From positions 186,001-250,000 of the forward strand of contig CAKZLO010000035.1 of NCBI GenBank assembly GCA_937127125.1: a stretch of DNA of 64,000 nucleotides, written 5' to 3'. This stretch comes from an uncultured Ardenticatenia bacterium. GTDB lineage: Bacteria; Chloroflexota; Anaerolineae; 4572-78; NAK82. Positions 1-64,000 of the stretch are shown one piece after another (position 1 is the first letter of the stretch; every line of letters begins with the position of its first letter). The notes under the pieces were generated by a model. It was given only the letters and a program-made list of their open reading frames with translations, searched no databases and was not told the origin of the DNA. The position numbers were made by a program, and so were the translations under genes.

Positions 1-541
1 AACCATTAGCTTGCATCAAATCTTGTAACTCAACATCATAGTAGGAAGCGATTAACAACAATGTTTCACCGGACTTCACCACGTGGATCAATGGCGTAGG
101 TGTGGGAGAAGGAGAGGGAGGGGTGAGCTCAATGCGCGGCGTGAAGGTAGGTGGAATAGACGTAGGTGTTGCCAAGTGATATGATGTAGGTGTGGCCACT
201 GCTGATGGGGGCACACCATGCTGAGTCTGCTTCTCTCGTCCCGTACCAGAATCCGGCGCGGCACGCCACCAGTTCCAGCTGAGGCCACCGAGCATAGCCA
301 GCAGAGCTACTGCCACTACCCATGTCCACGAGATACTGCGGAGTGCACCTGGCACGACCACGTCATCCAGAGGTCTGTGACACATCAGACAAGTTTGCGC
401 ACGCCTCGCGACTGGCATGCCACAGTACGGACAAAGGCGCTGAGTACGTCCAATGTGCACACTTGTACCGCACAGAGGACACTGACGCTCACGGCCCGTC
501 AGGCGTGCTCCGCAGTTGACACACTCAAAAGATGATGCCAT
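1..541 (-). CDS. Zinc-ribbon, membrane-anchored LysM protein (3' end outside window)
   Basis: The reading frame starts at an ATG at 541 and runs off the left edge, so the C-terminus is missing. The first ~60 residues hold four CxxC-type pairs (CVNCG, CPLCG, CPYCG, CLMCH), which look like a double zinc ribbon. A hydrophobic segment (about residues 73-90, WVVAVALLAMLGG) should cross the membrane. It is followed by a Ser/Thr/Pro-rich linker and the start of a LysM domain (VVKSGETLLLIASYYDV). LysM domains bind peptidoglycan or chitin-like glycans, so the protein probably has a cytoplasmic zinc ribbon and an extracytoplasmic glycan-binding end. No strong ribosome binding site is visible directly before the ATG. 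The domain reading is sure, the cellular role is not. Confidence 0.8.
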   Translation of the reverse strand, partial: MASSFECVNCGARLTGRERQCPLCGTSVHIGRTQRLCPYCGMPVARRAQTCLMCHRPLDDVVVPGALRSISWTWVVAVALLAMLGGLSWNWWRAAPDSGTGREKQTQHGVPPSAVATPTSYHLATPTSIPPTFTPRIELTPPSPSPTPTPLIHVVKSGETLLLIASYYDVELQDLMQANG

Positions 542-852
542 ATAGCTTCAATAACTCTCGTCTCTCCCCCACTACCACTCGGTTGTCGGCTGCTATGAAA
601 GTCGCCTCTAGAGGGAACGGGACAAGATGATCACAAAGTATAAATGGAAGTGCTACGGCGTGCAAAGTGATTTGTGTGTCGTTCTTGGATTCTTTAAACA
701 AGACCCCCAACTTGTAGTTAGGATTACCCGATATCATAATAAGGGATTGAAGGTACGAGCAAGCACCATCCAACGTGGCTTCAGAATGACTAAGGCCATA
801 TCCAGAGAACAATTGTATTGTATCTCGGTCTGTATGCCCTAGGTGACCTTGC
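542..852. other. Divergent intergenic region, no gene seen
   Basis: This 311-base gap separates the divergent LysM and SDR genes. Short open frames cross it on both strands, but none has a ribosome binding site or a recognisable protein. Promoters for both neighbours should lie here; I could not pick a convincing -35/-10 pair. Confidence 0.5.
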
Positions 853-1608
853 ATGGATCTGAAAGGAAGGACAGCGCTCATCACAGGAGGTGCTCATCGC
901 CTGGGAAAGGCGATCACATTAGCACTGGCGAATGCTGGCTGCAATGTCGTGATCAATTACCATCACTCGCACGAAGCCGCCGAAGCGACAGCAAATGAAG
1001 CTCGCGGTTATGGCGTGGCAGCCTTAGCATGGCAAGCAAACGTTGCAGATTATGAACAAGTTTCCAATATGGTCAGTGCAGCTGTGCAGCACCTTGGACG
1101 ACTTGACATCTTGATCAACAGCGCATCACGTTTCGAGAAAACCCCTTTTCCCACGCAGGATCTTTCTGCATGGCACCGCGTCACCGCCGTTTTGATTCAT
1201 GGCGCCTTCTATTGTGCCAATGCAGTTGCACCTATTATGTTGAAGCAAGGGGATGGTCTCATCATCAATATCGCAGATCTATCAGCTTGGCAGCCGTGGC
1301 CAGGATTCGCCGCTCACAGCGTAGGGAAAGCAGCTCTCCTCGCGCTAACCCGCCAACTGGCGCTTGAGCTGGCCCCAACGATACGCGTAAATGCCATAGC
1401 ACCTGGGCTTATCTTGCCCCCACCCCACTATACCGCTTCAAAAATAGAACGCGCTGCACAGCGCACTCTGCTCAGGCGCTGGGGTAGTCCGGAAGATGTA
1501 ACCCAGGCTATTCTATATCTTGCTAGAGCAGACTACGTCACCGGCGAGGTTATGGTTGTCGATGGTGGCGAGCTATTTGGTCATCTGAAACCCCATGAGA
1601 CCTCGTGA
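853..1608 (+). CDS. SDR-family oxidoreductase, pteridine-reductase-like, with altered catalytic Tyr
   Basis: This 251-residue protein is a classical-length short-chain dehydrogenase/reductase. It has the NADP-binding motif TGGAHRLG (residues 11-18), the NSAS structural motif (89-92) and a C-terminal VTGEVMVVDGG segment. The Arg in the Gly motif, and an Asp (142) where most SDRs have the catalytic Ser, match pteridine reductases of the PTR1 type, whose triad is Asp-Tyr-Lys. Lys159 is present, but the Tyr four residues before it is replaced by His155 (codon CAC). It may reduce a pterin or a quinoid substrate, or have lost classical activity. It stands alone between a divergent and a convergent gene. 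Confidence 0.85.
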   Translation: MDLKGRTALITGGAHRLGKAITLALANAGCNVVINYHHSHEAAEATANEARGYGVAALAWQANVADYEQVSNMVSAAVQHLGRLDILINSASRFEKTPFPTQDLSAWHRVTAVLIHGAFYCANAVAPIMLKQGDGLIINIADLSAWQPWPGFAAHSVGKAALLALTRQLALELAPTIRVNAIAPGLILPPPHYTASKIERAAQRTLLRRWGSPEDVTQAILYLARADYVTGEVMVVDGGELFGHLKPHETS

Positions 1609-1709
1609 AGCTCGGCCTGACCAGCTGACGTAGCATCGCCACTCAGCCTCGCCCATTCCATCATGACATAGCGCGAGGACAGGCTGCTTGTACACTAACC
1701 GAGCACAAC

Positions 1710-1753
1710 GACACTACCTGTACCTAACAGCACCTCTTAGGTTCTGTAGTGTC
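1710..1753. terminator. Hairpin between convergent genes, terminator-like
   Basis: The arms GACACTAC (1710-1717) and GTAGTGTC (1746-1753) pair. An inner ACCTAA/TTAGGT pair (1722-1727 with 1737-1742) closes a 9-base loop. It lies in the tail-to-tail gap of the SDR and Tyr-rich genes and could stop transcription from both sides. There is no clean T-run. Confidence 0.55.
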
Positions 1754-2084
1754 AGTAGCCCGGCGAGGTATGGCCGCCGTATACAATCGGATAGCTCGGA
1801 TAGGGTGGATAGTAGGCGTACGGGTAATAGTAGTAGCTGTACCACGGGCTGTATGGATAGCCGCGGCTGCCGTCGTAGTAGCCCCTGCTATACCCATACG
1901 CGTAACCTGTATGATAGCCTGTCCAATAGCCATAAGAATAGCTGCTGCCATAGTAGGCGTGGTAGTAAGGGTAGTAGCAACCGTACGGAGTACACACGTA
2001 GAACGGCCATTGGGCAGCCGCTACTCCCGACAGCATTATCGAGGCTGCCAGTGCGGCAACTAGTGCGACAACAAGTTTGCGCAT
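1752..2084 (-). CDS. Small secreted Tyr/Gly/Pro-rich protein
   Basis: The product has 110 residues. A Sec signal peptide (about residues 1-24, with AAA before the predicted cut at AQ) precedes a mature chain made almost only of Tyr, Gly, Pro and Ser, with two Cys near its start (VCTPYGC). It has no enzyme-like motif. The start is supported by an AGGAGG-type ribosome binding site about 7 bases upstream and by a good promoter at 2177-2206. Low-complexity Tyr-rich secreted chains can form surface layers, adhesins or cross-linked matrices, but that role is only a guess. Opposite-strand frames over this region are artefacts of the repeated codons. Confidence 0.8.
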   Translation of the reverse strand: MRKLVVALVAALAASIMLSGVAAAQWPFYVCTPYGCYYPYYHAYYGSSYSYGYWTGYHTGYAYGYSRGYYDGSRGYPYSPWYSYYYYPYAYYPPYPSYPIVYGGHTSPGY

Positions 2085-2176
2085 AAGGCCCCTCCTTTCC
2101 TCCTGACACTCTATTCCCAGCTCCGATGGTCAGGGCTAAACGCGATTGCTCACCCCAACCATCTCAATTTAACTTC

Positions 2177-2206
2177 ATTATACCACAGTCTTGATATATT
2201 TTTCAA
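2177..2206 (-). promoter_or_regulatory. Sigma-70-type promoter for the Tyr-rich protein gene
   Basis: On the minus strand there is TTGAAA (2206-2201), an 18-base spacer ending in TGG, and TATAAT (2182-2177), which makes an extended -10. A 10-bp palindrome (CTCTCGAGAG, 2208-2217) sits just upstream of the -35 and could be an operator. Confidence 0.7.
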
Positions 2207-2272
2207 TCTCTCGAGAGTATTGAAGAAGACCCTATGCCATACACACATTTCAGTAGGTAAGAAGACATTTTT

Positions 2273-3413
2273 ATGAATCTTATGGCTGGCATTGTGTGTG
2301 AGGGATGTGGGCAAGCGCTAGTCTATAGACGTCGGTCGCTGCGGGAGAGGACACCTGGAGGGGAAGAGTGCGTTACGACGGGCGTATTACCACTGCCCCG
2401 GGTGTAACCGTGGTTTTTTTTCTGGATCAGCGGCTGAAGTTGGGGGAACATCGCTGGACACACCCGAGACGGTGAAGAGGACGGTTCGGTTAGGGATGGA
2501 GATGGCGTCCTACCGAGGGGCGGCGAAAGCGTGCACGGCCTTAACGAAGGTGGGGAGTATCAAAGAGTGGGTCGCAAGCGCTGGTGGGCACGGTGGCGGT
2601 TGGTGGGGATGGAGGCGCAGAAGGCCGCGACGACGACCCAGGTGCCGGGGCGGGATGAGGAGGTGATCACGGTGTGGCAGATGCCTAAGCCGGACAGTGG
2701 GTGATGTCGGTTGCGCTGGATGGGGTGATGATCCGTGTGCGGGATGAGGGCTGGAAGGGGGTACGTTGCGGAAGAACGCGACGAAGAGCAGGGAGTACAG
2801 CTGACCCGCCACAGTGATCGAGCCGGGCTGTGGGAGGCGAAGGAGTTTGCCAAGCAGCAATGGGTGGAAGGCTGTCGGCGTGGGTTGTAGCGGGCGTGCA
2901 AGAGGGTGGCTGTTGCCGACCGGGGTACATTGGATCTGGATGATCATTCTGATGGGCTATGCGCTCTGCGTCGAGATCATTGACTGGTGGCATGCGGTGG
3001 AGAAACTATGACGGATGGGCTATTGGGGGTTGAGGATGGGCAGGCAACCCGGTGGGTTGAGGCTCAGAAACAATGGCTGTGGAGCAGCAATCTGCGAGCA
3101 GTATTGGCAGCGATACGTGCCGAATGTCCCACGGGGTCAGCCTTCAAGTGCGGTGGTCTGGTCGACCATCAGTTATCTGTATCATAACCGGCGGCGGATG
3201 GGCTACGCTGGTTTTCGCCGTGCTGGTTACCCGATTGGCAGTGGTTCGGTCGAATCGACGTATAAGGTGGTGGTGCAGGCACGCATGAAACAGGCTGGTA
3301 TGCGTTGGAGCCGCCACAGCGCCCAGGCCATGTTGGCATTACGTTGTGCCCTGCTCGGCGAACGTTGGGACACCGTATGGCCAAGCTTGCTAACTGTCAC
3401 AATATTCGTTTAA
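2273..3413 (+). pseudogene. Decayed ISKra4-family transposase
   Basis: No single frame covers the region, but pieces of an ISKra4-type DDE transposase follow one another in different frames. A zinc-ribbon start (CEGCGQ ... YHCPGC, about 2290-2400) comes first. Next is a block with WIWM and IIDWWHAVEKLW (about 2930-3010), corresponding to the conserved DWYHA block. The C-terminal block (3180-3350) has GYPIGSGSVESTYK and ALRCALLGERW, which is typical of the family and carries the catalytic Glu. Several frameshifts and internal stops show that it is dead. No terminal inverted repeats were identified with confidence. Confidence 0.8.
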
Positions 3414-3420
3414 TTCTCTG

Positions 3421-3473
3421 AACAGATCCTGATGTTACAAAGCTTATACGATCTGTTTGGAATATGATATACT
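3421..3473 (+). promoter_or_regulatory. Putative promoter region with inverted repeat before nurA
   Basis: The arms AACAGATC (3421-3428) and GATCTGTT (3450-3457) form an inverted repeat with a 21-base spacer, just after the transposase remnant. An AT-rich stretch with TATGAT/TATACT (3463-3473) gives possible -10 boxes, but the -35 is poor. The repeat could be an operator of the nurA-herA operon or a leftover of the insertion sequence. Confidence 0.4.
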
Positions 3474-3530
3474 ACCATCACAAGAATTGCTCTCCACCCG
3501 TCCTATTACTTGCAATACATTCTGGGGACA

Positions 3531-4742
3531 ATGTTTGAGCGCAGTCGTGTCATCAACGCTCTCGAAGTGAAGAGGGATCGTTTTTCCGGCTACCAAGGGA
3601 CTGTACACGAACGTGCCAGGACCCTTGATGGAGCGTTAGAGCAGATGGCCTTCCTAAGCCGGGCTGAACTCGAAGCACGCCTGAAAGCAACTAATGTGGC
3701 GCGTCCAGGGGCCTTGCCTACAAAAGAGCAAGACAATGTCCATGCCGCTGTGGTCAAATTCGATGCCGATTGGCACAGTCACGAGGAAGCACGTAAATGG
3801 GCAAAGCAGGTCCTACGCGATCGGCCCACCTTTGCTGTGGATGGTTCGCAGATACCCCACTCACGCGATTTCTCGATCCCTGTGGCAGCTATCCAAATCG
3901 GTTGGTTCGAGAACCCACATTCTCCATCACAGACTTACACTAAAGACCTTTTCTTTGAGGTGCTGACGCCGGATGAGCTGACAACATATGAGGAGAACAC
4001 AGATACTCTCGATCCTACTGCCGATGTCGGTGCATTCCCCGGCATCTTGGTCAACCTTCGTCGCTTTGAAGGCGAATGCCACCGTATGGTTACATATATG
4101 CAGGAACGTGCTAACTGCGATCCCAAGCCTCTGTGCTTCTTCGATGGCTCGCTAGTTCTGTCCTTTGCACGCCACTTGAGCCCTCAACTGCGACAGGGCT
4201 ATCTTGACTCGCTCGTGAATATGTTGCGCACTTCGCAGGCGACCGGGGTGCCTCTAGTGGGCTATGTGGACACCAGTTATGCGCGTGATCTGGTGACCAT
4301 GCTCACACTTGTTTCTGGCCTGCCCACACCTGCCCACCTTAGCGATGGAGTACTATTGCATTCCCGGATGCGGTGGGGAGATCGCAGCCAGCTGTACTGG
4401 TGCGCACGGGATGACGAGGTGCTGCAGCTCTACGAGGAACAGGTAGGTCGAATCGCCTTCGCATACCTGAAGACAGGCACTATGTCCCCTCCTGCACGAG
4501 TGGAGTTCCCAGGTTGGGTGCTGGAGGATCAAGCGAGAGTAGAACACATCTTTGACCTGATCCGTGCTGAATGTATAGTGGGTAATGGCTATCCCTATGT
4601 CCTAGAAACAGCCGACGCCGTGGCTGTTATTTCAACAGAGGATCGCCAGCGTTTCTACGCTATCTTTCAACAGTTTGCAAAAAAAGAAGGCTTGGCGTTA
4701 TGCTACTCGCGTAAGGCACGCAGTAAGGCAATCCGCCGCTGA
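3531..4742 (+). CDS. nurA: NurA-domain 5'-3' nuclease
   Basis: This 403-residue protein carries a NurA domain. NurA is a 5'-3' exonuclease/endonuclease that works with the HerA translocase to resect DNA ends. The first metal-binding Asp lies in the VDGSQ motif (Asp104) and another in the FFDGSLV motif (Asp205). The RAHLS-like C-terminal part (residues ~270-390) has the acidic and aromatic pattern of the family. I chose ATG 3531; a TTG at 3510 would add seven residues. It is the first gene of a three-gene operon with a HAS-barrel-like protein and HerA, so the pair very likely acts together. In bacteria such pairs serve in repair or in defence, and the sequence alone does not decide between them. 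Confidence 0.88.
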   Translation: MFERSRVINALEVKRDRFSGYQGTVHERARTLDGALEQMAFLSRAELEARLKATNVARPGALPTKEQDNVHAAVVKFDADWHSHEEARKWAKQVLRDRPTFAVDGSQIPHSRDFSIPVAAIQIGWFENPHSPSQTYTKDLFFEVLTPDELTTYEENTDTLDPTADVGAFPGILVNLRRFEGECHRMVTYMQERANCDPKPLCFFDGSLVLSFARHLSPQLRQGYLDSLVNMLRTSQATGVPLVGYVDTSYARDLVTMLTLVSGLPTPAHLSDGVLLHSRMRWGDRSQLYWCARDDEVLQLYEEQVGRIAFAYLKTGTMSPPARVEFPGWVLEDQARVEHIFDLIRAECIVGNGYPYVLETADAVAVISTEDRQRFYAIFQQFAKKEGLALCYSRKARSKAIRR

Positions 4743-4809
4743 TTCCAGAGATTGTTTGTTTTCGCCCGTTGTGCCACAAAACCTTGAGAGTGGCCCAGGA
4801 GCACAGTCC

Positions 4810-5397
4810 ATGCAAATTGGCAAAATCGTCAAATCCAATAGCCATGTAGACTATGTATGTCAGATCAACAATGCTGGAGAGTTCAGCACATTGCCCCAGC
4901 CTCAGGACTATGGCTTTGGCACCTTCGTGCGCCTCGAGCTGAGCGACGAATCAGGCTATCTGGTTGGTCTGATTTATAGCACTATTCTGATGAACCCCGA
5001 GTTTGGCAACCTAGGGCCACGTCTGTCGCCACCGAGCGATCTGGAAATCTTTTCGCCCGACTATCTGCGCGAGCAGGCTACACTGGTAGGCATCCTAGCT
5101 GTCGGACAGGTGATGAGAAACGGTGAAGTGCATCAGGGGGTGCCCTTGCTAGCAGCTACTGTTAACGCAGCCGTGGAGACGATGTCACCCAAGGAGATCA
5201 GACATTTTCACGCACCTGGTGGCCAACTATCTGTGGCGTATATGCCCAGATTGCTGGCTGAAGGCGATGCAATCACTCCGCATTTGCTGCTCAAAGTGGT
5301 TGAGCAACTGAGCATGCTGTTTCCCGATAAGAAGCGTCAACTGGCCGTGTTACGCGGTAATCTCGCCTGGAAAGCAGCTGTGACACCGGCAGGTTGA
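4810..5397 (+). CDS. HAS-barrel-like accessory protein of the NurA-HerA operon
   Basis: This 195-residue protein lies between nurA and herA. The start at ATG 4810 has an AGGAG nine bases upstream. Its first ~75 residues (IGKIV, then a beta-rich GTFVRLELS ... YLVGLIY) resemble the HAS barrel found at the N-terminus of HerA/FtsK-HerA ATPases. The rest is alpha/beta with no catalytic motif I can name. Because HAS barrels mediate contact of HerA with its nuclease, this stand-alone copy may be an adaptor or an extra ring subunit. I do not recognise it as a named family. Confidence 0.75.
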   Translation: MQIGKIVKSNSHVDYVCQINNAGEFSTLPQPQDYGFGTFVRLELSDESGYLVGLIYSTILMNPEFGNLGPRLSPPSDLEIFSPDYLREQATLVGILAVGQVMRNGEVHQGVPLLAATVNAAVETMSPKEIRHFHAPGGQLSVAYMPRLLAEGDAITPHLLLKVVEQLSMLFPDKKRQLAVLRGNLAWKAAVTPAG

Positions 5398-5477
5398 GGA
5401 TCGATCTGGCCGGTCCCTCTGCTCATCTAGTAGAGCACGATGCAGAGGGCTAGTTGGTTGAAGGGAGGAGGTATTTT

Positions 5478-7142
5478 GTGAGCAGGCAATGCATTGGAAC
5501 GACCAAGGGCCCTGGCGAATCAACTTATGAATATACCTTCATAACCCCTGACCCAGAACGGCGTATCAAGACGGGTGAGTTTGTCTACTACGAAATGGAA
5601 GTAGAGGGCGAACTGCGCCAGATCTTAGGGCGCGTCACGCAACGCATCCCACTGCGCCTCTATCCAGATAGCTTTATGGCTGACCCGGGAGTACCCCCTG
5701 CTGAAATCGCTGCGATGCTGGGTTTCCATGAGCAGCAACATGAGCTTTTTGAAGTAACTGTGGTGGTGATGGGGTACTACCAGCCCAAACTAGGCGACTT
5801 TGTTAATCCTCGCGTCCCACCTGAATCAGGTAGCCCAATCTACATAGCCGAGGACGAATTGCTAGCACGGGTGCTCTCCAAGAAGCAAACGGGGGAGATC
5901 GGATCTGCCCACATTGGGTGGCTGTTGAGCCGCGATCCTGGTGCAGTGCCCGTTAACTTGGACGTGCGCAGCATTACCAGTACCCATTTGGCCATCATCG
6001 CCGGCACCGGCGCAGGTAAGAGCTACTTGGCCTCGGTGCTCATCGAAGAGATGATGAAACCCTATAATCGAGCCTGCGTGCTGATTGTGGATCCGCACGG
6101 CGAATACAGCACGCTGGATGAAATGATGGGCCACCAAGAGTTCTGTGCCGATGGCTACCAGCCGGAGGTGCATATTGTCCACCCCGATCAGATCCGCGTG
6201 CGCGTCTCCTCGCTTGAGCTGAGCGATTTCCGCTACCTGCTGCCCAATCTCTCCGAGAAGATGCACTTCCGTCTGGGCCAGACCTACTACGCTGTGAAGC
6301 GCAAGTACGGCGACAGATGGACGCTGGGACATTTCATGACGACGCTGCGTAGTGGAAACGAAGAACAAGCCATTACCGACCCCCAGAAGGACACCGAGCT
6401 CGACGAAGATCCTACGATCGGAGGGTTGGTGTGGCGTGTTCGCAGTGTGTTCGAAGCCTCACGCATCTTTCACGATTCGGAGCACCTGCCTTTAGAGAAG
6501 TTGTTCAGACCGGGACAATGTACCGTGTTGCAGCTGAACGAGATTGACCAGCGCGAACAGCAGCTGGTAGTGGCGACCTTGCTGCGACGGTTGTGGCGAG
6601 CACGCATGGACACCGAAAAGGGTCTCTCAAGGGAAGGTCAGGACTCCTACCTGCCCTATCCTGCATTTGTCCTCATAGAGGAAGCCCACAACTATGCCCC
6701 CGCAAATGCAGAAGTGGTTACTACGAGCATTCTCAAAACCATCCTGTCCGAGGGACGCAAGTTCGGTGTTGCAGTGGGTCTAATCAGCCAGCGTCCTGGC
6801 AAGCTGGACAGCGATGTACTATCACAATGTATGACACAATGTATCATGCGCATTGTGAACCCGATTGACCAGGCGCGCATCGCGGAGAGTGTCGAATCGG
6901 TGGGCAGGGACCTCTTGCACGAGCTACCGGCACTGTCAAAAGGGCAGGTGATCATCGCTGGCGGTGCGGTGAATACACCACTGTTGTGCCGCGTGCGCCC
7001 ACGGATCACACGGCATGGGGCTGAGGATCCTGACGCTCCGGCACGCTGGCAACAATACTTCTCACAAACGGAAACGGTCCGCCGCGAACGTGAGCGCGCG
7101 TTGCTGTTAGACCAACGACGCGGTAGCCGAATGTATAAATAA
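5478..7142 (+). CDS. herA: HerA-type DNA translocase (HAS barrel + ATPase)
   Basis: The 554-residue product has an N-terminal HAS barrel (about residues 5-135), a Walker A motif GTGAGKS (176-182), a Walker B with two acids in LIEEAHNYAP (around 401-402), and a C-terminal LSKGQVIIAGG strand typical of HerA. HerA hexamers pump DNA for NurA. The GTG start at 5478 is preceded by GGGAGGAGG, which is better placed than the upstream in-frame TTG (5454). The gene follows the HAS-barrel-like protein by 80 bases, in the same operon. Its length matches archaeal and bacterial HerA. Confidence 0.9.
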   Translation: MSRQCIGTTKGPGESTYEYTFITPDPERRIKTGEFVYYEMEVEGELRQILGRVTQRIPLRLYPDSFMADPGVPPAEIAAMLGFHEQQHELFEVTVVVMGYYQPKLGDFVNPRVPPESGSPIYIAEDELLARVLSKKQTGEIGSAHIGWLLSRDPGAVPVNLDVRSITSTHLAIIAGTGAGKSYLASVLIEEMMKPYNRACVLIVDPHGEYSTLDEMMGHQEFCADGYQPEVHIVHPDQIRVRVSSLELSDFRYLLPNLSEKMHFRLGQTYYAVKRKYGDRWTLGHFMTTLRSGNEEQAITDPQKDTELDEDPTIGGLVWRVRSVFEASRIFHDSEHLPLEKLFRPGQCTVLQLNEIDQREQQLVVATLLRRLWRARMDTEKGLSREGQDSYLPYPAFVLIEEAHNYAPANAEVVTTSILKTILSEGRKFGVAVGLISQRPGKLDSDVLSQCMTQCIMRIVNPIDQARIAESVESVGRDLLHELPALSKGQVIIAGGAVNTPLLCRVRPRITRHGAEDPDAPARWQQYFSQTETVRRERERALLLDQRRGSRMYK

Positions 7143-7199
7143 GCTATGTGAAACTCTGCAAAACTTTTATAAATCATCCTGTGACTATCTCTAAGAGAC

Positions 7200-7219
7200 A
7201 AGAGTAACCTTTTGCTCTT
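7200..7219 (+). terminator. Weak hairpin after herA
   Basis: An 8-bp stem with one G-U pair (AAGAGTAA / TTTGCTCTT region) has a 4-base loop and lies 58 bases after the herA stop. There is no T-run, so it is only a possible terminator. Confidence 0.3.
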
Positions 7220-7326
7220 CAAGTGTCCTGAGAAATAAAATTACTCGATTGACCTGTTCTGCTATTTGTTTGACCCAATCCACCCCGCTCTGTGCAATGG
7301 AGACATCCCCGGCCTGGTTATCTGTC

Positions 7327-7355
7327 TTGTGCTTGCAGACAGTCCGTGGTAGAAT
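7327..7355 (+). promoter_or_regulatory. Promoter for the nitrilase-like gene
   Basis: TTGTGC (7327-7332), a 17-base spacer and TAGAAT (7350-7355) lie 35 bases before the start at 7390. An AAGGAG ribosome binding site follows at about 7377. Confidence 0.5.
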
Positions 7356-7389
7356 ATCAGCACATATGTTCTAATCAAGGAGTAATGCG

Positions 7390-8202
7390 ATGCGTCAAAT
7401 CACTGTAGCGGTTGTCCAAATGCACACTGAGCTGGGTCAGGTTGCTGATAATCTCAAGCGGATGACCGAACTCGTGGACACGATCTGTCGCGAGCGACCG
7501 GTCGACCTGATCGTTTTCCCAGAGCTGGCTACCACTGGATTCGAATGTGGTGTCCGCTTCACCGAGCTGGCTGAAAGGATACCGGGGCACACGGTGAATG
7601 TACTCGCCCAGCAGGCATCCGGATATGGAGTACATATTGTGTTTGGCCTACCGATCAAGGAAAAGGTGGAGAGCATTCTGTACAATGCTGCAGTCATGAT
7701 TGGCCCGAACGGTGAGGTGATCGGCGACTACCGCAAGGTGCATCTACGTGGTGAAGAACGTATGGCATTCCGGTCTGGGTTTCGCTACTCTTTATTGGAG
7801 ACCGGATTCGGAGCAGTGGGCGTGATGCTTGGCTGGGACTTAGCTTTCCCCGAGGTAGCGCGCTCGCTAGCGTTGGAGGGTGCAGAAATCCTCTGTCTGT
7901 GTGCCTGCTGGGAACAACCCTTCACTCAGGAATGGCGTGCCTTGGTGCTGGCACGTGCTTTCGAGAATTCTCTCTTTATCGCTGCAGCTAACCGCGTCGG
8001 CCAAGAGCCCAGCTACACCTTTATCGGGCAAAGTATGATTGTGGGACCACGTGCCGAGACACTAATCACAATGGACGATGCTGCGGAGGGCTACGCCGTT
8101 ACCACGCTTGACCTGGACGAAGTGCGCCGTGTTCGCGAAGAATACCAGCTCATTCAGATCCGTCAGCCAGTCACCTATCGTGCACTGGTACGACGCTATT
8201 AA
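7390..8202 (+). CDS. Carbon-nitrogen hydrolase (nitrilase) superfamily protein lacking the catalytic Cys
   Basis: The 270-residue protein has the whole nitrilase-fold layout. Glu45 lies in FPELATTG and Lys116 in DYRKVHL. The third block, normally VxICYDxRFPE, reads VMLGWDLAFPE, so the nucleophilic Cys is Gly148 (GGC where TGC would give Cys). The rest of the fold is well kept (RAFENSLFIAAANR), so this is not a random pseudogene. It may bind an amide or nitrile-like ligand without cleaving it, or use other chemistry. It overlaps the convergent GH99-like gene by four bases. Confidence 0.9.
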   Translation: MRQITVAVVQMHTELGQVADNLKRMTELVDTICRERPVDLIVFPELATTGFECGVRFTELAERIPGHTVNVLAQQASGYGVHIVFGLPIKEKVESILYNAAVMIGPNGEVIGDYRKVHLRGEERMAFRSGFRYSLLETGFGAVGVMLGWDLAFPEVARSLALEGAEILCLCACWEQPFTQEWRALVLARAFENSLFIAAANRVGQEPSYTFIGQSMIVGPRAETLITMDDAAEGYAVTTLDLDEVRRVREEYQLIQIRQPVTYRALVRRY

Positions 8203-10112
8203 CGCCCTGACCTGCTGCCTCGCCGATAACGCGCGCGTACCCGAATGTACAATACGACCAATAGGACGAGCGCAGCCAACAGGGAGGCACTACCAAGCCA
8301 CAAGAGTAGTGGCGTGCGGCTGACGGTCGATCCCTGAGGCTGCCTGAGAGTGACCATCTCGAAAGAGTCACCTTCTCCAAGAGGATTGTCCTCCGGCAGG
8401 GTAGCTTCAGCTGTAGTCGGCGAGAACGTCACTGCAACGAGCGGACTCGTCTGGACACTCGGTTCAATGGTCTGCAACGATGGAGCGGTAGCAGGCGTAC
8501 CCGTTGTATCAACAGATGAGACGGCTACGTGTGTGCCTGGTGGCGTGATAAAGGGTGGCACAGTGGCGGTTACCTTCACCTGTGTCGCCTGAAGCGGGAT
8601 GGCTGGCGTACCGAGTGATGCGGGTGTGACACTAGAGATGACCGTTGGGGTAAGCGTATGAGGGGTGCCCACTGTTGCCTTAGTCACAGTCTTGATCGGG
8701 GTAGGTGTACGAGTGCCTGCACTCGTGACAACAGAGCGTGTAGCCGTCGCTGTAGCTATAAGAGCATCCGATGGTGCCGTTGGCGTAAGGGTAGGTGGTT
8801 CAACGACCGGCAACGTGCTGGCGTCCCCCAGCAGCTCGACAAATGCAGCACTCACCCATCCCAAAGTAGCGCTACCCGGCAGCTCAATTTGCCACCAGGT
8901 ATCATCGCTGTTCCGGCCGATTGCCTCTGCCTGTTCACCTCGCTCCAAGCGCCCGATGCGCGGATAGGTGGTGCCTGGTCCGCTGCGGATGCGCACCGTC
9001 TCAATAGCACGCACCCGCGGGCTGCTCTCTGCAACTGCGACCGTAGCTATGTCAGTGGAGACTGGCCCAGCTTGGGGCATCACAGCAGAGACAGAGGTAG
9101 CGCCTTCCATAGCGAACGATGCCCTAAACTGGGCTGCCAGTTCACGCGTCAGGTTGAGGTACAGATCGCCATAGCGAACGCTTGGCTCAATCATAGTACC
9201 TTCCACCCATTCGTTAAAGCTGGTGATAACCACCCAGTCCGGCTGGCTGGCAATGGCGGCAGCCCAGGAAGCACGATAGTACTCGCCGTCCCGGCGGCCT
9301 ACTGCAAAAGCGGCTGATCGTCCACTGTGCGTGTCGTCGTAGCCAGGCATAACAGTCGCTACCCACAGGCGGGGCATGCCCAGTCTTCCCGCATAGCGCC
9401 TTACTCTCTGTCCCCAGTCCTGCAAGGTGCGCGTGACATCAGATGACCAAGCAATCGAATAGAGGTAATGCCCATCGAACACGCGCTGATAACCTAGGTC
9501 GGTGCCCTCGGCGATCCATAGGCTGGTGTGGTCAGGATCGACCTTGGCACGGATAGCGTTCCATGTTCCTACATCGAAACGCTGCTGGCGCCAGAAGAAG
9601 ATCACTGGCCGCCCCTGATAACGCAAATAGGCAGGATGTTGCGTATGCACGGTGAGGAGATAACGCAGCGCCTCAGTCACGGCTGCCTGATCAGGGAAAA
9701 AGGGACTGTTGGCCTCAAACGCAACTGCTCCGCGAAACCCTCTACCTGCTGCCACGTCCAACAGGGCACGGAAGTTGGTTTCCGTCTGGTTGTTTACCTC
9801 CTGGGGTCCATACCAAGATTGCACGAGAGCATCAATCCCAGCCGCCTGCGCTTGGCTCACATGCCGCTCGATGACTTCCACATCGGCTGAGCGGTAGGGC
9901 TGCAATGGCACATCAGCAGTGATGCCCGATGTCCATGTGTTCTCATCATACCAAGCATAGTAGAAAGCCAGCACCAGAGGAGCTTCTTGGGCACAGGCGA
10001 ACCGGGCGTCCGATGCGAGCCACACGTCACAGACGCAGATGAGCAATAGCAGGGCGCTAATAGCGCCGACGGAAGGTGATCTCCTTGACTTGCACCGAGT
10101 TGGATTTGTCAC
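8199..10112 (-). CDS. Secreted GH99-like glycosidase with SH3 domain and C-terminal anchor
   Basis: After a signal peptide, a barrel of ~300 residues reads like glycoside hydrolase family 99/71-type proteins (FYYAWYDENTW near the start, a QSWYGPQE block, SFNEWVEGTMIEPS near the end). GH99 enzymes are endo-mannosidases, but the true substrate is unknown here. A bacterial SH3 domain follows (RIRSGPGTTYPRIG ... WWQIELP), then ~140 residues of Thr/Pro-rich stalk and a C-terminal membrane helix with a basic tail (RVRARYRRGSRSGR). The start is uncertain. GTG 10112 gives a normal signal peptide (basic RCKSRR, then a hydrophobic core) but overlaps the upstream gene by 56 bases. The ATG at 10208 overlaps more and seems less likely. 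Confidence 0.75.
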   Translation of the reverse strand: MTNPTRCKSRRSPSVGAISALLLLICVCDVWLASDARFACAQEAPLVLAFYYAWYDENTWTSGITADVPLQPYRSADVEVIERHVSQAQAAGIDALVQSWYGPQEVNNQTETNFRALLDVAAGRGFRGAVAFEANSPFFPDQAAVTEALRYLLTVHTQHPAYLRYQGRPVIFFWRQQRFDVGTWNAIRAKVDPDHTSLWIAEGTDLGYQRVFDGHYLYSIAWSSDVTRTLQDWGQRVRRYAGRLGMPRLWVATVMPGYDDTHSGRSAAFAVGRRDGEYYRASWAAAIASQPDWVVITSFNEWVEGTMIEPSVRYGDLYLNLTRELAAQFRASFAMEGATSVSAVMPQAGPVSTDIATVAVAESSPRVRAIETVRIRSGPGTTYPRIGRLERGEQAEAIGRNSDDTWWQIELPGSATLGWVSAAFVELLGDASTLPVVEPPTLTPTAPSDALIATATATRSVVTSAGTRTPTPIKTVTKATVGTPHTLTPTVISSVTPASLGTPAIPLQATQVKVTATVPPFITPPGTHVAVSSVDTTGTPATAPSLQTIEPSVQTSPLVAVTFSPTTAEATLPEDNPLGEGDSFEMVTLRQPQGSTVSRTPLLLWLGSASLLAALVLLVVLYIRVRARYRRGSRSGR

Positions 10113-10800
10113 AGTCTTCGATAGTGTCCGACTTCCATTTGAAAGTCTCCGATGCTTGCACGCCATCTTGGTACAACCGCACAAACCATGTGTGCGGACG
10201 CGTGGCATTGTCCTTATCCTTCCCCCCTAGAATCAAGGGCACTGCAAATTCACCATCTACATCAGTGGTCGTGCGGAAAGTGCTAATGTTCTCCTCACCA
10301 TATTCAACCACGATGCCTTCCAACGGGATACCGTTGGCATCAAAGACATACCCTTTCATGCCGATATCGTAGCAGTTCTGGTGGTCCTTGAATTCGGCTA
10401 CATAGAAAGGCACTTGAGTCGGAGTTGGTGTAATAGTAGGCGTACCGGTTGGTGTGCCCGTCTCAGTGGGTGTAGGGGTATAGGTAGGCATTGGTGTGCG
10501 CGTATGGGTGGGCGTACGCGTTGGTGTTGGCGTTCCAGTGGCGGTGGGTGTGCTGGTTGGTAACGGCGTAGGGGTGGGAGGCGGTGTCCAAGTCGGTGGA
10601 TAAGTAGGGATCTCTTCCGGAGTAAATGTGGCTGTGGGTGGAGGCGGTGGGGGTTGTGCGACACTCAGCCCTAAGCTGAGTGGCCTGTCCGGCGTGTAAG
10701 TCAAGAACAGGATCCCATAGATCAACAATGTCGTCACGATCATCACCGCTACCAGGAAAATAAAAACTGTGGTGACACGGTCTCTACCTTGCCCGGACAT
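10057..10800 (-). CDS. Membrane-anchored Thr/Pro-stalk protein with Ig-like domain
   Basis: This 247-residue protein has one N-terminal membrane helix (residues ~10-33), a long stalk of TPTPT-type repeats (~45-130) and a C-terminal ~110-residue beta domain. The motif GYVFDANGIPLEGIVVEYG followed by DVDGEFAVPL is the pattern of carboxypeptidase-regulatory/CNA-B-like Ig folds. It is likely displayed outside the cell. An AGGAGAGGGC ribosome binding site precedes the ATG. The protein at 27709-28509 has the same architecture. The function is unknown. Confidence 0.8.
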   Translation of the reverse strand: MSGQGRDRVTTVFIFLVAVMIVTTLLIYGILFLTYTPDRPLSLGLSVAQPPPPPPTATFTPEEIPTYPPTWTPPPTPTPLPTSTPTATGTPTPTRTPTHTRTPMPTYTPTPTETGTPTGTPTITPTPTQVPFYVAEFKDHQNCYDIGMKGYVFDANGIPLEGIVVEYGEENISTFRTTTDVDGEFAVPLILGGKDKDNATRPHTWFVRLYQDGVQASETFKWKSDTIEDCDKSNSVQVKEITFRRRY

Positions 10801-10852
10801 TGCCCTCTCCTCTTGGATCCTCCACAGTGGGTGTTACCTCCCACGTCTTCAC

Positions 10853-12166
10853 CTAGTCATGTACAATAGCTAGAAAGCTGGTGTCGTCCACCAGTACAAA
10901 AGAATCAACACCAGCATAGGGAAGCACAACCACCCGCATTTCGCTGCGCGGGCGCGACTGCACCAATTGTGCCGTTGCCTGCTGCAACTGGGCAATGCGT
11001 TGCTGGGCCGGATAATTCGGGTAACGACCCAACGTCCCAGCCAGTATTTCACGGCGCAATACCTCCTCGGTTGCCCGTTCGATTTGATCCGCGTCCGGCA
11101 TGGCCACGATCAGGTCAGCATAGAGAGCATACAACAGCTCGTACGATTTAGTCAGGTCAGCACGGATCACCTCGACCTGCGCCTCCCACTCTGGTAGCAG
11201 ACTGATTCCATAACCCTGTCGCGCGATGCGATACTTCATCGCCAGCCAGTTGATGCGCGCTTGCACGATGCTGATCTGCGCCGAAAGCTGCAGCGCTGAA
11301 GAAAGCTGGGCATCATAGTAGGGTAATCTGACACGGTCCTCAGCGATCAAAGCATTAGCTAGAGCTGTCACCGCCTGTCGCGGGGCACGACCCCCACGCA
11401 CAATTAGTTGCTCAACTAGATTCTGTGCTGCTGCCCAACGTTGCGCCTCAGCTTGCTGTACCTCCAGTGGCAGAGGAGGAGGATCGGCAACTGGTAAAAC
11501 TGGCGGTAGCTCAGGCACAGTAACTGGTGCGAACGCCTGTGCACTGGACTCGAGGCTTGCGCGCGCCCGCTCACGGTCACCAATTGCCTGATAACCCTTG
11601 TGCAGCCGCTGAAACAAGCTGCGCCGCGTGGCAGGCTGCAAATAGGTACTCGCTGTTGCTACATTGTAAGCTTGGTCCAAATAGAGCTGTGCCAAGCCAT
11701 ACTCGCCCAGCTCAGCTAATCCCTCACCAGCCATGATGAAGGTATCTGCACGCACCGTGTCCGGTATATCAGGGCTCAACGTTGCAATAGTGCCAGCCAA
11801 TCGGTAACTTTGGGTCGCTTGTTCACTTCTTCCGTTCTTGCGGTACCGATCTGCCAACAACAGGAAATCGCCAGCGCTCTCTCGATCGTCTATGGACGGG
11901 CTGAACACTAGAATCGCAAAGGCAGTGTCTGGCCTTCCCTCTGCCAGCGCCTGAGCTACCAAATCCTTGTCTGCGACACCTCCCAGGCCCCCTACTGCCA
12001 ATGCTGGGTCGATCCTGGCATAATCCACCATGCTTAGCGGATCCCGCCACGGAGGCACTTGGAAAGGCTGACGATATGCCAAAAAATATGCACTCAGCGA
12101 GACAATCCCCACCATAACCAACGCAACAGTTATGGCGAGTAAAGAGAACAAAAGCCACCTACGCAT
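10853..12166 (-). CDS. Membrane-anchored TPR-repeat protein
   Basis: The 437-residue protein begins with one membrane helix (MRRWLLFSLLAITVALVMVG). TPR-like helical repeats follow at about residues 60-200 (for example DFLLLADRYRKNGRSEQATQSYRLAG and FIMAGEGLAELGEYGLAQLYLDQAY). A second helical region has no clear family. I chose ATG 12166, ten bases after the stop of the upstream PPIase gene; a longer frame would overlap that gene. It probably scaffolds proteins outside the membrane. The linkage to the PPIase suggests a role in folding or assembly of exported proteins. Confidence 0.75.
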   Translation of the reverse strand: MRRWLLFSLLAITVALVMVGIVSLSAYFLAYRQPFQVPPWRDPLSMVDYARIDPALAVGGLGGVADKDLVAQALAEGRPDTAFAILVFSPSIDDRESAGDFLLLADRYRKNGRSEQATQSYRLAGTIATLSPDIPDTVRADTFIMAGEGLAELGEYGLAQLYLDQAYNVATASTYLQPATRRSLFQRLHKGYQAIGDRERARASLESSAQAFAPVTVPELPPVLPVADPPPLPLEVQQAEAQRWAAAQNLVEQLIVRGGRAPRQAVTALANALIAEDRVRLPYYDAQLSSALQLSAQISIVQARINWLAMKYRIARQGYGISLLPEWEAQVEVIRADLTKSYELLYALYADLIVAMPDADQIERATEEVLRREILAGTLGRYPNYPAQQRIAQLQQATAQLVQSRPRSEMRVVVLPYAGVDSFVLVDDTSFLAIVHD

Positions 12167-12176
12167 AAGCTGGCTG

Positions 12177-13322
12177 CTAAGGCTGATAATGCTCGATGAC
12201 AGCGCGGGCTCGCCGCTCGGCCAGCCACGCTTGGAAAGCATTCTGTTGTGCATAGAGCAACATCTCGGGCGCTAATGGGCGGTTTTCCTCTCGCGCTTCC
12301 ACTTTGACGATGTGATAACCTGCCTCGCTCTGTACCAGCTGTGATACCTCACCAACCGACAATGCAAACGCTGTCTGCACCACCGCGAGGGGCATCAACG
12401 GTGCATCGCGCGGAAACCACCCCAGATCACCCCCATTGGCGGAGGTGCTGGCATCTTCCGATTCTCGCTGGGCCAGTGCAGCAAAGTTCTCCCCCCTCTT
12501 GATCCGCTCCAATAGTGCTTGTCCCTTGGCCTGATCTACTGTGAAAATGTGACGTGCGTGCACCTGCTCTGCCACTGTCGGCACCGCGGCGGAGACCACA
12601 GCAATCACCTTGCTTGCCAGCAGCTGGGCGCGCTGCATAGCACGTAATTCTTCCATTGTCATATTGTTCGCGGCCAGCCACTGCTCAATTGACCCTGTTC
12701 CTTCTGCAACCATACCCGACAGAGATTGCTCAAGCTCACTGTCGTCCACCGTAATGCCCATTTCGGCCGCTGCCTGTTCAATGAGCACCTGATCGATCAA
12801 CCCCTGCAACACATTGGCACGCAGCTGCGCCCGTTGCGCGTCACCTACATCTCCCTGTGCCATAATGCCTTGCTCAACCAGGGCCTTTTCGGTCTGTTCC
12901 ACTTGTTTCTGATATACATCCAGGTATATTGGCTGGCCGTTCACGCGCGCGATCAAGGGCCTCCCATCTTGAACTGCCCCTTCTTGAGCAGTTCCTTGGC
13001 TTGGAGGCGTCGATAAGGGCACTATTGGTGCAGCTGTTACGCTCATAGGCAATACCGTTGCGAGGCCAGACGAGACCGATGACGTTTCCGTAACAAGAGG
13101 CGCCGGTACCGCCGTACCTGACGATGTGACAGACTGCACCACAACCTGTGTTCCACCGGACGATGAAGATTGTCCATCTGAACTGCTACAAGCTGCAAGC
13201 ACGGTCAATGCAACAATAGCAGCCGACAATCCGGCAGCCCGTACGACGCTCAGGTATTTCCTTCGAAAAATCCATGACTTTCGAGAAACCAATGGAAACC
13301 TGGGCAATTGATATGGGATCAT
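12177..13322 (-). CDS. Parvulin-type peptidyl-prolyl isomerase lipoprotein (PrsA/SurA-like)
   Basis: The 381-residue chain has a signal sequence ending in a lipobox (TVLAAC) and a Ser/Thr-rich linker. A SurA-N-like helical domain follows (RVNGQPIYLDVYQKQVEQ through MRAMQRAQLLASKV). The C-terminal parvulin domain has ARHIFTVD, GGDLGWFPRD and GYHIVKVEAREE. Such lipoproteins catalyse Xaa-Pro isomerisation and help exported proteins fold outside the membrane. The start is ATG 13322; a GTG at 13340 is also open. A strong promoter lies upstream at 13362-13390, so this gene heads the envelope block that continues through the TPR, stalk and GH99-like genes. Confidence 0.88.
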   Translation of the reverse strand: MIPYQLPRFPLVSRKSWIFRRKYLSVVRAAGLSAAIVALTVLAACSSSDGQSSSSGGTQVVVQSVTSSGTAVPAPLVTETSSVSSGLATVLPMSVTAAPIVPLSTPPSQGTAQEGAVQDGRPLIARVNGQPIYLDVYQKQVEQTEKALVEQGIMAQGDVGDAQRAQLRANVLQGLIDQVLIEQAAAEMGITVDDSELEQSLSGMVAEGTGSIEQWLAANNMTMEELRAMQRAQLLASKVIAVVSAAVPTVAEQVHARHIFTVDQAKGQALLERIKRGENFAALAQRESEDASTSANGGDLGWFPRDAPLMPLAVVQTAFALSVGEVSQLVQSEAGYHIVKVEAREENRPLAPEMLLYAQQNAFQAWLAERRARAVIEHYQP

Positions 13323-13361
13323 AAGTACAGTGTCTCGCACGTTAAGTTATCCACGTGAGGC

Positions 13362-13390
13362 ATTATAAACCTCTGCGCGAATAGGTACAA
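13362..13390 (-). promoter_or_regulatory. Promoter of the PPIase-led envelope operon
   Basis: On the minus strand there is TTGTAC (13390-13385), a 17-base spacer and TATAAT (13367-13362). The predicted transcript starts near 13355, leaving a short leader before ATG 13322. Confidence 0.7.
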
Positions 13391-13437
13391 ATCCCCCATT
13401 ATCGTAAACATCCTGTGTAGGCAAATCCAGCTTTCCT

Positions 13438-14994
13438 TCAGCGGCCTACTGCTCCTCTCTCCCCAGCCCAACGCGGCCGGCTCACCTGACCAGTTGAGGT
13501 GAGCTGTTGCGGTAATCCGCCTCGGATACTCCCTAGATACAGGTTGCCGTTATATACAAAGAGAAACGCATCCCCTGATGGTGACCACGCGATTTCAGGA
13601 GGTGGCAGCACCCCAGTTGCTTCTCCCTGTGGGAACACCTGACGTGGGTTACTGCCGTCGTGGTCGCGTAAGATTAAAGTGTAGCGACTATCTACGGAAT
13701 GCAGCGCATCAACTGCCTGACCATGCAACAGACCATAGCGCCCCCAGCTGGGCGCGCTCCACATGCCCACCCGCTCCGCCAGGGACACCCGCAATGAGCC
13801 ATCCGCCGCAAATAGCCACAAATCAAACAGCGGACTGTCGTGGACATCCTCGTTTGCCAGAGGCGCACCATGGACTACTGCAGCCACAAAGCGCCCGTCC
13901 GGTGACCAGCTCAGGCCTGGAGTCCACACCCATTCACTATAAGTGTTGTAGGGGGCAAAGCTGTGCAAGACTGTAAGTGTCCTGCTGATCACATCGTATG
14001 TGCCTATCTCATCTGCCCGAGCATAGGCGAGAGTCTTACCATCCGGTGACCAGGCGAACGTGCTACCCCACCAGCTATAAGCACCACCTGTATTAGCCGT
14101 GATCAGCTGGGTGGCGCGGACAATGGCGCGCGGATCCGCCTTGCCAATCCACAGGTCGTTATTCGCCCGCCAGCCAGGAGAGCTGGCAGTTCGCTCTGCC
14201 GTGCTGTAAGCAATTTGCTCTCCGTCAGGCAACCACTGGGCATACAGCACTCCGCGGACTGGCAGCGAGATAGGCAACTCTCCCACCACAGTGGTCTTGA
14301 TCATCCATAATTGGTTAAATGGGGTCTCAATATCACCTTCTATGCGACGCGTGTAGAGCAGCCAACGACCGTCCGGCGAAAGATCAAACACACGACCATC
14401 CAGGTCACCTTCAGTGGTAAGAGGGCGGCGTGCCGCGCTATTCTCGCGCATCACCCACGCATTGCCAGCTGCCAAGTAGGCGACGGTGCCCTCCAGTGGC
14501 AATGCTCGCAAGCTGTGCGTAGCCCCCACTGCCACGATCTCATCTTGCGGCTGTTTGACCCGGACCTGACTGACACGAGTGCGTTCCACCAGCTTGCCAT
14601 CCTCTAACACCACGCGATAGGTGATCTCGTCCTCGCCGTTCTCTCCCAGCTGAACCAATCGTGTCTCACCGGTAGGCAGTGCCTCGTTGACCACCACTTT
14701 ACGCGTGTAAGGCACCACGACGCGCTCGGTTTCATAACGTTCTTCCACCCGGGTGATTACGATTACCATACCGGGTGTCACCTCGACGTACAGATCAGGT
14801 TGTACTCGATCCAACGCCCCCAGCACAACACCAGCAGCACTCAATGCATCGCGCACGGTGCCGCCGGCGATGGTAACCTGTCGTCGATCATTATCCACCT
14901 GAACGACTACCGGGATAGATGACTGCTGGCAGCTGGACAAAGCAACCACAACGATGAGAGAGACTAAGCTTAGCAAGAGCACAGTTCTTTTCAT
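13438..14994 (-). CDS. Lipoprotein with DUF348, G5 domain and TolB-like beta-propeller
   Basis: This 518-residue protein starts with a lipoprotein signal (VALSSC at the cut). Next are a ubiquitin-like DUF348 segment ([16 protein letters not shown]) and a G5 domain ([20 protein letters not shown] through [17 protein letters not shown]), as seen in resuscitation-factor-like and YabE proteins. The remaining ~330 residues carry repeated SPDGRWLLY / [10 protein letters not shown] blades typical of TolB/WD40-like propellers. G5 domains bind glycans, so it may sense or hold the cell wall. I started it at ATG 14994 (MKRTVLLL); ATG 15000 would add two residues. It is divergent from glpK. Confidence 0.82.
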
Positions 14995-14998
14995 CAGC

Positions 14999-15029
14999 AT
15001 TATGCTAGCATCAGCATCTTGGATGTCAA
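14999..15029 (-). promoter_or_regulatory. Possible promoter giving a leaderless transcript of the G5 lipoprotein gene
   Basis: A perfect TTGACA (15029-15024) is followed after 19 bases by CATAAT (15004-14999). Transcription would begin near 14992, almost at the ATG (14994), and no Shine-Dalgarno sequence is visible. The spacer is long, so this is a weak call. Confidence 0.35.
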
Positions 15030-15058
15030 GTCGTATGGCGCATTTTGCTTCGCCAAGA

Positions 15059-15087
15059 TTGTCCACCTTTCCGGGATATGATACTAT
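15059..15087 (+). promoter_or_regulatory. Candidate promoter of glpK
   Basis: TTGTCC (15059-15064), a 17-base spacer and TACTAT (15082-15087) lie 50 bases before the glpK start. The -10 is imperfect. Confidence 0.45.
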
Positions 15088-15136
15088 GTCAGCCGACAGT
15101 TCTCTCTCCACAGCGGTACCAGTCAGGAGCAATTCC

Positions 15137-16648
15137 ATGGGGTCGCTGATCGCTGCCATTGACCAGGGAACTACTAGCACACGTTGTGCACTCTTCGACC
15201 GGAACGGTCAATTGCGCGGCATAGCACAACAAGAGCATCGACAATTTTACCCGCGTCCTGGTTGGGTTGAGCATGATCCTATAGAAATCTGGCAAGCTAC
15301 CCAACTGGTGATCCGGGACGCCCTTGCTGCAGCAAACGCGAAATCTACAGCGCTGGAAGCGGTAGGTATCACCAACCAGCGCGAGACCACTATTGTGTGG
15401 AATCGTCACAATGGAAAACCCTACCACCCTGCGATCGTGTGGCAGGACACCCGCACGCGCGATATCTGTCAGGCGCTGGCCGAGGAGGGTGGACAAGATC
15501 GCCTGCGTGCCACTACTGGCTTGCCCTTGGCGACCTACTTTTCGGCACCTAAGCTGTTGTGGCTGCTGGAACACGTGCCCGGTCTGCGCACCGATGCGCA
15601 ACGCGGGGATGCCCTCTTTGGCACGGTGGACAGCTGGCTGGTTTGGTGGCTCAGCGGTGGCCCGCACGGAGGGGTACACATCACCGATGTAACCAACGCC
15701 AGCCGTACCCTAATGATGAACTTGCACACACTCAACTGGGATGAAGAAATCCTAAGATGGCTCGATATTCCAAGGCAGATGTTACCCCGCATCGTGCCCT
15801 CCGCCGACCCAGAAACAGATGCCTATACGGTGTGCGAAGGCCCCTTTGGTGCCAAACTGCCAATATGTGGGATATTGGGTGACCAACAAGCTGCCTTAGT
15901 AGGCCAGGCGTGTTTCACAGCGGGTGAAGCTAAGAACACTTATGGCACAGGCTGTTTCATGTTGCTCAATACGGGCCACTCTGCAGTGCCATCCCGCAGC
16001 GGATTGCTTACCACGGTAGCATATCGCTTTGGCAATCAGCCGGCAGTATATGCTCTAGAAGGTTCCATTGCCATCGCTGGTGCCTTGGTGCAGTGGCTGC
16101 GTGATAATCTAGGTATTATCTCACACTCGGCAGAGATCGAAGATCTGGCACGTACAGTAGAGGATAACGGTGATGTCTATTTCGTGCCAGCGTTTTCAGG
16201 GCTTTTTGCACCCCACTGGCGCGCGGATGCGCGTGGCATCATCATCGGTCTGACGCGCCACACGCACAAGGGACATCTGGCGCGCGCCGCGCTCGAAGCA
16301 ACTGCTTTCCAGACACGTGAGGTGTTGGAGGCGATGCAACGCGATGCTGATGTCGCGTTACAGGTACTTAAGGTTGACGGTGGCATGGTGACCAACGCGC
16401 TGCTGATGCAATTCCAGGCAGACATTCTGGGCGTGCCAACAGTGCGTCCACGCGTCAGCGAGACCACCGCCTTGGGGGCTGCCTATGCCGCTGGTCTGGC
16501 AAGGGGGCTTTGGGCCTCTCAGGATGAGCTGCGTGCTCAGTGGGTTGCTGATCAAACCTGGCAACCGAGAATGGATGCAGCGCAGCGCGAACGTCTTTAT
16601 CGTCGTTGGCTACAAGCTGTCGATCGCGCAATAGGGTGGCTCGAATGA
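15137..16648 (+). CDS. glpK: Glycerol kinase
   Basis: The 503-residue protein is a full-length FGGY-family glycerol kinase, which makes sn-glycerol 3-phosphate from glycerol and ATP in the cytoplasm. It has DQGTTSTR (residues 9-16), the [11 protein letters not shown] block, the ADP-binding [13 protein letters not shown] and NTYGTGCF motifs, and the C-terminal [13 protein letters not shown] motif. I chose ATG 15137 because AGGAGC lies seven bases upstream; a longer frame from 14954 would overlap the divergent lipoprotein. No glycerol facilitator or dehydrogenase is adjacent. Instead an MttB-family gene follows after 27 bases, an unusual partner. Confidence 0.95.
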
Positions 16649-16675
16649 GCCCCTCTTACCAAGGGTTAGGGTGCC

Positions 16676-18130
16676 ATGATCGAAACTCATCGCGTACACA
16701 CCGCTAGTGCTCATTACACCCGACTGGGGAGGCAGGAATGCGAGCGCATCCATGCGGCCAGTTTGGAGATTCTCGACCGAGTGGGTATTGATGTACACGA
16801 CGCAGACGCGCGTGACATACTGCGACGTGGAGGTGCCCGCGTGGACGGCATCCGGGTGCGTTTATCAGAAACGATGGTACAACGTGGCCTGAATACTGCA
16901 CCACGTCATATGCGCCTGTGCGATCGTAGTGGCCGTGTAGCGATGCGCCCCGGAGGCTATCGTTCCTACTTCGGCGGAGGCTCTGACTGCCTATATGTGC
17001 TTGACCATCGCACCGGAACGCGTCGCAAGGCATTGTTACAGGATGTCATCGATGCGACCATTGTGCAAGATGCTCTGCCAGAGATAGACTTTGTCATGTC
17101 TATGTTCCTGCCTGCAGACGTGGACGGACGCATTTACGATCGCTATCAGATGGAAGTGATGCTTAATCACACTACCAAACCCATTATATTTGTGACACCT
17201 GATCTCGCCGGTTGTATGGCTGCGGTGGAGATGTGTGAAATTGTGGCGGGTAGCAGGGATGCGTTTCGGGAACGTCCCTTTGCAGCGTGTTATATTAACT
17301 TGACCTCCGGTTTGATTGCCAATGCTGAGGCGCTACAGAAATGTATATACATGGCGGAACGTGGTCTACCTCAGATGTACATTCCGCTTAACGCGGGAGG
17401 CGTCAACTCGCCAGTCACCACTGCCGGTTGTATGGCAACGATGAATGCTGGCACTCTGCTGGGCATCGTGCTGACCCAACTGGTACGTGAAGGTGCACCA
17501 GTAGCTGTACCAGGCTGGAATGGCGGCCCCTACAACCTGCAAACGATGGTAGGCAACTATGTCTTGGCCGAGGAGCAGGGTGTGGCCACGTCTATGGGGA
17601 GATTCTACGACTTGCCCGTGTTTGGGTTGGGCGGCGCGACAGACTCCAAGGTACTTGATCAACAATGTGGTATCGAGGTTACTGTCAGCTTAATGACAGC
17701 ACTGTTGCATGGAGCCAATATTGTCCACGACGTAGGCTTTATGGACTCCGGAATGCAAGGATCGCTGGCGCTGATGGTAATCGCAGATGACTTGCTAGGA
17801 TTTTTGCGCGCCGCCACCACAGGGGTACCTGTAGAGGACGAGACATTGGCACTAGAGGTGGTTGAGGAGCTTGGTCCCACTGGAAGCTATCTGGAACATC
17901 CCCATACACTACGCCACTTTCGCGAAGCGTACTACTCACGACTGGCTGACAAAAATGTTCACGCCGTGTGGGCCTCTCACGGCGCTACTTCAATGGAAGC
18001 GCGAGCAGCACGGCGAGTAGATGCCATCTTGGCCGAGCATCGCCCGCCCTCTTTGCCCGATGATGTACGACACGCGCTGCGCGAGGTGGTGCTGCGCGAA
18101 GAACGCCAGCTAAGAGGCGATCGACACTGA
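16676..18130 (+). CDS. Trimethylamine methyltransferase (MttB) family protein without pyrrolysine
   Basis: The 484-residue protein belongs to the MttB superfamily, whose members move methyl groups from quaternary or tertiary amines to a corrinoid protein. It reads through without an in-frame TAG, so it is of the non-pyrrolysine type (as in glycine-betaine or proline-betaine demethylases). Family blocks seen are RLGRQECERIHAASLEILDRVG near the start, the central YFGGGSDCLYVLD and the C-terminal GLGGATDSKVLDQQ and MDSGMQGSLALMVI. The true substrate cannot be read from the sequence. No corrinoid protein or reactivase gene lies in the window. It is probably co-transcribed with glpK and followed by a trans-sulfuration enzyme. 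Confidence 0.88.
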   Translation: MIETHRVHTASAHYTRLGRQECERIHAASLEILDRVGIDVHDADARDILRRGGARVDGIRVRLSETMVQRGLNTAPRHMRLCDRSGRVAMRPGGYRSYFGGGSDCLYVLDHRTGTRRKALLQDVIDATIVQDALPEIDFVMSMFLPADVDGRIYDRYQMEVMLNHTTKPIIFVTPDLAGCMAAVEMCEIVAGSRDAFRERPFAACYINLTSGLIANAEALQKCIYMAERGLPQMYIPLNAGGVNSPVTTAGCMATMNAGTLLGIVLTQLVREGAPVAVPGWNGGPYNLQTMVGNYVLAEEQGVATSMGRFYDLPVFGLGGATDSKVLDQQCGIEVTVSLMTALLHGANIVHDVGFMDSGMQGSLALMVIADDLLGFLRAATTGVPVEDETLALEVVEELGPTGSYLEHPHTLRHFREAYYSRLADKNVHAVWASHGATSMEARAARRVDAILAEHRPPSLPDDVRHALREVVLREERQLRGDRH

Positions 18131-18226
18131 CTCTGATTTTTCCCATTTTCCCGCTTCGAATTGTTATCTTATAGTATCACATCAAATCTTTCCTGACATC
18201 ACTCTGTGTCCTAAGGAGCACACTAG

Positions 18227-19486
18227 ATGAACAAACATGCTGATACCTCTCCGCAGCGTCATGCCGAGAATCGCCGAGCAGACACACGTTATCTGCATCG
18301 TCACATCGAGACACAATGTATCCATGCTGGTGAGCGATGGGAGAAGTACGAATTCTGGAGCTCAAGCACCCCCATTTATAACGCGACCACTTTCCTGTAT
18401 GACAGCTACACCCAGTTGGAGGATCGTCTTTTCTATCGGGAGCCGGGTTATGTCTATTCTCGCGAGGGTTCGCCAACAACTACAGCTTTAGAGCGGGCCA
18501 TTTCCACCTTAGAAGGAGCCGAGGTAACCCATGTGTGTGCGTCGGGCATGGCGGCCAGTCACTTAGCTTTGCTCGCCGCGGGGGCTGGGGCACAAGGGGG
18601 TATCCTTTGTTCCAGCGATGTATATGGCAGTGTGTACACAATGGTGGAGAACGTTTTTCCTCACCTAGGTGCGCCAACGGCTTTTGCCGATTTCACCGAC
18701 CTCGATCGATTAGAGGAAGCAATGCGCGCTTTTAGACCGCGCGTTGTCTACTTCGAAGTGATGACAAATCCACTCACCAAGATCATCGACGCACCTGCTG
18801 TTATAGATATGGCCCATCGCTATCAGGCGCGCGTGGTAGTGGACAATACTTTTACGACACCCTACCTTATGAAACCATTCCAAATGGGTGCCGACTTCGT
18901 GGTACACAGCGTCAGTAAGTTCCTCGCAGGGCACGGCGATGTTTTGGCTGGATCTGTGAGTTGTGCGAACGATGACTTCGCCACGCTACATTCACTGTTA
19001 ACACAGGTCGGCTGCCCCTTAGGTCCTAACGAAGCTTGGTTGGCGCTACGTGGCCTAAAAACGTTTGCGCTGCGAATGGAACGCCACTGTGCCAATGCAC
19101 AAGCAATAGCACATTTCTTGGCCTCACATCCGCTGGTGGAGCGGGTACGCTACGCAGGCTTGCTTGATCATCCGCAGTATGCTATTGCACGGCGCACCTT
19201 CGCCCCTGGCCGCTACGGTGCCATGTTAAGCTTCGATATCGCTGACTGTGACCAAGCGCGTGCAGTCCGCTTCCTCGATGCGCTGCGCATTATTCTGCCT
19301 GCCACCACGTTGGGCGATTGTTACTCGCTCATTGTCAACCCTGCTACCAGTACCCATCGCTGGCTGGGTACGGAGCGGCTGGCGGCACTGGGTATATCTC
19401 CAGGCACATTCCGTATGTCGGTGGGGCTGGAGCACGTCGCCGACCTGCAAGAGGATCTTGATCAGGCATTGCGCGCCAGTCAGTGA
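18227..19486 (+). CDS. Trans-sulfuration family PLP enzyme (cystathionine synthase/lyase or methionine gamma-lyase type)
   Basis: This 419-residue enzyme has the Cys/Met-metabolism PLP fold. The Schiff-base lysine is Lys231 in HSVSKFLAGHGD. Other family blocks are YSREGSPTTTALE, the GMAASHLALLAAGAG cofactor loop, VVVDNTFTTPYL and the C-terminal SLIVNPATSTH ... FRMSVGLEH. Members make or break C-S bonds in methionine, cysteine and homocysteine metabolism, and the exact reaction is not clear from motifs alone. The N-terminus is about 25 residues longer than usual. Its position after the MttB-type gene suggests a methyl/sulfur link. TrmFO converges 13 bases downstream. Confidence 0.88.
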   Translation: MNKHADTSPQRHAENRRADTRYLHRHIETQCIHAGERWEKYEFWSSSTPIYNATTFLYDSYTQLEDRLFYREPGYVYSREGSPTTTALERAISTLEGAEVTHVCASGMAASHLALLAAGAGAQGGILCSSDVYGSVYTMVENVFPHLGAPTAFADFTDLDRLEEAMRAFRPRVVYFEVMTNPLTKIIDAPAVIDMAHRYQARVVVDNTFTTPYLMKPFQMGADFVVHSVSKFLAGHGDVLAGSVSCANDDFATLHSLLTQVGCPLGPNEAWLALRGLKTFALRMERHCANAQAIAHFLASHPLVERVRYAGLLDHPQYAIARRTFAPGRYGAMLSFDIADCDQARAVRFLDALRIILPATTLGDCYSLIVNPATSTHRWLGTERLAALGISPGTFRMSVGLEHVADLQEDLDQALRASQ

Positions 19487-19499
19487 GCAAAATCAATGG

Positions 19500-20861
19500 C
19501 TACGGAGATGTGTCTTCACGCAGTTTTGCGATTGCCTGCTGAACTGCTTCCAGATCACGCAGCGCACGCCTTGCGAACGCCATATAGCGTTCACGCTTGC
19601 GCCTCAGCCGCCGCTCCAATGGTGGCAAAAGACCAAAATTCGCTTTCATCGGTTGAAAGTCTTCAGCATCTGCGCTGGTGAGATAGCGCAACAAAGCACC
19701 TGTCATAGTAGTGATTGGGAAGTTCAGCGGGGGCAACCCGCGTAGATAGCACACAGCATTCAGTCCGGCCACTAACCCGGTCAGAGCGCTGCCCACATAT
19801 CCCTCGCTGCCAGTGATCTGACCGGCCAGCCACACAGGGGCATTACGTTTGGCCTGTAGCGTGCGTACGCACAATGAGCTGTCCAGAACGCGTGGAGCAT
19901 TGACGAATGTATTGCGGTGCATTTGCCCGAAGCGCACAAACTCTGCCTGCCTCATGCCCGGAATCAACCGGAAGACACGCTCCTGCTCTGACCAGCGCAA
20001 GTTGGTCTGAAAACCCACCATGTTGTACAGGCTAGCCGCTAGGTTATCTTGACGCAGCTGCACTACAGCAAAGGGTTGCCGTCCTGTGCGCGGGTCGATC
20101 AGTCCGACCGGTCGCAGTGGGCCATAGCGCAACGCATCGCGCCCACGGGCAGCCAGCACTTCTATTGGCAGACATGCTTCGAAGAAGCGCATATCGGCCT
20201 GTTCAAAATCGTGCAGAGGGATGCGTTCTGCAGTAAGCAAGGCGTTCAGAAAATAGTCGTAATCTGCCTCCGTCATGGGACAATTGATATAATCGCCCTC
20301 TTTGTGTTCGCCACGTCCATAACGACTGGCACGAAAGGCGATTTCCATGTCGATCGATTCTGCGGTGACAATGGGTGCCATAGCATCATAAAAGTACAGA
20401 TTCGCTTCACCAGTAAGCTGTACAAGCGACTGTGCCAGCGCGTCCGAAGTGAGCGGCCCGCTCGCGACGATAACAGGCCCATCTGGTACAGAGGTCGCCT
20501 CTGTGCGCTCCACATGGATGCGTGGATGGGTGGCGATGCAGGCAGTGACCGCCGCCGCAAAGCGCTCACGATCGACCGCCAGAGCGTCTCCCGCTGGCAA
20601 CGCAGCATATTCTGCCTGAGCAATGATAATTGAACCCATGCGGCGCATCTCCTCCTTGAGTAACCCCAAAGCACGATCGATGGCACATGCTCCAAGTGAG
20701 TTGGAGCACACCAGCTCTGCCAGCCGATCAGAGGTATGCGCTGGTGTACGACGCAGAGGTCGCATTTCGATCAATGTGACATTGATGCCACAGCTAGCTG
20801 CCTGCCAAGCCGCCTCGCAACCCGCTAAACCTCCGCCGATGACTGTCAATCTATCGCTCAT
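19500..20861 (-). CDS. trmFO: tRNA (uracil-54-C5) methyltransferase, folate/FAD dependent (TrmFO)
   Basis: The 453-residue protein has the FAD-binding [14 protein letters not shown] motif right at the start and the TrmFO signatures [26 protein letters not shown] and the C-terminal [12 protein letters not shown]. TrmFO makes ribothymidine at tRNA position 54 using methylene-tetrahydrofolate and FADH2. I chose ATG 20861, which places the dinucleotide motif correctly; a start at 20897 would add 12 residues. The length fits the family. It is transcribed away from the selA operon. Confidence 0.95.
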
Positions 20862-21010
20862 AACAACACGTCTCACAAGATAAATCTGCAAAGTCACACG
20901 GGCGATTCTATCAGCCGTTCCCTAGCAGTCGCTATTGTAGCACATACCCGGTGCCCGCGACCCGTCCCCCCCCTTTTGATTTTCAACGACCCGACCCTGA
21001 GCAGGACTTG

Positions 21011-21039
21011 TTGGCTCTCCACAAGTTTTCGGCTATACT
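21011..21039 (+). promoter_or_regulatory. Promoter of the membrane protein-selA-rsmI operon
   Basis: TTGGCT (21011-21016), a 17-base spacer and TATACT (21034-21039) lie 53 bases before the first gene. Confidence 0.65.
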
Positions 21040-21092
21040 ATTTAGCTGTATTTCCCCTACTAAGGCAATGCTCCACAGGAAGGAAGCATTAG

Positions 21093-21461
21093 ATGCCGCT
21101 GAGTACATGGATTGCCATCGGTATGACCAGTCTCGGCGTGGGTGTGGTGGGCATTTGGTACATTGTGATGCACACCCGCCCTACAGAGTTGATGCAGGTA
21201 TTCTTCCTGACGATGCTGGCTGTTGCTTTGGTGGGGCTGACAATGGTAGCCGCTGGAGTGCTGAATCATCGTTGGGCGCGCCCAAATTGGCTGCGCAAAG
21301 ACCCACTGCGATTACTGCGTGAGGGAGTCAGTGTAGCTCTGTTCGGGGTCTTGTGCAGCTGGTTGCAGAAGGAGGGACTTCTTAGTCTGACGATAGTTTT
21401 GATCATCGGTGGGGTACTTATGCTAACCGAGACTTTCTTTCTGACTCGCGGCAGGGAGTAA
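21093..21461 (+). CDS. Small membrane protein ahead of selA, unknown function
   Basis: The 122-residue product has four hydrophobic segments (about residues 5-26, 34-56, 78-92 and 95-115) and no recognisable motif. An AGGAAGGAAG ribosome binding site and a good upstream promoter support it as a real gene. It ends seven bases before selA, so the two are co-transcribed, but nothing ties it to selenium metabolism other than position. Confidence 0.7.
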   Translation: MPLSTWIAIGMTSLGVGVVGIWYIVMHTRPTELMQVFFLTMLAVALVGLTMVAAGVLNHRWARPNWLRKDPLRLLREGVSVALFGVLCSWLQKEGLLSLTIVLIIGGVLMLTETFFLTRGRE

Positions 21462-21468
21462 ATGTGAT

Positions 21469-22875
21469 ATGGGATCGGAAGAACTGCGCAAATTACCAGC
21501 CGTGTCCACCCTGCTCGAGACACCTGAGGCCAAGGCGCTGATTGCACAGCATGGCCACGAGCAAGTGAGGGAGGCATTGCGTGCAGCATTGGAAGCAGCA
21601 CGACAGTCCATCCGTGCTGGAGGTATTGCGCCATCGCGCGCAGCCGTCTTGGCTGATGCATCGCAACGATTGCTGGTCGCGCTGAGCCCCAGTTTGTCGC
21701 CCGTAATAAACGCCAGTGGAGTGATTATTCACACCAACTTAGGGCGTGCACCGCTCTCTGAACGAGCGCGCCGGGCTGCCGCGCTCGTTGCTGCCGGCTA
21801 CTGCAACTTGGAGTACGATCTAGAAGAGGGAGAACGCGGTTCACGCTATGTTCATGCTGCCCGACTGCTGAAGCAGCTTACCGGTGCCGAAGATGCACTT
21901 GTGGTCAACAACAACGCTGCCGCAGTGCTGCTAGCGCTAAGTGCGCTGGCACGTGAGCGTGAGGTGCTGATCAGTCGTAGCCAACTGATCGAGATCGGTG
22001 GCGGTTTCCGCATCCCTGATGTTATGCGTCAAAGCGGTGCCCGTTTGATTGAGGTGGGCACCACCAACCGCACCTATGTGCGCGATTATGCTGAGGCACT
22101 ACATCCTGTGAATACAGCGCTTATCTTGCGCGTGCATCACAGCAATTTCACTTTGAGTGGATTTGTACACGAGCCCTCACTGAATGAGTTGGTAGCACTG
22201 GGCGCAGAGCACGGCGTGCCCGTGATGGATGACTTGGGCAGCGGCAGCTTGTTGGATACGCAGCCGTTCGGCTTAGCGCACGAACCTACTATCCAAGAGA
22301 GTATCGCTGCTGGTGCTGCGCTGGTCACCGCCAGTGGGGATAAGTTACTGGGTGGCCCGCAAGCAGGACTGATCCTAGGACGGGCAGAGCTCATTGAACG
22401 TCTGCGTCGTCATCCTCTGGCGCGTGCCGTACGTGTGGATAAGACGACACTGGCTGCACTGGAAGCAACATTGCTGACCTATTTAGAGGGCCATGCAATT
22501 GAAGAGCTACCTGTTTGGCGTATGATCGCAACGCAGCCAGAGGTACTAAGGCAACGTGTGCGACGCTGGCAGCGCTGCATACAGGGGTGGGGCGTGAAAA
22601 GCACACTCGTAGCCACTCAAGCAACCGTAGGAGGTGGCAGCCTGCCCGGTCAGCAGTTGCCCTCTTGGGCATTGGCGCTAATAACCTCCTCTCCGGATGC
22701 ATTGGCACATCGGTTGCGTCGGCCGGCGCAGCCGGGGATACCGATAATTGCCCGCATCGAAGAGGGACAGGTACTACTGGACGCGCGCACCGTGCTGCCG
22801 GAGCAAGACGATCAGTTACTGGCTATGCTGCACCTGGCGCTCCAGGACATTCCTGTGTCATCTGTCACTACTTAA
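21469..22875 (+). CDS. selA: L-seryl-tRNA(Sec) selenium transferase
   Basis: This 468-residue PLP enzyme converts Ser-tRNA(Sec) to Sec-tRNA(Sec) with selenophosphate. Clear SelA blocks are INASGVIIHTNLGRAPLS, YCNLEYDLEEGERGSR, VNNNAAAVLLALSAL, the VMDDLGSGSLLDT segment and the PLP lysine Lys292 in SGDKLLGGPQAG. The length is typical of bacterial SelA. Its presence implies that the organism makes selenocysteine, but selB, selC and selD are not in the window and I found no obvious in-frame TGA selenoprotein here. rsmI starts four bases after its stop. Confidence 0.95.
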   Translation: MGSEELRKLPAVSTLLETPEAKALIAQHGHEQVREALRAALEAARQSIRAGGIAPSRAAVLADASQRLLVALSPSLSPVINASGVIIHTNLGRAPLSERARRAAALVAAGYCNLEYDLEEGERGSRYVHAARLLKQLTGAEDALVVNNNAAAVLLALSALAREREVLISRSQLIEIGGGFRIPDVMRQSGARLIEVGTTNRTYVRDYAEALHPVNTALILRVHHSNFTLSGFVHEPSLNELVALGAEHGVPVMDDLGSGSLLDTQPFGLAHEPTIQESIAAGAALVTASGDKLLGGPQAGLILGRAELIERLRRHPLARAVRVDKTTLAALEATLLTYLEGHAIEELPVWRMIATQPEVLRQRVRRWQRCIQGWGVKSTLVATQATVGGGSLPGQQLPSWALALITSSPDALAHRLRRPAQPGIPIIARIEEGQVLLDARTVLPEQDDQLLAMLHLALQDIPVSSVTT

Positions 22876-22879
22876 CCAG

Positions 22880-23719
22880 ATGGGCACGCTCTATCTCGTT
22901 GCCACACCAATTGGCAATTTGGAGGACATTACTCTACGCGCGTTGCGTGTCCTACGCGAGTGCGATCTAGTAGCTGCAGAGGACACACGCACCACTGGCC
23001 AGCTCCTGGCCCACTTTGGAATCGAGAAGCCTCTGCTGAGCTACTTCGAGCACAATAAACTGCAACGCCTCGATCAGCTGCTCGAAGCACTACGCCACGG
23101 CGATGTAGCACTGGTCTGCAAAGCTGGCAGCCCACTCCTCTCCGATCCCGGTTACGAGCTGGTACGTGCAGCTTTGGCACAGGGGATATCAGTGGTGTCC
23201 ATTCCCGGCCCCTCGGCCATCATTGCTGCGCTCTCGGTAAGCGGTCTACCTAGCGATCGCTTCCTCTTTCTGGGTTTCTTGCCACGCCGCGCTGCACCGC
23301 GTCGCGCGTTGTTGACTCAAGTGAGCAATGTGCAGGCTACCCTGGTCTGCTTCGAAGCGCCTCACCGTCTGCGTGAGACACTGGCTGACATGGAGGCGAT
23401 CTTGGGTGGTGCTCGTGTCTGCGCTGTTTGTCGTGAGTTGACCAAGATGCATGAAGAGGTATGGCGCGGGTCACTGGCAGAGGCACGTGCAGAATGGGAG
23501 AGCCGTCAGCCGCGCGGGGAGTTCACCTTGGTCGTGAGCGGTGCGCCACCGCCAACGGCATGGGATGAAACGCGTGTCCGTCAAGCCTTAGAGACGCTCC
23601 TGGCGCACGGAGTGAGCCGCAGCGCTGCAGCACGCCAAGTCGCACATGAATCAGGTTGGTCCAGAAGTGCTGTATATGCTCTTGCATTGCAGAAGAAGGC
23701 TCACAAGACGTGCGCATAA
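22880..23719 (+). CDS. rsmI: 16S rRNA (cytidine-1402-2'-O) methyltransferase
   Basis: The 279-residue protein has the RsmI/tetrapyrrole-methylase signature: LYLVATPIGNLEDITLRAL at the start, AAEDTRTTGQLL, SDPGYELV and SIPGPSAIIAALSVSGLP, with a C-terminal helix-turn-helix-like tail (GVSRSAAARQVAHES). It methylates the 2'-OH of C1402 in the decoding centre using S-adenosylmethionine. ATG 22880 starts exactly at the family N-terminus; a longer frame would run into selA. The two genes are translationally close. Confidence 0.95.
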   Translation: MGTLYLVATPIGNLEDITLRALRVLRECDLVAAEDTRTTGQLLAHFGIEKPLLSYFEHNKLQRLDQLLEALRHGDVALVCKAGSPLLSDPGYELVRAALAQGISVVSIPGPSAIIAALSVSGLPSDRFLFLGFLPRRAAPRRALLTQVSNVQATLVCFEAPHRLRETLADMEAILGGARVCAVCRELTKMHEEVWRGSLAEARAEWESRQPRGEFTLVVSGAPPPTAWDETRVRQALETLLAHGVSRSAAARQVAHESGWSRSAVYALALQKKAHKTCA

Positions 23720-23775
23720 TATGATATATACATGATCTTGGGCACTGCCATTCCGGCACAACCTAGCTAAGGAAG

Positions 23776-25152
23776 CTAGAGTCTAGGTAACGGATAAAGG
23801 GTGACCACTAAGGCAGCCACGCGTAAGATGGGATTGGGAAAGATACCCAATGCAATGGTGGCTAGCGACAGAAGCAACAACACTGACGTCGGCAACCAAA
23901 GAGACGACGCTGATTCCGCACGTGATGTGCGAGATGTGATCGCGTCGGCCCGTAGGAGTACATACAGCGCGCGCAGGTAGGCGAATGCTACTCCTAGACC
24001 AGCCAACAATACCAGCCACATCCACCGCTCATCCATCTGAGCCAGGTTGCGCAACATCAACCAGCGGCCAGCGAATCCCGCGGCCAGCGGAGCACCTACC
24101 AAGGTGAAGCTCCCCATTCCCAGAGCAATAACGGCCAACGGTCGACGTCGCCCCACACCGCATAAGCCAGAAAGAGCATCTCCCTTTGTCTCTGCCAGCA
24201 AGGTGGCCGTTGCAATACCTAACAAAGCCAAGCCAAGCGCCCGAGTTGCCAGACCCGCATATAAAGCTGCTGCCCCTTGTGCTCCCTGTACGGCCAACGC
24301 GATCAAGAGACAGCCCAGGTCATACAGCGCAGCATATCCTAGCATAACGCGCAGACTACGTTGGACAAAAGTCAACACGCCTCCAAGGGTCACCGAAACC
24401 AATCCCACCACCAACAACATTCGCCCAGTTTGGCTCCACCAGCTAAACCAGGAAGCTTCGGCCAACACATGCCCAAGTAGGGTTAACCCCATCATCGGAA
24501 AACCGATCAATACTAGCGCACTAGAAACAGGTGGAGATGAGGTGCTGAATGAAGTCAAAGCGCTATACGCGGGAAGAGCAGCCAGCCAGAGGCTAAAGCC
24601 TATTGCTAACAAGACAGCCGCCTGGGGCAGGTACACCGCATGCTCCGCATCCTCACGATAGACATCTATGTGCCATGCAGCTAGCAGGAAGCAAGGCAAC
24701 GCCAGACACATCACGACCAAGAAACGCCAGCTACCCCGCACCGATCCCGAGAGCTCGCCCTGAATGATGGGCACAGCAGCAATTGCCGCGAGCGTCATCA
24801 TCAAGCCGCTGATCGCCAAGTGACGCGACATAACAGCGATGGCAAACAGTCCAGAAATACACAAACCAAGTGGCAGAAAGTAGCGTCCCGGTCGCAAAGG
24901 CTGCCCAGCAACATACAGCAACGCAGACACGACGAAATAAGTTGCCAGCACATACTGAGTCAGCGGATCAAGCAAGAAGATGCGCCCTGCCAAGCGCACT
25001 GCATTAGTAGGAGGCAAAACAACTGCCAATATGCCCACAAAGAGAGACGCAAAAGCGGCCAGGTATGCTCCCAATTGCCGATGACGCAGCAAATAGACTG
25101 GCACTACTGCTCCCAGCGGGATCACGATCAACCACAACGGGGGCTCAATCAC
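23776..25152 (-). CDS. NuoN/NuoM-like proton-conducting membrane protein, divergent
   Basis: The 458-residue protein has about 13-14 membrane helices and resembles antiporter-like subunits of complex I and related hydrogenases (NuoL/M/N, HyfB/D/F). Recognisable stretches include LLDPLTQYVLATYFVVSALLYVA near the start and TFVQRSLRVMLGYAALYDLGCLLIAL in the middle. By eye, the conserved helix-5 Glu (here SGLMMTLAAIAA) and the helix-7 Lys (here FSLWLAALPAY) that carry protons are both missing. It is the last of three membrane genes and overlaps the previous one by eight bases. No hydrophilic-arm gene lies nearby, so its function is open. Confidence 0.7.
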   Translation of the reverse strand: MIEPPLWLIVIPLGAVVPVYLLRHRQLGAYLAAFASLFVGILAVVLPPTNAVRLAGRIFLLDPLTQYVLATYFVVSALLYVAGQPLRPGRYFLPLGLCISGLFAIAVMSRHLAISGLMMTLAAIAAVPIIQGELSGSVRGSWRFLVVMCLALPCFLLAAWHIDVYREDAEHAVYLPQAAVLLAIGFSLWLAALPAYSALTSFSTSSPPVSSALVLIGFPMMGLTLLGHVLAEASWFSWWSQTGRMLLVVGLVSVTLGGVLTFVQRSLRVMLGYAALYDLGCLLIALAVQGAQGAAALYAGLATRALGLALLGIATATLLAETKGDALSGLCGVGRRRPLAVIALGMGSFTLVGAPLAAGFAGRWLMLRNLAQMDERWMWLVLLAGLGVAFAYLRALYVLLRADAITSRTSRAESASSLWLPTSVLLLLSLATIALGIFPNPILRVAALVVTLYPLPRL

Positions 25153-25825
25153 GCGATCCCTCCCGCAAGGGATTGAGACCCTGGACAGCTGCCAGATACG
25201 ATATCGCGACGGCGAGCAGCAGATTAACCATGGCGAGCAGAAACGTGACGATCAAGCTTGATTCCAAGGGTGTGTAGAACAACTCAAAGCCTGTCAAGGC
25301 AGTTAACAACCCTGGACCGGCCAGAAGAGGCCACTCGGTCAACATCAGAACCATTAATCCGACCAGCATCAGCCAATAACAACCCAAGCCAACATCAGGG
25401 GGGACATCCGGAAGTGGATAATCTCGACCAAGTTGCAACGCCAGTACGAACACCAAACTCATTACCAAGGCGCGAAAGGCTATGCTAATCCATGGTAAAG
25501 GGTCACGCTCGTTACTTATCGAGTCCCCAGAGGAAGTTACCAAGGCAACATCAGCTCGCGAGAGAACGCCCCAGCCAGACTGACGTGCCGCCAAATACAG
25601 CATTAAGCAGATAAGCGCACCAACTAACACTTTGATAAGGGCAATTTCAGGAGATGTCAGCTGCAAGAGGACTATGCCCACCATGACATATTGTCCCAGT
25701 AACGCCAGCAGAGTAACACGCCAGTCACGGACTAAGATGATCAAGGCGCCAGTGATCAATACACCTACCACCCCGCCTTCGCGCATTATCTCCAGCAGCC
25801 GTTCCAGATCACCTACCTCAAACAT
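25145..25825 (-). CDS. Membrane protein, DUF4040/MbhD-like plus NuoK/MnhC-like halves
   Basis: The 226-residue protein has about seven helices. The first half contains SPEIALIKVLVGALICLMLYLAA, which looks like the DUF4040 part of MrpA/MbhD. The second half (WPLLAGPGLLTALTGFELFY then LLAMVNLLLAVAISYLAA) resembles the small NuoK/MnhC/HyfE-type subunit with its conserved Glu. A fusion of two small subunits is thus the best reading, but identity is low by eye. I chose ATG 25825, ten bases after the previous stop and eight after an AAGG; a GTG/ATG upstream would overlap. Confidence 0.62.
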   Translation of the reverse strand: MFEVGDLERLLEIMREGGVVGVLITGALIILVRDWRVTLLALLGQYVMVGIVLLQLTSPEIALIKVLVGALICLMLYLAARQSGWGVLSRADVALVTSSGDSISNERDPLPWISIAFRALVMSLVFVLALQLGRDYPLPDVPPDVGLGCYWLMLVGLMVLMLTEWPLLAGPGLLTALTGFELFYTPLESSLIVTFLLAMVNLLLAVAISYLAAVQGLNPLREGSRD

Positions 25826-25835
25826 CCGATTAACC

Positions 25836-27419
25836 TTAGCGCACCAATACATCCGGGTACACGGTCAATATCAGCCCTAGGCAGGCCAGGATCAGTAAAG
25901 CCCACGCGAGATAGTGTTCGCCTTCAATAACGGCGCGTGCACGTAGCAGCCATCCGCTCCCTACTTCGAACAGCCTCTGACTAGCGCGTAGCAACCATGT
26001 TAAGCGCAACCACATCGCGAAGCGTTGCTCGCCTTGGTCTCCCAAAAGCTGCAATCCCTTGCGCCCATAGCCCAGTGAGATGGCCCATAGTGCCGAACCA
26101 AACAATCCTACCCAGGTCGCAGTACTAATTGAGATGGATGGGATGCTGAGCCACATACTAGGATAGAGTGACGTTAGGGCGACAACAGCCACACCGATAC
26201 CAGCCGCGCGCCAACGAGAGGGGACCCGTGGTACAAGGGACACCTCTAGGGCGCCCTGCCAAAACCGATAGAGAGCAGACAATGCTCCCCCTTGTGTGAC
26301 GACGAGCAACGCTGTTGCCGTCGGTCCGCCGTTACGCCAGAATATGTCAAAAATACCTCCCTGGCTCGGCGATCCGATGACTAATAGGCTGCACAAGGAG
26401 AGAGTGGCCATAACTGGCGGCAGGTACCCTATGCCTTGGAGCACTGAGCTGAAAGGGGACCCCAAACTCGTGGGGATCAAAATCAGCACAAGCCATGCCA
26501 GCATAATGACAAATGAAGCGCTCTGCCATATGGTCCCTTGCCCGCCTAACGCCACCACAGCCAGGACAGTTCCCGACGATGCAAACGCGGCATGTACCAG
26601 GCTTCGCTCACGCCCAGATTCGACCCATGCCAATGTCCCGTGCAACAAGGCAGTCATCAGCGCCGGCCAGGCAATCCAAGGCAACGCTCCCCACTGTGCT
26701 GCATACAAGCCGACGGCCAGATGCAACATTGTCCATACAAGCCGCATCGATGGAAGGGGGTGTACCGTTGCACCTGATTCGAATAACGGATACAACCCCA
26801 GACGCAACCAAGTCGCCAGAACCAACAAGACATTCGGAGACATAGCCTCCGGCTGCACCGTAACATTCTCAAGGCCAGCTATCATCACGCCAGTCGCAGT
26901 GACAACACCTAGCATTAGGCGCGCGATTGCATACCGCGGTTCACTGCACGCCATCCACCACAACGCTACGACACAGTCGAATGCCAGGAGTGTGATAGCA
27001 AGTGTACGACATGTGCCAGCCATCAGTACACCGTAAGCGGCTGCCGTGAGCACAAGAATCAATACCTGACTGCCTACCGTGGTACGTGCATAGAACTCGT
27101 GCCCGGCAAGCGCCACGGCTAGGAGGGTCGAGAATAACACACCCACGAGAAGCGTTGATGGAACCGCATACAGAGCGAGCGTCGTTCCGTCCAACCATTT
27201 CATCAAGGAGTGCAACACAGGTGGAGAGGCATCTGAGAGGCCTAACCAGGCACCCCTGGCCATCCACATCACTACGGCTAGCGCAGCCCCATTTACGGTT
27301 ACAAAGGCCCAGCTGCGCATCCGTGCAGCTACTGCTGGCCCCAAGGCCAGTAACAAGACCGCACCCACCAACAAGATGTACAGGGGCGCAAGGGGGGTTA
27401 TTCTGTCTAAAGGTATCAT
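25836..27419 (-). CDS. NuoL/M-like proton-conducting membrane protein, divergent
   Basis: This 527-residue protein has about 14 helices and is the first gene of the trio. The segment LATWLRLGLYPLFESGATVHPLPSM corresponds to the FKxGxFPFHxWLPDAH block of antiporter-like subunits, but the Lys is Arg and the first His region is changed. LLAFDCVVALWWM stands where helix 5 normally has Glu (Asp here). The protein may still move protons or ions, or serve only as a scaffold. The trio lacks any [FeS] or flavin subunit. No strong promoter was found; 290 bases separate it from the divergent 27709 gene. Confidence 0.65.
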   Translation of the reverse strand: MIPLDRITPLAPLYILLVGAVLLLALGPAVAARMRSWAFVTVNGAALAVVMWMARGAWLGLSDASPPVLHSLMKWLDGTTLALYAVPSTLLVGVLFSTLLAVALAGHEFYARTTVGSQVLILVLTAAAYGVLMAGTCRTLAITLLAFDCVVALWWMACSEPRYAIARLMLGVVTATGVMIAGLENVTVQPEAMSPNVLLVLATWLRLGLYPLFESGATVHPLPSMRLVWTMLHLAVGLYAAQWGALPWIAWPALMTALLHGTLAWVESGRERSLVHAAFASSGTVLAVVALGGQGTIWQSASFVIMLAWLVLILIPTSLGSPFSSVLQGIGYLPPVMATLSLCSLLVIGSPSQGGIFDIFWRNGGPTATALLVVTQGGALSALYRFWQGALEVSLVPRVPSRWRAAGIGVAVVALTSLYPSMWLSIPSISISTATWVGLFGSALWAISLGYGRKGLQLLGDQGEQRFAMWLRLTWLLRASQRLFEVGSGWLLRARAVIEGEHYLAWALLILACLGLILTVYPDVLVR

Positions 27420-27631
27420 GCCACCTCGAAAAGTATTCTACCATCCACCGCGGTCTCTGCAAAGTCGTCTGAGATGCAGCTTAGCCTCCTACAGCTTACT
27501 CCCAGAAGGTGCAGCAGCACAGGAAACTGCTAGTGTAGAGCTACCTCAGTCTATGACAAGCGAATCCAAGCGAATCATTGAATAGCAAAGTTGCTACCCC
27601 GCAGAGACTGTGTTATGAGCCACATTTCCTA

Positions 27632-27660
27632 TTGGCAAGAATGAAAAAGTGTGGTATAAT
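27632..27660 (+). promoter_or_regulatory. Strong promoter for the stalked protein gene
   Basis: TTGGCA (27632-27637), a 17-base spacer ending in TGG and a perfect TATAAT (27655-27660) lie 48 bases before the start at 27709. Confidence 0.8.
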
Positions 27661-27708
27661 ATTATGTAATGTACCAGGCACCAGTTATCCGAGTAGTGAG
27701 GTAGCATT

Positions 27709-28509
27709 ATGACTGGCAAGCAGAAATTGATACTAACAGCTCTGGTGTTATTAACCCTTGGCGAGCTGTGTGTGGTGGCTTTATTGGTGCGCCCCTATTT
27801 AGTGGCTACCACCACAAATCACGTTGCTCAAGCTCCTGCGACTGAAACGCCTACTATTGCTCCTACACCGACCTGGACCATGCCACCCACATGGACGCCC
27901 ATTCCGCTGCCTCAGGAAACCAGACCACCTACGCCTACAGCAACGCGCGTGGTCAAGGACACTCCCACGCCCACTATCACACCGACTTATACGCGAGTTG
28001 TACCCACAACACCAGATGTCTCACAAGCCGCTTTTGCTGTGAGCCCTACTCGCCCAGTAATAAGGCGACGTGCCCCTACTGCCACGCCTGCTCCCCACTA
28101 TCCTTTCAAGATTGTAGCGACTCAGGAGTACACTACCACCAATTCCTTCTTTGTTATCTATGCACAGATCAAGAGTGGAGATGCCCTACTGGGAGGCTAC
28201 CGACTTGTGGGGACACATCAGCCTAGCGGATTAACCTTCGAGAGTCCACCATCATGCTGGGATTTATGCAAGGCAAGCGGCCCACGCATCTCAACTACAC
28301 CTTGCTGCAACGAGTTCTGCACACCTATACCAAGCAGCCTGCCACCCCATGTTCAGGAAGGCAATGTAGCATTTGAGGCACCTATTTACGAAACAGGCAG
28401 CTATCAGATTCGCGTACTAGACCCACAAGGTCAACCGGTCTCTGATATTATTGAAATTCCAATTGATGCCAATGACAAAAAGTGGTTCTTCCTTGTATTC
28501 AACCAATAG
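27709..28509 (+). CDS. Membrane-anchored Thr/Pro-stalk protein with beta domain
   Basis: The 266-residue protein has an N-terminal membrane helix (residues ~6-30), a TPTP-rich stalk (~45-110) and a ~130-residue C-terminal domain with six Cys around residues 184-206 (CWDLCKAS ... CCNEFC). The ending YQIRVLDPQGQPVSDIIEI resembles an Ig-like fold. It is likely displayed on the surface like the 10057-10800 protein, and the cysteines suggest disulfides. Its own strong promoter suggests high expression. The function is unknown. Confidence 0.78.
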   Translation: MTGKQKLILTALVLLTLGELCVVALLVRPYLVATTTNHVAQAPATETPTIAPTPTWTMPPTWTPIPLPQETRPPTPTATRVVKDTPTPTITPTYTRVVPTTPDVSQAAFAVSPTRPVIRRRAPTATPAPHYPFKIVATQEYTTTNSFFVIYAQIKSGDALLGGYRLVGTHQPSGLTFESPPSCWDLCKASGPRISTTPCCNEFCTPIPSSLPPHVQEGNVAFEAPIYETGSYQIRVLDPQGQPVSDIIEIPIDANDKKWFFLVFNQ

Positions 28510-28512
28510 ACC

Positions 28513-29454
28513 TCAGATCTGATAATTCTCGCCACCCCCATTGTTCGACTCCACAACAGGTCGTGTGGATACCGCCGAGTTGTAAACGCGCGAATACGGT
28601 GGCACGGAAGTCACCAGCCATACATTCCCACCGATAACCGAATCGTGCCCAATAACAGTTTCACCGCCCAGGATAGTCGCACCCGCATAGATAGTCACAT
28701 TATCCTCAATGGTAGGATGTCGCTTCTTGCGCGCCAGTGACTTGCGCACACTGAGTGCGCCGAGCGTCACGCCTTGGTAGATCTTAACATTGTTCCCAAT
28801 CCATGTCGTCTCGCCGATTACAACCCCTGTGCCATGGTCAATGAAGAAAGAATCCCCAATTGTAGCGCCCGGATGAATGTCGATGCCTGTCTGATGGTGG
28901 ATGAACTCACTCATAATACGTGGCATCAGGGGCACCTCGTGTTGATAGAAGAAGTGGGCAATGCGATTCACGGTCACAGCCGCCAAGCCTGGATAGGCCA
29001 GAATCACCTCCGCTTCGCTTTGAGCAGCTGGATCCCCTTCCAGCGCAGCGATCACGTCCAGCTGCAAACGCGCACGGATACGCGGCAGCTCTTCAAGAAA
29101 GCTATCGGTAATGAAGCGTGCTTTCTCCCGGCAGTTTTTCATCTCATCGCATTGACCGTAGCGTTGGCACTCGTGACACAGGCTCTTGTAAATTTCTTCG
29201 ATCAAAGTGCGACGCACCCATGCAATGCGCTCACGAGTTATGTCTTGTAATGTATCCATATCGGTTATAGGATCCGTCTCAAAGTATCCAGGAAACAGGA
29301 TGGAACGCAACACTCGCCATATCTCGATCGTACGTTGTGATGACGGCAGGTGAGGCCCCCCAATATGTTGTATCCTGTCAGCTTCACGGTAGGAATGGAG
29401 CAGTCGACGTACTATACCTTCAACCTGCTCCACCGTATCTTCCCAAACCAGCAT
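28513..29454 (-). CDS. cysE: Serine O-acetyltransferase (EpsC/CysE type)
   Basis: The 313-residue enzyme makes O-acetylserine for cysteine synthesis. The C-terminal half is a left-handed beta-helix of hexapeptide repeats: HPGATIGDSFFIDHGTGVVIGETTWIGN, then the QGVTLGA loop and GATILGGETVIGHDSVIGGNVWL. The catalytic Asp/His lie in the IDIHPGATIG and IDHGTG segments. The N-terminal ~150 residues form the helical domain of the longer EpsC-type enzymes. They contain an unusual Cys cluster (Cys93, 96, 102, 108). A TATAAT promoter and an 18-bp palindrome lie upstream, so expression is probably controlled. It meets the 27709 gene tail to tail with three bases between. Confidence 0.92.
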   Translation of the reverse strand: MLVWEDTVEQVEGIVRRLLHSYREADRIQHIGGPHLPSSQRTIEIWRVLRSILFPGYFETDPITDMDTLQDITRERIAWVRRTLIEEIYKSLCHECQRYGQCDEMKNCREKARFITDSFLEELPRIRARLQLDVIAALEGDPAAQSEAEVILAYPGLAAVTVNRIAHFFYQHEVPLMPRIMSEFIHHQTGIDIHPGATIGDSFFIDHGTGVVIGETTWIGNNVKIYQGVTLGALSVRKSLARKKRHPTIEDNVTIYAGATILGGETVIGHDSVIGGNVWLVTSVPPYSRVYNSAVSTRPVVESNNGGGENYQI

Positions 29455-29470
29455 ATTTTCTCATACCTCC

Positions 29471-29488
29471 TTCAGAGCATGCTCTGAA
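29471..29488. promoter_or_regulatory. 18-bp perfect palindrome in the cysE leader
   Basis: TTCAGAGCATGCTCTGAA reads the same on both strands. It sits between the predicted cysE transcription start (~29524) and the start codon (29454). A further half-site, TTCAGAG, lies at 29501-29507. This is a likely operator, or an RNA hairpin just before the ribosome binding site (GGAGG, 29470-29466). Confidence 0.55.
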
Positions 29489-29530
29489 CATCTAACGGTT
29501 TTCAGAGAATCACTGACCAATATACTCTAC

Positions 29531-29559
29531 ATTATATCTGTCTCACACCCGCGGTGCAA
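29531..29559 (-). promoter_or_regulatory. cysE promoter
   Basis: On the minus strand there is TTGCAC (29559-29554), a 17-base spacer and a perfect TATAAT (29536-29531). Confidence 0.75.
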
Positions 29560-30190
29560 TCTTCTGGACGAAAAGTTAAGAGAGTAAATTTCGAGGATGC
29601 GTGGAAGAGATAACAGGATGAGACAACTGGGCAAGAAGCAAGTAAAAGGGGAAGAAACGCTTTAAGCTATTGAGCATAGAGTCACCCTTCGGGCGATTGA
29701 TGCATAATAAGGTTGCCTCTGATGGATCACTTTTTGTGGTAAACCGATCAGGTGATCGACTAGCCAGCGTCCAGCCAATCGTCATTCGAACTGTAGGCCA
29801 GTTTAAGAGGCAAGACGGGCACTGTGCGATCCAGCGGCACTACCACAGAGACCGCTATGGAACTATCTGCCTCAGCTGTCAGAACGCTAGGTGGGGCACG
29901 TTGCACCGGTAGCCTGTCAGTAAGTGTTTTGCAGATTTGATGGTATGGCTGCCGAGAAGAGCAGCTCCCCAGAGGTGTACCACGCTGGCTGTCTGACCCC
30001 ACGGCAGAGTTCTGCCAGTGGACTGAGAACACAGGGCGGGAAGGCTGGAACATGTCGAGAGGACAGCGGAATCGTTTGTGCAGCCACACCTTCATCGAGC
30101 CACCACAGGCTACAGGTACACGCAGGGTCAGATGCCATTCCCGAGCCAAGTTTTTCAACAGCCCCTATGAATCGGCTGTCTGCACACGGC
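29560..30190. other. 630-base region without a convincing gene
   Basis: Several short frames exist on both strands (for example one of 132 codons at 29760-30158, minus), but none has a ribosome binding site, a conserved motif or normal residue composition. It may be a decayed gene or insertion, since the region is long for this compact sequence. I see no tRNA or CRISPR repeat. Confidence 0.5.
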
Positions 30191-30197
30191 CCAACCG

Positions 30198-30206
30198 TGG
30201 TATAAT
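30198..30206 (+). promoter_or_regulatory. Extended -10 promoter of the 30244-32162 operon
   Basis: TGGTATAAT (30198-30206) is a perfect extended -10. The -35 position is poor (GTCTGC). The start codon of the first gene follows 38 bases later, after an AAGGAGGG ribosome binding site. Confidence 0.5.
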
Positions 30207-30243
30207 GGGAGCGGAATATCCTTACTGAAGGAGGGTTCTCGCA

Positions 30244-30627
30244 ATGAATCGTATCATCATCGCTGCTGGAAGTGTCTCTTTGCCTGCCGAGCTTAATGAC
30301 AGTCCTACCGCCAAGCTGATATGGGACACACTACCCATCGAGGGACGTGCTAACCGTTGGGGTGATGAAATATACTTCGAGATCCCCGTCAAAACTGGCC
30401 AAGAGCCGGATGCACGCGAAGAGGTGGCAGTGGGCGAGCTGGGATATTGGCCTGTCGGCCATGCCTTCTGCATCTTCTTTGGCCCTACACCGGTCAGCTC
30501 CGATGAGCGTCCACGTGCCTATAGTCCTGTTAACATCATTGGTCGTGTGGTTGGAGACGCCACAGTGTTCCGCAGTGTCAAGAGCGGGGAGAAAGTGGTG
30601 CTTAGCAAGGAATCCCAGCAATCGTAG
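30244..30627 (+). CDS. Cyclophilin-like fold protein (DUF369/TM1367-like)
   Basis: The 127-residue protein matches the small cyclophilin-like family of TM1367. Typical features are the start IIIAAGSVSLPAELNDSPTAKLIWDTLPIEG, the NRWGDEIYFEIPV block and GYWPVGHAFCIFFGPTP. These proteins share the cyclophilin barrel, but no isomerase activity is established for the family. It heads an operon with an ABM-type monooxygenase and an iron-type alcohol dehydrogenase. The context hints at metabolism of a small carbonyl or quinol compound, but the substrate is unknown. Confidence 0.85.
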   Translation: MNRIIIAAGSVSLPAELNDSPTAKLIWDTLPIEGRANRWGDEIYFEIPVKTGQEPDAREEVAVGELGYWPVGHAFCIFFGPTPVSSDERPRAYSPVNIIGRVVGDATVFRSVKSGEKVVLSKESQQS

Positions 30628-30692
30628 CTATCCTTTTGATCGAATGAGCCGTTTCGCAGGTAATTGTTGATCCCTACGAAGGAGGTCTGCTT

Positions 30693-31001
30693 ATGATCAT
30701 TGTACACGTTCACGTACACGTCAAACCGGAATGTGTTGAGGCATTTAAGACAGCCACAATACAGAATGCACGCGAGAGTGTTAAGGAACCTGGTATTGCC
30801 CGTTTCGATGTCATCCAGTCTACTGAGGATCCCACTCGCTTCATTTTAGTGGAGGTCTATCGAACACCTGAGGACCCTGCGCGGCACAAGGAAACCACCC
30901 ACTATCAGGTGTGGCGTGATGTTGTCGCTGACATGATGGCAGAACCACGTACCAGCGTGAAATATGTCAATATCTACCCTGACGACCAAGGATGGGGGTA
31001 G
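30693..31001 (+). CDS. ABM-domain monooxygenase-like protein (LsrG/YgiN type)
   Basis: The 102-residue protein has the antibiotic-biosynthesis-monooxygenase fold. It starts with [21 protein letters not shown], contains [30 protein letters not shown] and has the [14 protein letters not shown] segment with the conserved His. Relatives oxidise quinols or isomerise small sugar-derived ketones (LsrG), without metal cofactors. AAGGAGG precedes the ATG. The dehydrogenase gene begins six bases downstream, so the two probably act on linked steps. Confidence 0.88.
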
Positions 31002-31007
31002 AGAACT

Positions 31008-32162
31008 ATGCCTTTTGAGTTTTCAACAGCAGGACGCATCATCTTTGGAAGAGGCACATTCCGTCAGGCAGGCTCCATAGCAGCTGGCATGGGGCGGCAA
31101 GCGTTAGTCGTGACTGGCCTGAGCGCCGAGCTCACCCAACCCTTGGTGGATTTGCTTCGCGAACACGCTGTGACAGCTAACCTCTTCTTTGTGCCGCATG
31201 AACCCACCACCGACCTGGTGCTGCAAGGCGTGCAACGCGCCAAAGAGACTGGCTGTGATTTGGTGATCGGCATTGGGGGCGGCAGTGCCATAGACGCAGG
31301 CAAAGCGATAGCGAGCTTGATTACCAACCCGGGTGACTTGTTCGACTATTTGGAGGTTATCGGAAAGGGAGAAGCGATTCGCGAACCTGGTGTGCCCATG
31401 ATGGCTATACCCACCACGGCTGGCACAGGTGCCGAAGTCACTCGCAACGCGGTCATTATCTCGCCGCAACATCGCGTCAAAGTAAGCATGCGAAGTCCCT
31501 TGATGCTGCCACGGGTGGCTATTGTGGATCCCGAGTTGACCTACAGTTTACCTCCAGCAATAACTGCCAGCACCGGACTGGACGCGCTGACACAGGTGCT
31601 GGAACCCTATGTATCCAGCCGTGCTAATGCTATGATCGACCCATTGGTGCGCGACGGGATGGCACGTGCGGCGCGTTCGTTGCGTCGTGCTTATGAGCAC
31701 GGAGAAGATGCTGATGCGCGTGAGGATATGGCGCTGGTCAGCTTATTTGGGGGGTTAGCTCTGGCGAATGCTGGCCTGGGAGCTGTTCACGGCTTCGCTG
31801 CACCATTAGGGGGAATGATCCAGGCACCCCACGGTGCCATTTGTGCACGCCTGCTCCCATTTGTAATGGAGATCAACATCCGTGCTCTGCGTGCCCGCCA
31901 ACCAGACCACCCAGCGTTGGCCCGCTACGATGAAATCGCACGTATACTGACGGGCAATCCCCATGCTATGGCTGCCGACGGTGTTGCCTGGGTGCATGAG
32001 TTGTGCCAAGCGCTCCATGTTCCACCTCTCTCCGCTTATGGCTTAACCACCGAGGACATTCCACGGGTAGTCGAGAGAGGCGCTGCTGCCAGCAGTATGA
32101 AGGGCAATCCTATCCCCCTTACGTCCGAGGAAATGACGGAAATCTTGACACGGGCCCTATAG
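31008..32162 (+). CDS. Iron-containing alcohol dehydrogenase family protein
   Basis: The 384-residue enzyme is a group III NAD(P)-dependent alcohol dehydrogenase/maleylacetate-reductase-type protein. It has FGRGTF at the start, the nucleotide loop IGIGGGSAIDAGKAIA, PTTAGTGAEVTRNAVI and the metal site Asp192, His261 (GAVHGFA) and His275 (APHGAIC). The position of the fourth ligand (usually His four residues after the Asp) is Gln196 (LDALTQVLEPY), a variant I also associate with a subgroup of the family. The substrate is not predictable. It ends the three-gene operon. Confidence 0.9.
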   Translation: MPFEFSTAGRIIFGRGTFRQAGSIAAGMGRQALVVTGLSAELTQPLVDLLREHAVTANLFFVPHEPTTDLVLQGVQRAKETGCDLVIGIGGGSAIDAGKAIASLITNPGDLFDYLEVIGKGEAIREPGVPMMAIPTTAGTGAEVTRNAVIISPQHRVKVSMRSPLMLPRVAIVDPELTYSLPPAITASTGLDALTQVLEPYVSSRANAMIDPLVRDGMARAARSLRRAYEHGEDADAREDMALVSLFGGLALANAGLGAVHGFAAPLGGMIQAPHGAICARLLPFVMEINIRALRARQPDHPALARYDEIARILTGNPHAMAADGVAWVHELCQALHVPPLSAYGLTTEDIPRVVERGAAASSMKGNPIPLTSEEMTEILTRAL

Positions 32163-32171
32163 GACGCCCTT

Positions 32172-32192
32172 CACGCTTAACCAGGAAGCGTG
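32172..32192 (+). terminator. Small hairpin after the alcohol dehydrogenase gene
   Basis: CACGCTT (32172-32178) pairs with AAGCGTG (32186-32192) around a 7-base loop, ten bases after the stop. There is no T-run. Confidence 0.4.
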
Positions 32193-32223
32193 GTTGGATG
32201 GAGAATCTTCTGGAAAAAGAATT

Positions 32224-32259
32224 GGCAGATCAGGGAGGACCGTCCTACCTTGATCTGCC
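32224..32259. terminator. Long hairpin in the convergent gap before moeA's 3' end
   Basis: GGCAGATCA (32224-32232) pairs with TGATCTGCC (32251-32259). Inside, AGGAC (32236-32240) pairs with GTCCT (32242-32246), and GG/CC pairs join the two. The structure is nearly perfect on both strands. It lies between convergent genes and is probably a two-way terminator, although no T-run follows. Confidence 0.5.
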
Positions 32260-32397
32260 CAAATTCATTTGCTTGGCGACCCTATTCCCCAGGCCAGTGA
32301 GCTGTCGCCACTGCTCACGGCACTATTATTATACCAGTTATATCTAAAAAATGCAATATAGGAAATGGTATTTTTGCAGGTGATTTAGGAACGAAGG

Positions 32398-33669
32398 TCA
32401 GAAAACGTGTTCGGGCCAATCGAGCATCCACACTTCAGCGATGCTGCCCGCTGGTAGGAAGGTCACGTCTTCAGGGACAACCAGAAGTCCATTGGCCCAC
32501 ACTAGTGACGAGAGGATACCGGAGCCCTGCACCTGTACACCGCTGCCGCGCGTAGTGACATGATACCCATCCGCTTCGCGGCGCACACGCGCACGCATAA
32601 AATGGCGGCGCCTGCTGTTGTGTACATCTTCATCCAGGATAGCCATCACGGTGGGTTTGCGCCAGTCAGTACGACCGCCCAGTTTGAGGATCGCTGGTCG
32701 AGCAAAAACCTCGAAGGCGACCACGGCTGCAACCGGGTTACCGGGCAAACCCAACAATGGCACACCGTGCACGTGTCCAAACGCCAGCGGCTTGCCCGGC
32801 TTGATAGCCACCTGCCAGAAGATCATCTTACCCTCGGAAGCCAGCACGTGTTTTACTACGTCAAAATCGCCCACCGACACACCTGCCGAAGTCAGGAAAA
32901 GATCTGCTCCTTGTGCCAACCCGGCCTGAATCTTCTCTTTGAGCGATTCAGGGGTATCGCGGGCGATGCCTAAGGGCAATGGGATACCACCATAGCGGCG
33001 TACCAAGGCGACAGAGGTGTACTCGTTCGAGTTACGAATCTTGCCGGGCGTCACCGACTCGCTGACGTCCACCAGCTCGTCCCCCGTCGCCAAGATGGCC
33101 ACGCGCGGACGACGGAACACGCGCACCGTAGGATAACCCATTGCTGCTAGCACACCGATATCAGCTGGCCGCAACACGTGCCGTGCTGTGAGCACAACCT
33201 GACCCTTGCGAATATCTTCACCAGCGAGACGCACGTTGTCACCGCTCTGCACCGGGCAGTAAACACATACCTGCACGCGTCCCTGATCGGTGTCCTCAAA
33301 GGGCACCACCGCGTCACCTCCAATGGGCATGGGAGCACCTGTCATAATGCGCATCGCTGAGCCGCTCGTGATCTCCCTCTCGGGCAAGCTTCCAGCTGGC
33401 ACCTCCCCAATCACCTGCAGCGTGACTGGAGCAGCAGGAGTAGCACCCGCGACGTCAGCAGCACGCACTGCATAGCCATCCATAGCAGCGTTGGCGAAGG
33501 GGGGAATGTCCACCGGCGAGATGACATCTTCAACCAACACCCGATCCAACGCCTCGGTAAGGGGCACAGTTTCATCGCCGAGAGGTGAAATACATTGCAG
33601 AATGTGCTCCAGCGCCTGGTCGACGCTGATGTGTTGGACGGGCAATATATCCTCAGACAAGGCGTGCAT
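32398..33669 (-). CDS. moeA: Molybdopterin molybdenumtransferase
   Basis: The 423-residue enzyme inserts molybdate into adenylated molybdopterin in the last step of Mo-cofactor synthesis. Family motifs are PPFANAAMDGYAVRAAD near the start, PFEDTDQG, VAILATGDELVD, the active-site TSAGVSVGDFDVVKHVL and FGHVHGVPLLGLPGNPVAAVVAFE. The C-terminal domain IV follows. The ATG lies inside the 3' end of the upstream Memo-family gene (17-base overlap), which implies coupled translation. No moaA-E or molybdate transporter lies in the window. Confidence 0.95.
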   Translation of the reverse strand: MHALSEDILPVQHISVDQALEHILQCISPLGDETVPLTEALDRVLVEDVISPVDIPPFANAAMDGYAVRAADVAGATPAAPVTLQVIGEVPAGSLPEREITSGSAMRIMTGAPMPIGGDAVVPFEDTDQGRVQVCVYCPVQSGDNVRLAGEDIRKGQVVLTARHVLRPADIGVLAAMGYPTVRVFRRPRVAILATGDELVDVSESVTPGKIRNSNEYTSVALVRRYGGIPLPLGIARDTPESLKEKIQAGLAQGADLFLTSAGVSVGDFDVVKHVLASEGKMIFWQVAIKPGKPLAFGHVHGVPLLGLPGNPVAAVVAFEVFARPAILKLGGRTDWRKPTVMAILDEDVHNSRRRHFMRARVRREADGYHVTTRGSGVQVQGSGILSSLVWANGLLVVPEDVTFLPAGSIAEVWMLDWPEHVF

Positions 33670-34891
33670 CGCGGAACACTACACCACAAATGGAAACAAA
33701 TGAAGTGTTCTGCGCATCTGCCGGGCAGCGTTCATATCCTGTAAGCTCACCAACGCTGTCAGTCTCCAACATGCGCAGGGTCAGATAGATCGACGATACA
33801 CCACATATGTTGCGACGATTTCCCTCGCGCGTGACTAACTGATAGAATGCTTCAGCATCAGCACGCAGGATTGTCTCGATAAGCACTTCATCGGCTGCCT
33901 GCAAGCGCAAGTATCGTACATAATCAATCGGAAAGGGATCCCCGAAAGCTGGCCCGACATGCGCCAGATCAGCTGCCGCGACCACCAGCACACGCCGGCC
34001 CGCCGTTGCGGCGCGTAGGGTCTCTAACATAGTGTTCAATGTCGCATCCTGCCGTGGCGACCGTTCGCTTTCAATAAAGTGCTGAAATGATCCACACAGG
34101 ATAGGCACCATTTCACAAGGGCTTCCGGCACGCATATGATGTAGCCAGACTGCCGCCAGCTCAATCGAATGCTCTCCCTGGTGATTGATCTCCTCACAAA
34201 AAACGTTCTCCTCGCCGAGAGCGCCTGCCAGTGCATCCACCACAGTGCGTGCTGTTGGTAGTATCCCGTAGGGCGTGGCATAGTTTTGACGCGTCAGATT
34301 GACCAAGCTTCGGTTACTACTATGGTCGGTGCCAAAGATGATCGCTAAGTCAGCGCTGCGCACGGCCTCCGCGGCAGCACCCCACACCTGAGCATAGATC
34401 GGCCCACCACGCTGATAATCAATATGAGGACTGATCAGACCTACAACGGTGCCAGCTGTAGCAGAAGACGTACCGTCTGCGCGCACTGCTTTGAGGTAGC
34501 CGTCGAGCAGATTGCGCAGCTCATCCGGATCCTCGGGGTAGCTGCCTCCGGCTAGCACTGGAGTACGCGCCGGTGCAGTACAATACCGATGCAGAGCTTG
34601 TTGATACGAATGAGCATAGCGTTCGTTGTCCAACAGCAATGCATGATCCAAATGCTCAAGTAGCTGGTGAATGACATCTTGAGGAACATCGAGGCCAGTG
34701 CACACAAGCAGAGCAGCACGCAGTTCGGCCACCTCGCGCGACCCATCCAACATTGCCAGCAACGGTGCCAACGCCTGTGGCACGACAACTGTCACATCGC
34801 TCAGTCGCAGCGGGTCACGCACCAACAGCATGGAACGTCCACCATCTTGGAAAGGCCGTACATCTACTGCACGCAATTTGGGTTTCATCAT
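33653..34891 (-). CDS. Memo-family protein (AmmeMemoRadiSam system protein B type) with N-terminal extension
   Basis: In this 412-residue protein, residues ~125-405 match the Memo fold, which is related to nonheme-iron dioxygenases. The blocks are VVGLISPHIDYQRGGPIYAQVWG, IIFGTDHSSNRSL, INHQGEHSIELAAVWLHH and VVVAAADLAHVGPAFGD, with His residues in the usual metal positions. The first ~120 residues are a separate domain often seen in bacterial versions. In other genomes this family sits with AMMECR1 and radical-SAM genes, but neither is present here. The role is unknown in bacteria. It overlaps moeA at its 3' end. Confidence 0.88.
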   Translation of the reverse strand: MMKPKLRAVDVRPFQDGGRSMLLVRDPLRLSDVTVVVPQALAPLLAMLDGSREVAELRAALLVCTGLDVPQDVIHQLLEHLDHALLLDNERYAHSYQQALHRYCTAPARTPVLAGGSYPEDPDELRNLLDGYLKAVRADGTSSATAGTVVGLISPHIDYQRGGPIYAQVWGAAAEAVRSADLAIIFGTDHSSNRSLVNLTRQNYATPYGILPTARTVVDALAGALGEENVFCEEINHQGEHSIELAAVWLHHMRAGSPCEMVPILCGSFQHFIESERSPRQDATLNTMLETLRAATAGRRVLVVAAADLAHVGPAFGDPFPIDYVRYLRLQAADEVLIETILRADAEAFYQLVTREGNRRNICGVSSIYLTLRMLETDSVGELTGYERCPADAQNTSFVSICGVVFRDARLV

Positions 34892-34915
34892 CGCAACACG
34901 ATACCACTTCGAACT

Positions 34916-36163
34916 TCAGATCGTCCGACCCGAATCGATAGTGAGCTCAGAAAAGTCTGTCTCGCGTCGGAAGGGTTGCACCACCACGTTGCGCCCCAAA
35001 CGTATACCCGGTGGAAAGTGGACACCCTTTCCAACGACAGTCAGACCTGTGTTCAACACGTTGGGCAATTCCTGATTGGGGGTGTTCTCGTCTCCACAGC
35101 CGATCACCACACCTTCCGGGATGTACACCTCTTTATCGATGATAGCGCGATCGATACATACACCCGGACCAATCCAAGTGTCGTTCATGATAATAGAGTC
35201 GCGCAGCGTGGATCCTTCCGACACATAGACTCCCGGGGAAATGACACAACGCTCTGCCACACCTTCTACAATGCACCCGTTGGAGAGTAAATTGCCTGCT
35301 ACTTGGGCACGCGGACCAATCTTGGCAGGGGGACGCTCTTCGCTGCGCGTGTGGATCACCCATTCCGGGTCGTACAGATCCAGCGCAGGGCTCTCGCCCA
35401 ACAGTGCCATATTGGCCTCCCAGTACGCTTGCAGTGTGCCAATGTCGGCCCAATACCCTTCAAACGGATAAGCGAGCACGCGATGTGATTTGATAATCGC
35501 TGGCAACACATCCCGTCCGAAGTCCAAGCGCGTGCTGCCATCCTCACCAGTCAAACAATCGACCAAGACCGGATAGCGGAACACGTAGATGCCCATCGAA
35601 GCGAGGTTGGAGACGGGACGGCGTGGCTTCTCCTCGAAGTAGACCACACGATTCTCAGCATCCAATGTAACAATGCCAAAGCGATAGGTCTCGAACGGGC
35701 TGACACGCCGCACCGCGATCGTCACATCTGCCTTGTGCTCCTCGTGAAAGCGCAGCATGGGGCGATAGTCCATCTTGTACACATGGTCGCCCGCCAGGAT
35801 TAATACAGTGTCCACGTGCTGTTCTTCGATGAAATCGAGGTGATAACGCACGGCATCGGCAGTGCCACGTTGCCAGCTTGCCTGGCCACCTCGAGCTACA
35901 TAGGGCTGGAGCAGTCGTACCCCACCTTGAGAACGGTCCAAGTCCCATGGCTTGCCCACACCCACATGTTCGTTAAGCGAACGTGGCATATACTGGGTAA
36001 GGAGCGCCACGTTGAAGATACCCGAATTGACACAGTTAGATAGCGTAAAGTCAATGATGCGATACTTCCCGCCGAATGGGATGGCTGGCTCAGAGCGCGT
36101 CGCCGTCAACACGCTCAACGCCTCGCTGGCGCCGCCAGCCATAATCATCGCCAGGATCTTCAT
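34916..36163 (-). CDS. glgC: Glucose-1-phosphate adenylyltransferase
   Basis: The 415-residue enzyme makes ADP-glucose for glycogen synthesis. It has the nucleotide-binding start [43 protein letters not shown], the [13 protein letters not shown] catalytic block, FEEKPRRP and a C-terminal left-handed helix domain. In the start motif, GGxGxRLxPLT is altered to [14 protein letters not shown] 36163 has GGGAGGAG ahead of it. A promoter lies at 36213-36242. Other glycogen genes are not in the window. Confidence 0.93.
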
Positions 36164-36212
36164 TAATCTCCTCCCACCTGCATTTGCCGAGGACGACCGA
36201 ACTTCAGGTTTC

Positions 36213-36242
36213 AGTATAACATGTCCCCCAGAGTAGGAGCAA
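36213..36242 (-). promoter_or_regulatory. glgC promoter
   Basis: On the minus strand there is TTGCTC (36242-36237), an 18-base spacer ending in TGT and TATACT (36218-36213), which forms an extended -10. Confidence 0.6.
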
Positions 36243-36372
36243 CTGGGCGCGTCGGTGGCTGGTATGCAATGTGCAATGTACTCATGGAAGGTCTCCCGCC
36301 GGAGAGGGGCAGGAGAACCGTTCGTCGGAGAGATAACAGGTCCAAGAGCTTGTGTATGTTGCGATGGTGCGT

Positions 36373-39300
36373 TTAAGGCTCTAACGCCTGACCGTCTCCC
36401 GTGGCAGCGTCGCGGATACCTTCGTCCACGAAGAAACGATCGGCAACCTGCTGGCCAGCGACCGTGCACACGAGCTCATAGTTACCTCCAATGGGTAGCG
36501 CGGCACCAGTGAACTGATCCGGATAAAATAGATAGCTCCAAGCGTCTCCGCGGATCATACCGGATGTCACTGCGACACTGCCGTCGGGCGCGTAAACGCT
36601 ACAAAGAAACTCATAGACCTCGTTCGGTGCGCCCCACACGTTTCGCAGACCCAGCGTAATGGACTGTCCTGGAGGATTGCTGGACGGCGCAAAGGTCTCC
36701 AGGGTTAAAGTGGGCGAATCGACAGGAGGGGCAAAAGGCACCGGCGATGGCTGCGGTAGTCCAACGGTCTCTTCGGGTACCTGAAACGAAGAGGGCGGTT
36801 CTGCTACCGGCGGTGGCACTGCAGGCGCGGGCGTAGGAGAAGGCAGTGCAGCCGGCAGCTGACGTGTGGGCAATGCTGGTATAATCACCTTTTCTGGAGT
36901 GGATATGTCCTCCGACGGCAAGGGCACCGAGGTAGCCACCGGCGCGCTGGACGGCTGCGCGACAGGCAATGATCGGCACGGATCAACCGTGAGCGTGGGC
37001 GAGGGTGTTGGTGATGTCGGTAGGACATGGTAACGCACCGCAACACGATGGGATGCGCCCAGCACTGGCGCAAAGCCGTCGACTAACCACTGGATAGTCT
37101 GTCCCTCAAGATCGGCGACATAGATGGCCTGGTGACCGTCACGGTTGGACTCGAAAACGACGTGGCGTCCGTCCGCGGTGAATACAGCGGCTGGTTGCCA
37201 TTCTGCATCCCGCGCCAGTTCGGTCCACTGACTGTTCTTCAGATTGACCAGGTACATGCTGCTGCGCTGTGGGAAAACATAGCCCAGCTGCACCAGCAGG
37301 TAATCACTATTAGCAGAGAAGAAGGCATCTGCATACCAATCAGCTGCCTGGCGTGCCGTGACCACGGGCTGCACTTGTGCCCCGTCCGTGCTGATGCGGT
37401 AAATATAGTAGTGGTGACCTTGCAGGAAGGTTGCCAACGCCCATTTGCCATCTGCTGAGAAACCCTGCCACTCTGCATAGGAACCCCCCTGCGGAATAGC
37501 AGTCAGGGAATTGTCATCACTGTCTGCTAGGTACAGGCGATACTCACCCGCACGTTGTAGCCACAAAGCCAACCGACGTTGGTCAGGTGAAAACTCTCCT
37601 CCCACTGTCTCGCCACTCAGCAAAAGTGAACTCTGCCCATTTGCCAAGTCGAGTAAGTGCAGCTCGAAGGGTGCGTCTGCTGCTGGCCTGATGTTCACCA
37701 AAAGTCTGTCTCCAGAAGGCGCGAACGAAGCCGTCGGCGGCGCAAAGCTGGTCGCCAGCTGCATAGCATTCCCCTTCTCAAGATCTGCCAGCCTCAGCGA
37801 GTAGGCTGAGGGATGCTGACATGTGTAATAGAACAGCCATCTTCCGTTGGGAGATACGAACGGACGGGACAGCTCCGCAAGGCACTCATCGCATACCCAT
37901 CTGTTGCTCGTGTGGTTCGCTAGCTGGATAGCGTGGATCACGTGGAAATTGCCCTCTTGCTGAAGCGTAGCGATTACACGCCACTGAGGATCCCAGCTGG
38001 TCTCCAGCGCTGACGCGGCCTCAGCCAGCATTGTGCGTTGAGCGTTCTCGACGTTCAGGACGATAGCTTTCCACGTTGCCCCCTTGCGCCAAGCGGCGAG
38101 GACTCTCTGACCATCCTCGGAACAATGTGCCCATCCTTCGTCTACATCCTCCGCGAGCACCTCCCGGTTGCTGCCGTCAGTGTCCACCAGATAAAGTGTT
38201 GTGCGCTCACTTTCCCTTGCCTGAACGACCACGCGCCAGCTGCGCCCACAGAAGGTGCCTGCCACCGATGACACATCACCGGAGAGCTGAACACGTCCTT
38301 CCCCTGTAAGGCGCATTACGTACAGGCTCTGCCGCTCGCCCTTTTTCACACGGTATAGCACCCCATTGTCCGCTGATATCTTGCTCATGCGTTCTGCAGG
38401 CGACTTAGAAGTAGGCAAAGCGCCAGCATCGGGAACTCTCCGTTGCGGCGAGAGTGTTTCCACCGGCAGTGCGGCAGTAGCTTGTGCGGATGCGGACAGA
38501 GTGGACGGCGTGAGAATCCCCCCACTACTGAGCGCCAGATATGCTGTGGTGAGGGCACTCAGCACAACGACCGTCACGGCACAAAGTGGAGCTACCCATC
38601 GTCGCATATTCCATTTCAACGGCCTAAACCGGCGAACCTTACATGGTAACCCGGCGGAGGCAGGTTGCATCTGGAACGCTGGCCGCGTCGCTCGGGCGGC
38701 TTCGTCTTCCGAGAGCGCACTGCTTTGCAGCACTGCTTTACGAAGTGCACACGCGAAGGCGCCGGCAGATTGGAAACGGTCAGCTGGGTTAATTGCCAGA
38801 GCCTTAAGGACAACGTTTTTCACCTCGTCTGTCACCTCAGGATAGCGTGTGAAGGTCATCTCAGGTGGCTCGGTGGCGCGTCTCAGCACAATTGCGAAAG
38901 GTGTCTCTGCGTTGTGTGGTACATCTCCGGTGAGAATTTCGTACACGATCACGCCGAGCGAGTATACATCGGCACGATGATCGAAGGGTAATGCTTGCCC
39001 CTGTTCGGGCGACATGTAGGCCGGCGTGCCTACGCCCAGCCCCGATTGGGTCAGGTCATTGGAGTCGTACGGTGTCTTGGCCAAGCCAAAATCGGTGAGC
39101 AAAGCCCATCGGCCATCCATCAGGATATTGCTGGGCTTCACATCACGGTGAACGATGCCATGGTGGTGAGCATGGTCGAGCGCAGCCGCCACTTGGCAAA
39201 CCACGTCCACAACGCGCATCAAGGTCATAGGAGAGCTCATTTCGTCCTTCAGCGTTCGAGAGCCTTCGACATAGCGCATCACAATGTAGCGCAGCCCAGA

Positions 39301-39546
39301 ATGCTCGCCGAAGTCATAGACAGGTAGGATGTTGGGATGCTGCAATGCAGCAACCGCGCGAGCTTCTCGGACAAAACGACGCGTGAATTCTGCCCTGTCG
39401 GCATGAAATGGTGACAGAACCTTGAGCGCCACGTAGCGATCCAGGTCAGGCTGGTAAGCTTTATAGACGGTAGAGACACCGCCCCCGCCGATTGGCTCGA
39501 TAACCCGATACTTGCCGATCATGCGGCCAATGATTGAGGTATCCAT
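36373..39546 (-). CDS. Membrane Ser/Thr protein kinase with extracellular beta-propeller
   Basis: The 1057-residue receptor-like kinase has a Hanks-type kinase domain at residues ~12-275: [14 protein letters not shown] loop, ALKVL lysine, [10 protein letters not shown] catalytic loop, DFGLAK and [10 protein letters not shown]. One membrane helix follows (about residue 320, [20 protein letters not shown]). Outside the membrane lies a TolB/WD40-like propeller ([36 protein letters not shown] blades). Next come a ~100-residue Pro/Ser/Thr-rich linker and a C-terminal Ig-like domain ([16 protein letters not shown] ...). I chose ATG 39546. The GGGGVS loop lacks the usual second Gly-x-Gly spacing only slightly, so the kinase looks active. 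The ligand is unknown. Confidence 0.92.
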
Positions 39547-39947
39547 AGACAGTGATCCCTTTTGTTGTATTGCTACGCATTTCCTTATCCGAAAGCACAA
39601 AGAAAAGATCTCGCCTTGTCCAACAGAGCTGAACTTATCTGGGCAAGACAAGACCTTCCGCCAGCCTGCGACATTGCAGGAAGGTATGCCATCCAGACGG
39701 AAACCACACACCGCTTGCTAGGATAGAGGATGCGTGGATCGCTTCTTAATCTGCTATGAGCTTGGGGTATTTGTTGGTGTCAAAAGTTTTACGGCGAGAG
39801 TCAGATTTATGACAAGACCTTATGACAAATCCATTATATCAAGAATTTTTGAAAAAATCAACCCTCTGTTAAAAGACTTGCAATGTCTGTCCTACGGATG
39901 CTTGCGCCATCTCTCACAAAACGTTCAGAATCAATCACTTTGCACCA
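39547..39947. other. Divergent intergenic region, no gene seen
   Basis: About 400 bases between the kinase gene and the regulator promoter carry no convincing reading frame. The phrase GACAAGACCTT occurs twice (39655-39665 region and 39811-39821 region), a direct repeat of unknown meaning. Confidence 0.45.
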
Positions 39948-39977
39948 TTGACGACCATCCTACATCACGGCTATCAT
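39948..39977 (+). promoter_or_regulatory. Promoter of the regulator/sugar operon
   Basis: TTGACG (39948-39953), an 18-base spacer and TATCAT (39972-39977) lie 62 bases before the regulator start. Confidence 0.6.
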
Positions 39978-40038
39978 AGAGATGTGGTAAATTACGTCCG
40001 TCCATATTCACGAATGATCACCACCTGGGGGTATATAG

Positions 40039-41829
40039 ATGATTCCCAGCCAGCGTGACGTGGCAATACTCAGCGCCCTGCAGCAGCGCGGAGTGATCAC
40101 CGTGGCGGAGATCTGCACAATGTGTCATTGCTCACCGGTGACGGCACGGCGCGACCTGGAGCGGCTTGAACAACAAGGCCTGCTTCTGCGAACCCATGGT
40201 GGTGCTATATCTGCCAATATGATGGAACATCCTCCTTCCACGGCCCATTGGCATATCGCCCAGGAGACGCGTACAGCCCTTCTGGACCGCTGTGATGTGC
40301 TGGTTGCGACCCCTGCCGAGACTCTAGCGACCCGCCTGCTACTACAGCGGGCGCTCCGAAACGGGATCCCTATCGTAGCTGAGTCGACCATTTGTGAAGG
40401 CGCCACCACCGCTATCTCTATCAACGACTATCGCGCCGGTGTGGAATTGGGACGTTGGGTGGGTTCCCACGCGCCTAACCTTATAGGAGGTGCAGTCAAA
40501 GTGCTATATGTCGGTGCCAAACGTCCTAACTGTGAAGCGCGCGGTCGTGGATTTGCCGAAGGGTTACGCAGCACCTTGCTCACCGGATATACTCTACTCC
40601 AGGTGGACGGGGAAGGGTTATGGCACCGCGCTTATCAAATCGCTAAGGATGCCTTCCTGGTACACCCGGGTATCAATGTGATCTGCGGTGTTAACGACGA
40701 CTCAGCCCTGGCAGCATTGGAAGCCTACCGTACTGCTGGGGGTGACGAACGTCAGCTGCTTGTGGTTTCGTTTGGTCTGGAAGGTGACAGGGCACGTGAT
40801 GTACTGAGCAGCGGAGGCCCTTTCAAGGCAAGCATTGCCATGTTCCCTGAAGTGGTTGGACGGGCATGTGTTGATGCAGCTATCTGTGCACATCATCGCT
40901 GCGCCCTGCCCCGCCACATCTTCACCCCTTATGCTCTAGTCACCCCCGATTCGCTTGAACAATACTATCGCAGGGAGGGGCAAGACGGCGTGTGGTCCAT
41001 CAACTGGCCTGTAGTCACACACTTACCAAGCGCCAGCACAGCTTACAACTTGCTAGGACACTGCCACGAACGCCCCAAGCCGCGACGCATAGGCCTGGTG
41101 GTAATCTTCAGTGAACACGATTGGTATCGTAATGTGCAGCGCACTGTGCGCACATATGCTCACTCCTTGGGCATTCACCTAGAAGCAGTAGATGCCAGCC
41201 AGGATGCTGAGCAAGAGATCGAGATACTGAAGTGCAGCATTGGACGTGCGGCCGCGCAGTTGGTGAAACCGGGTGACATCGTCATTCTGGACAGTGGGCG
41301 TACCACAAGTTACCTAGCGCAGCACCTGCGCGGCAGACAAAACATTACCGTCATCACCAATTCGATACCTGTATTGGCCGAGCTGGGAAATGAGCCAGGC
41401 ATCACCGTCGTGGCCACCGGAGGCACAGTACGACGGGAAAGCCTGGCGCTTTCAGGGCCAGCGGCGGAAGCTTCTCTGTACGAGCTGCGTGCGGACAAAG
41501 CTTTTGTCACTGGCACCGGCGTGAGTCTGGATTTCGGTCTTTCCAACACCAATATTCAAGAAGCAGCGGTTAAGCTAATGATGCTAAAGGCGGCGCGCGA
41601 GGCGATTCTGCTGGCTGACCACACCAAGCTGGGCGTCGAGTCACTGGTAAAAGTAGCACCACTACAGATGATTCATCGGTTGGTTACCGACGCCGGCATC
41701 AGCCCACAACTGCGCTGGGCGTTCACCGAGCGCGGCATCGAGGTGACTACTGCTGGTGATCTGACTGTTGATGACGAGGCAGTGTCCCCGCGACCGACCG
41801 ATTGGGCACAGTCCGGAATGGTTAGGTAG
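40039..41829 (+). CDS. DeoR-type regulator fused to a sugar-binding (periplasmic-binding-like) domain
   Basis: The 596-residue protein has three parts. Residues 1-56 form a DeoR helix-turn-helix (VTARRDLERLEQQGLLLRTHGG). Residues ~85-310 look like most of a ribose/LacI-type sugar-binding domain (VLVATPAE, IPIVAEST, RGRGFAEGL, VICGVNDDSALAALEAY). Residues ~399-560 form the DeoR sensor (IGRAAAQLVKPGDIVILDSGRTTSYLA ... TGTGVSL ... ILLADHTKLG). Between them, 348-396 (RRIGLVVIFSEHDWYRNVQ ... VDASQDAEQEIE) resembles the first strand-helix unit of a binding domain, placed after the rest. It probably senses both a free sugar and a sugar phosphate and controls the transporter operon that follows. Confidence 0.85.
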   Translation: MIPSQRDVAILSALQQRGVITVAEICTMCHCSPVTARRDLERLEQQGLLLRTHGGAISANMMEHPPSTAHWHIAQETRTALLDRCDVLVATPAETLATRLLLQRALRNGIPIVAESTICEGATTAISINDYRAGVELGRWVGSHAPNLIGGAVKVLYVGAKRPNCEARGRGFAEGLRSTLLTGYTLLQVDGEGLWHRAYQIAKDAFLVHPGINVICGVNDDSALAALEAYRTAGGDERQLLVVSFGLEGDRARDVLSSGGPFKASIAMFPEVVGRACVDAAICAHHRCALPRHIFTPYALVTPDSLEQYYRREGQDGVWSINWPVVTHLPSASTAYNLLGHCHERPKPRRIGLVVIFSEHDWYRNVQRTVRTYAHSLGIHLEAVDASQDAEQEIEILKCSIGRAAAQLVKPGDIVILDSGRTTSYLAQHLRGRQNITVITNSIPVLAELGNEPGITVVATGGTVRRESLALSGPAAEASLYELRADKAFVTGTGVSLDFGLSNTNIQEAAVKLMMLKAAREAILLADHTKLGVESLVKVAPLQMIHRLVTDAGISPQLRWAFTERGIEVTTAGDLTVDDEAVSPRPTDWAQSGMVR

Positions 41830-41888
41830 AACAACCGCTATGATCCTGTACGGTGCAGACGACCCAAAGCTCTGTTCGTCGGCGAGGG

Positions 41889-41898
41889 AAGGAGGTGA
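41889..41898 (+). promoter_or_regulatory. Orphan Shine-Dalgarno sequence upstream of a binding-protein gene
   Basis: AAGGAGGTGA matches the 16S rRNA 3' end over ten bases but lies ~80 bases before the gene at 41977, which has its own AAGGAGGA. Only a ten-codon frame (GTG at about 41895) could use it. It may be a ribosome standby or mRNA-stabilising site. Confidence 0.45.
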
Positions 41899-41976
41899 GA
41901 AAGAGGAACAATTGCATAACCAGCTAGTGTGATAGCTGAACAACCCCTTTAATCATATCGCGAAGGAGGAATTCCA

Positions 41977-43347
41977 ATGGCGAAGCAAAAAGGGACAATT
42001 GCAGTTTGTCTGCTCATAGTAGTTGGCCTGCTGGCTGGCCTCTTAGTGCCTGGTGCCGCACCGGCTATGGCGCAGGAGCCTGTCACCATCAAGGCCATCA
42101 TGATGCAAGGGGGTGGCTGGGTCGGTGTCACTCGGGAGCTGATCCCCGACTTTACAGCCAAGACCGGCATCAACGTGGAAATCGAGGAACAGCCCTATGG
42201 CGCGTTGAAGGACAAAGCCATCCTGGAGATGAGCGCCAAGACGGGCGTATATGATATCGTCGTATTAGATACTGCCTGGCTAGCTGAGTTCGCAGAAGCC
42301 GGCTACGTGGCAGACCTGACCCCGCTCATCGAAAAGTACAAGACCCCAGTGGATGGCTATTTGCCACCTCAGGCGCAAGCGTGTGTCCATCAGGGAAAGT
42401 ACTACGCGTTGCCTTTCGAGATCGACACGCGCGTGCTGGGTGTCAATATGGAAATGGCTCAAGCAGCTGGTATTACAGAACCACCCAAGACTATTGACGA
42501 GTTCGTGGATGCTGCCATCCGTATGACGCTGGACAAGAACGGCAAGAACCCTCGCGACCCAGACTTCGACAAGGACAACATTGTGCAATACGGCTTTGTC
42601 CACACCGGCCTCTCCGGCCCCTATATCGCGCTCGATTTCGCACCCTTTATGTGGGGTATGGGCGGCGACATTCTCAGAGAGAATGGTCCAAAGGATTTCA
42701 CAGTGGTGGTAGATAGCCCGGAGACTATCGCTGCCCTCACGATGTACACCGAACTGCTGACCAAGTGGCATACCTCGCCGCCTGCCAGCACCACCTTTGA
42801 AGAGAATCAGCAGTGTGATGTGCTGCGCCTCGGAAAGGGTGCTATGGGTATTCTGCCCAGCCCATCCCACGCCGGGCACCTGAATGGCAGCTTGGGATTC
42901 GAAGACACTAAGGTCAAAGGCAAGTTCAAGTTCGTCCCCACGCCGGCTAACCCGCCCAACAAGCCCAAGACACGCACTGGGATCTGGGCAATATTCATCC
43001 CGGCCGATTCGAAGCACATTGATGAGGCTTTCCAATTTGCCCAGTGGATCACCACCGACAATGAAGCCGCCGTCAAGTATGCCAAACTGGGTGGTGCCTC
43101 ACCGTGGATGGCAGCCTGGTCACATCCCGACGTGACCGCCGTCTATCCATTCCTGCCTGAAGTTATGGAGGTAATGCTGGTCTCCTGGGCCGAGCCGCCT
43201 ATCCCAGAATGGGGACAGATCCGTCAGATCTTCGGCGAGATGGCCAGCGAGGCATTGACACAGCAGAAGACCCCTGAACAGGCGGTGAAGGATGCCGCTG
43301 AACGGATGCGACAAGTGTTGAAAGACGCGGGCTATCCCAATCCCTAA
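41977..43347 (+). CDS. Sugar ABC transporter substrate-binding protein (family 1)
   Basis: The 456-residue protein has a signal peptide (cut near AMAQEP) and a family-1 extracellular solute-binding fold. Typical features are TIKAIMMQGGGW at the start, PDFTAKTGINVEIEEQPYG, YDIVVLDTAWLAEFAEAGYVADLTPLI and YYALPFEIDTRVLGVNMEM. There is no lipobox, so it is either free or held by the permeases. Relatives bind oligosaccharides, polyols or glycerol-phosphate; the ligand is not predictable. The two permeases follow, and no ATPase gene is adjacent, so a shared MsmK-type ATPase is likely. It lies behind the DeoR-fusion regulator. Confidence 0.92.
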   Translation: MAKQKGTIAVCLLIVVGLLAGLLVPGAAPAMAQEPVTIKAIMMQGGGWVGVTRELIPDFTAKTGINVEIEEQPYGALKDKAILEMSAKTGVYDIVVLDTAWLAEFAEAGYVADLTPLIEKYKTPVDGYLPPQAQACVHQGKYYALPFEIDTRVLGVNMEMAQAAGITEPPKTIDEFVDAAIRMTLDKNGKNPRDPDFDKDNIVQYGFVHTGLSGPYIALDFAPFMWGMGGDILRENGPKDFTVVVDSPETIAALTMYTELLTKWHTSPPASTTFEENQQCDVLRLGKGAMGILPSPSHAGHLNGSLGFEDTKVKGKFKFVPTPANPPNKPKTRTGIWAIFIPADSKHIDEAFQFAQWITTDNEAAVKYAKLGGASPWMAAWSHPDVTAVYPFLPEVMEVMLVSWAEPPIPEWGQIRQIFGEMASEALTQQKTPEQAVKDAAERMRQVLKDAGYPNP

Positions 43348-43397
43348 TTGGTGAGGGAGCCTTCACGTCAGAGCGTCCTGGTACGCGAGGAGAGGGC

Positions 43398-43435
43398 GGA
43401 GGGTATAACAGGTTTTCCCAACCGTTATACCCTCC
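43398..43435 (+). terminator. Intra-operon hairpin between binding protein and permease genes
   Basis: GGAGGGTATAAC (43398-43409) pairs perfectly with GTTATACCCTCC (43424-43435). GGTT/AACC extends the stem inside after one bulged A. It stands 50 bases after the binding-protein stop. It has no T-run, so it more likely stabilises the upstream mRNA or causes partial termination than acts as a full terminator. Confidence 0.65.
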
Positions 43436-43464
43436 AGACCATCAATCGCACAGGGAGGTAAATC

Positions 43465-44442
43465 ATGGCAGGTTTCAACACCTGCACAGAACGAAGAGAA
43501 CAAATGGAAAGTGAGCCATATCTTCTGCCGTTGCACCGCCGGGCGGGACGTAGTCTGTTTTCTATCCTATCGGAAAGACGCTATGCTGGCTATGTCTTCT
43601 TGGCACCGGCTCTGATCTACCTGATTGCTTTCAGCGTGTATCCACTACTCTACTCCGTTAACGTAAGTCTCAGACAGTACATCCTTTCTAAGCCTTATTT
43701 GGGTATGCCATGGGTAGGATTGGAGAACTTCTGGCGTGTTTTGAGTGACAGCCACTTTCATTACTCATTGGCCGCTACACTCTACTTCACCGTCGCAGCC
43801 GTCAGCATAGAGTTATTGCTCGGTCTTGGCATTGCTTTGCTATTAAACCGGCCGATCTTAGGGGTTGGCATTATTCGCACCATTGTGGTCATACCTATGA
43901 TGATCGCGCCGGTAGTGGTAGGACTGTCGTGGAAATATATGCTTGACTTCGATACAGGGGTGTTGAACTATTTTATCCGGCAGCTTGGCATCCAGCCGCC
44001 AAACTGGTTGGGCGACGCGAAAGCGGTAATCCCGGCGTTAGTTATCACCGATGTCTGGGAATGGACACCCCTTTTTGTGCTGTTGTTGCTGGCCGGCCTG
44101 CAAGCAATGCCCCAGGAACCGTTTGAGGCAGCGAAAGTGGACGGGGCATCCAGCTGGCAGAGCTTTGTGCATCTTACGCTGCCTTTCTTGCGACCTTTCA
44201 TCTTGATCGCATTGTTGTTGCGAGTGATCGACTCACTGCGCACGTTTGATATTCCATTCGTTATGACCGCCGGCGGCCCGGGTCGGGCAACAGAATTCGC
44301 CAGTCTATATGCCTACCGGCAGGCATTTTCCTACTACTATGTCAGCGTAGGCATTGCAGCTGCCTTCATTATCCTGATAGTCATTACCCTCCTGTCCAAC
44401 TTGTTGGTCCGGGCACTCCCTATGCAGGAAGTGGAGGAGTGA
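43465..44442 (+). CDS. Sugar ABC transporter permease (MalF/UgpA type)
   Basis: The 325-residue inner-membrane protein has six helices. The EAA loop that contacts the ATPase reads EPFEAAKVDGASSWQSFVHLTLPFLRP (residues ~215-245). The start RYAGYVFLAPALIYLIAFSVYPLLYSV is typical of MalF/UgpA-type permeases. GGGAGG precedes the ATG. The next permease starts three bases after its stop. It forms a heteromeric pore with that protein for the substrate of the 41977 binding protein. Confidence 0.92.
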   Translation: MAGFNTCTERREQMESEPYLLPLHRRAGRSLFSILSERRYAGYVFLAPALIYLIAFSVYPLLYSVNVSLRQYILSKPYLGMPWVGLENFWRVLSDSHFHYSLAATLYFTVAAVSIELLLGLGIALLLNRPILGVGIIRTIVVIPMMIAPVVVGLSWKYMLDFDTGVLNYFIRQLGIQPPNWLGDAKAVIPALVITDVWEWTPLFVLLLLAGLQAMPQEPFEAAKVDGASSWQSFVHLTLPFLRPFILIALLLRVIDSLRTFDIPFVMTAGGPGRATEFASLYAYRQAFSYYYVSVGIAAAFIILIVITLLSNLLVRALPMQEVEE

Positions 44443-44444
44443 AT

Positions 44445-45284
44445 ATGAGACGAAGGAGCATCGGACTGCACACGGTGGGCACAGTTCTCACCTATATTGG
44501 TGTGATATTAGTGCTAATCTGGGTGCTTTTTCCGGTTGTCTGGGTGGCTATGGGCTCCCTAAAGGCCAGAGAACTTGCAGCAGCGGTCCCACCAGTATGG
44601 ATCTTCACACCCAGTTTCGATAACTACAGCTCTGCTTTCTTACGTCGTAATTTCGGTATTCTCTTCCTCAATAGTCTCATCGCCACCACTGCCAGCACTG
44701 CAGTCGTATTGTTACTGGGTTCTATGGCTGGTTATGCATTGGCACGTTTCAAGATCGTGGCCAAGCAGAACATCCTCTTCTGGATACTCTCTACGCGTAT
44801 GTTTCCGCCCATTGCCGCCGTCATTCCCATCTTCCTGTTGTTTAACACTCTCAGGCTAATCGACACGCGGCAAGGATTGGTGCTGTTGTATATCGCGTTC
44901 AATTTGCCTTTCGCCATATGGATCATGCGAGGGTTCTTCGCCGAAATACCCTCCGATCTGGACGATGCAGCTATGGTGGATGGTTGTTCGCCATGGCAAG
45001 CTTTCACCAAGGTGATCCTTCCCCTGGCAGCACCAGGTTTAGCGGCAACAGCTATCTTCTGCATGATGTTTTCTTGGAACGAGTTTCTATTTGCCCTGAT
45101 CATCAGCCGCGCTCAGACGCAGACGCTGCCTATCGGCGTGATGGGATTCATTACCCAGCGCGGCGTGTTGTGGGGTGAAATGTCGGCAGCATCGACCGTG
45201 ATCATGGCGCCGATGATCATCTTTACCTTCTTGGTACAGCGCTATCTGATCCGAGGTCTGACTTTCGGTGCTGTAAAAGGCTAA
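44445..45284 (+). CDS. Sugar ABC transporter permease (MalG/UgpE type)
   Basis: This 279-residue six-helix permease has the EAA loop IPSDLDDAAMVDGCSPWQAFTKVILPLAAPG and the usual MalG-type C-terminus QRYLIRGLTFGAVKG. ATG 44445 lies seven bases after a GGAGG in the end of the previous gene; a GTG at 44439 overlaps that stop and would add two residues. It pairs with the upstream permease. The MtaA/UroD-like gene follows after 22 bases in the same operon. Confidence 0.92.
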   Translation: MRRRSIGLHTVGTVLTYIGVILVLIWVLFPVVWVAMGSLKARELAAAVPPVWIFTPSFDNYSSAFLRRNFGILFLNSLIATTASTAVVLLLGSMAGYALARFKIVAKQNILFWILSTRMFPPIAAVIPIFLLFNTLRLIDTRQGLVLLYIAFNLPFAIWIMRGFFAEIPSDLDDAAMVDGCSPWQAFTKVILPLAAPGLAATAIFCMMFSWNEFLFALIISRAQTQTLPIGVMGFITQRGVLWGEMSAASTVIMAPMIIFTFLVQRYLIRGLTFGAVKG

Positions 45285-45306
45285 CCACAAGCGGAGATAA
45301 ATCATT

Positions 45307-46368
45307 ATGAATCGCAAAGAACGACTTCTGGCTGCCATCAGACTTCAACAACCCGACCGCGTGCCTATGTTCGACTTCCTTTTTCAACAACCTATGTACG
45401 AGGCATTGATTGGCCGTCGCCCCGAGAGCTACAATGGGCCAGATGCGGTGGCATTGGCGCTAGCTCTCGATCACGACGGTGTCTGGTTGCCTTTCGGTGG
45501 CTACACCGGGTTCAAACCCAAGAAGCTGGATGAGGACACATATGTCGACGAATGGGGCACAACCTACCGCCACAATGCCTCGTCATGGCCGATCGACGCC
45601 CCGATAGATTATCCTATCAAGTCACGCGCTGATCTGACGCGTTATCGTCCTCCTGATCCGACGTTGCCGGGCCGTCTATCGGAACTGGAGGCAGCACGAG
45701 ATATGCCTCACGATAACCTAGCTCTCCTAGCCGGCGTGCAAGGGCCATTCACCACTGCCTGGATGCTGATGGGCTATGAACAAATCTGCTACGCTCTTTA
45801 CGACGATCCTGAGATGCTTGTGGAAATCTTTAAGATTTCGAACGAATACTTCAAAGAGGCAACACGCCTCTGCGTGCAAGCAGGTTGCGACGGCATCTGG
45901 TTGGCGGACGATCTGGGCGACAGCACGCGCGGATTCGTCAAGTTGGACCTCTTCCGCAAATATGTGCTGCCATACATAGCCGAGCTGGCCGAGTATATGG
46001 CCAACCTGGGAGTACCCGTACTACTCCACTCTTGCGGACACATCAAGGAGTATTTGCCTGATTTAGCTCAGACGAAGATCAGCGCGGTCCATCCTTTACA
46101 ACGCACAGCCGGTATGGATCTACGCTGGGTCAAGGAACACTATGGCCACCGATTCTGTATCATCGGCAACATCGACTCGTCGCGCACCCTGCCATTCGGC
46201 ACTCCAGAGGAGGTGGCTGCTGAGGTTCGCGAGGCAATCGACATCGCGGCGCCGGGCGGGGGCTATGTGCTAGCTTCGGACCATTCGCTGCACGATGGCA
46301 TACCGGTGGAGAATATTATCACCATGTTCCGCGTTGGCCGCGAGTATGGGGGCAATTTCTATCAGTGA
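45307..46368 (+). CDS. Uroporphyrinogen decarboxylase/MtaA-CmuA-like family protein
   Basis: The 353-residue protein belongs to the UroD/MtaA superfamily: NRKERLLAAIRLQQPDRVPMFD at the start, DGIWLADDLGDS in the middle and LLHSCGHIKEYLPDL with the HxCGH zinc-type motif found in corrinoid methyltransferases. Methyltransferase members move a methyl group between cobalamin and thiols; true heme-pathway UroD lacks this motif. Its place as last gene of a sugar-transport operon is odd, but many genomes of this type carry it there. It is therefore likely a catabolic enzyme of unknown reaction rather than a heme enzyme. Confidence 0.85.
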   Translation: MNRKERLLAAIRLQQPDRVPMFDFLFQQPMYEALIGRRPESYNGPDAVALALALDHDGVWLPFGGYTGFKPKKLDEDTYVDEWGTTYRHNASSWPIDAPIDYPIKSRADLTRYRPPDPTLPGRLSELEAARDMPHDNLALLAGVQGPFTTAWMLMGYEQICYALYDDPEMLVEIFKISNEYFKEATRLCVQAGCDGIWLADDLGDSTRGFVKLDLFRKYVLPYIAELAEYMANLGVPVLLHSCGHIKEYLPDLAQTKISAVHPLQRTAGMDLRWVKEHYGHRFCIIGNIDSSRTLPFGTPEEVAAEVREAIDIAAPGGGYVLASDHSLHDGIPVENIITMFRVGREYGGNFYQ

Positions 46369-46466
46369 CCGCATGCAGTGCTGCCATACGGATGAAACAA
46401 GGGGGACGTTTGCCCCTACCCGACAGCAAGTTCTTCAAGGCACATGGATTCGGATGGCCGCTTTAT

Positions 46467-46506
46467 GCCTTGGCTGCTCTACGCTTGTGATTATCAAGGC
46501 CAAGGC
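46467..46506. terminator. Hairpin in convergent gap
   Basis: GCCTTGGC (46467-46474) pairs with GCCAAGGC (46499-46506), and CTTG/CAAG closes the inner part. It lies between the convergent UroD-like and DUF554 genes. A T-rich stretch (46526-46532) comes later on the plus strand. Confidence 0.4.
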
Positions 46507-46549
46507 TGAACGGAAGAGGTCAAGTTATTTTTCTGGTGGAGTTAGTTGC

Positions 46550-47275
46550 CTACCAACTCACCCTCAGCGCTTCCAGCAACAGCACGATGAGCGGTGCGAT
46601 AGCAATTGCGGGAAGATAATTACTTACCCGGATACGCTTCAGGTTAAGCAGAAGCAATCCAATGCCCATAATGAGTACGCCGCCAGTAGCACCCATTTCG
46701 ACCACAGCTGGCGTATCAGCCCGCACACCGGCCAAGCTGGTAGCAAAAGTATGCGCTGCCAAGCTCAGACCACCTTGATAAACCAGGATCGTCAATGCGG
46801 AGAAAAGTACACCTGGCCCCAGCGAGGCAGCAAAGGCCAGCGAGGCAAACCCATCGAGCAAGCTCTTGATCGCCAGCAACTGGTAGTTGCCGGTAAGCCC
46901 ATCCAGCAGTGAACCCATTACGGTCATCGGCCCGACACAAAAGACCAGACTGGCAGTCACAAAAGCGCGGGTGATGGAGTGTCCGCGTGCCGCGTCGTCG
47001 GGGCGACCGAAACGCGCCTCCAGCCAGCGCCCCAGCGCCTCCAGCCCGTCCTCAATGCGCCACCATTCGCCCAACACTCCACCCAGCAGCACACTACCCA
47101 TCACGATCAGCAGATTCTTGCTTTGCAACGCTAAGCTGAGTCCCAGCACCAGAGTTACCAGCCCTAACCCGTTCATGACCGTTTCGCGCATCCTCTCAGG
47201 CAGGCGGGCGCCCAATATGGAACCCAGGCTGCCGCCAAGCAACACGGCAACAATATTGATCAACGTGCCTGTCAT
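46550..47275 (-). CDS. DUF554 membrane protein (YdfK-like)
   Basis: The 241-residue protein has about seven helices and the DUF554 signature. It opens with GTLINIVAVLLGGSLGSILGARLPERMRETVMNGLGLVTLVLG, and the central SLVFCVGPMTVMGSLLDGLTG follows. The family is possibly a transporter, but its substrate is not known. It starts four bases after the lipid-kinase stop and so belongs to the end of the long minus-strand block. Confidence 0.9.
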   Translation of the reverse strand: MTGTLINIVAVLLGGSLGSILGARLPERMRETVMNGLGLVTLVLGLSLALQSKNLLIVMGSVLLGGVLGEWWRIEDGLEALGRWLEARFGRPDDAARGHSITRAFVTASLVFCVGPMTVMGSLLDGLTGNYQLLAIKSLLDGFASLAFAASLGPGVLFSALTILVYQGGLSLAAHTFATSLAGVRADTPAVVEMGATGGVLIMGIGLLLLNLKRIRVSNYLPAIAIAPLIVLLLEALRVSW

Positions 47276-47279
47276 CGCG

Positions 47280-48188
47280 TCAGCACCACACCTTCAGGCG
47301 CCCAGGAAGTATCTCGATCTCGATACGTCGCCCAGCGGTGCACAGCACCTCGCCATCCATATGGCCCGGTAGACCGCGCAGTCCTTCTACGGTCACACGA
47401 CGTGCCCGGCGAATGTGCACTGGCTTTGCGCCCACATGAGTACCGCGCATCACGCGCGTAATAAATGAAGCTAACCGCAATCGACTCAGCTGATCTGCTA
47501 TGATCACATCCAGCTGACCATCATCCGGTCGTGCCTCAGGCGTCAGATAGAAACCGCCCGCGACCCGGGGGCCGTTGCACGTTGTCACCAGCGTCACAGC
47601 GTTATATGGCAATGATTCCCCATCCACTGTGACCTGCACCGGGTATGGCCAACGGCCGTTCGATATCAGCACACGCATCAGAGCTGTGAAGTAGAGCAGA
47701 AAACCGCGTATCCGTTTCAGCTTGTGGGTCTCGAGCAGGACATCGGCGTCTAGGCCGATACCCACTGTGTTGTTGAAATAGTACGTCTTCCCGTCGGCAC
47801 TAACACGCACAACGTCTACACAACGCACCTGACCATCCACCAGACGCTTACAAGCAGCTTCCAAGTTGGTGGGAATGCCCACTGCATATGCATAATCGTT
47901 GCCAGATCCCGCAGGGAGGATCCCCAGTATAGATTCGCACCCCTCATCAGCTGCGCTCAATAAGCCGGTGGTTACCTCACCCACCGTGCCATCGCCACCC
48001 ATAGCTACAACGCGCTCATATCCTTCGCGCGCAGCCTCCAGCGCCAGCTGCACAGCATCTCCCTTAGCCTGGGTATGCACGACCTCGGCAGAAACGGCGT
48101 AACGCTTCAGACACGCATACAGACGTGGCAGCAACTTTTCTGCTCGCCCGCGCCCAGCAATCGGATTGACCACGACCTTGGTGCGCAT
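47280..48188 (-). CDS. Diacylglycerol kinase-family lipid kinase (YegS/BmrU-like)
   Basis: The 302-residue protein has the diacylglycerol-kinase catalytic motif GGDGTVGEVTTGLL (residues ~63-76), VVNPIAGRGRAEKLLP at the start, ILPAGSGNDYAYAVGIP and the C-terminal DGEVLCTAGRRIEIEILPG. Such kinases phosphorylate lipid alcohols at the membrane with ATP. It follows argH by four bases, which may be only co-transcription without shared function. Confidence 0.92.
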   Translation of the reverse strand: MRTKVVVNPIAGRGRAEKLLPRLYACLKRYAVSAEVVHTQAKGDAVQLALEAAREGYERVVAMGGDGTVGEVTTGLLSAADEGCESILGILPAGSGNDYAYAVGIPTNLEAACKRLVDGQVRCVDVVRVSADGKTYYFNNTVGIGLDADVLLETHKLKRIRGFLLYFTALMRVLISNGRWPYPVQVTVDGESLPYNAVTLVTTCNGPRVAGGFYLTPEARPDDGQLDVIIADQLSRLRLASFITRVMRGTHVGAKPVHIRRARRVTVEGLRGLPGHMDGEVLCTAGRRIEIEILPGRLKVWC

Positions 48189-48192
48189 AAGC

Positions 48193-49584
48193 CTATCGCA
48201 ACCTCGCCATGCCGTTACTCAGCAACTGTCTGGCCGCAGAGATCTGGTCCAGCACAGATTGACGGGCCGTACCACCCACTGAACTGCGCCGTTCAACCGC
48301 TCGTTCACAATCCAGCCATTCCACTACATCTGGCCCAAAGCGATCGCATACCTCACGATACTCCTGCAACGGTAGTTCCCTGAGAGAACACCCTCTTGCC
48401 AATGCGCGACGCACCACCTGCCCAACCAGTGCATGCGCTTCGCGGAAGGGAATACCTTGTTGCACCAAGTAATCAGCCAATTCAGTGGCTAGCATCTCAT
48501 CTGAAAGTGCAGCGCGCATCCGCTCCGGGTGCAGAATCAGAGTTTGGATCACGCCAGTCATGACGGGCAGCGCCAACAAGAGAGTATCCAGAGCATCGAA
48601 GATTGCTTCCTTGTCCTCCTGTAGATCTTTGTTGTAGGTGCTTGGCAGTCCCTTAAGGGTGACCAACATTCCTACAAGGTCACCAATCACCCGTCCGCTC
48701 TTGCCGCGCAACAGCTCCAGCGAGTCAGGGTTTTTTTTCTGAGGCATCAAACTTGAGCCTGTGGCATAGAGATCCGAGAGCTCGACAAATCCGAACTCGC
48801 GGCTGCTGAAAATGATAAGATCTTCTGCCATGCGACTCAGGTGGATTTGTGCCAGGCAGCACCAGCCAAGCATCTCCACCAGGTAGTCGCGATCGCTGAC
48901 CACATCCATGCTGTTTGTGGCGACAGCATCGAAGCCCAGCTCCTGCGCCAGGAAGTCCTGGTCAATACCCCAAGGGTTGCCACTCAGCGCCCCTGCGCCA
49001 AGCGGCAGCACGTTCAGGCGTGGCATCAGTGCACCCAAGCGCTCGCGGTCACGTTGGAACATCCAGAAGTAGCTCAACAGCCAATGACTGAAGCGCACCG
49101 GTTGAGCAGGCTGTAGGTGGGTGTACCCAGGCATCAATACATCCAGATGGGCAGATGCCTTGTCTACAATGGCTGTTTGTAGCGCGTGTAACTCTTGGTG
49201 CAACACTTGCGCCTGTTTTCTTAGATATAAACGGGTATCGGTTGCCACCTGATCATTACGCGAGCGACCAGTGTGCAACATACCTGCGGCGGCGCCAATC
49301 AGCTCGCCTAGCCGCCGCTCTACAGCTGTGTGAATGTCCTCATCGCCCGGCTGAATTTTGAAGCAACCGGCAGCGAACTCGGCGTGCACCTGTGCTAGCC
49401 CCGAGAGCAACTGATCACGCACCGCCTCAGTAATCACACCGGCGCGCGCCAGTGCTCGGGCATATGCTTCGCTAGCCAGGATGTCCACCTCCCACAGGCG
49501 TATGTCGAAGGAAATCGAATCCCCAAAACGGCGCATCAGCACATCTGGGGTGCCATCAAAACGTCCACCCCACAGGAAGTTCAT
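48193..49584 (-). CDS. argH: Argininosuccinate lyase
   Basis: The 463-residue enzyme splits argininosuccinate to arginine and fumarate. It has LWGGRFDGTPD at the start, SRNDQVATDTRLYL, PGYTHLQPAQPVRFSHWLLSY and the catalytic loop GSSLMPQKKNPDSLELLRGKSGR. ATG 49584 has GGGAAG eight bases ahead; an ATG at 49614 lacks a ribosome binding site. An unbroken run of eight A in the coding strand at the QKKN codons is a possible slippage site. It follows argG with a 155-base gap that holds a strong hairpin. Confidence 0.96.
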   Translation of the reverse strand: MNFLWGGRFDGTPDVLMRRFGDSISFDIRLWEVDILASEAYARALARAGVITEAVRDQLLSGLAQVHAEFAAGCFKIQPGDEDIHTAVERRLGELIGAAAGMLHTGRSRNDQVATDTRLYLRKQAQVLHQELHALQTAIVDKASAHLDVLMPGYTHLQPAQPVRFSHWLLSYFWMFQRDRERLGALMPRLNVLPLGAGALSGNPWGIDQDFLAQELGFDAVATNSMDVVSDRDYLVEMLGWCCLAQIHLSRMAEDLIIFSSREFGFVELSDLYATGSSLMPQKKNPDSLELLRGKSGRVIGDLVGMLVTLKGLPSTYNKDLQEDKEAIFDALDTLLLALPVMTGVIQTLILHPERMRAALSDEMLATELADYLVQQGIPFREAHALVGQVVRRALARGCSLRELPLQEYREVCDRFGPDVVEWLDCERAVERRSSVGGTARQSVLDQISAARQLLSNGMARLR

Positions 49585-49653
49585 CTTGTTCTCTTCCCTC
49601 GCCTGACTGCTCATCGCTTATGAATAGCCCCTCGAATTCTTCTCCATCAGCAA

Positions 49654-49692
49654 CTCAGCGAACAGGCCGGGTGTTTTCGCCTGTTCGCTGAG
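49654..49692 (-). terminator. Strong hairpin between argG and argH
   Basis: CTCAGCGAACAGGC (49654-49667) pairs perfectly over 14 bp with GCCTGTTCGCTGAG (49679-49692) around an 11-base loop. It stands between two genes of one pathway. No T-run follows on the minus strand, so partial termination or RNA processing is more likely than a full stop. Confidence 0.6.
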
Positions 49693-49739
49693 CTTCCGTC
49701 CACCCGTTTCATCAAGGCGTGGTAGAGCAACCAGCGAGT

Positions 49740-51014
49740 CTAGTCGCGCTTGAATTTGCTGTAGTCTGGTTCCCCGTGCAGGCCGCGTCGTACGCCTTCC
49801 AGATCCAGCAGCGCACGCACCTTGAGCGGTAGTCCAAACAGCTTGATAAAGCCCTCTGCGTCGGCCTGGTTGTATACATCATCCTCGCCAAAGGTGGCGT
49901 AATCCTCGCGATATAAGCTGTAGGGGCTACGGCGCCCTACGAGGATAACGTTGCCCTTGTAGAGCTTCAGGCGGACTTGCCCTGTCATCGTTTGCTGTGT
50001 GGAGCGCACAAAGGCGTCCAGCGCTTCGCGTAGCGGCGTGAACCACTGACCGTTGTAAACCAGTTCGGCGTAGCGCAATGCGACCATTTGCTTAAAGTGC
50101 AATGTCTCTTTGTCCAGGCAGAGTTGTTCCAGCGCCTGATGCGCTTCCACTAAGATGGTGCCGCCAGGGGTCTCGTATACCCCACGACTCTTCATCCCTA
50201 CCAGGCGATTTTCCACCAGATCAACCCGTCCAACACCATGACGCGCTCCTAGCTCGTTCAGGGTTTCCAGCAAAGCGATAGGGCCTTTGGCTTCGCCGTT
50301 AACGCGTTTGGGAACCCCTTGCTGGAAGTCGATTGTCACATATTCGGGTTCATCGGGAGCCTTCTCGGGCGAGACGGTACGCTGAAACATAGCCTCCTCG
50401 GGTTCCTGCCAAGGGTCTTCCAGCAATCCCCCCTCATGGCTCAGATGCCAGATATTGCCGTCGCGGCTGTAGATACTCTTGAGCGTGCTGGAAACAGGCA
50501 CGTTGTGCTCCGCGGCATAGTCCAACGCGTCCTCACGCGAGCGAATATGCCACTCACGCCAAGGGGCAATCACCTTGAGACGCGGGTTGAGGGCTTGATA
50601 AGTTAGCTCAAAGCGTACCTGGTCGTTCCCTTTGCCGGTGCATCCATGCGCTACGGCATCCGCTCCCTCCAGTTCGGCGATCTCGACCTGACGCTTTGCA
50701 ATTAACGGCCGCGCAAAGGAAGTGCCCAACAAGTATTTGCGCTCATAGATTGCCCCGGCCATCATTGTGGGGTAGATGTAATCGGTGATGAACTCCTCGC
50801 GAAGGTCTTCAATGTAGATTTTGCTGGCTCCCGACTTGAGCGCCTTCTCTTCCAGACCACTGAGCTCATCCCCCTGGCCAAGATTGGCGGTAAAGCAAAT
50901 CACCTGACAACCGTAGGTGTTCTTCAGCCAAGGCACGATAACGGAAGTATCTAGCCCGCCTGAGTAAGCCAGCACTACCTTCTTTATTTGGTCAGTCTTG
51001 TGGGACAGGGACAT
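49740..51014 (-). CDS. argG: Argininosuccinate synthase
   Basis: The 424-residue enzyme joins citrulline and aspartate with ATP. It shows the PP-loop [18 protein letters not shown] (residues ~9-26), the [15 protein letters not shown] block, [13 protein letters not shown] and [27 protein letters not shown] lies seven bases before ATG 51014. It is followed by argH after the hairpin gap. The upstream small membrane gene (51054) ends 39 bases before it. Confidence 0.96.
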
Positions 51015-51053
51015 AGGCAAACTCCTTAGGTACAAAAGGATCAAAAATCTTAT

Positions 51054-51266
51054 TTATACACGACGTCGTACTTCGTCGATTTCACGTAACAACGTCGCAA
51101 TGTTTGCTGTCAGCTTGAACAGGTCACTGGGGCGCAAAGGCTGCTTGCGTCGATCTCCCATTCGCTCGTCTGGCTGTGTTAACAACCAGGCAATCCCAGC
51201 ACCTAGGATGGCGCCCATCAGTGCTCCAGCGATCAGGATCATCCTCTGTCGCGACTGTAGCTCCAC
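51054..51266 (-). CDS. Small YtxH-like membrane protein
   Basis: The 70-residue protein has one N-terminal membrane helix (MILIAGALMGAILGAGIAWLL) and a charged amphipathic tail (DLFKLTANIATLLREIDEVRRRV), the layout of YtxH-type small proteins. A GTG start is preceded by GGAGGTGAA, so it is probably translated. It lies between cdsA and argG. The function is unknown. Confidence 0.72.
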   Translation of the reverse strand: MELQSRQRMILIAGALMGAILGAGIAWLLTQPDERMGDRRKQPLRPSDLFKLTANIATLLREIDEVRRRV

Positions 51267-51332
51267 AGTTCACCTCCTGGGGGTGATTTCGATATTATAA
51301 TGCTATCTCGATCTTTTGAGAAACCGACACAG

Positions 51333-52142
51333 CTACTGCCACTGCATCGTCCAAGTGGCGAAGTAGTACGTGACCACAGCGACAAACATCAAGCTGTCGG
51401 TGCGATCCAGAATACCCCCGTGACCAGGGATCAATGTGCCCGTGTCCTTGACCCCGGCTTCGCGCTTCATCATTGAGACAGCCAGGTCGCCAAAGGGAGC
51501 GGTACACGAAACTAACACACCCAGGATGAGCCCTTGCACCACGCCAAGCGCACCAGCCCAGTACATAGCGAGTGCACCGACACAACCACCTGCGAGGATC
51601 CCGCCGAGGAAGCCGCCTGCAATGCCTTCCCATGTCTTATTTGGGCTTATGAGAGGACACAACCTGTGACGTCCTATCGCCTGACCGAGAAAATAAGCGC
51701 CTGAGTCACTCGCCCAAGTGCTCACCAATGCAGCAGCAGTCCAGACCAGTCCGTCTGGCAGTGCCCGTAGCGACACAAAAAACGAGAACAACCATCCAAC
51801 ATATAAGCCACCGCTGACAGTGAGCGCCCAGTCCACCGTGGAAGATCCAGGCCGATAGTATAAGATCTGCCACGAGATGGAAAGGATGAGGATCCAAACC
51901 AACCCATGCCGGGCGATGTTGCGGCCGGCGAACGCTGCGTCGAGCATGAAAAGGACAATGATGGCATAGACAAAGAGCAACGAGACCCGATGGCCACCAG
52001 CTTGCATCATCAGGGTGAACTCATAGCCGGCCATGCCCGCTACCAGCAGGACGAGGGCGAAGAACACCCAACCACCAAACCACACCCCCAACCCTGCTAC
52101 CAGGCCTATGACAATGGCGGAACGAATACGGGTATGAAGCAC
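51333..52142 (-). CDS. cdsA: Phosphatidate cytidylyltransferase
   Basis: The 269-residue membrane enzyme makes CDP-diacylglycerol for phospholipid synthesis. The signature near the C-terminus reads GDLAVSMMKREAGVKDTGTLIPGHGGILDRTDSL, with the conserved SxxKR-D and HGG-DRxDS residues. SDSGAYFLGQAIGRH and ISPNKTWEGIAGG are also typical. It has about seven helices. The start is GTG 52142. It follows uppS in the classical rpsB-to-cdsA gene order. Confidence 0.94.
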   Translation of the reverse strand: MLHTRIRSAIVIGLVAGLGVWFGGWVFFALVLLVAGMAGYEFTLMMQAGGHRVSLLFVYAIIVLFMLDAAFAGRNIARHGLVWILILSISWQILYYRPGSSTVDWALTVSGGLYVGWLFSFFVSLRALPDGLVWTAAALVSTWASDSGAYFLGQAIGRHRLCPLISPNKTWEGIAGGFLGGILAGGCVGALAMYWAGALGVVQGLILGVLVSCTAPFGDLAVSMMKREAGVKDTGTLIPGHGGILDRTDSLMFVAVVTYYFATWTMQWQ

Positions 52143-52171
52143 AGACCAGCCTGCTTAAGATTATTCTAGTA

Positions 52172-52894
52172 CTATCTCGGTCTAATGTCCCCGAATCGAC
52201 GTTCGCGCGTATTGTAATCCACCAGCGCTTTGATCAGCTCTTCTTTGTTGAAATCCGGCCAGAGAACAGGGGTCACGTAATACTCTGCATAGGCAGCTTG
52301 CCAAATGAGGAAGTTGCTGGTGCGCAGTTCTCCACTCGTACGGATAATGAGATCTGGATCGGGGCAGCCGGCAGTATAGAGATAACGGCTGATCAGCTCT
52401 TCCGTGACGTCATCGGCAGTATAACCTGCCTGGATAATCGCCTTCACAGCATCTACAATCTCAGCACGGCCGCCGTAATTAAAGGCAATATTGAGAATCA
52501 ATCGGTCGTTGTGGCGTGTCAGCTCAATCGCGCGCAGAACTTGTGCTTTGAGTCCTTCTGAGATGCCCTCCAGGCGACCAATGTGACGCAGTTGGACGCC
52601 CTCCCGGTGCAGATCCTCGAGCTCACGCCCGATGACTCCAGCAAAGATGTTGAGCAAACCTTGTACCTCATCTTCGGGACGTCTCCAGTTCTCCGTAGAG
52701 AAGGCATAAATTGTGAGCATCTTGATCCCAAGTTCCACGCACGCGCGTAAGACACGACGAATGTTCTCCACCCCCGCACGGTGTCCGGCCAGACGAGGCA
52801 ATCCCCTTCGTTGCGCCCAGCGCCCGTTTCCGTCCATAATGATGCCCACATGTTGGGGCACTCGCTCTAAAGCAACACCCATGTGCACATCCAC
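52172..52894 (-). CDS. uppS: Isoprenyl transferase (undecaprenyl diphosphate synthase)
   Basis: The 240-residue cis-prenyltransferase makes the lipid carrier for cell-wall polymers. The P-loop region [26 protein letters not shown] holds the catalytic Asp, and [18 protein letters not shown] and [27 protein letters not shown] are diagnostic. The start is GTG 52894, right after the frr stop; ATG 52882 is an alternative. Its place beside cdsA fits a membrane/cell-wall role. Confidence 0.95.
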
Positions 52895-52895
52895 T

Positions 52896-53453
52896 CTACA
52901 GTTCCAAGATCTCGCGTTCCTTCGCTTGGCCGATCTCGTCCACCAGTGCGATATACTTGTCAGTGAGCTTCTGGAGCTCTTCCTTGCCCGTGAAGAAGTC
53001 GTCTTCTGAGATTAGCTTCTCTTTCTCGAGTTCTTTCAGGTCGTTTAAGCTGTCGCGCCGGCAATTACGCACCGCTACGCGTGCTTCCTCAACGCGCTTA
53101 GCCACCACTTTAGTCAGCTCACGGCGACGCTCCTCGGTCAGCGGGGGGATGCTCAGTCGGATGATCTTGCCATCGTTGACGGGTGTCAGCCCGAGATCGG
53201 ACTGCAAGATAGCACGCTCGATCTCCTTCAAAGCACTGGCATCCCAGGGTCGGATAGTCAGCAGCTGAGGCTCAGGTGCCGAAATCGAAGCAAGTTCGGC
53301 CAGGTTAGTAGGAGTGCCATAATAGTTGACGCGCACCCGTTCTACCAATGCTGGAGAGGCACGTCCGGTACGAATGCCCCGCAAATCCACCTGGAGCGCC
53401 TCAATCGCTTTCTTCATTCGATCTTCGGTTTCCCGAAGCAGTTGCTTCAACAT
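52896..53453 (-). CDS. frr: Ribosome recycling factor
   Basis: The 185-residue protein frees ribosomes after termination together with EF-G. Family features are [55 protein letters not shown] and the long C-terminal helix RREL ... [16 protein letters not shown] 53453 has an AAGGGGGG eight bases ahead; a GTG at 53462 would add three residues. Confidence 0.95.
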
Positions 53454-53496
53454 AGCATTCACCCCCCTTCTGCAGAGATGCCAGGCCAGGAATCGC

Positions 53497-54213
53497 TTAT
53501 GGGCCGATCAAGGTGCCAATGGTATCACCGAGCACTGCTCGTTCGATACTACCATCTTCCCACAGATTGAGCACAATGATGGGCAAGTGATTCTCTTTGC
53601 ACAATGAGATGGCTGTGCTGTCCAACACTTTGACTCCCAAGTTGAGCGCGTCAAGATATGTCAGGCTGTCAAAGCGCTGTGCTTGAGGATTCACCATAGG
53701 GTCCTCGTTGTACACGCCATCCACCTTAGTTGCCTTGATGAGCAGCTCAGCGTCGATCTCCAGCGCCCGCAGTGCAGCTGCAGTGTCGGTTGTGAAATAA
53801 GGGTTACCTGTGCCTGCTCCCAGGATCACCACACGCCCTTTTTCCAAGTGACGAACAGCGCGTCCACGAATATATGGCTCGGCAACAGCACGCATCTCGA
53901 TTGCCGTCTGTACACGCGTCTCTAAGCCAAGTCTTCCCAACGCATCCGCCAGTGCCAGAGAGTTCATCACAGTAGCCAACATGCCCATGTGGTCAGCGGT
54001 AGTACGGTCCATTCCGTGTTCCAGACCGTCACGACCACGCCACAGATTGCCGGCGCCCAGCACCACGGCGACTTCCACACCGTAAGCGCGCACTGCTGCA
54101 ATCTTGCCAGCTACAACATCCGCTCGGTGAGGGTCAATGCCAAAACCGTGCGGACCGGCCAACGCTTCACCTCCCACCTTAAGTAATACGCGCTGATATT
54201 TCGCTTGAGGCAT
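53497..54213 (-). CDS. pyrH: UMP kinase
   Basis: The 238-residue amino-acid-kinase-fold enzyme phosphorylates UMP to UDP. It has [18 protein letters not shown] near the start, [28 protein letters not shown] and [18 protein letters not shown]. It is encoded between tsf and frr as in many bacteria. A 13-bp hairpin lies between tsf and this gene. Confidence 0.95.
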
Positions 54214-54243
54214 CGTTTTTTCCTATCTCAACTCTCACTAGAA

Positions 54244-54274
54244 CGAGACCAGAACTTCCCCAGTTCTGGCCTCG
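54244..54274 (-). terminator. Hairpin between tsf and pyrH
   Basis: On the transcribed minus strand, CGAGGCCAGAACT pairs over 13 bp (one G-U) with AGTTCTGGTCTCG around GGGGA. Only TTCT follows, so it is a weak or partial terminator inside the rpsB operon. Confidence 0.55.
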
Positions 54275-54281
54275 CCCCTCT

Positions 54282-55169
54282 TCACTCGCCCGTCCCGAGC
54301 TCATAACGCACGAAGCGCTCTATAGTCAATGGCGTGCCTAATTGTTTGCTCTTCTGTTCGAGAAGATCAGCAATACGTAGCGTGTCATTCTTGATGAAAG
54401 GTTGACGTACCAGGCATATTGTCTCGTACCACTTGTCGAGCTTACCTGCAATGATGCGCTCTTTGATGGCTTCAGGTTTCTTCTCATCTGTGATTTCTGC
54501 TCGATAGACGGCACGTTTTGCCTCCACGACGTCGGCCGGTATGTTCGCCGGCGCGACGTACTCGGGCGCTGCGGCGGCTACCTGGAGTACCAGATCGTGC
54601 ACCAGCTCGCGAAACGCAACACTTTCAGCTACTTTGGCGTCGCCGGCAGAAGCGTGCAAGATCACCCCTATGCGGTCACCCGGATGAAGATACCCTTCGA
54701 TCCAGCCATCTCCATCACGTTGCAGACGCGCAAAGCGGCGGATGACAATGTTTTCGCCCAGCTTGGCCACGAGCGCAGTCAGGTGCTGTCCCACCGTGAT
54801 GTTGTGGTCAAGCACAAAAGGTCGTTCCAAAAGAGCTGGTACATCTGTCACAGCAGGATCAGCGCTCAGCTGCTGCAGCAAAGCCTGGGTAAAGGCGCGA
54901 AAATCCTCGGTGCGGGCCACAAAGTCTGTCTCACAATTGACCTCCAAGATGACCCCCCACCGGCCGTTTGCATCCACTTGCAAGCCCACCAGCCCTTCGT
55001 TAGCCTCGCGGCCAGCTTTCTTGGCAGCGGTGGCCAACCCTTTCTCGCGCAACAAAGCGATTGCCCGGTCGAAATCGCCACCTGAGGCTTCCAGCGCTTT
55101 TTTGCACTCCAATACACCGGCACCTGTCTCTTCGCGCAATTGCTTGATCATATCAGTGGTAATAGCCAC
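54282..55169 (-). CDS. tsf: Translation elongation factor Ts
   Basis: The 295-residue protein exchanges GDP for GTP on EF-Tu. The start AITTDMIKQLREETGAGVLECKKALEASGGDFDRAIALLREKGLATAAKKAGREANEG is the family signature, followed by LEVNCETDFVARTEDF. The GTG start has AAGGAGG nine bases ahead. It follows rpsB in the standard operon. Confidence 0.96.
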   Translation of the reverse strand: MAITTDMIKQLREETGAGVLECKKALEASGGDFDRAIALLREKGLATAAKKAGREANEGLVGLQVDANGRWGVILEVNCETDFVARTEDFRAFTQALLQQLSADPAVTDVPALLERPFVLDHNITVGQHLTALVAKLGENIVIRRFARLQRDGDGWIEGYLHPGDRIGVILHASAGDAKVAESVAFRELVHDLVLQVAAAAPEYVAPANIPADVVEAKRAVYRAEITDEKKPEAIKERIIAGKLDKWYETICLVRQPFIKNDTLRIADLLEQKSKQLGTPLTIERFVRYELGTGE

Positions 55170-55272
55170 AATTAATTGCCTCCTTAAGGATACCTCACCA
55201 GATTCAGGGGATAGGAACTTGTTCAGAACAAAAAGCCACGTGCTCTCCCCGAAAAGATTGCTGCTGCGTCAA

Positions 55273-56262
55273 CTAATCCTCGTCTTCTTCGTCTTCCTCT
55301 TCTTCCTCGTCTTTCTCTTCATCGTCATCAGGCTCAAAGATGCGCCCGACAGCAGGAGCATTCACCTTCTCAGCTGCGCGTCGCCGCATATAAGATGCCC
55401 TGGCGCGCAGAGCGTCTTCGTCCTCTTCCAACTCCTCCAGCTCCTCCCATTCCTCCTCTTCTTCTTCAATGCGTGCAGCCGCCCGTAGCTTGGCCAATGT
55501 GGATGGTCCAAGATAACGCTCTTGGCCTTCTTCCGCCACCGCAATACCCTCTTCCTCGAGCTCAGCGGCCATCGTCTCACGCAAGCGCAACCCTTCGATG
55601 GCAGCATCAGCAATCTTGCTCGCGACCAGACGAATTGCGCGTATCGCGTCGTCATTGGATGGAATGACGTAGTCAACAGGGGTAGGATCGCAATTGGTAT
55701 CCACCATCGCAACTACAGGGATACCCAAGGTGTTGGCCTCGCGCACAGCATTTGCCTCGCGGCGCACATCTACAACGAAGAGGATATCGGGCAACCGCAG
55801 CATCTCCTTGAGACCGCCAAAACGCCGATTCAGGCGTGCAATCTCGTATTCGAGCTTGGCCACTTCTTTCTTGGGCAGGTGGGCGAACTCGCCGCGCATC
55901 TGTTTCTTCTCGAGGTCGAGCAAATAATCGATGCGTTGTCGAATGGTGCGCCAGTTGGTGAGAGTGCCACCTAACCAGCGTTGATTGACATAAGGCATCT
56001 CACAGCGACGTGCCTCCTCGGCAAGCGCATCCTGCGCTTGTTTCTTGGTGCCTACGAATAACACGGTGCCACCTTTGGCCACAGTATCACGCACCAGATT
56101 GTATGCTTGTTCCAGGCGGGCGAGGGTTTGCTGCAAGTCGAGGATGTGAATCCCATTTCGTTCGGTGAAGATATAGGGTTTCATCCTCGGGTGCCAGCGA
56201 CGGGTACGGTGACCGAAGTGAACGCCTGCTTCCAGCAGGGCTTTCATTGTTTCAACTGCCAT
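55273..56262 (-). CDS. rpsB: 30S ribosomal protein S2 with long acidic C-terminal extension
   Basis: The first ~235 residues are ordinary S2: [61 protein letters not shown] and the [26 protein letters not shown] block. The remaining ~95 residues are unusual: a Glu/Asp-rich stretch around residues 255-280, a short basic part ([14 protein letters not shown]) and a final run of Asp/Glu. The whole protein is 329 residues, against about 230-260 in most bacteria. It heads the rpsB-tsf-pyrH-frr-uppS-cdsA operon, with a clear promoter 126 bases upstream. Confidence 0.95.
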
Positions 56263-56387
56263 TTCCTGTTACTCTCCTTGTGTGTTGTTTAATACCTCCG
56301 CCTCCTTCATCCCCACCAGGAACTCGGTAGTCGCCGAGCACAGCCTGACAAGTCCAGAGACGCGCGAAGTGAATTGACCAAGCGCTT

Positions 56388-56416
56388 ATTATACTATGCC
56401 TAATATATAAGAGCAA
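56388..56416 (-). promoter_or_regulatory. rpsB operon promoter
   Basis: On the minus strand there is TTGCTC (56416-56411), a 17-base AT-rich spacer and a perfect TATAAT (56393-56388). The ~120-base leader before rpsB could hold an S2 control element, but I could not assign one. Confidence 0.75.
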
Positions 56417-56426
56417 GTCGAACCAG

Positions 56427-56530
56427 GAGAGTGTTGAAAAACGTTATAGTCACCTGTTTTATGAGACAACCCACCTGCACGAATTCTTCTACAGGGACCT
56501 ATGCGATATGAGACTTTTTTCGACGCTCTC
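56427..56530. mobile_element. 104-bp MITE-like element with terminal inverted repeats
   Basis: The ends GAGAGTGTTGAAAAA (56427-56441) and TTTTTCGACGCTCTC (56516-56530) are inverted repeats, 13 of 15 matching with two T/G differences. No gene lies between them. The end sequence resembles termini of some IS families (TGTTGAAAAA). A sure target-site duplication is not visible. It could also be a folded RNA. Confidence 0.45.
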
Positions 56531-56556
56531 AAAACTGCTCGGAACCGCCTAATGAC

Positions 56557-56585
56557 TTGACAGCATTGCCAGGCTCGGTTATGCT
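56557..56585 (+). promoter_or_regulatory. Near-consensus promoter upstream of the cupin-like gene
   Basis: TTGACA (56557-56562), a 17-base spacer and TATGCT (56580-56585) precede the gene at 56783 by almost 200 bases, giving a long untranslated leader. Confidence 0.7.
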
Positions 56586-56782
56586 AGACTTGTAAGCATA
56601 AACGTTCTTGCTGCTGTGGTGTTATGTCATTTAATGAGTACTATGTGCTCTCCAGCCGGCGAGATCTCCCATATACCATATAGCCAGTGCGCATTATGAA
56701 CTTCTCAGCCCTGTTCGTTGCATAAACATAGAATCACATTGCAGGCTTTCGAGAGTACTGGTACCGTCTTGGAGAACCAGCT

Positions 56783-58015
56783 TTGACATATGAAATCTCA
56801 CGTGAGGGTTTTGCCATGACACATCCTGCTTTCGAGCAAGGCCAAGGCATCCTGCGCCTGGCACCAACTTGGGTACCACGTTCGTTTTGCATCCCTGGCA
56901 AGCGCTTGAAGCTCCACCATGATGACCTATACGCCTTCGGCGCCCACCGCGGAGGCATTGACGAGCGTTGGCTCTCCTCGACCACCAAGGCCGACAATGG
57001 ACCACTCACCACCCCCGATGAAGGTCTGAGCTATGTCGTTTACGGTGACGAAGACAAGCCCAAACGCATCTTGCTCAAGGATCTGGTAGACGAGCTAGGC
57101 GCACAAATGGTGGGTGAACGTATATGGAATGAGTACCACGGTTGGCCCATCTACTCCAAGTTCTTCGATAACAAAGGTGCTCTGCCCCATCACGTCCATC
57201 AGATGGAAGAACATGCCCGACAGGTTGGTATGGAGAGCAAGCCGGAGAGCTACTATTTCCCACGCCAACTGAATAACTACGGTGCCGATTTCCCCTACAC
57301 CTTTTTCGGCCTGGAGCCTGGAACCACCAAGGAACAGGTGCGCCATTGCCTGGAGATCTGGAACACTGGCGACAACCATATCACTGACCTGTCCCGCGCT
57401 TACCGCCTCGAAGTGGGCACGGGCTGGTATGTCCCTGCTGGTGTCCTCCATGCGCCAGGTAGCCTGTGTACCTACGAGCCGCAGTGGGCCAGTGATGTGT
57501 TCGCTATGTTCCAGTCGTTGGTCAACGACGTGCCGCTGGATTGGTCGCTCTTGACCAAGAATGTCCCGCCCGACAAGCAGCATGATCTCGACTATCTGGT
57601 ATCAATGCTTGATTGGGAGTTGAATACACTGCCTAACTTTCGTGAGCAGTTCTTCCGCCGACCCCGACCGGTCAGACCTGAGGAAGAAATGAAAGCCGAA
57701 GGCTACCTGGAGTATTGGATCAGCTACGGCAACCCATACTTTGCTGCCAAGGAACTCACTGTGTTGCCAGGTCGCACAGTCACCATCCGGGATGCCTGTG
57801 CCTACGGGCTGATCATGTTACAAGGTCACGGAACGCTAGGAGAGTGGCCGATCGAGACGCCGACCCTGATTCGCTTCGGCCAGCTTACCCATGATGAGTA
57901 CTTTGTTTCATACCCAGCAGCACGCGCAGGCGTGAAGATTCACAACCCAAGCAGGAGTGATCCCATCGTGATGCTCAAACACTTCGCGCTCAATCCCGAG
58001 TCACCAACGATTTAA
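56783..58015 (+). CDS. Cupin-fold, sugar-isomerase-like protein
   Basis: The 410-residue protein resembles cupin-type sugar isomerases. The metal-site-like motif LPHHVHQMEEHARQVG (two His and a Glu in the usual HxHxxxE-type spacing) and a later WYVPAGVLHAPGSL support this. I do not recognise a named family. The start is TTG 56783 with GGAGA ahead; ATG 56816 with GAGGG ahead is equally possible. It lies directly upstream of a ribose-type ABC transporter, so it probably handles the imported sugar. Confidence 0.72.
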   Translation: MTYEISREGFAMTHPAFEQGQGILRLAPTWVPRSFCIPGKRLKLHHDDLYAFGAHRGGIDERWLSSTTKADNGPLTTPDEGLSYVVYGDEDKPKRILLKDLVDELGAQMVGERIWNEYHGWPIYSKFFDNKGALPHHVHQMEEHARQVGMESKPESYYFPRQLNNYGADFPYTFFGLEPGTTKEQVRHCLEIWNTGDNHITDLSRAYRLEVGTGWYVPAGVLHAPGSLCTYEPQWASDVFAMFQSLVNDVPLDWSLLTKNVPPDKQHDLDYLVSMLDWELNTLPNFREQFFRRPRPVRPEEEMKAEGYLEYWISYGNPYFAAKELTVLPGRTVTIRDACAYGLIMLQGHGTLGEWPIETPTLIRFGQLTHDEYFVSYPAARAGVKIHNPSRSDPIVMLKHFALNPESPTI

Positions 58016-58348
58016 AGCTATCGGAGGGTATTGAAGGCCTTCCATCACTTGAATTCTTGTAGGAAACGCACCTGATAAAGTATGTAGCCAGCTTCCAAAA
58101 CCTCTTGACAGAGCTTCTGGCTCATGTGATAATGTGATCGCTTGATAGTGCAGCAGCTTACTATGGTGGGGAGTGTCCAAGGATGGCTCTCTACCCTTTG
58201 AGTTTCTGGCCCTTGCAAGTCGGGATCTCAAGAGATCGGCTTCTCGGCCGGCAGTGCGCCTTAAGGGGATGGCGCCATATGGGTGTGGGTGAAGGCTCAT
58301 TTTCGTTATTTCCCTTAGATGCACTGTACTCTGCAGAGAGGATTCCTG
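58016..58348 (+). other. Leader region of the ribose-type transporter operon
   Basis: No gene is seen. The stretch holds the promoter at 58105-58133 and a ~210-base untranslated leader. A GAAGGCCTTC palindrome lies at 58033-58042, just after the cupin-like gene. Confidence 0.5.
58105..58133 (+). promoter_or_regulatory. Promoter of the ribose-type ABC operon
   Basis: TTGACA (58105-58110), a 17-base spacer ending in TGT and GATAAT (58128-58133) give a consensus -35 with an extended -10. Confidence 0.75.
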
Positions 58349-59947
58349 ATGGATGACAACGTCCTTCTCCGTATGGAGAACGTGAGCAAAGCGTTCCCGG
58401 GTGTCCAGGCATTGGCTCGTGTTAGCCTCGAGGCGCGTGCTGGCGAGATCTTGGGCCTGGTTGGTGAGAACGGCGCCGGCAAATCTACGTTGATGAAGAT
58501 CCTCTCAGGGGCATACCCGATGGACAGCGGGCAGATCTATCTGCAGGGTCAACCTATTACCATTAAAGATCCCCATCACGCTCTGCAGCTCGGCATCTCG
58601 GTGATCTATCAAGAGTTCAATCTGATGCCCAACCTCACAGTGATGGAGAATATCTTCGTCGGTCGTTATCCGGGTGATTCGATCTTCGTAGATTATCGCC
58701 AACTTTTCCGACAGACCGAAGAGTTGTTGAGTCGTCTGGGCGTCAGTCTGCCTCCAACCGCTATTGTGCGCGATCTCTCAGTAGCTGAGCAGCAGATGGT
58801 CGAAATTGCCAAGGCACTGTCTATGCAGGTGCGAGTGATCATTATGGACGAGCCGACATCCGCATTAAGTGGCGCCGAGGTACAAGTACTGTTCAACATT
58901 ATGCGTGAACTAAAGCGCCAGGGTATCGCTGTCATCTTTATTTCGCATCGACTTCAGGAGGTACTCACCATCTGCGACCACATCATGGTACTACGTGATG
59001 GCCGCAATGTTGGGATGCTAACTGCTGCAGAAGCTACAGAGGACAAGCTAGTCAGCATGATGGTCGGCCGCTCGCGCGATGAGTTCTTCCACAAGGAACA
59101 TCGCAAGTCCAGGGTTAAGGCACGGCCGGGCGCTCCGCAATTAAGCGCTGTCAGGCAAAATGACGTGATTTTAGAAGTCCGTGGGCTGACCCGGAGGGGC
59201 AGCAAATTCGATCCCAGTGCTATTGTGGTGAAGGATGTCAGCTTCGATCTTCGCCGTGGTGAGATTCTTGGCTTGGCAGGTTTGGTAGGCGCCGGTCGCA
59301 CCGAAACGGTGCGCCTCATCGTTGGCGCAGACAAGCGTGACGCGGGTGAGATCTACATAGATGGTGTTCCAGTCGATATCAACTCTCCGCTGGATGCTAT
59401 TCGGCATGGTATCGGCTACGTGCCTGAGGACCGCAAGGAACAGGGTTTGATTCTTAATCAGGCACTTCACTTCAACATTTCCCTGCCTTCTCTTGCTCGT
59501 CTCACCCGATTTGGGTTTGTCGGTCAGGCCCAAGAAAGACAGTCGGTACAGCAATTTGTTACCCAGCTCCAGATTCGTACGCCCAGCTTGGATCAAATCG
59601 TTTGGAATCTGAGTGGCGGCAATCAACAGAAGGTTGTCATCGCAAAATGGCTGATGTTGCGGCCCAAGATTCTGATTATGGACGAACCTACACGCGGTAT
59701 AGATGTGGGGGCCAAAGCTGAAATCTATGCTCTGATGGACGAGTTGGCAAGATCTGGGGTCAGTATCATTATGGTGTCGTCTGAGCTGCCCGAATTGCTA
59801 GCCATGAGCGATCGCATTGTGTGTATGGCTGAAGGTCGTGTGACAGCGATTCTGGACGTAAGCGAGGCGACGCCAGAGATCGTGATGCGATACTGTACAG
59901 TTCAGCATGAAACTTTGCATGTCGAAGCAGTGCAGAGTAATGGCTAA
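58349..59947 (+). CDS. Sugar ABC transporter ATP-binding protein (RbsA/MglA type)
   Basis: The 532-residue double ATPase powers a monosaccharide importer. The first half has Walker A GENGAGKSTLMKIL, a signature region LSVAEQQMVEIAKAL and Walker B VIIMDEPTSAL. The second half has a degenerate Walker A (GLVGAGRTETVRLI), signature LSGGNQQKVVIAKWL and ILIMDEPTRGID, the pattern typical of RbsA-type proteins. ATG 58349 has AGAGGA upstream. The permease and binding protein follow. The sugar is not predictable. Confidence 0.94.
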   Translation: MDDNVLLRMENVSKAFPGVQALARVSLEARAGEILGLVGENGAGKSTLMKILSGAYPMDSGQIYLQGQPITIKDPHHALQLGISVIYQEFNLMPNLTVMENIFVGRYPGDSIFVDYRQLFRQTEELLSRLGVSLPPTAIVRDLSVAEQQMVEIAKALSMQVRVIIMDEPTSALSGAEVQVLFNIMRELKRQGIAVIFISHRLQEVLTICDHIMVLRDGRNVGMLTAAEATEDKLVSMMVGRSRDEFFHKEHRKSRVKARPGAPQLSAVRQNDVILEVRGLTRRGSKFDPSAIVVKDVSFDLRRGEILGLAGLVGAGRTETVRLIVGADKRDAGEIYIDGVPVDINSPLDAIRHGIGYVPEDRKEQGLILNQALHFNISLPSLARLTRFGFVGQAQERQSVQQFVTQLQIRTPSLDQIVWNLSGGNQQKVVIAKWLMLRPKILIMDEPTRGIDVGAKAEIYALMDELARSGVSIIMVSSELPELLAMSDRIVCMAEGRVTAILDVSEATPEIVMRYCTVQHETLHVEAVQSNG

Positions 59948-60021
59948 ATTGACTCGGTCGGGTTCGAATATCTCATCATGGGTATGGGCAATTTCCTCAA
60001 TTATGTGCAGGGGGTGACTTC

Positions 60022-61050
60022 GTGCAAACTGTAACTGCATCTTCTACACCAGTGCGCACGCGTGTGCGCTGGGGTAATCTTTTGAACGTTGTCAGTCGTT
60101 TTGGCGCACTGTCCTTCCTAACCGCTTTGTGCATAGTGTTTGCCATACTGGAGCCCGCTTTCCTTTCCACCGTCAATATCTTCAATGTGCTACGTCAGGT
60201 GTCGATCTACGGGTTACTGGCTGTCGGCATGACCTTTGTGATCCTCACAGGAGGCATTGATCTCTCAGTTGGATCTCTGCTGGCGCTGTCGGGCTTGGTA
60301 TGTGCGGCAGTGGAGAAAGGTGGCACTGGCCTCCTTAGTGTAACAGCTGGGGAAGCTAAAGGATATGGCCTCCTTACAGCTGTGGTCGCCGCCATTGTCG
60401 TCGGGTTAGCAGGGGGTATGTTACAGGGTCTAGGAGTTAGTCGACTTGGTGTTCCCCCCTTCATTGTAACCTTGGGTGGCATGTCAGCATTTCGGGGAGC
60501 TGCCTTGCTTTTCTCCCAAGGTCAGCCGATCAGTGGTTTTCGCGAGGCCTATCGCTTCTGGGGTCAGGGAATGATTGGGCCAGTGCCGGTGCCGGTAATC
60601 TTCTTCCTCGTGTTTGCGGCCATCGCTCACATCGTCCTGCGCTATACCAAATATGGACGCCACATCTACGCTGTAGGCGGAAACCGAGAGGCTGCTCGTT
60701 TGTCTGGACTAAACATAAAATGGTTAGTGTTGAGCGTGTATGTCATTAGCGGTTTCTTCGCTGGTCTGTCAGGTTTCTTACTTTCATCTCGTCTAAACTC
60801 CGCCGAGCAGGTAGCTGGCATAGGTTACGAGTTGACGGTAATCGCGGGGGTCGTCATCGGCGGCACGAGTCTTACCCGCGGCGGTGAAGGTAGCATCTTT
60901 GGCACTGTGATCGGGGTACTTCTCATTGGGGTGTTGTCCAATGGCCTTACCCTGCTGAATGTCTCTTCGTATTTCCAGCAGGTGATTATCGGCTTGATCA
61001 TTGTTTTCGCTGTATTCTTTGACCAGCTAGCGAAGTCAGCTCGACGCTGA
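60022..61050 (+). CDS. Sugar ABC transporter permease (RbsC type)
   Basis: The 342-residue membrane protein has ten hydrophobic segments and the RbsC-type signature: LAVGMTFVILTGGIDLSVGSLLALSG, FIVTLGGMSAFRGAALLFSQG, YAVGGNREAARLSGLNIKW and AGVVIGGTSLTRGGEGSIFGTVIGVLLIGVLSNGL. The GTG start is preceded by GGGGGTGA. It forms the membrane channel for the transporter. Confidence 0.93.
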   Translation: MQTVTASSTPVRTRVRWGNLLNVVSRFGALSFLTALCIVFAILEPAFLSTVNIFNVLRQVSIYGLLAVGMTFVILTGGIDLSVGSLLALSGLVCAAVEKGGTGLLSVTAGEAKGYGLLTAVVAAIVVGLAGGMLQGLGVSRLGVPPFIVTLGGMSAFRGAALLFSQGQPISGFREAYRFWGQGMIGPVPVPVIFFLVFAAIAHIVLRYTKYGRHIYAVGGNREAARLSGLNIKWLVLSVYVISGFFAGLSGFLLSSRLNSAEQVAGIGYELTVIAGVVIGGTSLTRGGEGSIFGTVIGVLLIGVLSNGLTLLNVSSYFQQVIIGLIIVFAVFFDQLAKSARR

Positions 61051-61124
61051 ATGTCAGGAGCCTATCACACTGCGCAAGATATTACAGCTTATGCGAGAAT
61101 GATCATTCCAGTGGTGCAACACTG

Positions 61125-61136
61125 AAAGGAGGTGAT
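61125..61136 (+). promoter_or_regulatory. Full-length orphan Shine-Dalgarno sequence upstream of the tandem binding-protein gene
   Basis: AAAGGAGGTGAT pairs with the 16S rRNA 3' end over 12 bases but precedes the gene at 61240 by ~100 bases, which has its own AAAGGAGG. No reading frame starts at the right distance. A small hairpin (CAGTG/CACTG, 61109-61124) and a 12-bp palindrome (61097-61108) sit directly upstream. Confidence 0.5.
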
Positions 61137-61239
61137 AAGGTAACCCAAGCGAATTTGCTCGTCACTCTCGGATAAAGGGCGCCATATAGGGATAACGTGT
61201 AGCATCACAATATATAACGGCCAAAGGAGGCATTGAGTT

Positions 61240-63084
61240 ATGAGAAAGCATCTCTTCGGTTTGCTGGCAGCAGTTGTGATCACAAGTATGCTCACGGCTC
61301 CGCTAGCGGCAGCAGCTGAGCCGCCGAGCCAGGAAAAGAAACTGACAATAGCGTTGTCGTTGCCGGACTTGGCGTTTCCGTTCTTTGTGTTTATGGAGGC
61401 GCAGGTGAAAGCAGAAGCCGCCAAGTTGGGCAACATAGAGATTGTCACCCTAGATGGTCAGAACCAAGTGCCCAAGCAGACGGCGGATATGGAGGCCGCG
61501 ATTGTCAAGAAATATGACGGTGTGCTGATCAGCCCCATCACCGCCGAGGGCATGGCACCCGCTGTCAAGCAAGTTGTGGATGCAGGCATCCCTGTTGTCA
61601 CCATTGACCGCACAGTGGTGGGGGTGGACACTCTGGCCCACGTGGGTGCTGACAACGTGTTGGGTGGTGAGCAGCAAGGTCTTGCCTTGCTCAATCTGTT
61701 CCCGCAAGGAGCTACTATCTTCGAATTAACAGGGGAGCCAGGCAGTTCGCCAGCCATCGACCGGTCAAAGGGTCTGCACAACATCATAGACAGCCGCCCT
61801 GAAATCAAAGTAGCCTGCCAGCAGACAGCGCGGTTCCGGCGGGAGATGGCCCTGACAGTGACAGAGAACTGTCTGGGGGCCACACCTGAGCCAGACGCTG
61901 TGATCGCGGCAAACGATGAGATGGCATTCGGTGCAATTGAGGCACTCAAGGCGCGCAACTTGGCCGAGAAGGTGGTAGTGATCGGCTACGACGCCCTGCC
62001 AGAGGCGTTGGTGATGGTGCGAGACGGTCAGTTGTACGGCACCATCGAGCAGTTCCCTGGCGAACAATCCCGCACTGCGTTGCGCGTCTTGGTGAGCTAT
62101 CTGCGCGACGGTGTCAAGCCATCTCAGCACGATATCTTCATCCCGCCCAAGCTGATCACCAAGGACAACCTGATGGAAGCCGAACGCATCGGCGAACTTG
62201 AAGGTGCACAGAAGCCACTGACAATAGCGTTGTCGTTGCCGGACTTGGCGTTTCCGTTCTTTGTGTTTATGGAGGCGCAGGTGAAAGCAGAAGCCGCCAA
62301 GTTGGGCAACATAGAGATTGTCACCCTAGATGGTCAGAACCAAGTGCCCAAGCAGACGGCGGATATGGAGGCCGCGATTGTCAAGAAATATGACGGTGTG
62401 CTGATCAGCCCCATCACCGCCGAGGGCATGGCACCCGCTGTCAAGCAAGTTGTGGATGCAGGCATCCCTGTTGTCACCATTGACCGCACAGTGGTGGGGG
62501 TGGACACTCTGGCCCACGTGGGTGCTGACAACGTGTTGGGTGGTGAGCAGCAAGGTCTTGCCTTGCTCAATCTGTTCCCGCAAGGAGCTACTATCTTCGA
62601 ATTAACAGGGGAGCCAGGCAGTTCGCCAGCCATCGACCGGTCAAAGGGTCTGCACAACATCATAGACAGCCGCCCTGAAATCAAAGTAGCCTGCCAGCAG
62701 ACAGCGCGGTTCCGGCGGGAGATGGCCCTGACAGTGACAGAGAACTGTCTGGGGGCCACACCTGAGCCAGACGCTGTGATCGCGGCAAACGATGAGATGG
62801 CATTCGGTGCAATTGAGGCACTCAAGGCGCGCAACTTGGCCGAGAAGGTGGTAGTGATCGGCTACGACGCCCTGCCAGAGGCGTTGGTGATGGTGCGAGA
62901 CGGTCAGTTGTACGGCACCATCGAGCAGTTCCCTGGCGAACAATCCCGCACTGCGTTGCGCGTCTTGGTGAGCTATCTGCGCGACGGTGTCAAGCCATCT
63001 CAGCACGATATCTTCATCCCGCCCAAGCTGATCACCAAGGACAACCTGATGGAAGCCGAACGCATCGGCGAGATTACGCAGTAG
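61240..63084 (+). CDS. Sugar-binding protein with two identical tandem binding domains
   Basis: The 614-residue protein has one signal peptide (cut near AAAAEP) and then two copies of a complete ~285-residue ribose-type sugar-binding domain (LTIALSLPDLAFPFFVF ... KDNLMEAERIGE). The copies are identical in DNA over 855 bases and are joined by seven codons (LEGAQKP region). Each copy has VIAANDEMAFGAIEAL and the TIDRTVVGVDT hinge region. Normal binding proteins of this family carry one domain in ~310-340 residues. It is the last gene of the transporter operon and is followed by a hairpin. It is either a very recent duplication or an assembly artefact. Confidence 0.88.
   Translation: MRKHLFGLLAAVVITSMLTAPLAAAAEPPSQEKKLTIALSLPDLAFPFFVFMEAQVKAEAAKLGNIEIVTLDGQNQVPKQTADMEAAIVKKYDGVLISPITAEGMAPAVKQVVDAGIPVVTIDRTVVGVDTLAHVGADNVLGGEQQGLALLNLFPQGATIFELTGEPGSSPAIDRSKGLHNIIDSRPEIKVACQQTARFRREMALTVTENCLGATPEPDAVIAANDEMAFGAIEALKARNLAEKVVVIGYDALPEALVMVRDGQLYGTIEQFPGEQSRTALRVLVSYLRDGVKPSQHDIFIPPKLITKDNLMEAERIGELEGAQKPLTIALSLPDLAFPFFVFMEAQVKAEAAKLGNIEIVTLDGQNQVPKQTADMEAAIVKKYDGVLISPITAEGMAPAVKQVVDAGIPVVTIDRTVVGVDTLAHVGADNVLGGEQQGLALLNLFPQGATIFELTGEPGSSPAIDRSKGLHNIIDSRPEIKVACQQTARFRREMALTVTENCLGATPEPDAVIAANDEMAFGAIEALKARNLAEKVVVIGYDALPEALVMVRDGQLYGTIEQFPGEQSRTALRVLVSYLRDGVKPSQHDIFIPPKLITKDNLMEAERIGEITQ
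61341..62195 (+). repeat. Copy 1 of an 855-bp tandem direct repeat
   Basis: The repeat period is 876 bases. I compared the two copies line by line and saw no difference. Sequences just before the copies differ (AGGAAAAGAA against GCACAGAAGCC). Confidence 0.9.
62217..63071 (+). repeat. Copy 2 of the 855-bp tandem direct repeat
   Basis: Identical to 61341-62195 by eye, separated from it by 21 bases. The copies end at different junctions (ACTTGAAGG against GATTACGCAG). Confidence 0.9.
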
Positions 63085-63139
63085 CAGCTTCGCAAAGCAA
63101 CATCTAACGTTCCGGCTCCATAAGCTCTTGGAGGATTTG

Positions 63140-63166
63140 GGAGGCGTGGCGATGCGCCACGCCTCC
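63140..63166 (+). terminator. Terminator hairpin after the sugar-transporter operon
   Basis: GGAGGCGTGGCG (63140-63151) pairs perfectly over 12 bp with CGCCACGCCTCC (63155-63166) around ATG. It stands 56 bases after the binding-protein stop. TTCATT follows, a poor T-run, but the stem is very strong. Confidence 0.75.
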
Positions 63167-63359
63167 TTCATTGTGAGGGGGACAGGTGCTGGCCATTTCA
63201 AGATCTCATAGACTGATCTCACATTTATCATCCCCCGACCATTCAAGGAGATCACCAGAACTGACCGATAGTTCGGAATGCGCCCTCAATTGTCATCATG
63301 CTCATAGTTTTGGGGCCAAGGTGCGAGCAAAACAGAGAATCCGCAGCCTGGCCGCTGTT
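63167..63359. other. Short intergenic stretch, nothing seen
   Basis: Between the hairpin and the lyase promoter I see no gene and no TnaC-like leader peptide. Confidence 0.4.
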
Positions 63360-63387
63360 TTGCACAGTGACGCGATGCTGCTATCAT
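63360..63387 (+). promoter_or_regulatory. Promoter of the lyase gene
   Basis: TTGCAC (63360-63365), a 16-base spacer and TATCAT (63382-63387) lie 42 bases before the start codon. Confidence 0.55.
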
Positions 63388-63429
63388 AGACAGTGTGATT
63401 GTCCGAACACAAAGGGGCTATGTTGCGCA

Positions 63430-64000
63430 ATGGCCGACTTCTTCCCAGAACCGTTTCGCATTAAGGTGGTTGAGCCAATCAAGCAGACCTCGCGCGAGGA
63501 ACGGGCACGCATTCTGGACACAGCTGGTTACAACCTTTTCAACATACCCGCTGAGGAGGTATACATTGATCTACTGACCGACTCAGGCACCGGCGCGATG
63601 AGCCAGAACCAGTGGGCCGGCATCATGTTGGGCGACGAGAGCTACGCTGGCTGCCGTAACTACTACCACCTGCAAGAGACAATTCGGAACATCTTCGGTT
63701 TCCGTTATTTCCTTCCGACGCACCAGGGACGCGGTGCCGAGAACATCCTATTCAGCATTATGGTCAAGCAGGATCAGTATGTGCCCAATTCGATGCACTT
63801 TGACACAACGATGGGCAACATCTTGGCACGCGGTGGCCGGCCTACCAATCACGCCATCGCTGAAGGTAACAATCCAACTGTCTGGCATCCCTTTAAGGGC
63901 AATATGGACGTTGTCGCGCTGGAAGCGTTCATTCGCAAGGTCGGCGCGGAAAACATTCCGCTCGGCATGATCACCATCACGAACAATTCCGGCGGTGGCC
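63430..64000 (+). CDS. Tryptophanase/tyrosine phenol-lyase family enzyme (3' end outside window)
   Basis: The first 190 residues are visible. They match beta-eliminating lyases that break tryptophan or tyrosine to indole or phenol, pyruvate and ammonia. Seen are PEPFRIKVVEPIK at the start, YIDLLTDSGTGAM, GDESYAGCRNYYHL and LPTHQGRGAENILF. The QWAG and GAENI parts lean toward tyrosine phenol-lyase, while FDTT is shared with tryptophanase. The PLP lysine and the substrate-discriminating residues lie beyond the edge, so the reaction cannot be decided. It has its own promoter and no leader peptide of the TnaC kind. Confidence 0.88.
   Translation, partial: MADFFPEPFRIKVVEPIKQTSREERARILDTAGYNLFNIPAEEVYIDLLTDSGTGAMSQNQWAGIMLGDESYAGCRNYYHLQETIRNIFGFRYFLPTHQGRGAENILFSIMVKQDQYVPNSMHFDTTMGNILARGGRPTNHAIAEGNNPTVWHPFKGNMDVVALEAFIRKVGAENIPLGMITITNNSGGG

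Follow-up and report, generated by a model that had tools for sequence, protein, structure and literature searches.

An orphan trio of membrane genes in Anaerolineae, probably derived from a group-4 hydrogenase/Ehr-like complex

The trio and its spread in Chloroflexota

The window, a stretch of 64,000 nucleotides, comes from a draft genome of 3.7 Mb in 85 contigs that is 95% complete (G000). On its minus strand lie three ORFs, here referred to as A, B and C, which run from 27419 to 23776 and overlap in the manner of an operon, at the very place where an earlier note on this DNA had put such a trio. A (25836..27419) encodes 527 amino acids and is a diverged antiporter-like protein of the NuoL/M/N type. 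B (25145..25852) is a membrane protein of 235 amino acids whose N-terminal half is MbhD-like, while the relationship of its C-terminal half is unproven, and C (23776..25152), with 458 amino acids, is an antiporter-like protein similar to NuoN and NuoM. The overlap between A and B measures 17 bases and that between B and C 8 bases. The same trio genes are present in the MAG Anaerolineae bacterium SKYB15, and no paper on the trio was found in the open-access literature searched. The opposite strand carries, immediately upstream of the trio (window 27709-28509), a Pro/Thr-rich ORF of 266 amino acids that has no match in Pfam.

B was found by profile search in 271 of 396 Anaerolineae genomes, and a wider B model found it in 116 of 400 genomes of the phylum, other classes included. 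As the A model matches Nuo proteins too, the corresponding tally of A (377/396) was set aside. We compared 64 same-class loci, 63 of which are distinct, as L073 and L167 are one place. By a rule of size, hydrophobicity and distance, linked A, B and C were recognized in 46 of the 64, and profiles revealed two further linked loci (L132 and L164). The A-B-C order recurs in relatives of the same order while the neighbouring genes change, and its recurrence across the class is far beyond chance. Eight genomes in which B and C seemingly stand alone were searched for A elsewhere: five contain a full-length A protein (126-169 bits), and a convincing A was missing in the other three, one of which (G027) gave weaker matches only and two none. 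Moreover, B and C are fused in L052 and A and B in L205, which supports a shared complex.

Family relationships and charged residues

Neither A nor B reaches the cut-off of any Pfam family, and scans with Pfam and NCBIfam give neither of them a name; PF00361 is matched by one of 20 A family members. The profile-profile alignment that the earlier note had suggested places A within the NuoL/M/N-like proteins (98%). In detail, the A family profile matches NuoL, NuoM and NuoN with probabilities of 98.4, 98.0 and 98.2%, as against 0.1-0.3% for reversed controls. C matches PF00361 with an E value of 4.9e-13, and its best profile-profile match is NuoN (99.9%).

B had been read as a fusion of MbhD and NuoK. 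With E values of 4e-9 to 2e-6, the B family model matches frames of the size of MrpA in five genomes, all from one family, and in one of these genomes an independent PF13244 (MbhD) match underlies the match of the model. The N-terminal half of B is therefore MbhD-like, with E about 4e-9 to the MbhD region of MrpA. The match of the C-terminal half to NuoK is no better than that of the reversed control, so only half of the fusion reading is supported. B members match PRK08378 and PRK06280 weakly (E 0.011 and 0.027), and we treat these matches as hints. HyfE was also considered as a relative of B and dropped, its match (E 0.011 versus 0.5 for the reversed control) being not significant.

A tree of 198 sequences unites all 76 C proteins in one group (support 0.78) and the 46 same-class A proteins in another (support 0.73), with the other-class A proteins of L190, L195 and L199 outside the A group. 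The order of the C branch relative to NuoN, NuoM and MrpD was left unsettled by this tree. Some alignments leave out ORFs that are fragmentary, fused or open-ended; for instance, L052 is missing from that of C, and L056 together with ORFs shorter than 400 amino acids from that of A. The final B alignment lacks, for example, L047, L056, L078, L130, L132, L162 or L164. Structure prediction for A alone and for B with one relative gave unusable models with a mean pLDDT of 45. In a low-confidence model, residues 461-527 of A (window 25839-26039) are predicted to form a long helix followed by a hydrophobic helix, an arrangement that recalls the lateral helix in NuoL/MrpA. Glu499, Gly500 and Trp506 of the C-terminal motif Glu499-Gly500-x5-Trp506 are kept in 42, 43 and 46 of 46 A proteins, respectively.

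In the NuoL/M/N references, the TM5 Glu, the TM7 Lys and the TM12 Lys/Glu are each present in 56 of 56 proteins, whereas the canonical TM7 Lys occurs in none of 58 C proteins and in one of 46 A proteins. The earlier note had seen Asp and Arg in A where Glu and Lys are expected. This is exact for Arg206 (codon 26802..26804, minus strand), which falls on the TM7 Lys position in all three alignments and is Arg in 40 of the 46 proteins and Lys in one. It is less exact for Asp148 (26976..26978, minus strand; Asp in 36 and Glu in 4 of 46), which lies on the TM5 Glu in the alignment with NuoM and three residues past it in those with NuoL and NuoN. Thus a restoration of charges at shifted positions, which the note had named as evidence for an ordinary respiratory module, is partly seen: this Asp shows it in part, with a shift of 0 or +3, whereas the lysines do not.

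C was said to have lost both charges, and this is true of the window's own protein. Its Thr120 (24793..24795) and Trp189 (24586..24588), both on the minus strand, occupy the positions of the TM5 Glu and the TM7 Lys; yet 22 of the 58 C proteins retain the Glu, while the TM7 position is held by Leu in 29, Trp in 21 and other residues in 8. That view nevertheless needs correction, since C carries other conserved charges, all encoded on the minus strand. Asp278 (24319..24321), at the position of NuoM His322, is Asp or Glu in 45 of the 58 proteins. Arg304 (24241..24243), at that of NuoL His338/NuoM His348, is Arg in 53, and Arg363 (24064..24066), at the TM12 Lys position of NuoN/NuoL, in 42. Arg394 (23971..23973) is Arg in 54.

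We then looked at proteins outside these alignments. Among 15 further A proteins (12 other-class, 3 same-class), L195 alone has the canonical Glu, Lys and Lys, so that by sequence comparison the usual proton-path residues are probably ancestral for A; the other-class A proteins mostly lack the Asp and Arg of A as well. The TM7 Lys is absent from all 18 further C proteins, and 7 of the 14 other-class ones have Arg there.

Such replacements would also suit a trio of the same origin that had lost translocation and now served as a structural or regulatory scaffold, helping for example to assemble or stabilize another membrane complex. We regard this as the strongest rival explanation, and as an unlikely one. 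It draws on the complete loss of the TM7 Lys in C, on the loss of the TM5 Glu in 36 of the 58 C proteins and on the Arg in A, for complex-I modules no longer conduct protons once their middle lysine is replaced (PMC11496545). However, the buried charges Asp148 and Arg206 of A and Arg304 and Arg394 of C are strongly conserved with no obvious need for them in a scaffold. The charges of A are conserved even in the five unlinked A proteins, each of which retains Arg206, Asp or Glu at 148, and Trp506 (5/5 in each case).

Redox partner genes

Within the class, the neighbourhood of the trio was searched about 10 kb to each side, contig permitting, with models made from other-class genes. No NuoD-, NuoB- or NuoH-like ORF was found at any of the 64 loci, and the trio is indeed an orphan with no electron-transfer gene of these kinds beside it, as the earlier note had described it. 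Partner genes in relatives, also raised there as a check, appear only at a distance. At the 15 other-class loci (L187-L201), a NuoD-like gene lies directly upstream of A in seven and a NuoB-like ORF is present in four. The four linked NuoD-like genes that were scanned match PF00346 (1e-30 to 6e-48). A C-terminal CxxC is found in all seven linked NuoD-like proteins and an N-terminal one in five of them; we take these to be the nickel-iron ligand motifs of hydrogenases. Two of the NuoB-like ORFs match PF01058, and that of L190 is without the cysteine motif that is presumably usual for NuoB-like proteins. In addition, five of the 15 loci contain a membrane ORF of 270-390 amino acids that aligns colinearly but weakly with E. 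coli NuoH (0.4% probability).

In the window's own genome, the NuoD model gave five matches, namely 187 bits on contig C33, 143 and 20 bits for a gene in two pieces on C38, and 32 and 24 bits on C34. The NuoD-like genes adjoining the trio in two genomes, G500 and G542, score 517 and 553 bits with the same model, and nothing comparable to the trio-linked genes was found in the draft G000. From their sequences, the NuoD-like genes of G000 look like complex I or distant hydrogenases. The gene on C33 was considered as the lost partner of the trio and dropped, as by Pfam it is a NuoB-C-D fusion of complex I (L218:7832-10294), followed by a Fer4 protein. NuoB, NuoC and NuoD in one frame of about 820-831 amino acids were also seen, by length and profile matches, in L219, L220, L225 and L236, in addition to L218, where Pfam identified them.

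The place of this fusion raises the idea that the trio serves as an alternative distal membrane module on a peripheral arm borrowed from complex I, the NuoB-C-D and iron-sulfur genes of which are set apart from NuoL/M/N. The fusion and the Fer4 protein on C33 do lie on a different contig from the Nuo membrane sets, which are on C2 and C38, and in cyanobacterial NDH-1 variant distal modules share one core. We consider such borrowing improbable. The two NuoL/M/N sets of G000 and its two complex-I-type NuoD genes pair one to one, which leaves nothing spare for the trio, and the trio-linked NuoD-like gene, where present, is a different, hydrogenase-like one.

The trio might also still be powered by an oxidoreductase that is unlinked or went unrecognised, one like formate dehydrogenase for instance, and complexes of formate dehydrogenase with Ehr have been proposed (PMC6349859). 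Selenocysteine genes occur near the trio in 9 of the 63 loci: SelA in three (window 21469-22875, L047 and L160) and SelB in six (L136, L137, L139, L141, L145 and L146). A molybdopterin oxidoreductase is near the trio in L140 and L167. These associations, however, were noticed post hoc, are inconstant and possibly reflect chance or inherited synteny. Moreover, no suitable NuoD-like gene was found in G000, nor a suitable NuoB-like one among the PF01058 matches examined; of its five PF01058 (NuoB-like) matches, two are at the places of complex I and the rest on C34 and C44. We give little credence to this explanation.

Among six single-contig genomes of the class searched with the NuoD model, five have matches up to 209 bits only. 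The sixth, G226, has an extra NuoD-like gene of 270 bits more than 1 Mb from its trio. About 20 other genomes of the class, of 150 searched, have NuoD-like matches of 265-315 bits, which we take to be presumably separate group-4 hydrogenases.

Origin and possible mechanism

The trio shares features with three known systems. Its antiporter-like proteins belong, by profile comparison, to the same family as NuoL/M/N of complex I; however, G000 has two separate NuoL/M/N sets, and the trio proteins fall into tree groups of their own and are without the residues kept in all 56 references. The Mrp antiporter, which is redox-free, combines NuoL-, MbhD- and NuoN/M-like parts (PMC7419157). The trio resembles it in having MrpA/MbhD-like and MrpD-like parts, but its operon consists of just three genes, apparently none of them MrpB, E, F or G, and its key residues differ; PF13244 has no match in the window's genome. 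With the group-4 [NiFe] hydrogenases and Ehr complexes the trio shares antiporter-like subunits and, in the seven other-class loci, a linked gene like NuoD or the hydrogenase large subunit. In Anaerolineae, by contrast, it has no adjoining redox subunit, and the canonical TM7 lysines are replaced. Since the hydrogenase-large/NuoD- and NuoB-like subunits are absent beside it, the trio would be derived from the hydrogenase/Ehr family and not a member of it.

We consider it likely that the trio goes back to a group-4-[NiFe]-hydrogenase/Ehr-like complex in Chloroflexota, in which it formed the membrane arm and the redox subunits of which seem to have been lost in Anaerolineae. In some other classes the trio is still encoded with a hydrogenase-like NuoD, sometimes with a NuoB-like and perhaps a NuoH-like subunit, while in Anaerolineae the three membrane subunits alone would have been retained. 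Its origin is explained by the other-class relatives; the novelty lies in a redox half that was apparently lost while most of the class kept the trio. The new complex supposed in the earlier note is for this reason not wholly new, given the NuoD- and NuoB-like genes beside the trio in other classes; what stands is an orphan trio without the canonical TM7 lysines.

As for the mechanism, A, B and C may assemble together and translocate ions without redox chemistry, with a pre-existing gradient of ions or protons as the driving force. Asp148 and Arg206 of A, with Asp278, Arg304, Arg363 and Arg394 of C, would then replace the usual Glu-Lys-His-Lys axis. We infer this redox-free module with a rebuilt charged axis from two published findings: isolated antiporter modules of complex I can conduct protons without redox subunits (PMC11496545), and Ehr complexes are described as lacking the Ni-Fe ligands while having antiporter-like subunits (PMC6349859). 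The statement as a whole, hydrogenase/Ehr-like origin included, has in our judgement about an even chance of being right. It is favoured by class-wide conservation, the retention of unlinked A, the fusions, the NuoD linkage in other classes, the nature of the NuoD-like matches in G000 (complex I or weak) and the conserved replacement charges. Against it we count the block caused by lysine replacement, the unusable models of A and B, the draft state of the genome, the 270-bit gene of G226 and such genes in other genomes of the class, and the three of eight genomes without a convincing A. A more specific version, a redox-free ion transporter throughout the class in which conserved Asp and Arg have rebuilt the lysine relay, possibly for an ion other than the proton, is tentative and rather doubtful. 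Arginine gives up its proton poorly, and classical lysine-relay pumping by the trio is therefore unlikely.

Complex I research has yet to explain how antiporter-like subunits operate on their own, without redox chemistry. With its redox half apparently lost, key lysines swapped and conservation across most of the class, the trio offers a natural evolutionary experiment on which residues matter. The other-class genome G500, with a NuoD-like gene beside its trio, is a single contig of 5258541 bases and is apparently that of Chloroflexus aurantiacus. Two complex I clusters are listed for this species in sections of PMC3150298, and the trio cluster of G500 is not described in those sections. The fuller version with the NuoD-like gene thus apparently exists in a cultured bacterium, so that the two states could be set side by side in the laboratory. 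Two further genes follow the operon in other-class loci that have the NuoD-like gene (L187:13072-14903, L188:5293-6321, L194 and L198), one for the ATPase of an ABC transporter and one for a membrane protein.

What the first reader, a model, noticed from the sequence alone, without database searches (positions are those of the whole stretch)
40039..41829. Regulator that interlocks a DeoR sensor with a seemingly permuted sugar-binding domain
A DeoR helix-turn-helix is followed by the later parts of a LacI/RbsB-like domain. Only then comes what looks like the first strand-helix unit of that domain (residues 348-396), running straight into the DeoR sensor. It may thus be a circularly permuted binding domain inserted between the two DeoR halves, sensing free sugar and sugar phosphate in one chain.
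Basis: inference. Interest (0 to 1): 0.65.

Follow-up and report, generated by a model that had tools for sequence, protein, structure and literature searches.

The report
DeoR regulator with permuted sugar-binding domain
A bacterial sugar regulator contains a whole transporter-type sugar-binding domain whose pieces have been rotated into a new order, so that it slots into the middle of an ordinary DeoR repressor; protein engineers build switches this way, and here evolution seems to have done it.

Summary
The 596-aa ORF reads HTH_DeoR (6-59), then a Peripla_BP_4 domain that lacks its first ~50 profile positions (79-281), then those missing positions (347-398), then DeoRC (398-570). When the two pieces are put back in native order in silico, the Pfam score rises from 50 to 78 bits and the match becomes continuous (profile 1-250); a shuffled first piece adds nothing. 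An AlphaFold2 model of residues 76-408 alone has pTM 0.88 and pLDDT 90. All 34 distinct complete homologs, all Chloroflexota, have this order; seven secreted sugar-binding proteins, their nearest relatives (median 38% identity to the window domain), have the native order, one encoded directly after a permuted regulator in a CUT2 transporter operon. In the rotated piece, the residues at RbsB's sugar contacts (H360, W362, Y363) are the most conserved and are shared by the secreted proteins. The DeoRC effector pair D527/K530 is intact here, but the lysine is lost in half of the homologs, so dual sensing of sugar and sugar phosphate is plausible for this protein but not general. Nothing like it turned up in the held literature. 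The ligand is unknown; no binding or regulation has been shown.

The parts
40054..40215 (+). HTH_DeoR DNA-binding domain, residues 6-59
   Evidence: Pfam PF08220, E 1.8e-15
40219..40272 (+). Variable linker HTH to binding domain, residues 61-78; low confidence in the model
   Evidence: pLDDT below 50 at 62-78; HTH-to-PC spacing 15-30 aa in 34 homologs
40273..40992 (+). PC: binding-domain part from strand 3 to the C-terminus, residues 79-318
   Evidence: Peripla_BP_4 profile 50-250; PC HMM hits secreted SBPs at 2e-64 to 8e-74
40993..41076 (+). Linker joining the old C-terminus to the old N-terminus, residues 319-346
   Evidence: 26-34 aa in all 34 homologs
41077..41232 (+). PN: first strand-helix-strand unit of the binding domain, residues 347-398, displaced to the end
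   Evidence: Peripla_BP_4 profile 1-49; PN HMM hits the N-terminal part of secreted SBPs at 2e-5 to 7e-12
41116..41127 (+). H360-D361-W362-Y363; H, W and Y sit at the RbsB ligand-contact positions N13, F15, F16
   Evidence: H 34/34, W 33/34, Y 34/34 in regulators; H 6/7, W 7/7, Y 6/7 in secreted SBPs
41194..41256 (+). Single helix 386-406 that runs from the binding domain (helix 2) into the DeoRC domain
   Evidence: DSSP on AlphaFold2 models
41230..41748 (+). DeoRC (ISOCOT) sensor domain, residues 398-570
   Evidence: Pfam PF00455, E 2.8e-47; Foldseek to E. coli DeoR 7l6l, TM 0.92 normalised to target
41617..41628 (+). D527-H-T-K530, the DeoR-family phosphosugar-binding pair, intact here
   Evidence: role of the pair in LacR and UlaR from PMC10991401
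41977..46368 (+). Same-strand genes downstream: CUT1 solute-binding protein, two permeases, URO-D-like protein; probable regulated operon (inference)

Best explanation
The gene encodes a cytoplasmic DeoR-family transcription regulator into whose linker, between HTH and DeoRC, a complete but circularly permuted type I sugar-binding domain has been inserted. The domain descends from the secreted binding protein of a CUT2 sugar ABC transporter. The cut lies in helix 2, so the new ends are only about six residues apart in the native protein; the domain can loop out without separating HTH from DeoRC, and one helix (386-406) joins its N-lobe to DeoRC. Most likely mechanism (inferred): free sugar entering the cell closes the two lobes over a pocket completed by H360, W362 and Y363; the movement passes through the shared helix and the HTH linker, changes the HTH/DeoRC arrangement in the oligomer and releases the operator of a neighbouring sugar transport operon. 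In this protein DeoRC has kept its phosphosugar residues (D527, K530), so a downstream sugar phosphate probably adds a second input. Shown by computation: domain order, homology, one-domain model, conservation of the pocket. Inferred: ligand, allostery, target operon, logic of the two inputs.
For: Rotation test: +28 bits and continuous match from profile position 1; against PDB sequences the rotated query gains too (7e7m 38.6 to 54.6 bits, 1drj 30.6 to 42.4). Seven unpermuted secreted relatives with PN before PC, which match Peripla_BP_4 over its whole length where tested (1-256 and 1-257). In L089 the order is permuted regulator, SBP, permease, ATPase. Tree: regulators plus these SBPs form a clade at 0.964, regulators alone at 0.786. 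Model of 76-408: pTM 0.88, pLDDT 90.3. Contact residues conserved and shared. DeoRC fold, TM 0.92 to E. coli DeoR. Neighbours of homologs: CUT1 and CUT2 transporters, ROK, FGGY, PfkB and GHMP kinases, aldolases, GH31, GH38.
Against: No coordinates were available, so contacts between 348-396 and 85-310 were not measured. The ligand is unknown: several RbsB contacts differ (Q235 is M268, D89 is S116), and transporters beside the homologs vary. The host genome gave no secreted relative of this kind, and the transporter beside the gene is of the other type (CUT1). No operator was found that is convincingly conserved. Full-length pTM is only 0.65, so domain arrangement is not predicted.
Confidence: 0.8

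Rival explanations
1. The permuted binding domain is the only working sensor in most of the family; DeoRC has become mainly an oligomerisation scaffold.
For: Pocket residues are nearly invariant (H360, Y363, N219 34/34), while the DeoRC effector lysine is kept in only 17 of 34 homologs (21 of 24 ordinary DeoR proteins) and T422 in 10 of 34 (21 of 24).
Against: D527 is invariant (34/34), and the window protein keeps K530 and the DSGRTT loop.
Confidence: 0.35
2. Domain swap: the PN unit of one subunit completes the binding domain of the partner in a dimer, so the permutation interlocks subunits rather than folding in cis.
For: Linkers of 26-34 aa before PN might allow it; the monomer model cannot exclude it.
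Against: The isolated single chain is predicted as one confident domain, pTM 0.88.
Confidence: 0.1
3. Residues 348-396 are only an N-terminal extension of DeoRC, unrelated to the binding domain, which is a truncated relic.
For: The unit is contiguous with DeoRC and shares a helix with it; on its own its Pfam match is weak, E 0.064.
Against: Secreted SBPs carry the same unit before PC; rotation gains 28 bits and a shuffled unit none.
Confidence: 0.03

Closest known systems
DeoR family of sugar regulators (AgaR, SrlR, GlpR, E. coli DeoR, LacR)
   Same: HTH_DeoR at the N-terminus, DeoRC at the C-terminus, effector pair D/K present; DeoRC models onto E. coli DeoR
   Different: About 335 extra residues between the two domains, forming a second ligand-binding domain
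Type I (cluster B) sugar-binding proteins of CUT2 ABC transporters, RbsB/YtfQ-like, Pfam PF13407
   Same: All profile positions up to about 250 present, several ligand-contact positions conserved, 33-41% identity to the nearest secreted members
   Different: Cytoplasmic, no signal peptide, circularly permuted with the cut in helix 2, fused inside a repressor
LacI/GalR family repressors
   Same: A type I binding domain used as cytoplasmic sugar sensor behind a DNA-binding domain
   Different: DeoR-type HTH, permuted sensor, extra DeoRC domain
HTH_DeoR-DeoRC-Peripla_BP_4 fusions in the same bacteria (L031-L035)
   Same: A DeoR regulator combined with a captured sugar-binding protein, one of them in the same genome
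   Different: Binding domain unpermuted and attached at the C-terminus; separate lineage sister to other SBPs
Engineered switches with a circularly permuted protein inserted into another (for example cpGltI in a red fluorescent protein, PMC6335823)
   Same: A permuted binding protein inserted by its new adjacent ends into a second protein
   Different: Natural, conserved in 34 distinct homologs, output is presumably transcription

Membership tests
DeoR family | N-terminal HTH_DeoR domain | tested here: met
   PF08220 at 6-59, 56.9 bits against cut-off 21
DeoR family | C-terminal DeoRC (ISOCOT) sensor | tested here: met
   PF00455 161 bits; TM 0.92 to 7l6l
DeoR family | Effector pair Asp/Lys as in LacR D210/K213 | tested here: met
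   D527/K530 in the window protein; K in 17 of 34 homologs
DeoR family | HTH joined directly to DeoRC by a short linker (usual, not strictly defining) | tested here: not met
   About 335 residues between the domains
Peripla_BP_4 type I sugar-binding proteins | Elements of the fold present | tested here: met
   Profile 1-250 of 258 covered after rotation; pTM 0.88 for 76-408
Peripla_BP_4 type I sugar-binding proteins | Native order of elements | tested here: not met
   First unit follows the rest in all 34 complete homologs
Peripla_BP_4 type I sugar-binding proteins | Secreted, with signal peptide | tested here: not met
   Protein starts with the HTH domain
Peripla_BP_4 type I sugar-binding proteins | Sugar binding | not testable with these tools
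   Needs purified protein
LacI family | HTH_LacI followed by an unpermuted binding domain | tested here: not met
   HTH is of DeoR type, domain is permuted

The most novel reading that the evidence does not exclude
A natural, conserved two-input repressor: a circularly permuted transporter binding protein inserted in a DeoR repressor reads free sugar while DeoRC reads the sugar phosphate, and the two are coupled by one continuous helix, giving logic such as release only when uptake and phosphorylation both run.
Probability: 0.4. Interest if true: 0.78.

Novelty: new variant of a known kind. Interest (0 to 1): 0.64.

Why it matters
It is a natural case of a design that protein engineers use: permute a binding protein so that its ends become adjacent and insert it in another protein to make a switch. 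The family is conserved, the unpermuted parent-like protein is known and sometimes encoded next door, and tandem in-frame duplications of binding proteins, the classic intermediate for permutation, occur in several of the same loci and in this window. That makes origin, allostery and two-input sensing directly testable. It also warns that profile annotation reports such proteins as a truncated binding domain plus DeoR.

Tried and rejected
A truncated relic or linker reading was rejected by the rotation test with a shuffled control and by secreted relatives in native order. An assembly error or chance fusion was rejected because 34 distinct complete homologs keep the order. Bootstrapped maximum-likelihood trees did not finish, so FastTree supports are given. 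Operator search gave only a 9-base direct repeat and patchy conservation upstream, inconclusive. Literature searches found no description of this architecture or of a natural permuted type I binding protein; the held library lacks most subscription papers. The ligand could not be read from neighbours, which vary among homologs.

Full report
Observation. The ORF at 40039-41829 (+) encodes 596 residues. Pfam finds HTH_DeoR at 6-59, Peripla_BP_4 at 79-281 and DeoRC at 398-551. The Peripla_BP_4 match begins at profile position 50, so the first strand-helix-strand unit is missing at the usual place. NCBIfam YtfQ matches residues 346-403 to its own N-terminus, E 6e-4. RbsB and related structures match 86-281 from chain residue 59 onwards.

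Is the missing unit at 347-398? Four tests agree. (1) Rotation: the in-silico string 347-398 plus 79-330 scores 78.3 bits against Peripla_BP_4 in one continuous match (profile 1-250); 79-330 alone scores 50.4; with the first piece shuffled 50.0. Two homologs at about 40% identity rise from 52.8 to 70.4 and from 57.1 to 68.6 bits. (2) PDB sequences: the rotated query aligns with RbsB from chain residue 4 and gains 12 to 16 bits. (3) Relatives: HMMs of the two blocks, built from 20 homologs, find seven secreted proteins in which PN precedes PC with only a few residues between; PN E-values in these range from 2e-5 to 7e-12, PC from 1e-61 to 4e-75. The two of these that were tested cover Peripla_BP_4 at 1-256 and 1-257 of 258. 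(4) Structure: AlphaFold2 on residues 76-408 alone gives pLDDT 90.3 and pTM 0.88, with both PN strands and the helix formed. Were PN, about a fifth of the chain, placed at random, pTM should not much exceed 0.8 (my estimate). Coordinates are not given by the tool, so contacts were not measured. The full-length model has pLDDT 84 and pTM 0.65, so the arrangement of the domains is not predicted.

Distribution. The order HTH-PC-PN-DC holds in all 34 distinct complete homologs. 22 of 396 sampled genomes of the class have at least one match, some have two or more. Among 400 genomes sampled over the phylum, the only regulators found were in this class; one genome of another class had only the secreted relatives. 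The scan of 84,980 species genomes returned only Chloroflexota, but it looked for two short conserved motifs and can miss distant members.

Origin. In a tree of the PC block the permuted regulators group together (support 0.786), with the seven secreted proteins as sister (0.964 for both together). The HTH-DeoRC-Peripla_BP_4 fusions of the same bacteria, unpermuted and C-terminal, group with other secreted proteins (1.0). Binding proteins were thus probably captured by DeoR regulators twice, in two ways. In L089 a permuted regulator is followed directly by its secreted relative and a CUT2 permease and ATPase; in L051-L053 and L055 the secreted relative lies about 3 kb downstream of the regulator. 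A permutation by duplication needs a tandem copy as intermediate. In-frame tandem duplications of binding proteins occur in this window (61240-63084) and in L030, L039, L043, L046 and L093, with 85 to 100% DNA identity between copies.

Site anatomy. Aligned with E. coli RbsB, whose sugar contacts I recall as N13, F15, F16, D89, R90, R141, F164, N190, D215 and Q235, the PN unit provides H360, W362 and Y363 at the first three. They are conserved 34, 33 and 34 of 34 and shared by 6, 7 and 6 of the seven secreted relatives. N219, E248 and M268 at N190, D215 and Q235 are conserved likewise, while the positions of D89, R90, R141 and F164 vary or differ. The pocket is thus completed by the displaced unit and resembles that of the secreted relatives, but the sugar need not be ribose.

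DeoRC. LacR D210/K213 and UlaR D206/K209 bind the phosphosugar inducers (PMC10991401). The window protein has D527 and K530. Over the family D is invariant, K is kept in 17 of 34 (21 of 24 ordinary DeoR proteins in the set), and T422 in 10 of 34 (21 of 24). The pocket of the inserted domain is therefore under stricter constraint than the phosphosugar site; half the family may have given up phosphosugar sensing.

How it probably works. The cut lies in helix 2, so the new ends are neighbours in the native fold, and HTH and DeoRC are held close on the same lobe. In the models one helix, 386-406, runs from the binding domain into DeoRC. Lobe closure on sugar would pull on that helix and on the HTH linker. 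That this releases or tightens DNA binding is inference. The downstream genes are a CUT1 binding protein, two permeases and a URO-D-like protein on the same strand, a likely target. No secreted relative appeared in the host genome, so the sugar must enter by another transporter, perhaps this one.

Novelty. DeoR regulators, type I binding domains as cytoplasmic sensors (LacI family) and engineered permuted insertions (PMC6335823) are known. I found no report of a natural permuted type I binding domain, nor of one inside a DeoR regulator, within an open-access library. I rate it a new variant of a known kind.

Noticed in passing
window 61240-63084 (+): One ORF of 614 aa with two copies of an RbsB-like binding protein, a tandem in-frame duplication with 876-base spacing and 820 bases identical between copies. 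Recent duplication or assembly effect; older, diverged examples lie in L030, L039, L046 and L093.
   Followed up: partly
L031 3461-5221 (-), same genome; L032-L035: A second, independent architecture HTH_DeoR-DeoRC-Peripla_BP_4 (unpermuted, C-terminal), sister to binding proteins encoded in L033 and L035.
   Followed up: partly
window 45307-46368; L037, L038, L049, L093: URO-D-like (uroporphyrinogen decarboxylase family) genes repeatedly lie beside these regulators and sugar transporters; role unknown.
   Followed up: no
window 39712-40038: Upstream region with a direct repeat TTATGACAA x2 (39807-39828) and several blocks conserved with the 80% identical ortholog L037; possible operator or promoter.
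   Followed up: partly
window 36373-39711 (-): Divergent gene for a serine/threonine kinase with a long C-terminal region; a similar gene is upstream of the ortholog in L037.
   Followed up: no
L093 4371-6857 (-): 829-aa ORF with two SBP_bac_1 domains, a tandem duplication of a CUT1-type binding protein, 88% identical at protein level.
   Followed up: partly
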